Source: an uncultured bacterium
Lineage (GTDB): Bacteria > Verrucomicrobiota > Kiritimatiellia > RFP12 > UBA1067
Assembly (NCBI GenBank): GCA_902761275.1
Contig: CACWJS010000019.1
Location: 1 to 39,999 of the forward strand
DNA: 39,999 bases
Direction of reading: 5' to 3'
Shown here: one piece after another, positions 1 to 39,999 of the stretch
Numbering within the stretch: position 1 is the stretch's first letter
How the letters are laid out: every line of letters begins with the position of its first letter
Translations under genes and position numbers: made by a program
The notes under the pieces: model-generated
The model's input: only the letters and a program-made list of their open reading frames with translations
What the model was told of the DNA's origin: nothing
Databases searched by the model: none

Positions 1-516
1 GTTTTCCTCTTCGGCTTCTCACGCGGGGCGCTTATTGCTCGGCACTTCGCGGCGTGGCTCGACAAGCTTGGCGTCGAGGTTGACTATCTTGGATTGTGGG
101 ACACAGTTGACGCTACCATCGGGCTGGATGTCGCGGCAGATTGTCCGCGCAATGTCAAGAAGGCGCGGCATGCCGTTTCGCGTGACGAGACGCGGAAGTT
201 CTTTCAGTATGTCCCGCTCAAAGGTGACAAAGGGCAGGTTGTTGAAATGCTTTTCCCCGGCAGCCATAGCGATGTCGGCGGACTTTACGACGACAATCAC
301 CTTGTCGCCGACCTTGCTCTCGCATGGATCGCGGCTGGGGCGAAGCGAGAGGGTTTGCGTTTCAGACGCACCGCTCGTCTCTCGCAAAAGCTCGACACCA
401 CAGCCGTAGTTCTCCACGACCCCCACGGCGAATCCTCCAATCTCTGGGGAGCGTTTGATCGCGTTCGCCGCAATCTCCCCCGAATCAGACTTCACTTCGC
501 TTGCAAAGGACTTTGA
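1..516 (+). CDS. DUF2235 (Tle1-like) alpha/beta hydrolase, 5' end outside the window
   Basis: The frame is open from base 1 and ends at TGA 514-516, so the N-terminal part is missing. The visible part begins with the nucleophile elbow GFSRGA (GxSxG type), continues through LGLWDTVDA, and carries the family's FPGSHSDVGG block with its conserved His. This order matches DUF2235, the fold of Tle1-type phospholipase effectors and related intracellular hydrolases. The C-terminal end (about 60 residues after the His block) is short and loses family character near the stop. A hairpin follows 1 nt after the stop. A role as a secretion-system effector cannot be judged because the upstream neighbours are not visible. 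Family call good; function open. Confidence 0.75.
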   Translation, partial: VFLFGFSRGALIARHFAAWLDKLGVEVDYLGLWDTVDATIGLDVAADCPRNVKKARHAVSRDETRKFFQYVPLKGDKGQVVEMLFPGSHSDVGGLYDDNHLVADLALAWIAAGAKREGLRFRRTARLSQKLDTTAVVLHDPHGESSNLWGAFDRVRRNLPRIRLHFACKGL

Positions 517-517
517 C

Positions 518-537
518 GCGCGGCATATCTGCCGCGC
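518..537 (+). terminator. GC hairpin just after the DUF2235 gene
   Basis: Arms GCGCGGCA and TGCCGCGC form a perfect 8-bp stem with a TATC loop, starting one base after the stop codon. There is no T-run, so it is a weak candidate for an intrinsic terminator. A near-identical hairpin (CGCGGCA, 4-nt loop, TGCCGCG) lies at 27741-27758, so it may be a dispersed palindrome instead. Confidence 0.4.
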
Positions 538-540
538 ATG

Positions 541-690
541 GTTGAGTCGTGGTTGGAGCGTGGTTGTTGGATGGTCGGGGAAATGGTTGTGGAGCATTTT
601 TGTTGTGGTTGAGAAGCAGTTGGACGGACGAGGGGGCAAGCGGACGAGGGGGAAATGGTTGTGGAGCGGTTGGGTTGTAGTTGGAGTTGC
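541..690. repeat. GT-rich degenerate repeats in the gap before argJ
   Basis: A 19-nt sequence, GGGGAAATGGTTGTGGAGC, occurs at 577-595 and again at 649-667. Between them is a tandem CGGACGAGGGGG pair (about 627-652). The flanks contain further GGTTGTGG and GTTGGAG words. No plausible gene fits here. It resembles the other repeat-filled gaps in the window. Confidence 0.6.
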
Positions 691-734
691 GCAAGTGCGC
701 GCGAAGCAGGCCATTCGGGACGCGGCAATTATGG

Positions 735-740
735 TATAAT
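735..740 (+). promoter_or_regulatory. Extended -10 promoter of argJ
   Basis: TGGTATAAT (TG at 732-733, TATAAT at 735-740), with no convincing -35. The argJ ATG starts 8 nt after the box, so transcription should begin at or within a base or two of the start codon and the mRNA should be leaderless. Confidence 0.8.
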
Positions 741-748
741 ATCCGCAA

Positions 749-1969
749 ATGGCAGTTTGCAGGAAAGTAAAGGGCGGCGTATGTTCCGCCAAGGGGTTCC
801 GCGCGGCGGGCGTCGCGGCGGAGATCAAGTACAAGGGGCGCAACGACGTCGCGCTTATCGTCGCCGACGCGCCGTGCTCGGCGGCCGCCGTCTTCACGAC
901 GAACAAGGTCGCCGCCGCGCCAGTCGTCTACGACCGCTCGGTCGTGAAGGGCGGCAAGGTACAGGCGATCCTCGCCAATTCCGGCTGCGCGAACGCGTGC
1001 ACCGGCGAGCAGGGACTTGAGGACGCGCGTCTCTCGGCGCTCGTCACCGCTGGCGAACTCGGGCTTGACCCGCACCACGTGCTTGTTGCGTCCACCGGCG
1101 TCATAGGCCGTCGCCTCCCCGTTGACAGACTTCTTGCAGGCATGAAAGCGGCTACCAAGGCACTTGGGCGCACCAGTGCCCACGGCCTCGCGGCGGCGAA
1201 GGCCATTATGACGACCGACACGCGCTCGAAAGAGGCGTGTGCAACCGTCACGATTGGCGGCAAGAAGGTGACTGTCGGCGGCATGTCGAAGGGCTCCGGG
1301 ATGATCGAGCCCAATATGGCGACGATGCTTGGCTTTCTCACGACCGACGCGGCGGTTTCGCCGCGGATGCTGAAGCGCGCCCTCCAGCTCGCCGTTGGCC
1401 GCAGTTTCAACCGCCTCGTCGTCGACGGCGACGAATCAACGAACGACTCTCTTTTCATCCTCGCGTCGGGCAAGGCGGGGAACCGCGAGATCAACGCCCC
1501 CGGCAAGGACTTCGACGCTTTCCGCGCCGCGCTCGAGACGGTGTGCATCTCGCTCGCCCGCCAGATGGCGACGGACGGCGAGGGCGCGACGAAGTTCGTG
1601 ACTGTCACCGTGAAGGGCGCGAAGAGCGAGCGCGACGCCGAGCGCGCCGCACGTGCCGTCGCGAAGTCGCCGCTTGCAAAGACGAGCTGGTTCGGCAAGG
1701 ATCCCAACTGGGGTCGCGTTCTCGCTGCCGTCGGCTACTCTGGCGCGGAAGTCGTAGACATGAAGTCGGAAGTCTTCTACGACGGCGTATGGGCGTTCCG
1801 CTTCGGGAAGGTCGCGGACGAGAAGCAGCTCGCGCGGCTCGCGAAGGTCATGCAGAAGGACGCTTTCTCCGTAGTCGTCGACCTGCACCTCGGTTCGTCC
1901 GAGAGCACGATCTACACTTGCGACCTCTCGCTCGACTACGTGCATATCAATGCGGACTATACGACTTAA
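749..1969 (+). CDS. argJ: Bifunctional glutamate N-acetyltransferase / N-acetylglutamate synthase ArgJ
   Basis: 406 residues, the usual length. ArgJ recycles the acetyl group from N-acetylornithine to glutamate (and in bifunctional forms uses acetyl-CoA) in cytoplasmic arginine synthesis. It is made as a precursor that cleaves itself before a conserved Thr. That site is visible as NMATMLGF with Thr192, preceded by KGSGMIEPN. Family blocks VASTGVIG (about residues 114-120) and FGKDPNWGR near the C-terminus are also clear. The ATG has no Shine-Dalgarno and sits 8 nt after a strong -10 box, indicating a leaderless message. No other arg genes are adjacent. The next gene is unrelated and separated by a repeat tract. 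Whether it is mono- or bifunctional cannot be decided here. Confidence 0.95.
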   Translation: MAVCRKVKGGVCSAKGFRAAGVAAEIKYKGRNDVALIVADAPCSAAAVFTTNKVAAAPVVYDRSVVKGGKVQAILANSGCANACTGEQGLEDARLSALVTAGELGLDPHHVLVASTGVIGRRLPVDRLLAGMKAATKALGRTSAHGLAAAKAIMTTDTRSKEACATVTIGGKKVTVGGMSKGSGMIEPNMATMLGFLTTDAAVSPRMLKRALQLAVGRSFNRLVVDGDESTNDSLFILASGKAGNREINAPGKDFDAFRAALETVCISLARQMATDGEGATKFVTVTVKGAKSERDAERAARAVAKSPLAKTSWFGKDPNWGRVLAAVGYSGAEVVDMKSEVFYDGVWAFRFGKVADEKQLARLAKVMQKDAFSVVVDLHLGSSESTIYTCDLSLDYVHINADYTT

Positions 1970-1970
1970 A

Positions 1971-2048
1971 CAAGTTGAAAAGTTGAAAAGTTGAAAAGTT
2001 GAAAGTTGAAAAGTTGAAAGTTGAAAAGTTTAAAGTTTAAAGTTCAAA
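1971..2048. repeat. AAGTTGAAA-type tandem microrepeat between argJ and tolB-like gene
   Basis: About ten degenerate copies of AAGTTGAA(A) drift into AAGTTTAA and AGTTCAAAG. The tract begins right after the argJ stop and ends shortly before the ribosome-binding site of the next gene (GAAAGG at 2056-2061). A relative of the tracts at 15060-15112, 19306-19378 and 24820-24857. Confidence 0.9.
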
Positions 2049-2068
2049 GTATTCTGAAAGGAAAAGAC

Positions 2069-3238
2069 ATGACAAATAAAGCCTTGGTTCTTACATGCGC
2101 GGTCGCGGCGGCGATCGCCGGAAACTGCGCGACTGTCGTCGACGTGACTGGTGTCGGAGCTCATCAGAAGAAATCGGTGTCGATCAATGTTACCGGCGCT
2201 GGAGCCGATGCCTACACGAAAACGCTCAAGCGCAACCTCGAGCTCACCGGTTGCTTCCAGGTCGAGAACGGCGGCGCAATCAAAGTCGCTGGTTCCATCG
2301 GCGGAACTGTCACGGCGTCCGGCGCTGGCAAGTCTCTGAGCGCGCCTACTCCCGCGGGCGACGACAAGGCGATAAGGATGGCTGCACGCAGGATGAGCGA
2401 CGCCATGTGCTCCGCGATGTCCGAGAACGGGCAGAAGGGCTTTGCCTGCGACCGTGTCGTGTTTGTCTCGCGCAAGAGCCCACAGTCGTCGGAACTTTGC
2501 ATGTGCTATCCCGACGGTCAGGACGTCCGCCAGCTGACGAGCGATGGCAAGGTGGCCGTAGGGCCTCGCTGGAAGGACGCCAATTCCGTCTACTACATCG
2601 GTTATCTGAATGGCGGACAGCAGATCTTCGAGCACAACGTCGAAACGGGAGAGCGCAAGCTCGTGTTCAACCTTAAGGGAATCTCCTCCCCCGCCGCAGT
2701 ATCTCCGGACGGCACCAAGGTTGCGATTGCCGCGTCTTTTCAGGGGAACCCAGAGCTTTACGTCCTCTCTGGCGGGCGCTACACTCGTCTTACAAACACC
2801 AAGACCGCGAGCGAGGGCCAGCCGACGTGGAGCCCCGACGGGACGGAGATCGCTTATGTCTCTGACGAGACGCGTCACCCGCAGATATATGTTGTCAACG
2901 TCGCGACGAAGGCGAAGCGCCGCCTTACCTCGAAGGGCTCGCAGAACGTCGACCCAGATTGGGGCGCGGACGGACGCCTCGCGTACATAACGAAGCGCGG
3001 CGGGCTTGCCCAGGTCGCCGTGATGGACCCCAAGGCCGGCGAGAGCTCGGCGAAGCTCGTGACATCTCCTGGCAGTTGGGAGCATCCCGTTTGGTCGCGT
3101 GATGGCCGCCACCTCGTCGCGGGACGCGACAAGGCGCTTTTCATCGTCGACTCCGTTGAGACGTCGGAGGGCGGCGACAATCCGCGTCAGCTGTTCCACG
3201 CCGCCGGCAACTGGATCACTCCGAGCTGGATTAGGTAG
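2069..3238 (+). CDS. TolB-like periplasmic beta-propeller protein
   Basis: 389 residues from the ATG at 2069, chosen because it follows a GAAAGGAAAAG ribosome-binding site and opens with a signal peptide (short basic start, then VLTCAVAAAIAG). The N-terminal about 130 residues match the mixed alpha/beta part of TolB (SINVTGAGADAYTKTL, then a predicted short helix pair). From about residue 145 there are repeated propeller blades of the PD40 type, seen as AVSPDGTKVAIAAS, PTWSPDGTEIAYVSD, DPDWGADGRLAYI and PVWSRDGRHLVAG. TolB works with Pal and TolA in outer-membrane maintenance, but no tol or pal gene is adjacent. Here the gene stands alone between two repeat tracts, so the specific TolB role is inferred. 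Confidence 0.85.
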   Translation: MTNKALVLTCAVAAAIAGNCATVVDVTGVGAHQKKSVSINVTGAGADAYTKTLKRNLELTGCFQVENGGAIKVAGSIGGTVTASGAGKSLSAPTPAGDDKAIRMAARRMSDAMCSAMSENGQKGFACDRVVFVSRKSPQSSELCMCYPDGQDVRQLTSDGKVAVGPRWKDANSVYYIGYLNGGQQIFEHNVETGERKLVFNLKGISSPAAVSPDGTKVAIAASFQGNPELYVLSGGRYTRLTNTKTASEGQPTWSPDGTEIAYVSDETRHPQIYVVNVATKAKRRLTSKGSQNVDPDWGADGRLAYITKRGGLAQVAVMDPKAGESSAKLVTSPGSWEHPVWSRDGRHLVAGRDKALFIVDSVETSEGGDNPRQLFHAAGNWITPSWIR

Positions 3239-3345
3239 GGGTCAGGGGTCAGTACTCAGTAGTCAGTACTCAGGAGTCAGGGGTCAGGAGTAAGAAGTTG
3301 GAGTTCAGAGTTGGAGTTGGAGAGCGGTGGAGAGATTTTAGTTTG
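3239..3345. repeat. GGGGTCAG / AGTACTCAG and AGTTGGAG microrepeats before gatC
   Basis: Starting at the stop codon of the TolB-like gene, the gap consists of degenerate GGGGTCAG and CAGTAGTCAGTACTCAG words (3239-3292), then AGTTGGAGTTCAGAGTTGGAG words (about 3296-3322). The second type is the reverse complement of the CTCCAACT repeats at 24340-24395. No promoter-like -10 is seen here. Confidence 0.85.
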
Positions 3346-3367
3346 AGTCAGTAGTTAGGAGTTAGGA

Positions 3368-3658
3368 ATGAAGATCGATGTAGGATATGTGGCGGAGCTG
3401 GCGCGGCTCGAATTAACCGACGAGGAAAAGTCGGTGTTCCAGCCGCAGCTCGAGAACATCGTCAAGTACGTCGAGAAGATTTCGGAGGTCGACGTCGAGG
3501 GCGTGGAGCCGATGATGCATGGCCGTACGCTCGTCAACGCGTTCCGCGAAGACGAGGTGCGTCCGTCGCTTGCGGCCGAAACAGCGCTTGCCAATGCGCC
3601 GGCGCGCGTGGGCGACGAATTCCTCCTCCCCAAGATCGTCGAAGGAGCGGAGAGCTGA
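3368..3658 (+). CDS. gatC: Asp-tRNA(Asn)/Glu-tRNA(Gln) amidotransferase subunit C
   Basis: 96 residues, typical for GatC, which ties the GatA amidase to the GatB kinase in the transamidation of mischarged Glu-tRNA(Gln) or Asp-tRNA(Asn). Family features seen are VGYVAELARLELTDEEK at the N-terminus and VDVEGVEPMMHG in the middle, followed by the EDEVRPSL segment. The start follows AGGAG at 3357-3361. Its stop is one base before the gatA ATG, so the two are translated together. Transcription must come through or from the repeat tract upstream, since I see no clear promoter. Confidence 0.93.
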   Translation: MKIDVGYVAELARLELTDEEKSVFQPQLENIVKYVEKISEVDVEGVEPMMHGRTLVNAFREDEVRPSLAAETALANAPARVGDEFLLPKIVEGAES

Positions 3659-3659
3659 C

Positions 3660-5075
3660 ATGGAACTCTACGAACTTGGAATCAAGGCGGCGCGCGAGGG
3701 ACTTGCGATGGGCGAGTTCTCGTCAGTCGATCTGACGCAGGCGATCATCGACCGCTACCATGCGAAGAACGCCGAAATCGGCGCGTACCTCACCTTCGAC
3801 GAGGAGCAGGCGCTTGAGCTTGCCAGTGCGAACCAGAAGGCGGTGCCGATCGCGGTCAAGGACCTCATCAATGTCACTGGCCAGCCGTGCACCTGCGCGT
3901 CGAAGATCTTGAAGGGCTATGTCTCTCCGTACGACGCGACTGTTATCAAGAACATGAAGTCGCATGACTTCATCCCCGCGGGGCGCGTCAACATGGACGA
4001 GTTCGCGATGGGTTCGTCCACCGAGAACTCGGGCCTTGGCGTGACGCGCAACCCCTATGACCTCGGTCGCGTTCCAGGCGGCAGCTCCGGCGGCAGTGCT
4101 GCTGCTGTCGGCGGGAATCTCTGCATCGCGGCGCTCGGCACCGATACGGGCGGGTCTATCCGCCAGCCGGCAAGCTTCTGCAATTGCGTTGGCGTGAAGC
4201 CCAGCTATGGGCGCGTAAGCCGCTATGGCGTCACGGCGTTCGCGAGCTCGCTCGACCAGGTGGGCCCAATGACGAAGTCGGTCGAGGACGCGGCGATACT
4301 TCTCGGGGCGCTCGCAGGCCACGACGAGATGGACGGCACGACGCCCAAAGATCCCGTCCCGGACTACGCATCTGCGCTCGAGGGCGCGTCGATGAAGGGC
4401 GTCCGGCTCGGCGTCGCGAAGGAGTATTTCGACGTCAAGGGCCTTGATCCCGAGGTGAAGCGCATCACCGAGGAGGCGCTTTCGAAGTGCGAGAAGGCGG
4501 GCGCGGAGCTCGTCGAGGTGTCGCTGCCGCATACCGAGTATGCGATGGCGGTCTACTACATCATCGCGCCGGCCGAGGCGAGCGCGAACCTCGCGAGGTT
4601 CGACGGCGTTCGCTACGGGCATCGCTCCGCCGAGGCGAAGGACGTCTTCTCTCTCTACACGAAGAGCCGCGCCGAGGGTTTCGGCCCCGAGGTGAAGCGC
4701 CGTATAATCATGGGGACGTATGTTCTTTCGAGCGGTTACTACGACGCCTACTACGGGCGCGCCCAGAAGGTCCGTACGCTTATAACGCGCGACTTTGCCG
4801 AGGCCTTCGCCAAGTGCGACGCGCTCCTTTCTCCCTGCGCCCCGACGCCCGCGTTCAAGTTCAAGGAGCTGCAAGATCCGCTTACGATGTACCTGAACGA
4901 CCTCTTCACGATTCCTTCCGCGCTCGCTGGCGTTTGCGCGTCGTCGATTCCCGCCGGCTTTTCGCGCGACACGAAGATGCCTGTCGGTGTCCAGTTCATC
5001 TGCGGTGCCTTCGAGGAGACGAAGCTTCTGAAGATATCAAAAGCATTTGAAGAAATCCGCGGGAATGTGGTATAA
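3660..5075 (+). CDS. gatA: Glutamyl/aspartyl-tRNA amidotransferase subunit A (amidase)
   Basis: 471 residues. The ATG at 3660 is chosen because it lies one base after the gatC stop and begins the standard GatA helix; longer readings would run through gatC. GatA releases ammonia from glutamine for transamidation on the tRNA. The amidase-signature triad is visible: Lys in AVKDLI, the cis-Ser in TDTGGSIRQPAS and the nucleophile region in PGGSSGGSAAAVG. The gene order is gatC-gatA and no gatB follows, so subunit B must be encoded elsewhere. The final codons overlap the promoter of the next gene: the TAA stop is part of the TATAAT box. Confidence 0.95.
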   Translation: MELYELGIKAAREGLAMGEFSSVDLTQAIIDRYHAKNAEIGAYLTFDEEQALELASANQKAVPIAVKDLINVTGQPCTCASKILKGYVSPYDATVIKNMKSHDFIPAGRVNMDEFAMGSSTENSGLGVTRNPYDLGRVPGGSSGGSAAAVGGNLCIAALGTDTGGSIRQPASFCNCVGVKPSYGRVSRYGVTAFASSLDQVGPMTKSVEDAAILLGALAGHDEMDGTTPKDPVPDYASALEGASMKGVRLGVAKEYFDVKGLDPEVKRITEEALSKCEKAGAELVEVSLPHTEYAMAVYYIIAPAEASANLARFDGVRYGHRSAEAKDVFSLYTKSRAEGFGPEVKRRIIMGTYVLSSGYYDAYYGRAQKVRTLITRDFAEAFAKCDALLSPCAPTPAFKFKELQDPLTMYLNDLFTIPSALAGVCASSIPAGFSRDTKMPVGVQFICGAFEETKLLKISKAFEEIRGNVV

Positions 5076-5076
5076 T
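5047..5076 (+). promoter_or_regulatory. Promoter of the cyclophilin gene, inside the gatA 3' end
   Basis: TTGAAG (5047-5052), an 18-bp spacer and extended -10 TGGTATAAT with TATAAT at 5071-5076. The gatA stop codon TAA occupies 5073-5075. The next ATG is 7 nt after the box and has no Shine-Dalgarno, so the message should be leaderless. Confidence 0.8.
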
Positions 5077-5083
5077 CTCGGCC

Positions 5084-5578
5084 ATGAAAGCTACGATTGA
5101 GACTTCGAAGGGCACGATAACCCTCGAGCTGGACGTCGAAAAGGCCCCGGCGACGGTCGCCAACTTCGCGGAGTATGCGAAAAGCGGCTTCTACGATGGT
5201 ACGATCTTCCACCGTGTTATCGACGGATTTATGATCCAGGGTGGCGGTTTCACGCGCGACATGAACCAGAAGGCGACGCGCGAGCCGATCAGGATTGAGT
5301 CGATGAACGGGCTCTCGAACGTGCGCGGGACGATTGCGATGGCCCGCACGATGAACCCGAACTCTGCGACGAGCCAGTTCTTCATCAACCTTGTGGACAA
5401 CGGCTTCCTCGACTTCACGGCCCCCACGGTGCAGGGGTATGGATACGCCGTCTTCGGTCATGTTACAGACGGTCTCGACGTTGTCGACGCAATCGCAAAA
5501 TCTCGCACGAGATCGGTTGGTCCCTACGAGAACGTGCCCGAGGAGGCAGTCATTATACGCAAGGTTGCCGTAGATTGA
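5084..5578 (+). CDS. Cyclophilin-type peptidyl-prolyl cis-trans isomerase
   Basis: 164 residues, the size of a single-domain bacterial cyclophilin (PpiB type, cytoplasmic). No signal peptide is seen. Catalytic-core signatures are FHRVIDGFMIQGGG (with the conserved Arg) and GTIAMARTMNPNSATSQFFIN, followed by YAVFGHVTDGLDVVD. It catalyses proline isomerisation in protein folding. The ATG is 7 nt after a strong -10 and has no ribosome-binding site. It is followed by a separate promoter for the next gene, so it appears to be a single-gene unit. Confidence 0.95.
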   Translation: MKATIETSKGTITLELDVEKAPATVANFAEYAKSGFYDGTIFHRVIDGFMIQGGGFTRDMNQKATREPIRIESMNGLSNVRGTIAMARTMNPNSATSQFFINLVDNGFLDFTAPTVQGYGYAVFGHVTDGLDVVDAIAKSRTRSVGPYENVPEEAVIIRKVAVD

Positions 5579-5604
5579 CGGTTGCCAAGACGACAGGAAA
5601 AGTT

Positions 5605-5610
5605 TATAAT
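5605..5610 (+). promoter_or_regulatory. Promoter of the LA_2272-like gene
   Basis: TATAAT within GTTTATAATAATC. The ATG at 5640 is about 30 nt downstream and is preceded by AGGAG (5629-5633), so this message has a normal short leader, unlike several neighbours. Confidence 0.65.
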
Positions 5611-5639
5611 AATCACAATACCGCAAACAGGAGTGACAT

Positions 5640-6251
5640 ATGAAGAAACTTATAGCAGTTGCCGCAATTGCCGCTTTCATGCTTCCGCTTTGCGCCGCGC
5701 CAGCGGCATCTGAAATGGTGACGGTCGACGACGTTGCCGACGACCTCTCCGTGGAAGAGGACAACGGGCTTGAGGTCAAGGTCGATGCCCCGCGCAAGAA
5801 TGTTGCGCTTTGGCCTGCTTTCATTGCGGTCTGGGACTTTCCAGAGACGCCCGATCTAATTGGTCTCCGCATCACCATCCCCTACTCCACCAAGCAGGAG
5901 AACGTGACTGGCGTTGACTTCGGCTTCTGGGGGCGCTCCGAGTATTTCGAGGGCGTTCAGCTCAACGTGCTTAGGAGCGATGTCAGGGATTCCTGCGCCG
6001 GCATCCAGGCCGGTTGCTACAATTCCGTTGCGCGCGGCGACCTCTTGGGCATCCAGGCCGGTCTCTGGAACGAGTCCATGAGCCAACGCGGCATACAGTT
6101 TGGCGCGGTCAATGTCGCCGGCGACATGGAAGGCGTGCAGATCGGCCTCATCAACCGCAGCGAGACGATGTACGGCTTCCAGCTTGGTGCAATCAACATA
6201 ATCCGCGACGCGGAATTCCAGTTTATGCCGATCCTCAATGTCGGCTTCTGA
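5640..6251 (+). CDS. LA_2272-type surface repeat protein, exported
   Basis: 203 residues with a clear signal peptide (MKKLIAVAAIAAFMLPLCAAPA). After an acidic linker, the C-terminal half is built of short repeats of the pattern G-hydrophobic-Q-hydrophobic-G-x-x-N, seen as GVQLNVL, GIQAGCYN, GIQAGLWN, GIQFGAVN, GVQIGLIN and FQLGAIN, at a spacing of about 16-20 residues. This matches the LA_2272 family of surface-repeat proteins, presumably a beta structure at the outer membrane. No enzyme function is known to me. DUF1015 starts 6 nt after its stop, so the two may be co-transcribed. Confidence 0.75.
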   Translation: MKKLIAVAAIAAFMLPLCAAPAASEMVTVDDVADDLSVEEDNGLEVKVDAPRKNVALWPAFIAVWDFPETPDLIGLRITIPYSTKQENVTGVDFGFWGRSEYFEGVQLNVLRSDVRDSCAGIQAGCYNSVARGDLLGIQAGLWNESMSQRGIQFGAVNVAGDMEGVQIGLINRSETMYGFQLGAINIIRDAEFQFMPILNVGF

Positions 6252-6257
6252 GGAAAA

Positions 6258-7451
6258 ATGAACATACATCCATTCGCGGCCGTCAGGCCGAACAAAGGGG
6301 ACGCGGCGCTTGTCGCGTCCGTTCCTTATGATGTGGTAGACACGGCCGAGGCGAAAGCCCTCGCGGCCGGCAACCCCAAGAGCTTCCTGCACGTCTCGCG
6401 TCCGGAGATAGATCTCCCGGACGGGACCGACTGCTCGTCGCCCGAGGCGTATGCCCAGGCACGCAAGGCCCTTGACGCACTTGTCGCAAACGGCACTCTC
6501 GTGCGCGACGCCGAGCCGAAGTTCTACGCCTACCGCCAGACGATGGGCTCGCACTCGCAGACGGGCATCGTCGCGACATTCGACACCCAGGACTACCTCG
6601 CCGGCGTCCTGAAGCAGCACGAGAAGACGAGGAAGGACAAGGAAGACGACCGCACGCGCCACATCGAGACGCTTTCGGCGCACACGGGCCCCGCGTTCCT
6701 CACCTACCGCGACGACAAGGCGATCGATCTCATCGTCGCCGACGCGTGCCGCCGCGAGCCCCTGTACGACTTCGTCGCGCCAGACGGCATCGGCCACACG
6801 GTCTGGGAGATCGCGTCCGCTTCGTCGTGCGCGGCCGACGAGCTTCAGGAACTCTTCGCGCGCATCCCCGTCGCCTACATCGCCGACGGCCACCATCGCA
6901 GCGCGGCGGCGTCGCGCTACGCGAAGGAGCACAACTTTGAGGGCGAGAGCCGCTGGTTCCTCGCCGTCGCCTTCCCCGCGAGCCAGCTCAAGATCCTCGC
7001 CTACAATCGCCTCGTCGCCGACCTGAACGGGCTTTCGCCGTACGAATTCATGTCGCGCATCAGCGAGAACTTCACTATCGGCCAGAAGGGCGCGCGCAAC
7101 TGCCGAATGTATTTCAACGGCAGCTGGACCGACCTTTCGTGGGACATTCCGCAGAATGCGGACGTCGTCTCTTCGCTTGACGTCAGCTACCTGCAGGACA
7201 AGCTCCTCGCGCCGGTCCTCGGCATCGGGGACCCGCGTACCGACAAGCGGATTTCCTTTATGGGCGGCATCCGCGGAGACGCGGCGCTTGCCGCAAAGGT
7301 AGATTCTGGCGAAGCCGCCGTTGCGTTCGCGATGGAGCCGGTCACGGTCGAGGAGATGATGGCAATAGCCGACGCTGGGGCGATAATGCCGCCCAAGTCA
7401 ACGTGGTTCGAGCCGAAACTCCGTTCTGGGCTCTTCGTGCACACCGTCTGA
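6258..7451 (+). CDS. DUF1015 family protein
   Basis: 397 residues, close to the usual length. The start follows GAGGAA. DUF1015 signatures are visible: an N-terminal HPFAAVRPNKGDAALVASVPYD block, FYAYRQ, the central IADGHHRSAAA motif and a C-terminal FMGGI block. The family is widespread and its biochemical role is not settled to my knowledge. The conserved ADGHHR motif suggests an enzyme active site. It is followed 2 nt later by a DUF2062 gene and then by an ArfB-like gene with an overlapping start, so the three form one operon-like run. Confidence 0.85.
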   Translation: MNIHPFAAVRPNKGDAALVASVPYDVVDTAEAKALAAGNPKSFLHVSRPEIDLPDGTDCSSPEAYAQARKALDALVANGTLVRDAEPKFYAYRQTMGSHSQTGIVATFDTQDYLAGVLKQHEKTRKDKEDDRTRHIETLSAHTGPAFLTYRDDKAIDLIVADACRREPLYDFVAPDGIGHTVWEIASASSCAADELQELFARIPVAYIADGHHRSAAASRYAKEHNFEGESRWFLAVAFPASQLKILAYNRLVADLNGLSPYEFMSRISENFTIGQKGARNCRMYFNGSWTDLSWDIPQNADVVSSLDVSYLQDKLLAPVLGIGDPRTDKRISFMGGIRGDAALAAKVDSGEAAVAFAMEPVTVEEMMAIADAGAIMPPKSTWFEPKLRSGLFVHTV

Positions 7452-7453
7452 CG

Positions 7454-7963
7454 ATGGATGTCATCGGCTATTTCCGGCGACTTCGCGAGAAGATGGTTCG
7501 AGACCCTCTTCCGCCCGAGGACATAGCCGCCGGATGGGCCCTTGGCGTGTTCGTCGGGTGCGCGATTCCGTTTGGGCTGCAGCTCATCATCTCGATTCCT
7601 CTCGCCATGATGATGCGCGTCAGCAAGATCGGCGCGACGCTCGGCACGTTCATCACGAACCCTGTCACGATATTCTTCATCTACCCCGCGCAGACGTTCG
7701 TTGTCAACAAGCTCCTGTTTGGCGGTTCGCTCACTTATTCGCGCCTCGCGAACACCGAGTGGACGTGGGCGGCAGTCAGGCGGCTTGGCGCAGAGGCGAT
7801 GGCTTCGTTCTTCCTCGGCGGCTTTCTTCTCGCGATCGTGATGACGCCAATCGCGTACTTCATCGTCAAGCGCCTCGTGGTGCGCGGCCGCGCGTTCCGC
7901 CTTCTGCTCGCCAAGCGCAAGGCCGCGAAGGCAGCCGCTCGTTCAGGAGCTTCCGCGCAGTGA
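7454..7963 (+). CDS. DUF2062 membrane protein
   Basis: 169 residues from the ATG at 7454, two bases after the DUF1015 stop. The N-terminal segment DPLPPEDIAAGWALGVFVGCAIPFG is typical of DUF2062, followed by a membrane helix, GTFITNPVT and IFFIYPAQT, a loop, and another long hydrophobic segment (about residues 115-138). The C-terminal tail is basic. Such proteins are small inner-membrane proteins of unknown function, sometimes fused to glycosyltransferases. Nothing in the sequence adds a specific role. Confidence 0.82.
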   Translation: MDVIGYFRRLREKMVRDPLPPEDIAAGWALGVFVGCAIPFGLQLIISIPLAMMMRVSKIGATLGTFITNPVTIFFIYPAQTFVVNKLLFGGSLTYSRLANTEWTWAAVRRLGAEAMASFFLGGFLLAIVMTPIAYFIVKRLVVRGRAFRLLLAKRKAAKAAARSGASAQ

Positions 7964-8364
7964 TTCCCCCCGAGACGATAGAGCGCATCAAGGCGCTGAT
8001 GGAGGAGGCCTCGGTATTCGAGGAAGATCTCGACGAAAGCTTTATCCTTGGCGGCGGGCCGGGCGGCCAGAAGACAAACAAGACATCGAACGTGGTGCGG
8101 CTCTCACATGAGCCGAGCGGCCTCATGGTGCGCTGCGGCGAGACGAGGAGCCGCGAGACGAACCGCTGGCTCGCGCGGCGAATGCTCGCGGAGCTCATAC
8201 TCGAGCGCGAGAAGGGCCGCAAGTCGGCCGCGCGGCAGGCCGCCGAGAAGATTCGCCGCCAGAAACGCCGCCGCAGCCGCCGCCAGAAGCAGAAGATGCT
8301 CGACGACAAGCACGCCCATTCGGAAGTGAAGCGTCTTCGCAGAACAATTCCGTCCGACGATTGA
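7960..8364 (+). CDS. ArfB/ICT1-like peptidyl-tRNA hydrolase (RF-1 domain, GGQ)
   Basis: 134 residues from the GTG at 7960, which overlaps the preceding stop as GTGA. The class I release-factor catalytic motif GGQ lies at residues 35-37 within LGGGPGGQKTNKTSN. There is no codon-recognition domain. The C-terminal tail is Lys/Arg-rich (RRQKRRRSRRQKQK), as in ArfB (YaeJ), where the tail reaches into the mRNA channel of stalled ribosomes. Expected role: hydrolysis of peptidyl-tRNA on ribosomes stalled without a stop codon. A related 'peptide chain release factor-like' assignment is equally possible; ribosome rescue is inferred from architecture. Confidence 0.85.
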   Translation: MIPPETIERIKALMEEASVFEEDLDESFILGGGPGGQKTNKTSNVVRLSHEPSGLMVRCGETRSRETNRWLARRMLAELILEREKGRKSAARQAAEKIRRQKRRRSRRQKQKMLDDKHAHSEVKRLRRTIPSDD

Positions 8365-8372
8365 AATTATGG

Positions 8373-8378
8373 TATAAT
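8373..8378 (+). promoter_or_regulatory. Extended -10 promoter of serS
   Basis: ATGGTATAAT with TATAAT at 8373-8378. The first downstream ATG is at 8386, 7 nt away; the serS ATG is at 8421. Confidence 0.75.
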
Positions 8379-8385
8379 TCACGGC

Positions 8386-8448
8386 CATGGCGGCGACATG
8401 CCGCTGGAGGAACGAAAAAAATGATCGACATCAAGAAGCTGAGGGATG
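8386..8448 (+). CDS. Possible leaderless 20-codon upstream ORF overlapping serS
   Basis: ATG at 8386 lies 7 nt after the -10 box, the same distance as the starts of the cyclophilin and (within one base) argJ, ugd and glycosyltransferase genes. The frame runs 20 codons and stops with TGA at 8446-8448, overlapping the first nine codons of serS in another frame. It contains no Ser codon, so classical attenuation by serine is not suggested. It may be a regulatory or coupling peptide, or chance. Confidence 0.3.
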
Positions 8449-9722
8449 AATTCGACGCGACTGCGGCCGAGCTTGGCCGCCGCGGAGTCGAGATCGAGAA
8501 ACTGCAAAAGGCGAAGGACCTCGACGCGAAGCGCCGCGCACTTATCGCCGAGACCGAGACGCTGAAGGCGAAGCGCAACGCCGCCTCGAAGGAAATCGGC
8601 AAGATCGCGAAGGAGGGCGGCGACATCGCCGCGGCGAAGGACGAGATGCGCAAGGTCGGCGACCGCATCGCCGAGATCGACCGCGAGCTCGCGCAAGTCG
8701 ACGTCGATCTCCGCGAGACGCTTCTGATGATCCCGAACATCCCCGCGGCCGAGATTCCGACCGGCCCCGACAGCTCGACGAACAAGGTCGTCAGGATGGT
8801 CGGCGAGTGGAAGGATCCCGACTTCAAGATCCCGACGCACATCGAGATCGGCGAAAAGCTCGGCATCTTCGATTTCCCGCGCGGCGTCAAGCTCACGGGC
8901 ACGGGCTTCCCCGTGATCCTCGGACAGGGCGCTAAGCTTCAGCGTGCGCTCATTCAGTACATGCTCGACCTCCACTGCCAGAAGCAGGGATACACCGAGA
9001 TGCTGCCGCCTTTTGTCGTGAACAGCGATTCGATGACCGGCACTGGCCAGCTCCCGAAGTTTGCCGAAGACCTCTACCACTGCCAGATCGACGACTTCTG
9101 GCTCATCCCTACGGCTGAGGTGCCTGTCACCAACTACTACCGTGATGACATCTTCGACGGCGTGAACCTCCCGAAGATCACGCCTGAGACGCCGGTCAAG
9201 CTCACGGCCTATACGCCGTGCTTCCGCCGCGAGGCGGGATCTGCCGGCAAGATGACGCGCGGCATGCTGCGCGTCCACCAGTTTGACAAGGTCGAGATGG
9301 TCAACTTCGTCCATCCGTCCGTCTCTTTCCAGCAGCTCGAGACGCTTGTGAAGGAAGCTGAGGAAGTTCTTACGGGGCTCGGCCTCGCGTTCCGCGTGAT
9401 CATGCTCTCCTCGGGCGACATGGGCTTCTCCGCCGCGAAGTGCTACGACCTCGAGCTTTGGGCTCCAGGCGAACAGCAGTGGCTTGAAGTCAGCTCGTGC
9501 TCGTGCTTCACCGATTACCAGGCGCGTCGCCTCAACTGCCGCTTCAAGGATTCCGACGGCAAGACAAAGCTTGTCCACACGCTGAACGGCTCTGGCGTCG
9601 CCTTGCCGCGCCTTGTCGTCGCGCTCCTTGAGCAACACCTCAACGCCGACGGCTCGGTGACGATTCCCGAGGTGCTTCGCCCCTACATGGGCGGCAAAGA
9701 GCGCCTCGAGCCAGTCAAGTAA
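8421..9722 (+). CDS. serS: Seryl-tRNA synthetase
   Basis: 433 residues. The ATG at 8421 is chosen because it is preceded by GGAGGAA and gives the standard N-terminus MIDIKKLRDEFD. SerS charges tRNA(Ser) (and tRNA(Sec)) with serine. The N-terminal long coiled-coil arm (about residues 27-100, rich in Lys/Glu/Ala) is present. Class II motifs are visible: motif 2 as FRREAGSAGKMTRGMLRVHQ and motif 3 as NGSGVALPRLVVALLEQ, with TAEVPVTN for serine binding. All the expected regions are complete. The leader may carry a short leaderless ORF. Confidence 0.96.
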   Translation: MIDIKKLRDEFDATAAELGRRGVEIEKLQKAKDLDAKRRALIAETETLKAKRNAASKEIGKIAKEGGDIAAAKDEMRKVGDRIAEIDRELAQVDVDLRETLLMIPNIPAAEIPTGPDSSTNKVVRMVGEWKDPDFKIPTHIEIGEKLGIFDFPRGVKLTGTGFPVILGQGAKLQRALIQYMLDLHCQKQGYTEMLPPFVVNSDSMTGTGQLPKFAEDLYHCQIDDFWLIPTAEVPVTNYYRDDIFDGVNLPKITPETPVKLTAYTPCFRREAGSAGKMTRGMLRVHQFDKVEMVNFVHPSVSFQQLETLVKEAEEVLTGLGLAFRVIMLSSGDMGFSAAKCYDLELWAPGEQQWLEVSSCSCFTDYQARRLNCRFKDSDGKTKLVHTLNGSGVALPRLVVALLEQHLNADGSVTIPEVLRPYMGGKERLEPVK

Positions 9723-9738
9723 GAAAGGAACACCCCGC

Positions 9739-11154
9739 ATGACCATTCCCTTCCGCGGCATTTGCGTTGCGAGCGCCGCGCTCGCGTTTTTCTCACATTG
9801 CGCGGCGGCCGATCAGGAGTCCGCAGCCCCGAAAGCCGCTGCTCCAGAAACTGCCGTTCCTGAAGCGACCGCTACTGAAGCCGTTGTTCGGGAATCCGAC
9901 GACTCAGGGCTCAGCTTCAACGCTGGCGCAGACCTGCGCATTCGCCAGGAGATAATGGACCATGTTCCGGGGAATCCATATGGCGGCTTCCGCGCGTTCC
10001 GCTTCCGCGAGTCGGGCTATCGCAATCATATCCGCTTCCGCCCGCGTGTCTGGGCAGAGCTGAAGGGCGATGCTGGCTCGGCTGGTCTCTGGACGCTCTA
10101 CGGCCGTCTTGCAGACGAGTTTCGCTGGAACAGCCGCCCTGCGAACCGCACGACCGCGTGGCCGGGCGAAATCGTTCTCGACAATCTCTATGTCGAGGGA
10201 AAGGGCGTGTTTGACGGCTTTCTCGACTTGAAGGTCGGCCGACAGGATCTGTTCGGGCTCTGCGGGCTTAACCGCATTTTTGTCGACGGTACGCCGGGCG
10301 ATGGATCGCGCACGCTCTACACTGATATGGCGTCTGTCCGTTTTCACGTGAACGAGACCTCGACGCTCGACGTCTTCGGGCTTTACAACTTCGACTCGGC
10401 GAGCGACTTCAGGATTGGCGACGACCGCCATCGCCTTTCGTCGCTCTCTTCGCGCTTCCCCGACGGCTCCGGCAACCAGGACGACTGGGGCGCGGGCGTT
10501 GTGTGGGGACAGACCCCGACGGAATGGCTGGAATACCAGGTTTTCGCCATCACCAAGCGCCTACGTGAGTCGCAGCCGCCCCAGACAAGCCGTCGCACCG
10601 ACCTATTCGGCGTGCGCGTCCAGCCGCGTCTTTCCGAGACGGTCAAAGCTGACTTCGACTTTATGTACCAGAGGTGTGGCGAGTGGAGCGGTTTCGCCGG
10701 GATCAACTGGAAGAGCTCGCGCGAGGGCTGGAAGCCCACTTGCGGCGCCGACTACCGCTACATGAGCGGCAAGTGGGATCCGATGTGGGGTCGTGACGCG
10801 CGCGAGTCGGAGATGTACCTCTACGGCACGCACGACGGCGTCGGTTGGTGGTCGAACCAGCACTACCTCAAGCTTTGGGGCGGTGTTGAGATTGCGCCGC
10901 GTCACAAGTTCATAGTGTCCACCGGACCGGTGTTTGCGGCAGATCGCGATGGAATTGGCGGCGGCAACGGGCGTTTCAAGGGTCTTTTCTCGCGCGCCCA
11001 CTATGCATTCCCTCTCTGGACGCCCGCCAGGGACAAGGGCGAGCGCTTCGAAGTCTTCGGGCATGTCATAGCCGAGCTGTTCAACCCCGGCGACTACTAC
11101 GACACCGACAAGCCCGGCTACTTCATCCGCTGGCAGATCGACTTCGCGTTTTGA
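9739..11154 (+). CDS. Outer-membrane beta-barrel, alginate-export/porin-like
   Basis: 471 residues with a signal peptide, then an Ala/Pro/Glu-rich stretch (about residues 27-55, repeats like APETAVPEATATEAV) that may be a periplasmic linker. The rest alternates polar and aromatic residues in the manner of beta-strands and includes LYVEGKGVFDGFLDLKVGRQ and TLYTDMASVRF, as in alginate-export-type barrels. It ends in an aromatic residue (IDFAF), the usual outer-membrane insertion signal. Substrate unknown; the alginate-export name reflects fold similarity, not evidence for alginate. AAGAAAGGAAC precedes the start, 16 nt after serS. Confidence 0.7.
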   Translation: MTIPFRGICVASAALAFFSHCAAADQESAAPKAAAPETAVPEATATEAVVRESDDSGLSFNAGADLRIRQEIMDHVPGNPYGGFRAFRFRESGYRNHIRFRPRVWAELKGDAGSAGLWTLYGRLADEFRWNSRPANRTTAWPGEIVLDNLYVEGKGVFDGFLDLKVGRQDLFGLCGLNRIFVDGTPGDGSRTLYTDMASVRFHVNETSTLDVFGLYNFDSASDFRIGDDRHRLSSLSSRFPDGSGNQDDWGAGVVWGQTPTEWLEYQVFAITKRLRESQPPQTSRRTDLFGVRVQPRLSETVKADFDFMYQRCGEWSGFAGINWKSSREGWKPTCGADYRYMSGKWDPMWGRDARESEMYLYGTHDGVGWWSNQHYLKLWGGVEIAPRHKFIVSTGPVFAADRDGIGGGNGRFKGLFSRAHYAFPLWTPARDKGERFEVFGHVIAELFNPGDYYDTDKPGYFIRWQIDFAF

Positions 11155-11175
11155 CGGGTCGGGGCCGAGCGAGCG

Positions 11176-11781
11176 GTGAAGAAGATACTCTACCTTCATG
11201 GCTTCGCGTCGTCAGGCGCGAGCGGAACTGTAGAACTGCTGCGGAAGTGGTTCTGGGAGCGGGCAGAGCCGTTGCATCGCGCAGTCGTTGTCGCGCCGGA
11301 CATTCCGCTCGATCCGCTCGTCGCCGAGAAGACGCTTGAGGAGATTGCCTACAACGAGATGCCAGACCTCGTCATCGGCACCTCGATGGGCGGGATGTAC
11401 GCCCAGCTGCTCCATGGCTTTACGCGAATCTGCGTGAATCCGTCGTTCTGGATATCAAAGAAGTACGACATCCTCTATGTCGGCAAGCACAAGTGGCTAA
11501 ACCGGCGCAAGGACGGCGAGACAGAGTTCCACGTCACGAAGGAGACGATTGCCCACTTCCAGGAGCTTGAATCACGCCAGTTCGACGGCATCGACGACGA
11601 CGACCGCATGCTCTGTCACGGGCTCTTCGGCGACTCCGACACTCTCGTCGGCCCTGAGTCGAGGGAGGCCTTTGAGCGGCACTATCCTGGCATGGCACAG
11701 TCCTTCCCTGGCGGGCATCAGCTAAACTCGGAAGTCCTTGCAAACACGCTCGTGCCCTACATTCGCTCGCTTAATGTGTAA
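11176..11781 (+). CDS. YqiA-like (UPF0227) alpha/beta-hydrolase esterase
   Basis: 201 residues from a GTG start. YLHGF near the N-terminus forms the oxyanion region, and the nucleophile elbow is GTSMGG with Ser70. GDSDTLV gives the likely acid residue and PGGHQLN the catalytic His. This order and length match YqiA/YcfP-type esterases acting on short acyl esters in the cytoplasm; the natural substrate is not known. The gene lies 21 nt downstream of the barrel protein and is followed by its own downstream promoter region. Confidence 0.8.
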   Translation: MKKILYLHGFASSGASGTVELLRKWFWERAEPLHRAVVVAPDIPLDPLVAEKTLEEIAYNEMPDLVIGTSMGGMYAQLLHGFTRICVNPSFWISKKYDILYVGKHKWLNRRKDGETEFHVTKETIAHFQELESRQFDGIDDDDRMLCHGLFGDSDTLVGPESREAFERHYPGMAQSFPGGHQLNSEVLANTLVPYIRSLNV

Positions 11782-11814
11782 ACGTTTCCCCTCGCGTTTT
11801 GGGGGCTAATTTGC

Positions 11815-11820
11815 TATAAT
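11815..11820 (+). promoter_or_regulatory. Extended -10 promoter of the glycosyltransferase-dxs operon
   Basis: TTGCTATAAT contains TG-C-TATAAT, with TATAAT at 11815-11820. The next ATG is 8 nt downstream and lacks a Shine-Dalgarno, predicting a leaderless mRNA. Confidence 0.75.
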
Positions 11821-11828
11821 GTCGCCCA

Positions 11829-13322
11829 ATGAAGCGATATTGGTTTTTGGCGGCCTTCGGGTTCGTCGTGCTTGCTTTTGCGGCCGTGTGGCTCGGGGCC
11901 CTCAATCAAGATGAGGGATGGTATCTTTATGCCGCGCGGCTCGTGTCGGAGGGCAAGACGCCGTACCGCGACTTCTTCTACACCCAAGCACCAGTCATGC
12001 CCGTCGTCTATGCGGCGTTCACGTCTGTATGGAATTCGTTTGGGCTCCTTGGTGCAAGAATCCTTACCATCGTCCTTGGTGCGCTTGGGCTTGCGTTCTT
12101 CTGTGCCCTCGCTGCCCGCCTCGTCGCGCCTGGCCGCCGTGCGCTTGCCGCGCTCGCTGTTTTCCTGCTGCTCGGCTCTAACCTCTACCACCTTTACTAC
12201 ATTGCGATCCCGAAGACCTACGCGCTTGCGTCGCTTTTCGTGGCGATCGGCTTCTTCCTCCTGACCTTCGCCCGCCAGCAGACCCTTCGCGGGGGCGTCT
12301 TCGCGTTCGCGTCTGGGCTTTCGCTTGCGTTTGCGTGCGGCACGCGCATCAGTCTCGGCGTGATTCTTGCGGTTGTCGGCTTTGGGCTGCTTCTTTCTGT
12401 CCGCACCTGGTCCAAGACCTTCCTTTGGTTCGGGTTCGGCGGCGCGTTTGGTCTCGCGGTCGTCTACGGTTTTTTCCTCTGCGACCCCACGGCACGCGCA
12501 GGTCTCTTTGCGGCGCAGGCCTACCACGCCGCACGCGGCGGTTTCGATCCTGTCTTCACGATCGGATCCGTGTCGCGGCTCGTAAGGTGGTATCTGCCGG
12601 TCTTCATCCTGCTTGGGCTTGGTTTCGCGCGCCGTCGCGAAGCTTGCGGCGAGCCCAATGTCTTCCTCGTCGTGCGTCTTGCGTTTGCGAGTTTCGTCGC
12701 CGTCTTTCTCGTCCAGATGCTCGCACCGTTCCCCTACGAGGACTATCAGGTTCCCGTAATGGGGCTCCTTGCCGTCTTCGCCGTCGTGCTCTTCTTTGGC
12801 CGCCCGGCGTCTATGCCTTCGCGCGGGCTTCTGCTGACGCTCGGCCTTGCATGGGCAGTGTCGTTTGGCTCGCCGCTTCTCGAGAAGTGGACGACGAACG
12901 GTCAGGACAGGTTCTGGACCCTCAAGAAGGAGCGTTGCGAGCTCGCCCAGCTGCGAGACGTTGCGCGCACCATCGAGGAGGAGGATCCAAACGGCGACAT
13001 GCTGCTGACCCAGGACCTTTATCTCGCAATCGAAACCGGGCGCAAGGTTCCCGCCGGGCTCGAGATGGGACCGTTCAGTATGCTGTCAGACGAGGAATGG
13101 CGCAAGCTCCTCTCGTCGGCGCCGTGCAAGATGGCTGCGCTTTCGGGCTATTCGTTTGCGATAGACCCGCCGCGGTGCGACGAGGTGCCTGTCGAGAGGC
13201 AGATCGAGTACTGGAGTCTCCTGAAGAAGGACTACGACCTCGTCATGAAGGAAGATGCGTTCGGCCAGAACGCGACCTCGCTTCTCATTCTCAAGCGCAA
13301 GGCGGACAGGACTGACAGGTGA
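11829..13322 (+). CDS. GT-C membrane glycosyltransferase (GT39/ArnT-like)
   Basis: 497 residues with about ten hydrophobic helices between residues 5 and 345 and a soluble C-terminal part of about 140 residues. The loop after the first helix contains the catalytic acidic pair in LNQDEGWYLYAARL, and the next loop has TPYRDFFYTQAP; both are features of polyprenyl-phosphate-sugar-dependent GT-C enzymes (PMT/ArnT type). It would transfer a sugar from a lipid-linked donor on the periplasmic side. Acceptor unknown. The start is 8 nt after a -10 box. The downstream dxs start overlaps its stop as GTGA, which couples a lipid-carrier-using enzyme to isoprenoid synthesis. Confidence 0.75.
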   Translation: MKRYWFLAAFGFVVLAFAAVWLGALNQDEGWYLYAARLVSEGKTPYRDFFYTQAPVMPVVYAAFTSVWNSFGLLGARILTIVLGALGLAFFCALAARLVAPGRRALAALAVFLLLGSNLYHLYYIAIPKTYALASLFVAIGFFLLTFARQQTLRGGVFAFASGLSLAFACGTRISLGVILAVVGFGLLLSVRTWSKTFLWFGFGGAFGLAVVYGFFLCDPTARAGLFAAQAYHAARGGFDPVFTIGSVSRLVRWYLPVFILLGLGFARRREACGEPNVFLVVRLAFASFVAVFLVQMLAPFPYEDYQVPVMGLLAVFAVVLFFGRPASMPSRGLLLTLGLAWAVSFGSPLLEKWTTNGQDRFWTLKKERCELAQLRDVARTIEEEDPNGDMLLTQDLYLAIETGRKVPAGLEMGPFSMLSDEEWRKLLSSAPCKMAALSGYSFAIDPPRCDEVPVERQIEYWSLLKKDYDLVMKEDAFGQNATSLLILKRKADRTDR

Positions 13323-15082
13323 AGCCGATAGAGCTTAGGCACAGGATCCTCGAGACCGTTTCGAAGAACGGCGGCCACCTTGCGTCGTCGCTCGGCGCAG
13401 TCGAGATTGCGATGGCTCTTGCCGACGTCTTCAACCCCGAGACCGACCGCGTCGTTTGGGACGTCGGCCACCAGGCATACGCGTGGAAGATCCTCACCGG
13501 CCGAGACGCCGCTTTCCCAACTCTTCGCAAGATGGGCGGGATCTCCGGCTTCCCCAACCCCGCCGAGTCCAAGGCCGATGCCGCAATTGCAGGACATGCG
13601 GGCGTTGCGCTTTCTGTCGCCGAGGGTCTTGCCGCCGCGCGCGACAGGCGTGGCGGCAAGGAGCACGTCGTCGCCGTCATAGGCGACGCGTCGTTCGCGA
13701 ACGGCACGAGCTTCGAGGCGCTCAACAACTGTGCGGCGGCTACGAAGCGGCTTATCGTCGTCCTGAACGACAACGACATGTCGATAGCGAAGCCGGCGGG
13801 GAGCATCGCGAAGGGGCTCGGCCGCCTCACGTCGGGCATCCGATACAACCGCGCGAAGAACGTTGCCAAGAAGATCGGCCGCGCGCTTCGGCTGTCGTTC
13901 CTCTACGGGCTCGTCCACTGGATGAAGAACCGCCTCAAGACGATGATGCTCCGCAACGTCTGGTTCGAGGAGTTCGGCTTCCACTACCTCGGCCCGATCG
14001 ACGGCCACGATCTTGCCGCGCTCGTATCGGCGCTCACGGCCGCCAAGGAAGAGGATCGTCCTGTCCTTCTCCATGTCGTTACGAAGAAGGGCCACGGCTA
14101 TGGTCCCGCCGAGAAGAACCCGACTGCATGGCACGGCGTAGGTCCGTTCCAATGGCCTGCGACTCCCAATGCCGTCGATCTCGCGCTTCCGGCGGACGGG
14201 CAGAAGTTGCCGCCTGCGCCTGGCTGGAGCGAGGCCTTTGGCGATGCTCTGTGCGAGCTTGCGAAAGACGACGACCGCATCGTAGCGCTGACGGCGGCAA
14301 TGTCCGACGGAACGGGGCTCGCCGGCTTTGCCTCGCGCTATCCAAATCGCTTCTTTGACGTAGGCATAGCCGAAGGACACATGGTCGCGTTCGCAGGCGG
14401 TCTTGCCGCAGGCGGAATGCGGCCTGTTGTCGCCGTCTACTCGACGTTCCTGCAGAGAGCTGTAGATCAGGTGATGCACGATGTGGCGATATCCAACCTG
14501 CCCGTAGTCTTCTGCGTAGACCGTGCCGGTGTCGTTGGCGCGGACGGCGTTACGCATCAGGGGCTATACGACATCGCGATGCTGCGGTGTCTCCCCAATG
14601 TGACGATATGCCAGCCGAAGGACGCGGATGACTTGAAGGCGCTGCTTAAGGAAGCTTTTGGTCGCAACGGCCCGACCGTGATCCGCTATCCACGCGGCAA
14701 AGTGCCGACTCCCCCACTCCCTAACTCCCCCACTCCCCCACTCATCGACTCGGCCGCCCGCATCGCCATCTGGGCGACAGGCGACTGGTACGGCAAGGCG
14801 AGCGAGATCGCGTCTCGCGTCGGCGGGATCGCGGTGCATGCCCGCTATCTGAAGCCGTTCGATAGCGAGCTACTTGCCAAGCAGCGCGCTGCGGGGATGA
14901 AGATCGTGAGTCTCGAGAACGGGGCGGTCGCCGGTGGGTTCGGAGAGGCGATTGGAGCAGACGTAAAGTTCGGGTGGCCCGATGCGTTCATACCGCACGG
15001 GACGCAGTCCGAGCTCGAGAAGAAGTACGGTCTTGACGCAGATTCAATAGTCGCGTCTTTAACATCAAACTTCAAACTTTAA
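13319..15082 (+). CDS. dxs: 1-deoxy-D-xylulose-5-phosphate synthase
   Basis: 587 residues, somewhat shorter than common DXS because the N-terminus begins directly at IELRHRILETVSKNGGHLASSLG. DXS condenses pyruvate and glyceraldehyde-3-phosphate with thiamine diphosphate, the first step of the MEP isoprenoid pathway. Seen: DVGHQAYAWKILTGR (residues 48-62), the TPP motif GDAS...LNDNDMSI (about 122-155), and the C-terminal transketolase domain. GTG start overlapping the previous stop. Odd: a CTCCCCCA repeat tract encodes a Pro-rich linker (about residues 463-476) between the Pyr and C-terminal domains. The last codons and the TAA stop lie within another repeat tract, giving the tail SNFKL. Confidence 0.93.
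   Translation: MKPIELRHRILETVSKNGGHLASSLGAVEIAMALADVFNPETDRVVWDVGHQAYAWKILTGRDAAFPTLRKMGGISGFPNPAESKADAAIAGHAGVALSVAEGLAAARDRRGGKEHVVAVIGDASFANGTSFEALNNCAAATKRLIVVLNDNDMSIAKPAGSIAKGLGRLTSGIRYNRAKNVAKKIGRALRLSFLYGLVHWMKNRLKTMMLRNVWFEEFGFHYLGPIDGHDLAALVSALTAAKEEDRPVLLHVVTKKGHGYGPAEKNPTAWHGVGPFQWPATPNAVDLALPADGQKLPPAPGWSEAFGDALCELAKDDDRIVALTAAMSDGTGLAGFASRYPNRFFDVGIAEGHMVAFAGGLAAGGMRPVVAVYSTFLQRAVDQVMHDVAISNLPVVFCVDRAGVVGADGVTHQGLYDIAMLRCLPNVTICQPKDADDLKALLKEAFGRNGPTVIRYPRGKVPTPPLPNSPTPPLIDSAARIAIWATGDWYGKASEIASRVGGIAVHARYLKPFDSELLAKQRAAGMKIVSLENGAVAGGFGEAIGADVKFGWPDAFIPHGTQSELEKKYGLDADSIVASLTSNFKL
14706..14746. repeat. CTCCCCCA microrepeat inside dxs
   Basis: ACTCCCCCACTCCCTAACTC followed by CCCCACTCCCCCACTC, in frame, encoding PTPPLPNSPTPPL. 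The same words form the larger tract at 24300-24448. It lies at a domain boundary of DXS, where an insertion can be tolerated. Confidence 0.85.
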
Positions 15083-15112
15083 ACTTTAAACATCAAACAT
15101 CAAACTTCAAAC
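15060..15112. repeat. CAAACTTCAAACTTTAAA-type microrepeat at the dxs end
   Basis: Degenerate 7-mers CATCAAA / CTTCAAA / CTTTAAA begin before the dxs stop, supply the stop codon (15080-15082), and run up to the ATG of the next gene (15114). It is the reverse-complement orientation of the GTTGAAA-type tracts. Confidence 0.88.
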
Positions 15113-15113
15113 A

Positions 15114-15791
15114 ATGGCCAAGGTACACGGAGTTGCGGGCGAATGGGCCCGGGTAAAGGGCATGGTGACGGGGCTCTGGCCCCTGTTCCTCGGCGTATTC
15201 GTCGCCGGGTTCGCCGTCGCCGCCACTGCGTTTGCAGACGTTGTGTGGGGGCTTTCGATTCTTGCGGTGTCGATCGTCTATTCCGCCTGGAGTCTTTCGA
15301 AGGGGCTTCGCCACGCCGAACGCTTTTTCAAGGGTGCGCGTGGCGAGGAACGCGTCTCCGGCATTCTCACGCATCTGCCCGAGTCCTACCATGTGTTCAA
15401 CGACTTCGTCGCAGGCGGGAAGCACGTCGACCATGTCGTCGCAGGTCCCGCGGGCGTGTTCGCGGTTGAGACGAAATACTGGCGCGGCAATGTGACGGTC
15501 GAGGATGGCCACATACTCCTTGACGGACAGCTTCCCGACCGTGACCCTCTCGCCCAGGCGAGGAAGGAGGCACAGCTCGTGAAGTCTGCGCTTGCGGCTG
15601 CCGGCTGGAACGGCGCGGTGACGCCCGTCCTCGCGTTTGCGTCCGACACGTTCAGGCAGCATATTGCCGAGGTGCAGGGCGCTGTGGTGATGAATTCGTG
15701 CGAACTTTCTAAGGGCTTCGCGACGGAGCGTGTCGTGATTCCGCCTGCGGAGCTGGAACGCCTCATAGGACTCATGGAGAGCAATTCATGA
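15114..15791 (+). CDS. NERD-domain (nuclease-related) membrane protein
   Basis: 225 residues. Two hydrophobic helices (about residues 20-60) are followed by a NERD domain starting at GARGEERVSGILTHLP. Typical elements are NDFVAGGKHVDHVV (acidic Asp before the core) and AGVFAVETKYWRG, which contains the E-x-K of the restriction-endonuclease-like fold. NERD proteins are proposed nucleases or DNA-processing factors, mostly of unknown function. It overlaps the following protease gene as ATGA, so the two are co-translated; a functional link to that protease is possible but not known. Confidence 0.85.
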   Translation: MAKVHGVAGEWARVKGMVTGLWPLFLGVFVAGFAVAATAFADVVWGLSILAVSIVYSAWSLSKGLRHAERFFKGARGEERVSGILTHLPESYHVFNDFVAGGKHVDHVVAGPAGVFAVETKYWRGNVTVEDGHILLDGQLPDRDPLAQARKEAQLVKSALAAAGWNGAVTPVLAFASDTFRQHIAEVQGAVVMNSCELSKGFATERVVIPPAELERLIGLMESNS

Positions 15792-17866
15792 AGAGAACTA
15801 TTCTTTACTCGCTTGCCTTTGCGCTGGCCGCGTCTTGCGGCGCATCTGCCGCGGAAGTGAAGCCGCAGGACTACTACGGGAAGATCGCGCGACGCGTCGG
15901 CGACATGCTTCCGAAGTACCACGTCCTCCAGAAGAAGCTTGACGACGACATCTCGCAGAAGGCGTGGACAAACCTCGTGACGTTCTACGACTTCGATCAC
16001 TCCGTCTTCCTGAAGTCCGACATGGACGAGCTCGCGAAGCGCGAGAAGTCGCTCGACGACGAGCTACATGCGGGCGATCCGTCGTTTGGCTTCGACGTCT
16101 ACAACCTCTACTGCCGCCGCCTCTCGGAGCGCATGGAGTTCGCGACTAACTTCCTCGCGACGGTGGAGTGGGATTTCTCGACGAACGAGACGTATCGCGT
16201 GAAGCGCAAGGACGCGCCCTGGCCTGAGACGAGGGAGGAGGCGGAGGACCACTGGCGCAGGCGACTCAAGAACGAGGCGCTCGTCCAGATCCTCGGCGCG
16301 GAGCTCGACAAGTCCACGAACGAGGTCGATGCCGCCGGAAGTCTCGTAAAGAAGTACCGCCAGTACTACACCGTCCTTACAGAACCCGACGAAGAGGCGG
16401 TTCTCCAGCACTACCTTTCCGCCGTGGCGCGTGCCTACGATCCGCACTCTGACTACATGTCGCCCGCGTCCAAAGAGGACTTCGACATGGAGATGAGCCT
16501 GACCCTCTGTGGCGTCGGCGCGGTTCTGCACATGGACGAGGGCGCGCTCAAGATCGTCGAAATCATGGCGGGCGGGCCTGTTGACCGCGATGGACGCATA
16601 AAGGAGGGCGACAAAATCGTCGGCGTTCAGCAGGAAGACGGTGAGATGGAAGACATCATGTGGAAGCCGATAAAGAAGTCGATCAAGAAGATACGCGGGC
16701 CGAAGGGCACACGTGTCACGCTCGAGATCGTTCCGCGCTCCGATACGTCTGGCGCGACGAAGAAGCAAATCGAGCTTGTCCGCGACGAAATCAAGCTCGA
16801 GGACCAGGCGGCGACGGGGCGCGTAGAGACTGTCTCGCTCGGCGGCTTCACGAACAAGGTCGGCTACGTATATCTCCCCGGCTTCTACGGCACGATGGAC
16901 AAGCGTCCGCAGGATCCCGGTTTCCGCAGCTGCGCGATGGACGTCGCAAAGCTTATCGCGGAGTTCAACGCCGAGGACGTTGGCGGGCTTGTACTTGACC
17001 TTCGCGGCAACGGCGGCGGCTCTTTGAGGGAGGCGGTGCTTCTTTCGGCGCTTTTCGTCCCGAACGGCCCCGTCGTGCAGGTAAAGGACGTGCGCAACCT
17101 CGGGTGCCTTCCGATACCCTACGGCAACCCAGTTGCGTTCCGCAGGCCCCTCGTGGTGCTCACCGACCGCGCGAGCGCGTCGGCCTCGGAGATCGTCGCA
17201 GGGCATCTACACGATGTAGGGCGTGCCGTGATACTCGGTGATGGGCGGACGCACGGAAAGGGGACTGTCCAGACGGTGCTTGGCATGGGCCCCGCGCAGT
17301 ACGGGTCTATGAAGATCACGACTGCGAGGTTCTACCGTGTCGACGGGCGCTCAACGCAGCTTGAGGGCGTCGAGGCAGACATACGGCTCCCGTCGCTTCT
17401 CGACTCGCTGGACATCGGCGAGGACAAGCTCCCCAACGCGCTGCCGTTCAGTCGCATTCTTCCCGCCGACTACGCGCGCTGCTGGAACATGTACGAGTAT
17501 GTTCCCGAGCTTCGCAAGCTCGCGGAAGCGCGGCTTGCGACTAACGAGCGCTACCAGAAGCACATTGAAAACGTCAACGCCATGAAGGAGATGAGCGAGC
17601 GCGAGGAAGTCTCGCTCGAGCGCGAGGCGCGGAAGGCCCAAATGGCCGCCGACCGCGAGCTCAGGGAAGTGGCCGATGCCGACGGCGAGGATGACGATGA
17701 CGACAAGCCGCGCCGCCGCAAGCGCAACGAGCGCTCGAAGGACGACGTCGTTCTCGACGCGGCGTTTGACGTCATGTGCGACCTCATACGGCTGAACGAC
17801 GGCGCGGAAGTGCCGCGTCCGCGCACGAACAGCGGCTGGTACAACGCGATCATGGGAGGGTTCTGA
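15788..17866 (+). CDS. C-terminal processing peptidase (Ctp/Prc, S41 family)
   Basis: 692 residues with a signal peptide (SLAFALAASCGASA), so periplasmic. An N-terminal helical region is followed by a PDZ domain (about residues 235-320) and the S41 catalytic domain. The Ser/Lys dyad is visible: Ser in the DRASASASEIVAG cluster (residues 463-467) and Lys491 in HGKGTVQT. The C-terminal about 150 residues are a charged helical extension with an acidic DGEDDDDDKPRRR patch, like the long Tsp/Prc-type enzymes. It trims exported proteins at their C-termini and helps control peptidoglycan hydrolases. ATGA overlap with the NERD gene; dapF follows after 2 nt. Confidence 0.92.
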   Translation: MKRTILYSLAFALAASCGASAAEVKPQDYYGKIARRVGDMLPKYHVLQKKLDDDISQKAWTNLVTFYDFDHSVFLKSDMDELAKREKSLDDELHAGDPSFGFDVYNLYCRRLSERMEFATNFLATVEWDFSTNETYRVKRKDAPWPETREEAEDHWRRRLKNEALVQILGAELDKSTNEVDAAGSLVKKYRQYYTVLTEPDEEAVLQHYLSAVARAYDPHSDYMSPASKEDFDMEMSLTLCGVGAVLHMDEGALKIVEIMAGGPVDRDGRIKEGDKIVGVQQEDGEMEDIMWKPIKKSIKKIRGPKGTRVTLEIVPRSDTSGATKKQIELVRDEIKLEDQAATGRVETVSLGGFTNKVGYVYLPGFYGTMDKRPQDPGFRSCAMDVAKLIAEFNAEDVGGLVLDLRGNGGGSLREAVLLSALFVPNGPVVQVKDVRNLGCLPIPYGNPVAFRRPLVVLTDRASASASEIVAGHLHDVGRAVILGDGRTHGKGTVQTVLGMGPAQYGSMKITTARFYRVDGRSTQLEGVEADIRLPSLLDSLDIGEDKLPNALPFSRILPADYARCWNMYEYVPELRKLAEARLATNERYQKHIENVNAMKEMSEREEVSLEREARKAQMAADRELREVADADGEDDDDDKPRRRKRNERSKDDVVLDAAFDVMCDLIRLNDGAEVPRPRTNSGWYNAIMGGF

Positions 17867-17868
17867 AA

Positions 17869-18666
17869 ATGAAGCCGGTCAGATTCGTCAAGATGCATGG
17901 AGCGGGGAACGACTTCGTTCTCGTCGACGACCGCGACGGCGACTTTCCCTGCGAGCACCGCCTGATCGCGGCCATGGCGACGCGTCCAAGCGGCATTGGG
18001 TGCGAGGGAGTGATCCTCGTCCAGCGTTCCGAGACGGCAGATTTCAAGATGCGGTTCTTCAACCCCGACGGATCAGAGGCGGATCTCTGCGGAAACGGCG
18101 CGAGGTGCGTCGCCGCGTTCGCGCGCGAGATTGGCGCGGTCGCTGGGAAGGCGATGCGCTTCGAGACAGAGGCGGGACTGGTAGACGCAGAGCTGCTCGA
18201 CGACGACCTTGTCCGCATTGCGATGCCAGACCCCAAGGACTTCGGCGACGATTTCGTCGTCGCGGGCGTTCCGCACAAGATCGTGCCAGTCAGCAACATC
18301 GCAAAGGCGGACGTCGAAGGCGAGGGGCGTCGCATAAGGATGAGCGACGAGTTTGCGCCAGACGGCACGAACGTCAACTTCGTCTGCTACCGGGCTCCCG
18401 ACCGCGTGTCGGTGCGCACCTACGAGCGCGGCGTCGAAGCCGAGACGTTCGCCTGCGGCACGGGTTCGGTAGCGGCGGCGGTAGTTGGCGTCGCGCAGCA
18501 CGGGCTCAAGTTCCCCGTGCACGTCAAGACGGCGGGCGGCTACGAGCTTACCGTCGACGGCGTCAAGACCGAGGCGGGCTTTTCTGATGTAACGCTGACA
18601 GGGCCGGTTAAGCGCGTCTACGAAGGGACGATAGACCTCGACACACTCGGCGTTGTCCCGGAGTAA
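17869..18666 (+). CDS. dapF: Diaminopimelate epimerase
   Basis: 265 residues from the ATG at 17869, which follows GGGAGGG at a suitable distance and opens with the standard FVKMHGAGNDF. DapF converts LL- to meso-diaminopimelate for lysine and peptidoglycan. Both active-site cysteines are present: Cys74 in LCGNGARC and Cys196 in FACGTGS. The internal SNIAK...G...NVNFV substrate loop is also seen. Placed 2 nt after the Ctp protease gene, in a run (NERD-ctp-dapF) with a cell-envelope flavour. Confidence 0.95.
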   Translation: MKPVRFVKMHGAGNDFVLVDDRDGDFPCEHRLIAAMATRPSGIGCEGVILVQRSETADFKMRFFNPDGSEADLCGNGARCVAAFAREIGAVAGKAMRFETEAGLVDAELLDDDLVRIAMPDPKDFGDDFVVAGVPHKIVPVSNIAKADVEGEGRRIRMSDEFAPDGTNVNFVCYRAPDRVSVRTYERGVEAETFACGTGSVAAAVVGVAQHGLKFPVHVKTAGGYELTVDGVKTEAGFSDVTLTGPVKRVYEGTIDLDTLGVVPE

Positions 18667-18676
18667 CCAAGGACAC

Positions 18677-18705
18677 TTGAAGCCCGGCGCGAATAATGGT
18701 ATAAT
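18677..18705 (+). promoter_or_regulatory. Promoter of rnfA
   Basis: TTGAAG (18677-18682), a 17-bp spacer and an extended -10 ATGGTATAAT (TATAAT 18700-18705). The rnfA ATG is 12 nt beyond the box, leaving a leader of only about 5 nt. Confidence 0.82.
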
Positions 18706-18717
18706 CGGAGCAAATCT

Positions 18718-19305
18718 ATGAGCTACTACTTGATGATCCTTGTCGGCGCGGTTCTCGTGAACAACTTCGTTCTGAGCCGCTTTCTCGGTTGCTGCCCGTT
18801 CCTCGGCGTGTCGAAGAAGCTCGACACGGCGCTTGGCATGTCTGGCGCGGTCGTGTTCGTGATGACGGTCGCCGCGGCGGTGACGTGGTGCCTTGACCAC
18901 TGGCTTCTGCAGCCGAACGGCCTCGGCTACATCCACACGCTTGCGTTTATTCTCGTCATCGCGTCACTCGTCCAGTTCATCGACATAGCGATGAAGCGGT
19001 TCCTGCCGCCGCTCCACGCCGCGCTTGGCATCTTCCTTCCTCTCATCACGACGAACTGCGCCGTTCTCGGCGCTGCGGAAATCAACTGCAAGCAGGGAAC
19101 TGGATTCTTCGAGTCCGTCTTCTTCTCTTTTGCGGCCGCCGTCGGCTTCGGCTTTGCGCTCGTCATCTTCTCCGGCATCCGCGAGAAGCTTGCGCACGCC
19201 GATCCCCCGCGCTGCTTCCGCGGCATAGCCATCGCGCTCGTCACGGGCGGTCTTCTGTCTCTTGCGTTCATGGGGTTCTCGGGGCTTGTGAAGCTGCCGT
19301 ATTGA
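18718..19305 (+). CDS. rnfA: Rnf electron-transport complex subunit A
   Basis: 195 residues with six hydrophobic helices, the usual size. The N-terminal [20 protein letters not shown] and the central [11 protein letters not shown] motifs are the mirror-image cysteine-bearing segments typical of RnfA/RsxA and NqrE. The complex moves electrons between ferredoxin and NAD+ while pumping Na+ or H+ across the inner membrane. Only rnfA and rnfB are here; no C, D, G or E gene lies within the window upstream. It has its own promoter with an almost absent leader. Confidence 0.95.
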
Positions 19306-19378
19306 GAAGGTTGAAAAGTTGAAAGGTTGAAAAGTTGAAAGGTTGAAAAGTTGAACGGTTGAAAAGTTGAAGGGTTAA
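19306..19378. repeat. GGTTGAAAAGTTGAAA tandem microrepeat between rnfA and rnfB
   Basis: Alternating GGTTGAAAA and GTTGAAA units start at the rnfA stop and end 4 nt before the rnfB ATG, so the whole gap is repeat. The final GAAGGGTTAAAA is the only sequence that could serve as a ribosome-binding site. Confidence 0.92.
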
Positions 19379-19382
19379 AAAC

Positions 19383-20192
19383 ATGACAATCGCAATTGCA
19401 ATTATCGCAGGTGTCGGCCTTGTCGCGGCAATCGCGCTTGCCGTTGCAGACAAGTATCTCGCCGTCCGCGAAGATCCGCGCATCGGCATGGTGACTGCCG
19501 CGCTTCCAGGCGCGAACTGCGGCGGATGTGGCTTTCCTGGGTGCGACGGCTATGCCCGCGCGCTCGTCGCGGGAACTGCGCCTAACGGCGCGTGTGCGGC
19601 AGGCGGCGACGCATGTGCCGCGGCAATCGCCAAGATCCTCGGCGTCGAGGCGACCGCGACCGAGAAACGCGTCGCGCTCGTCAAGTGCTGCGGAACGCGC
19701 TCCGAGGCAATTCGAGTCGGCGACTATAACGGCATTTGCGACTGCAGCGTAGCGGCCATGACGGCTGGCGGCGACAAGGGCTGCACCTACGGTTGCCTCG
19801 GCTACGGTGCTTGCGCAAACGTCTGCCCGAAGGGCGCGATTTCGATCCACGACGGGCTTGCGAAGGTCGATAAGCGCCTTTGCATCGGCTGCGGCAAGTG
19901 CGTGACGGTGTGCCCGAAGAAGATCATCGAGCTCGTTCCCGCGTCCGCGACAATCCATGTCCTCTGCGCGAACCCCGACAAGGGGCCGAATGTCCGCAAG
20001 GTCTGCGGCGTCGGTTGCATGGGCTGCCATCTCTGCGAGAAGAACTCCGGCGGCAAGGAAGCCGGCCACTTCACGTTCCAGGGCTTTCTCGCCAAGGTTA
20101 ACTATGAGAACCCGCCGACCGACGAGCAGGTCGCCGCGAAGTGCCCCGCGAAGTGCATCGGCGTCGACCCCCACTTCGAGTCGGGCAATTGA
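19383..20192 (+). CDS. rnfB: Rnf electron-transport complex subunit B (ferredoxin-like)
   Basis: 269 residues. An N-terminal membrane anchor (about residues 3-22) is followed by the 4Fe-4S domain NCGGCGFPGCDGYA (about 44-57). Two ferredoxin-type clusters follow in CLGYGACANVCPKGAI and CIGCGKCVTVCPKKII, and there are more cysteines near the C-terminus (CMGCHLCEK, KCPAKC). This matches RnfB, which passes electrons from ferredoxin into the complex. It is separated from rnfA only by the microrepeat tract, which may affect translation of the downstream partner. Confidence 0.95.
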   Translation: MTIAIAIIAGVGLVAAIALAVADKYLAVREDPRIGMVTAALPGANCGGCGFPGCDGYARALVAGTAPNGACAAGGDACAAAIAKILGVEATATEKRVALVKCCGTRSEAIRVGDYNGICDCSVAAMTAGGDKGCTYGCLGYGACANVCPKGAISIHDGLAKVDKRLCIGCGKCVTVCPKKIIELVPASATIHVLCANPDKGPNVRKVCGVGCMGCHLCEKNSGGKEAGHFTFQGFLAKVNYENPPTDEQVAAKCPAKCIGVDPHFESGN

Positions 20193-20248
20193 TGTGCTTG
20201 GCGGCATGCCGGGAAAAGAAGTCTCTTGGCTTTAAGAAAGGAGACTAA

Positions 20249-21691
20249 GTGAGAACTCCGTGCGGAACAATCTTGGTAGCGGCAATGGTCGCCGCGGATT
20301 TCGCATTTGGCGCGAACGCCCACATGCAGGATGCACGGAAGACGCCGGAATGGTTTACTCGCGGTGTCATGTACCAGATACAACCGCGCGCGTTCACGCC
20401 CGAGGGTACGCTCAAGGCGGCGGCGGAGAAACTGCCGTATCTGAAGGATCTCGGCGTCACCATCGCCTACCTCGTGCCGGTGATGAAGATGGACACAGAC
20501 ATGGACAAGGGCTTTTGGAGCCCGCGCCAAATCAAGAGCGGCTTTGACAACCCTAAGAACCAGTATCGCCTCTCCGACTACTTCCACGTTGACGAGGAGT
20601 ACGGCACGGATGCCGACTTGAGGGATTTCTGCGCTGCCGCGCACGGAATCGGCATGAAGGTCGTTTTCGATCTCGTCTATCTCCACTGCGGTCCGACTGC
20701 GCCCGTCCTGAAGGAGCATCCAGAATTCACCTGGTGGAATCCCGACGGCACGGTCAAGAAGGGGCCGTGGCGGTTCCCGAAGCTCAACTTCGCCGAGCCG
20801 AAACTGCGCGAATACCTGCTTGGCAATATGCGGTATTTGATTAAGGAGTACGGGGCGGACGGCTTCCGCTGCGACGTCGGCGACGGCATCCCGCTCGATT
20901 TCTGGTGCGATGCGCACGACATGATGGATTCCGTTTCTGGAGGAACGGCGGTTCTCCTCTGCGAAGGTTTTACTGTCTGCAACCAGTACAAGGGCTTCGA
21001 TGCGGACTACGGCTGGTTCCCCGGCCTTAATGCCGCCAGGGTGCGCAACTCGTGGGTTGATCGCGAAAGTTCGTGTCCTGTTGGCTCGCGTTTCGTGAAC
21101 CACTACGAGAACCACGACATCGCAACTGACCTGCGTCCTCGTCGCGAGGCTCAGTGGGGACACGAAGCCGTAGATCAGGTTCTTGTTTGGATGTTTACGC
21201 TCGACGGCGTGCCAATGCTCTTCACCGGCAATGAACTGGCCGATTCCGACGAGCGCCATTCGATGTTCGGCAAGACCCCGATGGACTGGACGCAGCTCGA
21301 CCGCGAGCCGGGGAAGTCTCGCCATGCGCTCGTGAAGCGCCTTGCCGCACTTCGCCGCGACCATTCTGCGTTCACTGACATCAACGGCGAGGAGGGCCTG
21401 ACATGGCTTGACACGACGGCGAATGATTCCGTTACGGCTTTTGTTAGGCGCAATGGGCGCGAAACCATGCTTGTGGTGCAGAACTGGACTGGCAAAGACG
21501 TCCGTTGCGACGTGTCGTTCGCTGTTCCAAAGCGCAAGACGGCGTCATATCTTGCGGCGGATGAAGAAAATCGCGACGTCAAGGGAGATATCTCGCCTGC
21601 TGCTGTCTATTCGAAGGACGCGGAATTTGTCGGCGGAACGACGTTTCACCTTGGCGCCTGGGGCTCTTGGATATCCAAGGTCCATTTTTAG
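20249..21691 (+). CDS. GH13 alpha-amylase-family glycoside hydrolase, exported
   Basis: 480 residues. GTG start preceded by AAAGGAG; the N-terminus (ILVAAMVAADFAFGANA) looks like a signal peptide, so it probably acts outside the cytoplasm. The (beta/alpha)8 barrel starts at VMYQIQPRAFTPEGT. Catalytic residues are recognisable: Asp209 in GADGFRCDVGDG (nucleophile), Glu239 in LLCEG (acid/base) and Asp290 in NHYENHD. The C-terminal about 80 residues form a beta domain. Substrate is an alpha-glucan or related sugar; maltosyl or trehalose specificity cannot be read. It stands alone between rnfB and ugd. Confidence 0.88.
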   Translation: MRTPCGTILVAAMVAADFAFGANAHMQDARKTPEWFTRGVMYQIQPRAFTPEGTLKAAAEKLPYLKDLGVTIAYLVPVMKMDTDMDKGFWSPRQIKSGFDNPKNQYRLSDYFHVDEEYGTDADLRDFCAAAHGIGMKVVFDLVYLHCGPTAPVLKEHPEFTWWNPDGTVKKGPWRFPKLNFAEPKLREYLLGNMRYLIKEYGADGFRCDVGDGIPLDFWCDAHDMMDSVSGGTAVLLCEGFTVCNQYKGFDADYGWFPGLNAARVRNSWVDRESSCPVGSRFVNHYENHDIATDLRPRREAQWGHEAVDQVLVWMFTLDGVPMLFTGNELADSDERHSMFGKTPMDWTQLDREPGKSRHALVKRLAALRRDHSAFTDINGEEGLTWLDTTANDSVTAFVRRNGRETMLVVQNWTGKDVRCDVSFAVPKRKTASYLAADEENRDVKGDISPAAVYSKDAEFVGGTTFHLGAWGSWISKVHF

Positions 21692-21724
21692 CATTGCCCA
21701 CTCGCCACCGTTGCGTCTATTTGG

Positions 21725-21730
21725 TATAAT
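21725..21730 (+). promoter_or_regulatory. Extended -10 promoter of ugd
   Basis: TTGGTATAAT with TATAAT at 21725-21730 and no clear -35. The ATG is 8 nt downstream without a Shine-Dalgarno, predicting a leaderless message. Confidence 0.8.
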
Positions 21731-21738
21731 CTACACGT

Positions 21739-23103
21739 ATGAACAAAAATATAGTCTGCATCGGGGCTGGGTACATCGGCGGGCCGACAATGGCCGTCAT
21801 CGCGAAGATGAACCCCGACCGCAAGGTCTACGTCTGCGATATCAACGCGAAGCGCATCGCGGCGTGGAACTCAAAGAACTATGCTCTCCCCATCTATGAG
21901 CCGGGGCTTGTCGACGTCGTAAAGGAAGTGCGCGGCAAGAACCTCTTCTTTACGACCGACATAAAGTCCGCCGTCAAGAAGTGCGACATAATCTTCGTTG
22001 GCGTCAACACCCCGACAAAGATGTTCGGGCGCGGCGCTGGTAGGGCGAGCGACCTCCAGTTCTGGGAGGCGACTGCGCGCGAGATCAAGGGTTATGCCGA
22101 CGGCGACAAGATCGTCGTCGAGAAGTCGACGCTTCCTGTCCGCACGGCCGCCGCGATGGAGGCAATCCTGAACGACAACGCGAAATACCGCTTTACCGTC
22201 CTTTCGAATCCCGAGTTTCTCGCCGAGGGTACGGCGATAAAGGACTTGCTCTCTCCCGACCGCGTTTTGATCGGCGGGCCGGAGACGGTCGAGGGAAGGG
22301 CGGCCGTTCGCGAAATCTGCGACATCTATGCGGGCAAGGACGGCAAGTGGGTCGAGCGCTACAAGATACTCACGACGAATGTGTGGAGCGCCGAGCTCAC
22401 GAAGCTCGCGGCGAACGCGATGCTCGCGCAGCGCGTAAGCTCCGTGAACGCGCTTGCGGGACTTTGTGAGGCGACTGGCGCAGACATCGACGAGGTTGCC
22501 CGCGTGATGGGCGCCGATAGGCGAATCGGCTCCAAGTTCCTCAAGGCGGGACCCGGCTTCGGCGGCAGCTGTTTCAAGAAGGACGTCCTGAACCTTGTCT
22601 ATCTCTGCGAGACTTTCGGGCTCCATACTGCGGCGGAATACTGGTCGGGCGTCATCAAGATGAACGACCACCAGCAGGAGCGCATCGTCTCGCGGCTTTT
22701 CAAGGCGATGTTCAACACGCTTGCTAACAAGAAGATCGCGATGTTCGGCTTCGCGTTCAAGGCGGATACCGGCGACACGCGCGAAACGCCCGCCGGGTAT
22801 GTCGCTCGGCTTCTCAACGAGGAGCACGTCCGGCTCGTGATCACCGACCCCAAGGCGATAGAGAACGGCAAGCGCGACCTCGCGGGGCTTGACGGCATAA
22901 CGTGGGAGAAAGATCCGTACAAAGCCGCGAAGGACGCGGACGCGGTTCTCCTCATGACCGACTGGAAGGAGTATCCGACGCTTGACTGGGCGAAGATATT
23001 CAAGTCGATGCGAAAGCCATCGCTCGTCTTCGACACGCGCAACTGCCTCGACGCCGGCGCGCTCAAGAAGATCGGCTTCCGCGTTCTCAACGTCGGAAAG
23101 TAG
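21739..23103 (+). CDS. ugd: UDP-glucose 6-dehydrogenase, animal/plant-type subfamily
   Basis: 454 residues. Oxidises UDP-glucose to UDP-glucuronate with two NAD+. The Rossmann motif is GAGYIGGP, the catalytic cysteine is Cys278 in [13 protein letters not shown], and the substrate/NAD blocks [25 protein letters not shown] and [12 protein letters not shown] are present. Several of these, including PTMAVIA near the start and the GxGxGRASDL loop, resemble animal and plant UGDH, as I recall those sequences, more than the shorter bacterial type. Leaderless start. galE follows 34 nt later with its own Shine-Dalgarno, so the pair likely feeds UDP-sugars into surface glycans. Confidence 0.94.
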
Positions 23104-23137
23104 CCCGCAAAAGTATTTCAAAAGAAAGGACCAAACG

Positions 23138-24178
23138 ATGAAGATTCTAGTAACAGGCGGTGCCGGATACATCGGCAGCCACACCGTAGTGGAGCTCCTG
23201 AACGCAGGGCACGACGTAGTTGTCGTGGACAACCTCTGCAACAGCTCGAAGAAGTCGCTTGCGCGCGTGAAGAAGATCACGGGCAAGCCCGTCGCGTTCT
23301 ACAAGGTAGACATCCGCGACGCGAAGCGGCTCAACGCCGTTCTTGACAAGGAAGGTCCTTTTGGCGCGGCGATCCATTTCGCGGCGCTCAAGGCCGTCGG
23401 CGAGTCGACGAAGATTCCGCTTAAGTACTACAACAACAACCTCGGCGGAACTTTCACGCTTCTCCAGTGCCTCGGCGACCACGGCTGCAAGAACATCGTG
23501 TTCTCGAGTTCCGCGACTGTCTACGGCGACCCCAAGAGCGTGCCGATCCGCGAGGACTTCCCGACGCCCGGCTGCACTAACGCCTACGGCTGGACGAAGC
23601 TTATGATGGAACAGGTCTTCAAGGACGTCCAGAAGGCCGACCCCGAGTGGAACGTGATTCTTCTCCGCTACTTCAACCCGATCGGCGCCCACAAGTCGGG
23701 GCTCATCGGCGAAGATCCCGCGGGAATTCCCAACAACCTTCTGCCCTATGTCGCGCAGGTCGCAGTCGGCCGCCGCGCCGAGCTCAATGTCTTCGGCAAC
23801 GACTATCCGACGCCAGACGGCACGGGAATCCGCGACTACATCCACGTCGTGGACCTCGCTATCGGCCACCTCAAGGCGATCGAGAAGCTTGAGAAGAACC
23901 CGCAGCTCGGGCTCAAGATCTACAACCTCGGCACTGGCAACGGATATTCCGTCCTCCAGGTCGTCAAGGCGTTCGAGAAGGCGTCGAAGCGCCCTGTTCC
24001 CTACAAGATCTGCCCTCGCCGTCCCGGCGACATCGCCGAGTGCTGGGCCGATCCGTCGCTCGCCGCGAAGGAGCTTGGCTGGAAGGCGGAGCGCGGCATA
24101 GACGAGATGTGCGCCGACGCGTGGCGTTGGCAGAAGAAGAACCCCTACGGCTACAATAAGCCAAAGAAAAATGGCTAA
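23138..24178 (+). CDS. galE: UDP-glucose 4-epimerase
   Basis: 346 residues from the ATG after AAGAAAGGACC. Interconverts UDP-glucose and UDP-galactose (possibly the GlcNAc/GalNAc forms) in the cytoplasm. N-terminal NAD motif [10 protein letters not shown], catalytic Ser in FSSSATVYG and the Tyr150-x3-Lys154 pair in AYGWTK. The RYFNPIGAH and [14 protein letters not shown] blocks are typical GalE. Complete and ordinary in length. In one transcription unit with ugd. Confidence 0.95.
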
Positions 24179-24191
24179 GTAGTTGGGTGGC

Positions 24192-24806
24192 GTGACAGCG
24201 CTTGAATATCTGTTAGACGGCCTTGAGGCTGAGCTCGAGCTTGAGCGAGAGCTTGGCGTCAGGGTCGTCGAGCTTGATAGGACGTTGCTGGCCTCGCCCC
24301 CTCACTTCTCCACTCCCCCATTCTCCCACTCCCCCACCTCATCTCCCTCCAACTCCAACTCCCACTCCAACTCTTCTTCCCCCTCCAACTCCCCCACTCC
24401 CCCACTCCCTCACTCCCCAACTGATCCAATCCCCCAATCCCCCACGTCCACACTCTCTTTCGCCTTCCTCCATGACAGGCCCTTGTCGCCTAACGGCATA
24501 GAGATGATGGCGAAGATTGTGACGGCGATGCACGAGACGCCAGAGTCTGCGCCAATTGTGTTCAATGGCGAGAGGCCGCCGGCGAAGATGTATGTCGTTC
24601 TTGGCTCCGAGGCGATGAAGAAGTGGTATCCTGGCATGCGTGGGGCTCCCGGCCAGTGGCTTCGCGGGAGGAACGGCGAGGATGTCCTACTCACGTATTC
24701 GCCGGAATATCTGCTTCGCTTTGGCGCGGCAACGCCTGCGCTTATGAAGCTCAAGCGAGAAATGTGGACGAGCCTTAAGGGAGTGATGCAACGAGTTAGA
24801 GGATAG
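24192..24806 (+). CDS. Degenerate uracil-DNA-glycosylase-like protein with repeat-derived insert
   Basis: 204 residues from a GTG at 24192 (a TTG at 24183 is an alternative). The first 35 residues (ALEYLLDGLEAELELERELG) resemble the opening helix of family 4 uracil-DNA glycosylases. The last 75 residues (MYVVLGSEAMKKW, LLTYSPEYLLR, REMWTSLKGVMQRV) resemble their C-terminal half, with Ser where the usual motif has His. The middle, where the GEAPG active site and iron-sulfur cysteines should be, is replaced by a 50-residue Ser/Pro-rich stretch coded by CTCCCCCA/CTCCAACT repeats. Probably an inactive or decaying gene. The family assignment is my recollection of motifs, hence moderate. Confidence 0.5.
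   Translation: MTALEYLLDGLEAELELERELGVRVVELDRTLLASPPHFSTPPFSHSPTSSPSNSNSHSNSSSPSNSPTPPLPHSPTDPIPQSPTSTLSFAFLHDRPLSPNGIEMMAKIVTAMHETPESAPIVFNGERPPAKMYVVLGSEAMKKWYPGMRGAPGQWLRGRNGEDVLLTYSPEYLLRFGAATPALMKLKREMWTSLKGVMQRVRG
24300..24448. repeat. CTCCCCCA / CTCCAACT microrepeat inside the UDG-like ORF
   Basis: About 150 bp of degenerate CTCCCCCA, CTCCAACT and ATCCCCCA units, nearly pure C/T/A on this strand and in frame. It encodes Ser/Pro/Asn-rich sequence. It shares exact words with the shorter tract in dxs (14706-14746) and with the reverse complement of 3296-3322. Confidence 0.92.
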
Positions 24807-24819
24807 TCGGCAGTGGTGT

Positions 24820-24857
24820 CAAACTTCAACTTTTCAACCTTTCAACTTTTCAACCTC
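24820..24857. repeat. TTCAACTTTTCAACC microrepeat before pyrK
   Basis: Alternating CTTCAAC, TTTTCAAC and CTTTCAAC units, the reverse complement of the rnfA-rnfB tract. It ends 2 nt before the pyrK ATG, which has no recognisable Shine-Dalgarno. Confidence 0.9.
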
Positions 24858-24859
24858 TT

Positions 24860-25633
24860 ATGACTGACGAGAAATGCAAAGTAATCGAACATCGCGAGCT
24901 TGGGAGCGGCTATCGCTTCATCTCGTTCGATGCGCCAAAGATCGCCGAGGGTGCGATACCCGGGCAGTTTGTCCATGTGCGTGTGCCCGCGCTTGAAGCA
25001 AGCGCCTTGCGGCGTCCATTCTCGATCTTCAACGCCGAGGAAGGGCGGCTTGAGCTTCTATACAAGACGATTGGCCGTGGCACTGCGGCGCTCAATGCCG
25101 TGAAGCCGGGCGATGTCGTTTCGGTGCTTGGCCCGCTTGGGCACGGCTTTCCGCTGAAGTGCAACGGCACGGCGCTTCTCGTTGGCGGCGGCTTTGGTGT
25201 TGCTCCTCTCTACTTCCTCGCCCGCCGACTTCTCGCCGTCGGCGTAAAGCCCTGTCTCTTTGTCGGTGGCCGGACGAAAGACGATCTCCTCGCCCTCGAC
25301 CGCTTTGAGAAGCTTGGCGTCGAAGTTCATGCCGCGACAAACGACGGCAGCTTTGGCACGAAGGGGCTTGTCACCGATCCGCTCGACGACGAGCTTATCC
25401 GCATCAAGACTGCGGGCGAGAAGTTCGAGCTGTTCGCCTGCGGCCCCGACCCGATGCTCAAGGCCGTTGCGCTTCGCGCGACAGGAACGGGCTCGAAGGG
25501 GTGGATTTCGATGGACAGGCACATGGTCTGCGGCGTTGGCGCGTGCTACGCCTGCATCCAGAAGACGGTGCGCGGCAATTCCCGCTGCTGCATCGAGGGC
25601 CCAGTTTTCGCAGCGGAGGATCTTGTATGGTAG
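24860..25633 (+). CDS. pyrK: Dihydroorotate dehydrogenase electron-transfer subunit
   Basis: 257 residues. PyrK carries FAD and a [2Fe-2S] cluster and passes electrons from dihydroorotate oxidation by PyrD-B to NAD+. The FAD domain shows RRPFSIFN and the NAD side shows LLVGGGFGVAPL and ACGPDPML. The cluster ligands are in CGVGACYACIQKT followed by a Cys pair in SRCCIEGPVF. In most genomes pyrD follows at once, often overlapping. Here the stop is followed by a hairpin and a rearranged non-coding stretch, so pyrD must be elsewhere or was lost from this place. Related FAD/NAD reductase subunits are the only alternative. Confidence 0.9.
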   Translation: MTDEKCKVIEHRELGSGYRFISFDAPKIAEGAIPGQFVHVRVPALEASALRRPFSIFNAEEGRLELLYKTIGRGTAALNAVKPGDVVSVLGPLGHGFPLKCNGTALLVGGGFGVAPLYFLARRLLAVGVKPCLFVGGRTKDDLLALDRFEKLGVEVHAATNDGSFGTKGLVTDPLDDELIRIKTAGEKFELFACGPDPMLKAVALRATGTGSKGWISMDRHMVCGVGACYACIQKTVRGNSRCCIEGPVFAAEDLVW

Positions 25634-25639
25634 CGCTAC

Positions 25640-25672
25640 GACGCGCCGCCCGATTTGTAGTGGCGGCGCGTC
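25640..25672 (+). terminator. GC-rich hairpin downstream of pyrK
   Basis: GACGCGCCGCC (25640-25650) and GGCGGCGCGTC (25662-25672) form a perfect 11-bp stem with an 11-nt loop, 6 nt after the stop codon. There is no T-run, but it is strong enough to mark the transcript end. Confidence 0.55.
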
Positions 25673-25980
25673 CTCGGCGGGGCGAGTTTCGGCTTATGTT
25701 GGTAAAATAATCGCCTCGCCGCCCGATGGCTCGCGGGGCTCTCGTTCGGCTCCAGGCCCGCGACGGCTTTCACACATCAGACAAATAACCTTACTCAGTC
25801 TGCCGTGCCTCGGCGTCTATCACTGGTTGCGTACGCAAGTCACTCTTACGCCTGCGGCCTTCCGCCTACCTCACCCGCGACCATCGGCTCGGCTCGGCGA
25901 CAGCCTTGCGGCTAAAACAAAACGCATGCCGCCGAAACAAAGCCCATGCGGGCTTTCATTGAAAGGCCCAAGATCATCGC
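25673..25980. other. Gene-poor junction between pyrK and the cas fragment
   Basis: No reading frame here has a plausible start, codon pattern or family match. The only structures I see are a palindrome at 25939-25956 (AAAGCCC-ATGC-GGGCTTT, terminator-like) and short GC-rich inverted words. It separates the core-type genes from the defence-related part. Confidence 0.6.
25939..25956 (+). terminator. Short palindromic terminator-like hairpin
   Basis: AAAGCCC, loop ATGC, GGGCTTT; a 7-bp stem ending in TTT. Its sequence is symmetrical, so it could work in either direction. Confidence 0.45.
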
Positions 25981-26118
25981 ATAAAATCCGAATCAAAGCG
26001 CAAAATCCTCGTCGCCGGCATGGGCACCTCGCCGGCGGTGCTGACGAACACGGTCTGGGCGCTCGCGCACCAGAAGAAGCCGGTCGTGCCGTCAAGATTG
26101 CGATTGAGAAGATGCTGA
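25981..26118 (+). pseudogene. N-terminal fragment of a CRISPR-associated NE0113-type (TIGR02584-like) gene
   Basis: The frame reads KRKILVAGMGTSPAVLTNT, then VWALAHQKKPVVP, a good match to the first strand and helix of CRISPR-associated NE0113 proteins (a CARF/ring-nuclease-like group). An in-frame TGA at 25960-25962 with no start codon after it shows that the 5' end is lost. After PVVP the similarity stops, and the frame ends at 26116-26118. So only about 32 codons remain. The first 28 bp of the preserved part recur at 27621-27648 behind an intact ATG. No CRISPR repeats or other cas genes are visible. Confidence 0.65.
25990..26017. repeat. 28-bp direct repeat, copy 1
   Basis: Begins GAATCAAAGCGC and ends CTCGTCGCCG. 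Identical over 28 bp to 27621-27648; just after it the copies read GCAT and ACAT. The two copies are 1,631 bp apart and frame the AlbA_2 gene and its promoter. Confidence 0.92.
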
Positions 26119-26132
26119 TGTGGAGGAAATGG

Positions 26133-26138
26133 TATAAT
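26133..26138 (+). promoter_or_regulatory. Extended -10 promoter of the AlbA_2 gene
   Basis: AAATGGTATAATATGAG with TATAAT at 26133-26138. The start codon at 26167 follows a GAGGCAG site, so this message has a leader of roughly 20 nt. Confidence 0.75.
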
Positions 26139-26166
26139 ATGAGCATATCGACAGAGGCAGTGCCCT

Positions 26167-27615
26167 ATGATAACTAAAGATGAGTTGCAGGAACTCTTTG
26201 CTTCAACAGAGACGTATCGCATTGAGCGAACAGTATCGACCACCGACAAAGACAAATTTGGTGAGGCGGTGTGTGCGTTCGCTAACGACATGCCTGATTC
26301 GGGCAAGCCTGGCTATCTATTGATCGGTGTTCGCAATGACGGTTCTTTGAACGGGCTTAAGGCTTCCGATGTGCTTCTGCAGAAGTTTGCCGCGCTCCGC
26401 TCTGACGGCAACATACTGCCTATACCGTCCATCGCAGTCGATTCGTTTTCTTTCCCAGACGGTGATGTGATCGTCGTGGAGGTCCAGCCTTCTGACCAGC
26501 CGCCTGTCAGATATCGCGGTCGCACCTGGATTCGCATAGGGCCGCGTCGGGATATCGCCTCGCCCGCCGAAGAGACGATGCTTGCCGAGCGCAAGGCACG
26601 GAACTTTACGACATTCGATGCTCGCCCATGCTTTGGCGCGTCCCTTGACGATCTCGACATCGACCTCTTCCAGCACGATTATCTGCCCAAGGCGGTGGAC
26701 GCAGAAGTCCTTGCTGCGGATGACCGTCCAATCGAGCGCAAGTTGGAATCCCTCAGGTTCTTCAACAGCGTGTATGGCTTGCCGACAAACGCGGCCGTTC
26801 TGCTGTTCGGGAAGGATCCGCGTCGGTTTTTCCCTGGCGCATATGTCCAATATGTCAGCTTCGGCGGGCTTGATAAGGCGGCCACCATCTTGAACGAGCA
26901 CCCGTTCAAGGGTCCGATTGTGCGAATGCTCGCGCAGATCGACCTTTTCATTGAAACGACCGTTGCGCGGAAGCGCCCCGTATTCGTGACCGCATTGCGC
27001 GAAGAGACCCGCACCGACTATCCCAAAGCCGCGATACGCGAGCTTGTGATGAACGCCATCATGCATCGCGACTATCAGGGCAATGCGCCGATACACTTCT
27101 ACCAGTATGCGGATCGCCTCGAAATAGTCAACCACGGCGGACTTTATGGGCGTGCCAGGCCGGAGAATTTTCCGAACGTCAGCGATTACCGCAATCCGAT
27201 AATCGCCGAAGCCATGAAGGTGCTTGGCTACGTGAACTGCTACAACCGCGGCATAAACATGGTACAGGACGAGCTTGTCGCGAACGGCAATGGCAAGGCG
27301 GAGTTCTCATTTCGATTGATTACTGCGTTTGAGGCAAAGGTCGCACTTGCAGGAAAAGGGTCGGAGGAGAAGTTACCCGATAATGACCCGATAACCGCTG
27401 AGAAGTTGCCCGAAAGTGGCACTATAGATGGCACTATGGCACTAAGGATCATTGGGGTTATTGAAAAGGAGCCATTCGTGACGATGGATCAACTGTCGGA
27501 AAGGCTGGGTGTAGCGAGACGGACGCTTGTTCGTTATATGAATATTCTGCAAGAAAACAACCGAATAAAGCGTCTCGGCGGCAAGCGCTTCGGCCATTGG
27601 GAGATCGTCGGATGA
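26167..27615 (+). CDS. AlbA_2 (Schlafen-like) ATP-binding protein with C-terminal helix-turn-helix
   Basis: 482 residues. The N-terminal about 130 residues form an AlbA_2 domain (YLLIGVRNDGSLNGL, VVEVQPSDQPPVRYRGRTWI, RIG.RR). The middle carries the RecG-like/HATPase_c_4 block AAIRELVMNAIMHRDYQGNA with EIVNHGG. After a Pro/Glu/Asp linker comes a winged helix (MDQLSERLGVARRTLVRYMN). This architecture is common in accessory islands; members are often called putative transcriptional regulators or defence-linked ATPases, with biochemistry largely unknown. Its TGA overlaps an ATG (ATGA) that opens a cas-like start of which only 13 codons resemble the family. It has its own promoter and is framed by a 28-bp direct repeat. 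Confidence 0.85.
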   Translation: MITKDELQELFASTETYRIERTVSTTDKDKFGEAVCAFANDMPDSGKPGYLLIGVRNDGSLNGLKASDVLLQKFAALRSDGNILPIPSIAVDSFSFPDGDVIVVEVQPSDQPPVRYRGRTWIRIGPRRDIASPAEETMLAERKARNFTTFDARPCFGASLDDLDIDLFQHDYLPKAVDAEVLAADDRPIERKLESLRFFNSVYGLPTNAAVLLFGKDPRRFFPGAYVQYVSFGGLDKAATILNEHPFKGPIVRMLAQIDLFIETTVARKRPVFVTALREETRTDYPKAAIRELVMNAIMHRDYQGNAPIHFYQYADRLEIVNHGGLYGRARPENFPNVSDYRNPIIAEAMKVLGYVNCYNRGINMVQDELVANGNGKAEFSFRLITAFEAKVALAGKGSEEKLPDNDPITAEKLPESGTIDGTMALRIIGVIEKEPFVTMDQLSERLGVARRTLVRYMNILQENNRIKRLGGKRFGHWEIVG

Positions 27616-27710
27616 AGCCAGAATCAAAGCGCAAAATCCTCGTCGCCGACATTCTTCTTCCCGACGCCGACTCTACCCTACTTGACTCTTTCGACTCTAA
27701 CCGACGCTAA
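27612..27710 (+). pseudogene. Start of a cas NE0113-type gene, truncated after about 12 codons
   Basis: ATG overlapping the AlbA_2 stop (ATGA) reads MKPESKRKILVA, the same start that copy 1 lost, then turns into unrelated ILLPDADSTLLDSFDSNRR and ends at TAA 27708-27710. The tail lies in CGACTCT-like low-complexity sequence. The overlap suggests that AlbA_2 and the cas gene were once translated together. Confidence 0.6.
27621..27648. repeat. 28-bp direct repeat, copy 2
   Basis: Identical to 25990-26017. Here the repeat lies in frame behind an ATG. Confidence 0.92.
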
Positions 27711-27740
27711 CTGTCCTTAATCCACCACAACTCACCTCTA

Positions 27741-27758
27741 CGCGGCAGATTTGCCGCG
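27741..27758 (+). terminator. CGCGGCA hairpin
   Basis: CGCGGCA, loop GATT, TGCCGCG; the same stem as the hairpin at 518-537. There is no T-run. Probably ends the AlbA_2 transcript, or is a dispersed palindrome. Confidence 0.4.
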
Positions 27759-27782
27759 AGCTCGCTTCAAGTTCTGCGGGGT

Positions 27783-27811
27783 TTGCGGGAAAATCGGGGA
27801 AATGGTATAAT
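27783..27811 (+). promoter_or_regulatory. Promoter upstream of the structured region and Z1 gene
   Basis: TTGCGG (27783-27788), a 17-bp spacer and AAATGGTATAATATG with TATAAT at 27806-27811. The sequence around the box closely copies that of the AlbA_2 promoter. No plausible start codon lies just downstream; the first good gene begins 470 bp later. Confidence 0.75.
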
Positions 27812-27860
27812 ATGCATGTTCCGTGAGTGATTGCGGAGCATGATCTTTGACATTGGTTCG

Positions 27861-27895
27861 GTTTTGCAAAGTGAGCAGTTTTGCAAAATATGAGC
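27861..27895. repeat. Paired TTTTGCAAA direct repeats, possible operator
   Basis: GTTTTGCAAAGTGAGCA (27861-27877) is followed at once by GTTTTGCAAAATATGAGC (27878-27895), a direct repeat of about 17 bp. The core TTTTGCAAAA is itself palindromic. They lie about 55 bp after the -10 box. Related palindromes occur at 39774-39866. Confidence 0.7.
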
Positions 27896-28066
27896 CTCCG
27901 GCCTGCCTCGCCGCGCAAGCGGCGCGATAGGCAAAACCCCGGCAGGACGCGTTATCATAACGCGCCGCAACGGTAGGGGTGGTATTCTATATCCACCACC
28001 ACCAACCGGGGAGCTGCGGAAACGCATCCGACGCCCGCAGTACGCTACGCAACAGCGTATTGAAGC

Positions 28067-28193
28067 TTCGTGGTAAAGCCGCTAACTTTCCTAAACGAAA
28101 AGCTGAAATACGATGGTGCGCTGCGTGGACAATCCACGCGGCGCACTTTCTATTCCTTTTTTTCGTTAGGTACTTAGCGGCACCGTCCACGAA
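28067..28193. repeat. Nested inverted repeat, cruciform-forming
   Basis: Outer arms TTCGTGGTAAAGCCGCTAA (28067-28085) and TTAGCGGCACCGTCCACGAA (28174-28193) pair with a few mismatches. A second pair is TCCTAAACGAAAA against TTTTTTCGTTAGGT (28088-28100 / about 28158-28171). The centre is the 14-bp hairpin at 28116-28146. Size and nesting resemble a MITE-like or integron-type palindrome, but no transposase or integrase is in view. Confidence 0.75.
28116..28163 (+). terminator. Intrinsic terminator-like hairpin in front of the Z1 gene
   Basis: GTGCGCTGCGTGGA (28116-28129), loop CAA, TCCACGCGGCGCAC (28133-28146), one G-T wobble, then TTTCTATTCC and a run of seven T to 28163. The right arm plus TTTC (28138-28150) can alternatively pair perfectly with GAAAGTGCGCCGC at 28205-28217, which would remove the terminator. 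Candidate for attenuation of the downstream gene. Confidence 0.55.
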
Positions 28194-28284
28194 ACTGGAA
28201 TCTTGAAAGTGCGCCGCTTTTCTTTTCCGTGCCATAGCGGTGTGCTTAATGGGGTGGCGCGGAAAAGGAATTGAGTTGGAGAAA

Positions 28285-31200
28285 ATGCCGATGCCAGAGG
28301 GAAGGTCGCACTTCGCCAATTATCTTGCAACAATTGGCGGCGATAATCGGACTAAGACGAGTGTGGAATCCATCATGGGGCGCATGAACGAGTTGCTGGA
28401 AGATCGCCATGACGGACGGCTTTCGGGTCTTGTGGTGGGGCGCGTTCAATCTGGAAAGACTCGCAACTATGTTGGCCTCACGCTTAAAGCGGCTGATGAA
28501 GGATGGAATGTCATTATTGTCCTCACGAGCCCCATAACGGCATTGGCCGAGCAGACCGAGAAACGGATAAAGCGCGACTTCAAGAAATCGAAGGTCTATG
28601 CTCATAATGCAGCTGAATTGAATTTTCTTCAAGACGCCAACAATCCAGATGCAGAAGGATTGAGTGATACTGGCGCAAAGTTCTTCTTCTGGGGTGTTGC
28701 CATGAAGCAGACAACATCGCTCAGGCGCATAGCCACATGGGTGGAGAAGAACAAGAGTTACGCCAAATACATGAAGGTGCTTGTAATCGACGATGAGGCA
28801 GACAACTCAACGCCCGATTCCAATGCCGGCAAAGATAAGGACGAGGCAGAACGAGAGATTTTCATACAGAATGTGTCCGACGCCATGCTGGAGATTGATG
28901 CAGATAGGTTTGGCGTCTTGTCCGATTGGCTTGCCGACCTCTGGATGCTGGACATGCCAGACGATGCCGCCGAAACACAGGAGGCGAAAGACTGGCGCGC
29001 GCTAAAGGACTTACTTCAGTCCACGAAGAACCCCAAGAAAATAACTGCGGAGATACTTGATTCCGCAGTGTATACGAAACTTCTTGGACTGAATGCGCTC
29101 GCTTCGGAACAAGATGAGTTTGGCGACGAACTTGCCGATGTTGTGCGCAGCTTCTTTTGCGAAAACCATGCGCCGCGCTCGCCAAGAACATTTGTTGATG
29201 TGCTAAAGGCCGTATTTGAAATCGCCAAGGGGCGAAGCCGGATAAATAGTGCCATAATATCGCTTGTAGACAAGCAAAAGCAAGATGCAACGGAATACAC
29301 TTATCCATTCGCCCGATGCGCATACATCGCCTACACAGCGACGCCATACGCTTGCATTCTGAACGAGAGACCTGATCAGACCAACATATATCCAGACTTT
29401 ATCTTTTCGCTCGACAAGCCGCCAAAATACTTTGGACTCGATGAGATATACGGACAGAACCTTTTTAACGCGAGAGCCAATATGGATATCGTGCGCTCGA
29501 TTCCAGACGAAGAGGAAGGGGGGATTCTCGCGCCGATAGAAGAATCAGATTCCTTTATCAACTCAGAGGGAAGAAAAAGACCTGCCGCGCCATCCGTTCG
29601 TGTTGAGGATGACCTTACTTGCATCTGGGAAGATGGAGGTGTGCCCAATGTTGACGAAGACGGCGAGGAATCTGGCGATGAGGACTATGCGGAAGAAGGG
29701 GAAGAAGAGGAAATCATTTGGCAGACGCTGAAAGATTCCGTCGCTTGGGCGTTCTGCTGCGCTGCAGCAAGACGGTGGCGTCGCATTGAAATCGACGATC
29801 CTGCCATCAAAGAAGGCGGTCTTGACGAAGACGAACTGAACGAAAAGCTAAATGCAACCGATCGCCGATGGACGACAATGCTCTTCAATGTGTCGCAGAA
29901 GCGGCAGATACACAAGGACACGGCTGAAATTCTCGAACGCTATTTCAAATGTCGACTTTCCGACGATGAGGCACGAAAGGGCTTTCTCGACGAGTGCAAG
30001 GCGATATGGGAATCCGAGACAAAGCGCTTTGGCGTTGATCGCTTCAACGAGATTTTCAATGAAGCACGCGACGAGTCGGAGAAATACGGCAAGATTGATC
30101 CAGCTCCGAAGTGGGCGGACATCGAGCCGCACCTTGAATACTTTTTCAAGGCGCGGAATCGTCATGTCCTTGTCATAAACAGCATGGACAAGGAGTCGAG
30201 GGAGAATCAGGCGTTCTACGCGACAGGGAAGATGGGCATCAAGTCGCTGCAGGAGGATCATCTTTGGTTTATTTGCGGCGGCAACACCATTGCGCGAGGA
30301 CTGACCCTTGAGGGTCTTGTTGCAAGCTATTTTGATCGAGTAAAGAAATCTGTCGCCGTCGATACCATGACTCAGATGGGGCGGTGGTTCGGCTATCGCA
30401 TGGGCTACGAACTTTTGCCGCGAATCTGGATGGCGCCCTATTCTGTTGGCGAATTCAAGAGGACGGCTATTGTCGAGGAACGAATGCACCTTAGCATCCG
30501 TGACAACTTCGAGAACAAGGCATCTCCCTGTGACCGTGCGAACTACCAGATGGTCTATTACTATGGACGCAGACTTTCGGGCAGGGCGCGGGCTATGCAA
30601 CGGCTTGACACTGGAGTTGGCGCATACGGTACGACTAACGACATTTCCATAAAACCAGAAGATGTAAGCGCTGTGCTTGATCGAGTCACTTTATTCATGA
30701 AGCGACTGCAAGACAATTACGCACTCACCGCAGAGGAACAAAAAGAGCGAGAGAGGACATGCTTGTATGGCAGAATCCCGCTCTGGCGCAATGTTCCGAG
30801 GGGTGAAGTCGTAGAGTTCCTTGAAGACATAGCCGATCATTCGCCGGAAAATTCGCGCAAGTTCCTAAAGGGGCTTGTGAGGGAGGTAAATGCCGCGCAG
30901 GACATCCCCTGGGATGTCGTGGTGGCAGAACCGGTCAAGTCGCAGAATCGGCGAACATACGAAATCGGCGGAGCGCGGCAATATGCACTTGGACGCCCTG
31001 CGGCAACAACGGTGGCAAACGGCATGGCAAGATTTTCGGCTGCTCGACTGCATCTACCGTATTATGCAGACATTCCAACGACAGCGATAAACGCCATCGA
31101 CTTCAAGATTCTGCGCGAGAACATGGCTTCTATTGTTTCCGGTCTGCAACATGAAAAGGAGATGGGGGCGAGGCTCGACAGTCTGGAGGAGGTCTTGGAG

Positions 31201-32010
31201 CCCTTTGGCCCGGGCGATCTCCGCGAGAGATTTGAGCGCTTCTTGTTTAGCAACGACAAGGAGCCGTATGAGAATGCCTTGCCTGACGCGATACACGGCA
31301 AATTTACAGGCAAGCTTGAGGGTTATCGTAACCGTTCCAGTTCTGAATACATGGAGGCAGTTCACGAAAAGGCGGGAAACATAAAGCCAATTCTCCAGTT
31401 GTATCTCCTTGAAGCGCCAGAAGAGGCCAATCTTGGAGAGTTGCCGCTGGTTGCGTTTGCAATGTATTGGCCAGCCCATGAGCCAAGCGTATTCTGCGCC
31501 GTTACTACGGGGCTTGAAGATCGCATTCCCGCGCCGAGCAAACGGCAGTTCTGCGATGCGGTTGAAGCCGTCTTGTCTGCCTGGAACTTCCCAATGAGCG
31601 TAAAGCGGCTACGGAACTCGGTGATGGATCGTCTTGGGCCTGGCTGCACCATAAATGTATTCAATGACAACATTGCGCAGATTCCAGAAGGGCGCAAGTA
31701 TGAGCCCATGCCGAATCGCAACGCCTATATGCCGCTTGGATGGGGTGGGGAAATCGGCGTGGAGGCGCGGCTTGATGCCGAACTGCTGAAAAGTGCAATT
31801 GAGTTGCTGATGCGCGATGGAAACAAGCGAAAGATGACAGATCTTTTTGCCGATGTCCTTGCAACGCGAGAGGAACTTGGCGATTTCTTCCGCGTGGGCG
31901 ACACAAACGACAAGGCGCGATTCTCAAGGTTGTTCACCGACGAAGTGTTGGAGGCAAACGGAATCGAGAAGGTCTGCGGTAGGCCAATTACATTTCGGTA
32001 TAAGGGTTGA
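28285..32010 (+). CDS. Z1-domain ATPase (large defence-associated protein)
   Basis: 1241 residues from the ATG at 28285, next to TTGGAG; ATG 28291 fits the ribosome-binding site better and is equally possible. Walker A is GRVQSGKT (residues 52-59) and Walker B VLVIDDEAD (165-173). Helicase-like motifs GGNTIARGLTLEGL and QMGRWFGYR lie at about residues 660-705 and are characteristic of the Z1 domain. A long acidic insert (DEDGEESGDEDYAEEGEEEE) occurs near residue 465. Z1 proteins are found in prokaryotic defence loci, for example beside MutL, AIPR and DUF4420, and probably remodel or cleave DNA. No nuclease motif is evident to me. Preceded by the structured region; followed by four more island genes. 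Confidence 0.85.
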   Translation: MPMPEGRSHFANYLATIGGDNRTKTSVESIMGRMNELLEDRHDGRLSGLVVGRVQSGKTRNYVGLTLKAADEGWNVIIVLTSPITALAEQTEKRIKRDFKKSKVYAHNAAELNFLQDANNPDAEGLSDTGAKFFFWGVAMKQTTSLRRIATWVEKNKSYAKYMKVLVIDDEADNSTPDSNAGKDKDEAEREIFIQNVSDAMLEIDADRFGVLSDWLADLWMLDMPDDAAETQEAKDWRALKDLLQSTKNPKKITAEILDSAVYTKLLGLNALASEQDEFGDELADVVRSFFCENHAPRSPRTFVDVLKAVFEIAKGRSRINSAIISLVDKQKQDATEYTYPFARCAYIAYTATPYACILNERPDQTNIYPDFIFSLDKPPKYFGLDEIYGQNLFNARANMDIVRSIPDEEEGGILAPIEESDSFINSEGRKRPAAPSVRVEDDLTCIWEDGGVPNVDEDGEESGDEDYAEEGEEEEIIWQTLKDSVAWAFCCAAARRWRRIEIDDPAIKEGGLDEDELNEKLNATDRRWTTMLFNVSQKRQIHKDTAEILERYFKCRLSDDEARKGFLDECKAIWESETKRFGVDRFNEIFNEARDESEKYGKIDPAPKWADIEPHLEYFFKARNRHVLVINSMDKESRENQAFYATGKMGIKSLQEDHLWFICGGNTIARGLTLEGLVASYFDRVKKSVAVDTMTQMGRWFGYRMGYELLPRIWMAPYSVGEFKRTAIVEERMHLSIRDNFENKASPCDRANYQMVYYYGRRLSGRARAMQRLDTGVGAYGTTNDISIKPEDVSAVLDRVTLFMKRLQDNYALTAEEQKERERTCLYGRIPLWRNVPRGEVVEFLEDIADHSPENSRKFLKGLVREVNAAQDIPWDVVVAEPVKSQNRRTYEIGGARQYALGRPAATTVANGMARFSAARLHLPYYADIPTTAINAIDFKILRENMASIVSGLQHEKEMGARLDSLEEVLEPFGPGDLRERFERFLFSNDKEPYENALPDAIHGKFTGKLEGYRNRSSSEYMEAVHEKAGNIKPILQLYLLEAPEEANLGELPLVAFAMYWPAHEPSVFCAVTTGLEDRIPAPSKRQFCDAVEAVLSAWNFPMSVKRLRNSVMDRLGPGCTINVFNDNIAQIPEGRKYEPMPNRNAYMPLGWGGEIGVEARLDAELLKSAIELLMRDGNKRKMTDLFADVLATREELGDFFRVGDTNDKARFSRLFTDEVLEANGIEKVCGRPITFRYKG

Positions 32011-32067
32011 AGAGTCGGCATATGGTAGAAAGGATCACTTATAACCATCCGCGACAAAGAGGTTGAT

Positions 32068-32322
32068 ATGCCTGCTTTTATCAACGAATATCAGAGAAAG
32101 CACTATGAGGCGTGTATGATGGCGCAAGAACGCTCGCGTCAGCATCCATTGTCGGCTGCGCAACTGAAAGAACAGGCATTGCGAGTTCGGGCGATAGCTG
32201 AAGCAGATACGCTAACGGAGAAAGATCGACTTCGGGAAGAGTTCGCAGAGTGGGCGGCGAAGGGGAAGCCAATTGATGAGAGTTTTGTGCAAAAACGTGT
32301 GTCGAGTGGGTGTGATATTTAA
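32068..32322 (+). CDS. Small hypothetical protein, 84 residues
   Basis: ATG preceded by AAAGAGG. Helical and charged throughout (EYQRKHYEACMMAQERSRQ; EKDRLREEFAEWAAKG), no membrane segment, no family recognised. Placed 57 nt after the Z1 gene and in the same direction, so it is probably a small partner or an antitoxin-sized protein. The stop is followed by the promoter of the DUF2971 gene. A real gene is likely because of start signal and position, but not certain. Confidence 0.6.
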   Translation: MPAFINEYQRKHYEACMMAQERSRQHPLSAAQLKEQALRVRAIAEADTLTEKDRLREEFAEWAAKGKPIDESFVQKRVSSGCDI

Positions 32323-32331
32323 AAGTTGGCA

Positions 32332-32337
32332 TATAAT
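32332..32337 (+). promoter_or_regulatory. Probable promoter of the DUF2971-mod-res operon
   Basis: TATAAT within GGCATATAATGGTATATC at 32332-32337, 34 nt before the start codon. A second box TGGTATAT overlaps it. The -35 region is not clear. Confidence 0.5.
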
Positions 32338-32370
32338 GGTATATCTTACACAATGAAAGGAGTAGAAAAA

Positions 32371-33414
32371 ATGAATAACGGAATCGCAGAAAATATTGGT
32401 TCATTGATTGACGCAATGAATGCACTTCGTCCGATGAATTGTGATGAGGTGTTTCATTATGTCAGTAGGGACAAAGCAGAATACATTCTGGGCAACGACT
32501 CTGATATATTCTGCGGGCATTCAAATTTCATGAATGATAAGCAAGAGTCGTGGCAAGGATGTCTTGTTTTCTTAGAGCATCTGAAGAAGGTTATGTCGGC
32601 TGAACCATATCAAGTGTTAGAAACGAATCTACGAGAAAATTCTGCAATGGCCAAGTTAACCACATCTGGCTACTCATACTTTATGCCGTACATCATGTGT
32701 GTTACGCCACAGAAGGACTCTGCATATCAATGGCGGAATTACACGGATAAGCAGAAGGGAGGATATTGTTTCGGTTTCAACCTAAAATCGTTGCGCGACG
32801 CTATAGAGAGGCGAAACAAGAAATTTAATATGTATTCTTCTGTCTTCTTGGCACCATGCTTTTATATCGGCGAGGATGATTCTTTGATAGAAAGTTTTAT
32901 GAGGAAGTTTATAGGATCGGTTGCAAAAACGGAATTGAAAACCATTGAGGACAGGTTCAAGACTGCAGAATGCACGCAGGCAATAATTGACATAATCGGC
33001 GCAATCTTTACGCTGGCCCCACTTTTCAAGGATAAAAAGTGGAAGCGTGAGAGAGAATGGCGATTGATTTTAAAGAAAGCACATGTGGCTGTTAATCAGA
33101 GATATGTTCGGTCTCATCTGGCAGACATCTGCGAGCATCCATACAACCTGATGTCGTCAATCATACTGTCGCCTCATGGGAATGAGGCAGAATTGTTGCA
33201 ATATTTGTCCTCTAAATTGGCTGCTGCCGTGGGTGTGATTTCGTCAAGTAAGGTGAGCAAGCCAATTGTAGATTATTATATAACTCCAGTAGAAATCGAT
33301 AAGGATTACGAAGAGGATGTCCTTGCTAAACTGGAAAAGGATGAGGCTTATTCAATAGCATCTCAGGAGGAGTATCGCGCGGAACACCCAAAGGAGACTC
33401 CGAGCCATGCCTGA
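32371..33414 (+). CDS. DUF2971 family protein
   Basis: 347 residues from the ATG at 32371, which follows AAAGGAG by 8 nt. Features of DUF2971: an N-terminal FHYVSRDKAEYIL (resembling LYHYTS-type openings), FMNDKQES, WRNYTDKQKGGYCFGF, and the C-terminal KWKREREWRLIL. Function unknown; family members often sit in defence islands and toxin-like contexts. The gene is visibly AT-richer than its neighbours and than the first 25 kb. Its last 8 nt overlap the start of mod, so it belongs to the restriction-modification operon rather than to a separate cassette. Confidence 0.8.
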   Translation: MNNGIAENIGSLIDAMNALRPMNCDEVFHYVSRDKAEYILGNDSDIFCGHSNFMNDKQESWQGCLVFLEHLKKVMSAEPYQVLETNLRENSAMAKLTTSGYSYFMPYIMCVTPQKDSAYQWRNYTDKQKGGYCFGFNLKSLRDAIERRNKKFNMYSSVFLAPCFYIGEDDSLIESFMRKFIGSVAKTELKTIEDRFKTAECTQAIIDIIGAIFTLAPLFKDKKWKREREWRLILKKAHVAVNQRYVRSHLADICEHPYNLMSSIILSPHGNEAELLQYLSSKLAAAVGVISSSKVSKPIVDYYITPVEIDKDYEEDVLAKLEKDEAYSIASQEEYRAEHPKETPSHA

Positions 33415-35197
33415 CAAGAAGTTGCAGAAGCTTGAGCTGACTTGGATTGGCAAAGAGAAGCGGGAGAGGGTCGAGCCGAGGGTATTGGTCGAGAAGCCGG
33501 AACTTTCCCATCACGCCGCGATGCGGCGGCGCGATGGGAAAGATATCTTTGACAACATGCTTATTCATGGCGATAATCTCATTTCGCTCTCGGCTCTTGA
33601 AGCGGAGTTTGCAGGACGGATTCGGTGCGTGTATATCGATCCCCCTTATAACACGGGAACGGCGTTTGCGCATTATGATGATGGATTGGAACATTCTATT
33701 TGGCTTGGGTTGATGAGGGAACGGTTGGAGTCGCTTAATAAGTTGCTTGCGAAAGATGGGAGTATTTGGATTTCAATAGACGATAGAGAAGAAGCGTATC
33801 TCAAAGTGATGTGTGATGAGATATTTGGACGCGACTGTTTTGTTTCCAATGTAGCGTGGCAACGCACTTATTCGACTCGAAATGACGCCAAAGGAATTGT
33901 CAACGAGGTTGAGCATATACTTGTTTATTCAAAGCAACCTGGTTGGCAGCCAAATAAACTGCCGCGAACAGCAGAAATGGACGATAAATATAAAAACCCA
34001 GATAACGATATTGAGCCGTGGAAAAGCACAGATGCTTTAGCGCCTGACTCTGTTGCACATCAAGGAATGGTGTATGCTATTCAAAATCCAATTACAGGGA
34101 ATTTGATTTATCCAACGCCGGGGCGTCATTGGGCGTATGATCAGAATGTTATCCTTGGCTTTTTGAATGGTTGGACGGATTATGAGTTAAGAGAAATTGA
34201 TGATGTTGAGAAGCGCGCTGCTATTTGTGGAATAGGGGTTGATGAAGTGCGCAAGGGGGTGAAGGCAATTATGCTGGTAAAGCCAATAGAAGAATCGAAG
34301 GCCGATGCAGAAACAGTGTTAAATCGTGGTCGGTGGCCAAGGATCTACTTTATGAAAGGTGGCAAAGGGGGAATCGCACGAAAGACATACCTATCATCTG
34401 TTGGCGGTGTTGCCCCGACAAACTTATGGGAATACAAGGATGTCGGACATACGGACGAGGCGAAGAAGGAGATACTTGCATTGTTTAAGGGCAAGGCACC
34501 ATTTGACACGCCGAAACCTGAGCGGTTGATTAAGCGCGTTCTTGAAGTGGCTACCAAGGAGGGCGACTTGGTGCTTGACTCATTCCTTGGGAGCGGAACA
34601 ACTGCTGCCGTTGCACACAAGATGAGGAGACGGTGGATTGGCATTGAACTTCTTGATCATTGCTACACTAATTGCGCCCCGCGTATGAACAAGGTGATTG
34701 ACGGCGAGGATGCGGGTGGAATTACGAAAGCCGTTGACTGGAAGGGCGGAGGTGGGTATCGCTTCTATGAGCTTGCGCCGACGCTTATTACGAAAGACCA
34801 ATGGGGGCAAGAAGTCATCAACCGCGACTACAATCCCGCGATGCTTGCTGAGGCGGTTTGCAAGCTTGAGGGCTATATCTATGCGCCGAGTCAGGAGGAA
34901 TACTTCATTCACGGCCACGCCACAGAAAAGGCGTTCATCTATGTTACGACGAACTACATGCGCAAGAAGAACTTTGCCGCAATCAGTGAACGGCTGGGTG
35001 CGGGATGCCAGTTGCTAATCTGTTGCAAGGCGTTTGAGAAGGCATCGGTGGATTCCTTCGACAACCTGACAGTCAAGAAGATTCCAGATGCAGTGTTGAA
35101 GAAATGCGAGTGGGGGCACGATGACTACAGTCTCAATGTCGAGAACCTTCCGATGGCGAAGGAAGAGGAAACGGTCGAGCAAATGGAGCTGCTATGA
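33407..35197 (+). CDS. Type III restriction-modification DNA N6-adenine methyltransferase (Mod)
   Basis: 596 residues. Catalytic motif IV DPPY at residues 78-81 (VYIDPPYNTGTAF), followed by the target-recognition region, and AdoMet motif I FLGSGTT at about 391-397; this order is the beta class typical of type III Mod. It methylates one strand of a short asymmetric site and guides Res. The start overlaps the DUF2971 stop; the stop overlaps the res start as ATGA. By eye the central part (about 33720-34430), which should contain target recognition, is AT-richer than the ends, as seen when recognition domains are exchanged. No simple-sequence tract for phase variation is present. Confidence 0.93.
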   Translation: MPDKKLQKLELTWIGKEKRERVEPRVLVEKPELSHHAAMRRRDGKDIFDNMLIHGDNLISLSALEAEFAGRIRCVYIDPPYNTGTAFAHYDDGLEHSIWLGLMRERLESLNKLLAKDGSIWISIDDREEAYLKVMCDEIFGRDCFVSNVAWQRTYSTRNDAKGIVNEVEHILVYSKQPGWQPNKLPRTAEMDDKYKNPDNDIEPWKSTDALAPDSVAHQGMVYAIQNPITGNLIYPTPGRHWAYDQNVILGFLNGWTDYELREIDDVEKRAAICGIGVDEVRKGVKAIMLVKPIEESKADAETVLNRGRWPRIYFMKGGKGGIARKTYLSSVGGVAPTNLWEYKDVGHTDEAKKEILALFKGKAPFDTPKPERLIKRVLEVATKEGDLVLDSFLGSGTTAAVAHKMRRRWIGIELLDHCYTNCAPRMNKVIDGEDAGGITKAVDWKGGGGYRFYELAPTLITKDQWGQEVINRDYNPAMLAEAVCKLEGYIYAPSQEEYFIHGHATEKAFIYVTTNYMRKKNFAAISERLGAGCQLLICCKAFEKASVDSFDNLTVKKIPDAVLKKCEWGHDDYSLNVENLPMAKEEETVEQMELL

Positions 35198-37941
35198 ACA
35201 GTGGAATTGTCAGGGATATCAAGAACCGCTTAAGTTTGCGCAAACCGCAAGCCGATTCGCTGGAGTTGCTGGCGAAGATTGCCGATGCTGGCATACTCAA
35301 GAAGGATGCCGATGTTGCGGCGCAACTTGATGCGGTCAAGGCGGTAGCACCAACTGTGACGGCTTTTGATCGTGATTTTTGCTCTCTTTGCTTCGCGTTG
35401 GCGACTGGCGTTGGAAAGACGCGGCTGATGGGTGCGTTCATCGCGTATCTCCACGAGGCACATGGTATGCGCAACTTCGTTGTCATTGCGCCGAATCTCA
35501 CGATATACGAGAAGTTGATCTCCGATTTTACGCCAGGAACTCTGAAATATGTCTTCAAGGGAATCAAAGAGTTCGCGGCAAATCCGCCGGTGATTATCAC
35601 TGGCGAAACCTACCAGTCTGGCAAGGGTGTTCAGGCGAGCGATCTGTTAGGAGAGACGGTTGTAATAAACATCTTCAACATCGCCAAGTTGACCGCTAAG
35701 GACAAAGGGCATTTTGCAGCTGACGATGCAAAGGCAAAGGTTGCGAGGATTCGGCGGCTTGTAGAGACTATCGGGCAGAGCTACTTCGACTATCTTGCGA
35801 GTCGTGACGATTTAGTGGTGTTGATGGACGAGTCGCATCGTTATCGCGCCGAGGCGGGAATGGCGGCTATAAACGAACTGCGGCCAGTTTTGGGCATTGA
35901 GTTGACGGCCACGCCGCGAGTTGTGAAGGGGGCAAAGGAGATACCCTTTAACAATATCGCATACGAATATGCTCTTGCCAAAGCGATGGCAGATGGTTTC
36001 GTGAAAGAACCTGCGATAGCGACGCGCATGGGATTCAACATCACGGATCATGTCAAGGATTCCGACGAGCTGGAACGGTTGAAACTGAACGATGCGGCTT
36101 TGATACACGAGAACACCAAAGCAGCGCTCACGAATTGGGCGCAGAACCACAACAAGCCGGTCGTCAAGCCGTTTATACTGGTGGTTGCGGGTGACAAAGC
36201 TCATGCGGACGCGCTTGAAGAATACATGGCAAGCGATGGCTTTAGAAAGGGCGCATACAAGGGTAAGATCGTCAAGGTGTATTCCGGCATGAGCGCCGAG
36301 AAGGACGCTGAGATGGTCGGGCAACTCTTGGAGATAGAGAAGTCGGGGAATCCAGTTGAAATAGTCATTCATGTCAACAAGCTAAGCGAGGGGTGGGATG
36401 TCACAAATCTCTACACCATAGTGCCGCTCAGAGCAGCGAACTCGGTCAACCTCGTCGAGCAGTCAATAGGTCGAGGTCTGCGACTGCCATACGGCGAACG
36501 AACAGGCGACGAGGCGGTAGATACTCTAACTGTTGTTTCGCATGACAACTATGCTGCGGTTATCAGCAAGGCAAGAGAACAGAAGGGGATTATATTCAAG
36601 AGCTATGTCATAGGCGACAACATCCCCGACAAGGGAAAGCGAGTTGAAAGCATAGCGCCTGTGAGTCAGTCTCTTGCGGAGGCAGCGAAGAGCGGTAATG
36701 CGAAAGACGCCTATATTCCGATCGGTGCTGGGATAACGGCAGGGGGGCTTACGGCAGAGATGGGGAACGCGCTTGGTGCCGTGAACAAGGTCATGGAAGA
36801 GTTGTTGGATGAAAGGAAAGGGTGCGATCTTTCGGACGAGGCGACATTTAACGCCGTTGCAGAGGCGGCGGCAAGGGAGGTGCAAGAGCAGTCTGGCGCG
36901 ACTGTGAGCAGGGAAGTGGTGGAGAAAGCTTGCAGGGTCGTTGAGCAGACTACGATTGCGATACCGAGGGTCGAAGCGGTGCCGAAGGGCGTGGTAGTGC
37001 AGGGATTTGAATCGTTCAAGCTTGACACCGAGCCGTTGAAGAGTCTCAATCCTGTTGACAGTGGCTTGCGAGTCACGACGATCCGCGAGCAGAAGGCAGT
37101 TAGGTCGATTGCGCGAGAGGCAGATTCTGGCGACAGGGCGGAAAATTATCTTTCCGCGCTTATAGGCAAGTTACGAGAGGCGGAGGAAATAGACTACGAG
37201 GGTAATTCCGAGCTTGTTGTCGGGCTTGCAACGGAAGCGATTGAATTCATAGCAAAGCGTTTTGAGGGGAATGTGGCGGCAAATGTTATCAGCAATAACA
37301 TGGAAAAGGTTGCGTCTATCATTCGCAATCAGTTGACTGCCCATGCAGTTTACGAAGATGCCGAATACGAGTTTAGGGTAACTCCAGGATGTGTCAAGCT
37401 TGGGCTTTCAAGTGCATTGCTACTTGAAACAGAACCAGTGCGCGACTTTAGGGCGGCGCTCAAAGAGGGCGAGAAAAGCAGAATCAAGTCCATGGTGTTC
37501 AGCGGCTTCAAGAAGTGCCTTTATGAGAAGCAGAAGTTTGACAGCAATCCGGAGCGGAAGTTTGCCGAGATACTGGAGGACGGCAAGGAGGTCGAGAAGT
37601 GGTTTAGGCCAGATTCGAGCAGGTTTTCAATACGGCGCAACAACGGCGAAAACTACTTTCCTGATTTCGTCGTGGAGACCAAAGATATGAAATACATCTG
37701 TGAGGTTAAGGCCGATAAGAAGGTAAACGATCCGGATGTGATTGACAAGTGGAACGCTGCCGTTGAATGGTGCAATGCCGCGTCGGAGGCGGAGTCGGCG
37801 GCTGGACACAAGGAATGGCGGTATTTGTTCATCAAGGAAAGCCAGATCGACGAGGCGATGGTTTTCAAGGTGGCAATCGCCAAGTTCGTCGAGACTGACA
37901 GGCGAGAGGTGGCGAAGAATGCTTCTATTGTCGGATTTTAA
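35194..37941 (+). CDS. Type III restriction enzyme helicase-nuclease (Res)
   Basis: 915 residues. SF2 helicase Walker A ATGVGKT at residues 70-76, DEAD-box variant MDESHRYR (about 211-218), TATPR, and later QSIGRGLRLPYG (motif VI). The C-terminal nuclease is of the PD-(D/E)xK type: PDFVVETKDMKYICEVKADK, about residues 823-842. With Mod it cleaves DNA after ATP-driven communication between two unmethylated sites. ATGA overlap with mod fixes the stoichiometric coupling. All motifs look intact, so the enzyme is likely active. Confidence 0.93.
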   Translation: MNSGIVRDIKNRLSLRKPQADSLELLAKIADAGILKKDADVAAQLDAVKAVAPTVTAFDRDFCSLCFALATGVGKTRLMGAFIAYLHEAHGMRNFVVIAPNLTIYEKLISDFTPGTLKYVFKGIKEFAANPPVIITGETYQSGKGVQASDLLGETVVINIFNIAKLTAKDKGHFAADDAKAKVARIRRLVETIGQSYFDYLASRDDLVVLMDESHRYRAEAGMAAINELRPVLGIELTATPRVVKGAKEIPFNNIAYEYALAKAMADGFVKEPAIATRMGFNITDHVKDSDELERLKLNDAALIHENTKAALTNWAQNHNKPVVKPFILVVAGDKAHADALEEYMASDGFRKGAYKGKIVKVYSGMSAEKDAEMVGQLLEIEKSGNPVEIVIHVNKLSEGWDVTNLYTIVPLRAANSVNLVEQSIGRGLRLPYGERTGDEAVDTLTVVSHDNYAAVISKAREQKGIIFKSYVIGDNIPDKGKRVESIAPVSQSLAEAAKSGNAKDAYIPIGAGITAGGLTAEMGNALGAVNKVMEELLDERKGCDLSDEATFNAVAEAAAREVQEQSGATVSREVVEKACRVVEQTTIAIPRVEAVPKGVVVQGFESFKLDTEPLKSLNPVDSGLRVTTIREQKAVRSIAREADSGDRAENYLSALIGKLREAEEIDYEGNSELVVGLATEAIEFIAKRFEGNVAANVISNNMEKVASIIRNQLTAHAVYEDAEYEFRVTPGCVKLGLSSALLLETEPVRDFRAALKEGEKSRIKSMVFSGFKKCLYEKQKFDSNPERKFAEILEDGKEVEKWFRPDSSRFSIRRNNGENYFPDFVVETKDMKYICEVKADKKVNDPDVIDKWNAAVEWCNAASEAESAAGHKEWRYLFIKESQIDEAMVFKVAIAKFVETDRREVAKNASIVGF

Positions 37942-37973
37942 ATGGCAGAATTCTATTAAGGAGGGGCAACGTT

Positions 37974-38378
37974 ATGGTAACACGCGACTATTACGGAAGA
38001 GATGGTTCTTATCGCGGTCACAAGGTGCTTGACGGGGATATCGCCAAGTATTATGACGCGCAAGGACGTTACAAGGGTTATCGAGACTACAAGACAGGCA
38101 AGTTCTTCGGCGCGCGTGGGGAATATAAAGGGAAGTCGGAGCGTTCAGGGAACATTACAAAGTTTTTTGACTCCAAAGGAAGTTTCAAGGGATATCGTGA
38201 CAATACGAGCGGCAAGCGCTTTGGGGCTCGTGGCGAATATAAAGGTCATCGTGGTGCGGATGGCAAGTTCTACGGCGCTCGCGGAGAATACAGGGGGCAT
38301 TCTGTAGTGCGTGGCGGTGGGAGCAAGAAAGGCGGCGGTATCTCTGGCTTCTTTAAGGCGCTGTTTGGAAGTCACTAA
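37974..38378 (+). CDS. Small basic protein of aromatic/glycine repeats
   Basis: 134 residues; the ATG follows AAGGAGGGG. Six or seven short repeats of the form (Y/F)(Y/F)-x-x-x-G-x-(Y/F)-(K/R)-G appear, for example YYGRDGSYRG, YYDAQGRYKG, FFDSKGSFKG, and GARGEYKG three times. Two longer blocks (KGYRD..., GKxFGARGEYKG) repeat at about 41 residues. The end is Gly-rich with a short amphipathic GFFKALFG helix. No signal peptide; strongly basic. I do not recognise the family. It starts 32 nt after res, likely in the same operon, so it may bind nucleic acid or assemble. Confidence 0.7.
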   Translation: MVTRDYYGRDGSYRGHKVLDGDIAKYYDAQGRYKGYRDYKTGKFFGARGEYKGKSERSGNITKFFDSKGSFKGYRDNTSGKRFGARGEYKGHRGADGKFYGARGEYRGHSVVRGGGSKKGGGISGFFKALFGSH

Positions 38379-38397
38379 CTTGTAGGGAGAAAACACT

Positions 38398-39675
38398 ATG
38401 GGTAGAAAGTCGAAAGCTGACGCGGACGAGCTTGTGCCGATTACGCTCACGGAAGAGGAACTTAAGGAGTTTCGTCCGGCCTCTGAATTCCTTCATAATG
38501 GTGACGAAGGAGCCGAGGTGGACGAGGACGATTCCGGCGAGAATGAAGGCGCCGAGGAAGTTCATGACACGAGGAAGGAAGGGCGTCCTGAGCCGGGATA
38601 TTCCACGAAACTCAATGCCGAAGGGCGGCTTACCGATGAACAGATGGATGCCAACATAGAAGCGGCGGCAAGGGAGTTCAAAGACCCCCATATCACCAAT
38701 CCAAAATATGTCTGGGGTATGAAGTATCTGGACGATATGTTTGAGAAGGAAAGGGCTCAGTGGAAAGCGGAGCTTGCGAATGTCGATCATAAAGAGGCGC
38801 GTAGGATGCTTGCAGCGCAGGAAGCCGAGGAGGAAGCTCGCGAGAAAGCAGAGAAGCCAAGAAAGCGTAAAAAGACGAAAAAACCGTCGCTGAGGAAAGC
38901 AATCAATGAGATGAATGCCGCCGCGAGCGAGGTGTTTCTTGACGAGTATGGACTTGATGTTGTAGAAATGAGTTGCTGCGATGACTATCTCTATGTAATG
39001 GAGATATCGCCCGAGGCAGACGCAGAGTCTGTCCTTGAGGCATCAAACGCACTTTTCCATAAAATCGGTATATTGCCGGAAGAGCGTGATTTGGAGATGG
39101 AGGAAATGACGGAATATTGCACAGTGCATCGCAATGAATATTCCAAGGCATGTTTTGTGATGTTTAACCATCCATTTGTCATTGAAGCCGTGTCGGCAGG
39201 TGTCAAGTGCGGAGATACGGTGAGGGTATTTGCTGATGCACAGCGCAAGCGCGTTGAAGGCAAAACGGCTGGAATCGCGCCGACAGTGGTTGGGGGTGAG
39301 GGCGAAGAGGGAGACAGCGACGAGGCATGGATGCGGAAACTGGCCGAGGGCATCAAGTCGGGAGCGATTCGGTCTAAGTCAGGCGAGGGGTTCTTTGTGT
39401 TGAAGAGTGAGTTTTTCAAGGCGATCAAGGCGGGAACAAAGACTACGGAATATCGTGACATAACGCCTCGCAACTTGTCAATGTCGATTGGGATTAAGAC
39501 GGTAAAACTCCAGTCTGGCTACGGTCATCCAGGCCAGCCGCCGGAACAGATGCGGTTTGAGGTTGCGTCAGTCGAGTTTCTCGATGCCGATGACAATGAA
39601 TGTGACCCCTACAACATTCCTGATGGCTTCGTCGCCACGACGATAGCGATACACCTTGGGAAGAGGATTGGATAG
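38398..39675 (+). CDS. Protein with charged N-terminal region and ASCH-like C-terminal domain
   Basis: 425 residues. Residues 1-60 are acidic (GDEGAEVDEDDSGENEGAEE), about 125-170 are a Lys/Glu-rich helical stretch (KPRKRKKTKKPS), and about 185-280 form an unknown folded domain with several Cys. The C-terminal about 99 residues (327-425) contain FFVLKSEFFKAIKAGTKTTE directly followed by YRDITPR, then a GYGHPGQ turn and FEVASVEF; this is the pattern of ASCH/PUA-like RNA- or nucleotide-binding domains often found in phages and defence loci. The start lies 20 nt after the repeat protein, with a weak GTAGGGAG site. Function unknown; ASCH call moderate. Confidence 0.65.
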   Translation: MGRKSKADADELVPITLTEEELKEFRPASEFLHNGDEGAEVDEDDSGENEGAEEVHDTRKEGRPEPGYSTKLNAEGRLTDEQMDANIEAAAREFKDPHITNPKYVWGMKYLDDMFEKERAQWKAELANVDHKEARRMLAAQEAEEEAREKAEKPRKRKKTKKPSLRKAINEMNAAASEVFLDEYGLDVVEMSCCDDYLYVMEISPEADAESVLEASNALFHKIGILPEERDLEMEEMTEYCTVHRNEYSKACFVMFNHPFVIEAVSAGVKCGDTVRVFADAQRKRVEGKTAGIAPTVVGGEGEEGDSDEAWMRKLAEGIKSGAIRSKSGEGFFVLKSEFFKAIKAGTKTTEYRDITPRNLSMSIGIKTVKLQSGYGHPGQPPEQMRFEVASVEFLDADDNECDPYNIPDGFVATTIAIHLGKRIG

Positions 39676-39749
39676 CAATTGTGGGATGCTTTTGTTGGCA
39701 ATAAGAAATTGTTATAAGTAGCAGAAAGCGACGATTTTCACCGTTTTAT

Positions 39750-39844
39750 CCCCTTGACAAAAAATATTGGGGTTTTTGCAGTTTTACATTGGCGAGATGC
39801 AATTATTCTTGCTTTTGCAAGGCGTAGAATTTTTGTCAAGGGGG
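39750..39844. repeat. Inverted repeat CCCCTTGACAAAAA ... TTTTTGTCAAGGGG
   Basis: Left arm 39750-39765 and right arm 39829-39844, 15 bp with one base length difference and about 63 bp between. Each arm contains a perfect TTGACA facing inward, but neither has a convincing -10 at the right distance. A regulatory site, recombination site or terminator-like structure are all possible. Confidence 0.75.
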
Positions 39845-39881
39845 TTTTTCAAGGGTTTTTTGCAAAAGTGCGTCTATCTCC

Positions 39882-39910
39882 TTGCGCTAAATTCGGAGTT
39901 GTGATACAAT
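39882..39910 (+). promoter_or_regulatory. Promoter of the gene that leaves the window
   Basis: TTGCGC (39882-39887), a 17-bp spacer and extended -10 TG-A-TACAAT (39905-39910). A leader of about 33 nt with AAGGAGG leads to ATG 39950. Confidence 0.7.
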
Positions 39911-39949
39911 CCTGTATGCTCATGAGGGCAACCATATTAAGGAGGAAAT

Positions 39950-39999
39950 ATGAACGATACAGTCAATGAAGAATCTGGCGCAGGCACTCTTTTGCTGGC
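39950..39999 (+). CDS. Start of an unidentified gene, cut by the window end
   Basis: ATG with a strong AAGGAGG 5 nt upstream and a good promoter. Only 16 codons are visible (MNDTVNEESGAGTLLL), too few for a family. Start signals make it very likely real. Confidence 0.7.
   Translation, partial: MNDTVNEESGAGTLLL

What the first reader, a model, noticed from the sequence alone, without database searches (positions are those of the whole stretch)
27783..28284. Promoter, operator-like pair and 300 bp of stacked hairpins in front of the Z1 gene
A strong promoter (27806) reads into tandem TTTTGCAAA direct repeats, five consecutive hairpins and a large nested inverted repeat, before the Z1 start at 28285. 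No protein frame is convincing. The last hairpin ends in T7 and looks like a terminator, and its right arm can instead pair perfectly over 13 nt with 28205-28217. This may be an attenuator for the Z1 gene, a non-coding RNA that is part of the defence system (as in retrons or toxin-RNA pairs), or a palindromic mobile relic. It is the best candidate here for an undescribed element.
Basis: partly seen in the sequence, partly recalled or inferred. Interest (0 to 1): 0.65.

Follow-up and report, generated by a model that had tools for sequence, protein, structure and literature searches.

The report
Two-state attenuator leader RNA family
The 470 bases in front of this phage-defence gene make a folded RNA that can adopt two rival shapes, one of them a transcription stop signal, and close relatives of it, unlisted in the RNA database, sit in front of many unrelated genes across one whole bacterial phylum.

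Summary
Window 27783-28284 is a promoter plus a roughly 470-nt untranslated leader. Its core (28042-28226) belongs to an RNA family that is absent from Rfam 15. Covariance searches find it in 44 of 58 congeneric genomes (1-8 copies each, five in the window's own genome) and in 140 of 388 genomes sampled across the phylum. Named relatives are Kiritimatiellae/Verrucomicrobia gut MAGs.

In 94 of 100 family-level copies a gene starts on the same strand 37-116 nt after the core (median 57). The genes are unrelated: BspA repeat proteins, MBOAT acyltransferases, kinases, and about 14 of 94 defence-type genes, including a second Z1 homologue.

Covariation supports two mutually exclusive folds. Fold A is one long rod (H3-H4-H5-H6). 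Fold B has a 5' helix (H2) and a stem (H7) followed by a U-tract, which in distant relatives is a textbook terminator. In the window's own family an rrn-type boxA and a 5' hairpin domain precede the core, and a last hairpin covers the Shine-Dalgarno region.

Best explanation: a cis-acting two-state attenuator, OFF in fold B and ON in fold A. The trigger is unknown. It is not a defence-specific RNA and not a mobile relic.

The parts
27783..27811 (+). Promoter: -35 TTGCGG (27783-27788), -10 TATAAT (27806-27811), extended -10 TGG before it
   Evidence: Sequence; a TATAAT-like box precedes most family copies
27820..27837 (+). First leader hairpin (UCCGUGA..UUGCGGA), between promoter and boxA, as in the rrn leader of the genus
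   Evidence: Fold; rrn leader L192
27842..27853 (+). boxA-like sequence GATCTTTGACAT
   Evidence: Motif in 67 of 98 leaders against 2.6 expected; all three genome copies of TGNTCTTTGACATNGG lie in leaders; similar boxA before 16S rRNA
27855..27896 (+). Hairpin whose two arms carry the TTTTGCAAA 'direct repeats'
   Evidence: Fold; sequence replaced by other stems in relatives
27897..28041 (+). Family-specific 5' domain: helix ACCCCG../..CGGGGAG, inserted palindromes, hairpin P0 CTGCGG 28014-28019 / CCGCAG 28035-28040
   Evidence: fold; compensatory forms seen (CCUCG/CGAGG, CCUUGG/CCAAGG), not tested statistically; 97% identical 258-bp stretch in G002
28042..28226 (+). Conserved core of the RNA family (covariance models R1, R2)
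28046..28059 (+). H1: local hairpin UACG/CGUA (fold A)
   Evidence: 99% paired in 101 copies but nearly invariant
28047..28121 (+). H2: GCGUAU..AGCUU (28056-28068) with AAGCU..AUACG (28100-28112), extended by 28047-28051 with 28117-28121 (fold B)
   Evidence: 95-96% paired, native-versus-swapped z -12, extension seen in constrained fold
28068..28192 (+). H3: 28068-28074 / 28186-28192 (fold A)
   Evidence: Four pair types, 98-100% paired, tree-aware E<0.025 for most pairs; z -27
28079..28180 (+). H4: 28079-28086 / 28173-28180
   Evidence: z -18
28094..28167 (+). H5: 28094-28101 / 28160-28167 (fold A)
   Evidence: Four pair types at 99-100% in its centre, E<0.025; z -29
28116..28146 (+). H6: hairpin GUGCGCUGCGUGG / CCACGCGGCGCAC; its 3' arm overlaps the 5' arm of H7 (antiterminator position)
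   Evidence: 91-97% paired; z -13.5
28138..28217 (+). H7: 28138-28150 / 28205-28217, terminator-type stem (fold B), exclusive with H6
   Evidence: 95% paired, two-sided changes at 28139-28216, 28144-28211, 28145-28210, 28147-28208; z -15
28218..28226 (+). U-tract UUUUCUUUU after H7
   Evidence: Sequence; U5-U8 in many distant members
28169..28184 (+). H9: short hairpin GGU/ACC with the 3' strand of H4 in its loop (candidate fold-B element)
   Evidence: One search counts; z -7
28219..28270 (+). H8: last hairpin 28219-28235 / 28254-28270, takes in the AAAAGGAA region before the start codon
   Evidence: Native-versus-swapped z -11.7; SD core mostly paired in 64 of 70 copies
28285..32010 (+). Z1-domain protein (MzaC-like, below the MzaC cut-off), first gene under the leader
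   Evidence: Pfam Z1 E 2.6e-36; PADLOC MzaC 2.3e-29; NCBIfam MzaC 132.7 bits, cut-off 1500

Best explanation
It is the 5' leader of the Z1 operon and a member of a conserved cis-regulatory RNA family. RNA polymerase starts near 27817 and, in this bacterial family, passes an rrn-type boxA. It then makes a core RNA that can fold in two mutually exclusive ways. In fold A the strands pair as one long rod (H3, H4, H5, H6), and the 5' arm of the terminator stem is tied up in H6. In fold B the 5' half closes on itself (H2), which frees that arm to pair with the downstream arm (H7) in front of a U-tract, so transcription stops; in this family the next hairpin (H8) also covers the ribosome-binding region. 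The choice between folds sets expression of whatever gene follows. Shown by sequence evidence: the family, both sets of covarying helices, the terminator in distant members, the near-fixed gene distance, and the boxA in this family. Inferred: fold B is OFF, fold A is ON, boxA recruits Nus factors here, and a cellular cue (a ligand, protein or elongation rate) makes the choice.
For: Own genome: five copies. 44 of 58 genus genomes; 140 of 388 phylum genomes and 71 of 198 genera with the broad model at E<=1e-5. Tree-aware covariation on 101 copies: H3, H4, H5 and also H7. Native-versus-swapped test on 55 diverged copies: H2 z -12, H3 -27, H4 -18, H5 -29, H6 -13.5, H7 -15, four mismatched-arm controls -0.5 to -1.4. 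The two folds are close in energy, mean -75.1 (A) and -70.6 (B) kcal/mol. Intrinsic terminators after H7 in distant members. Start codon 37-116 nt after the core in 94 of 100 copies, median 57, same strand. boxA 67 of 98 against 2.6 expected. H8 z -11.7. No Rfam match.
Against: No transcript or termination data. In the window the U-tract is interrupted (UUUUCUUUU), so termination may be weak and control may be mainly at translation; the window's GGAG at 28278-28281 lies outside H8. Predicted energies favour fold A without any cue. The start-codon distances rest on ORFs chosen by script, which looked only downstream on the same strand. The covariation null was a home-made copy of the R-scape idea with 40 simulations. 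The genes share no pathway, so no ligand can be named. The boxA is not general: 3 of 34 distant members against 1.1 expected.
Confidence: 0.82

Rival explanations
1. Orphan riboswitch: the core is an aptamer for a small molecule or ion of general meaning (for example a second messenger), which selects fold A or B. This is a specific form of the best explanation.
For: Two exclusive folds, conserved unpaired stretches (GAAA, UUUU, GGC, GCC) around H4, many copies per genome before unrelated genes.
Against: No ligand hint from the genes; the strongest conservation is in strands that re-pair rather than in a clear pocket.
Confidence: 0.4
2. Antitermination leader: boxA loads the Nus complex, and the structured RNA then helps polymerase through the terminator and long operons, like an rrn or put-type system.
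For: Promoter-hairpin-boxA layout equals the rrn leader of the genus; boxA motif in 67 of 98 leaders; in this genome the extended motif occurs only in leaders.
Against: Core and terminator are conserved without boxA outside the family; some family copies and copy C87 lack it.
Confidence: 0.25
3. Separate small RNA that acts in trans, or an RNA part of the defence system (retron-like or toxin-RNA pair).
For: Own promoter and a terminator-like end; stable fold.
Against: A gene follows at near-fixed distance on the same strand in nearly all copies, and the genes are mostly not defence genes; no reverse transcriptase model matched the adjacent window genes.
Confidence: 0.06
4. Palindromic mobile element or its relic.
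For: Dispersed copies in one genome; short GGTAGGG palindromes nested in some leaders.
Against: Pair-preserving changes, G-U pairs on one strand only, conserved promoter and start codon, 140 of 388 genomes across the phylum; no hits in phage, plasmid or viral sets.
Confidence: 0.03

Closest known systems
Riboswitches and other terminator/antiterminator attenuators
   Same: 5' leader, two exclusive folds, one of them an intrinsic terminator, gene just downstream, many copies in unrelated genomes
   Different: No Rfam family matches; no ligand or regulator known; downstream genes share no pathway
rrn boxA / Nus-factor antitermination leaders, and boxA in mRNA leaders such as suhB (PMC5725501)
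   Same: Promoter, hairpin, then a boxA-like G[ATC]TCTTTGACA close to the rrn boxA of the same bacteria; published gamma-proteobacterial consensus is GYTCTTTAANA
   Different: Followed by a two-state attenuator core; boxA only in this bacterial family, not in distant members; Nus binding untested
Candidate structured RNAs from genome surveys (PMC2864571, PMC8632094, PMC11109978)
   Same: Same kind of object: a covarying leader RNA without known ligand
   Different: Acido-Lenti-1, the motif of the 2010 survey listed for Lentisphaerae, is annotated there as not cis-regulatory and did not match; the main texts of the two later surveys name no Verrucomicrobia or Kiritimatiellae

Membership tests
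Cis-acting attenuator leader RNA | Two mutually exclusive structures, both conserved | tested here: met
Cis-acting attenuator leader RNA | One structure is an intrinsic terminator (stem plus U-tract) | tested here: met
   Clear in distant members; in the window the U-tract is UUUUCUUUU
Cis-acting attenuator leader RNA | Lies just upstream of a gene on the same strand | tested here: met
   94 of 100 copies 37-116 nt from a start codon, median 57
Cis-acting attenuator leader RNA | Termination or translation changes with the fold | not testable with these tools
   Needs transcription or reporter assays
Known riboswitch or other Rfam family | Match to a curated covariance model | tested here: not met
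   none in this RNA; only sub-threshold chance-type matches
Riboswitch (new class) | Direct ligand binding | not testable with these tools
   No ligand known
boxA / Nus antitermination leader | boxA motif shared with rrn leaders of the same organisms | tested here: met
   (family level only; not in distant members)
boxA / Nus antitermination leader | NusB-NusE binding and Rho resistance | not testable with these tools
   Experiment needed
Retron or other RT-linked RNA | Adjacent reverse transcriptase | tested here: not met
   None in the nine adjacent window genes scanned; downstream genes of copies unrelated (top 25 families shown)
Type III toxin-antitoxin RNA | Tandem repeats upstream of a ToxN-like nuclease | tested here: not met
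   No tandem array in the region; no ToxN-like gene among the nine adjacent window genes scanned
MITE / REP relic | Dispersed palindrome without function-preserving changes, placed without regard to genes | tested here: not met
Mza defence system | MzaC above the curated cut-off plus the other Mza genes | tested here: not met
   Z1 protein scores 132.7 bits against a cut-off of 1500; neighbours are DUF2971 and type III restriction-modification

The most novel reading that the evidence does not exclude
A phylum-wide, undescribed class of RNA switch that senses a general cellular signal and gates defence and surface-protein operons alike, and that one gut family has joined to an rrn-type boxA antitermination module.
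Probability: 0.45. Interest if true: 0.85.

Novelty: new variant of a known kind. Interest (0 to 1): 0.7.

Why it matters
A large covarying RNA family with several copies per genome in a whole phylum is missing from Rfam. Its position before restriction, BREX, FRG and Z1 genes as well as surface proteins suggests that these bacteria control costly accessory operons with one common RNA switch. The ligand or trigger is now a concrete question: alignments, covariance seeds and the exact strands to mutate are in hand.

Tried and rejected
Rfam at gathering and relaxed thresholds: nothing real; a MIR840 match at E 0.001 only reflects a long hairpin. Phage, plasmid and viral collections: no match. 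TTTTGCAAA as operator: rejected, hairpin arms. T7 at 28157 as terminator tail: rejected, it runs into H5. Integron attC, OMEGA guide RNA, retron, type III toxin-RNA: considered and dropped for lack of the partner gene or layout. boxA as a general part of the RNA: rejected (3 of 34 distant members). Hits under about 50 bits with R1 were not trusted on score, because the antisense strand of a true copy reaches 50 bits; the distant ones used here were inspected by eye. A hairpin HX (GAAA[H4 strand]UUUC) that would make H4 a kissing loop in fold B looked attractive by eye, but the swap test is weak (z -2.1), so it is not claimed. H1 in the same test gave no usable statistic. Paper searches found no description of this RNA.

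Full report
Check of the observation. The promoter, the hairpins, the 13-nt alternative pairing and the start at 28285 are all in the sequence. The leader 27820-28284 folds 50 kcal/mol better than shuffles (z -7.9). Two readings need correction. The TTTTGCAAA copies are the arms of one hairpin. The T7 runs into the 3' arm of a long-range helix and is not the tail of the last hairpin.

A family of copies. The region was searched in the window's own genome and its relatives. The part 28046-28226 recurs at 70-82% identity in many places. A covariance model (R1) finds copies in 44 of 58 genomes of the genus. In the own genome it finds four strong copies, including the window, and a fifth (C87) confirmed by eye as a short form. 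A pattern search in named genomes returns gut MAGs, nearly all labelled Kiritimatiellae, Lentisphaerae, Verrucomicrobia or unclassified bacterium. Distant members were inspected one by one. They keep the same order of helices with almost wholly changed sequence. A broad model (R2) at E<=1e-5 finds 140 of 388 genomes and 71 of 198 genera of the phylum; E-values of these models are rough. Rfam 15 has no such family.

Always a leader. In the family-level copies an open reading frame lies downstream on the same strand, and in 94 of 100 its start codon is 37-116 nt after the core (median 57). The genes differ widely: BspA repeats 7, FGE-sulfatase 5, ResIII 4, FRG 3, SNF2 3, MBOAT 3, kinases 2 and many others. 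About 14 of 94 are defence-type first genes: Z1, FRG, HsdM, HsdR N-terminus, BrxA, PLD/SNF2 helicases, ResIII, PD-(D/E)XK, DUF2971. The Z1 link recurs: L113 carries the leader before a protein 43% identical over 758 residues to the window's Z1 protein.

Two exclusive folds. A tree-aware test on 101 copies gives H3, H5 and several pairs of H4 E<0.025, with up to four pair types at 98-100% pairing. Two pairs of the alternative stem H7 also reach E=0.025. On 55 diverged copies, arms taken from the same RNA pair better than arms swapped between RNAs: H2 z -12, H3 -27, H4 -18, H5 -29, H6 -13.5, H7 -15, H9 -7; four mismatched-arm controls lie at -0.5 to -1.4. H2 excludes H1 and clashes with the H3-H5 rod, and H7 excludes H6, because they share strands. 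With each fold enforced, mean energies are -75.1 (A) and -70.6 (B) kcal/mol. G-U pairs are common and A-C mispairs rare on this strand, so this strand's RNA is the functional form.

Terminator and ribosome site. In many distant members H7 is followed by a run of five to eight U (for example L229 GAGCGUAUUC / GAAUACGCUCUUUUUUU, L227, L069). In the window's family the tract is pyrimidine-rich and also forms the 5' arm of H8, whose 3' arm holds the Shine-Dalgarno region (native versus swapped z -11.7; SD mostly paired in 64 of 70). Inference: this family may have shifted part of the control from termination to translation.

boxA. Between promoter and core the family has GHTCTTTGACATA in 67 of 98 leaders (2.6 expected, 1 on the reverse strand). 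Several rrn leaders of the genus and family carry similar boxes, and in L192 behind a similar promoter and hairpin. In the own genome TGNTCTTTGACATNGG occurs three times, each time in one of these leaders. Distant members lack it. It is therefore an added module and not part of the ancestral switch (inference). boxA in non-rrn leaders is known (suhB, PMC5725501).

Mechanism. Most likely a cis-acting attenuator. Which fold is ON is inferred from the terminator. The trigger is open: a small molecule, a protein, or the boxA-modified polymerase. The wide range of genes argues for a general signal rather than a pathway product (inference).

Limits. All genomes are MAGs or unnamed species genomes. 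No expression data were available. The covariation null and the swap tests are home-made. Phyla outside this one could not be searched with the models.

Noticed in passing
window 27945-28002; also L003, L010, L019, L055, L057, L091, L117, L126: A short dispersed palindrome, GGTAGGG[about 9-bp stem]..CCG, is nested in loops of several leaders and occurs elsewhere in the fetched loci; it looks like a REP-type repeat.
   Followed up: partly
L095 (G002:C29), reverse strand, about 213-1602: A leader 97% identical to the window's 5' part is cut off just inside the core, followed by a new promoter and an antitoxin/PIN-type toxin-like gene pair; 1 kb on, a second leader precedes brxA.
   Followed up: partly
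window 26167-27615: Schlafen AlbA_2 / HATPase_c_4 protein with a C-terminal winged helix directly upstream of the leader; a possible regulator or defence gene.
   Followed up: no
window 32326-37941: Behind Z1 lie a DUF2971 protein, a type III methyltransferase and a type III restriction subunit with a TnsA-like C-terminal nuclease domain; L135 has the leader directly before a DUF2971-like protein.
   Followed up: no
L066, L068, L075, L210, L213, L220, L225: In distant members several leaders precede related-looking secreted or membrane proteins with a shared region like ..EYxxFMxxxVxDIYDLE.., a possible clue to the ancestral target.
   Followed up: no
L069, L073: Two distant leaders precede small XRE-type HTH-like proteins.
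   Followed up: no
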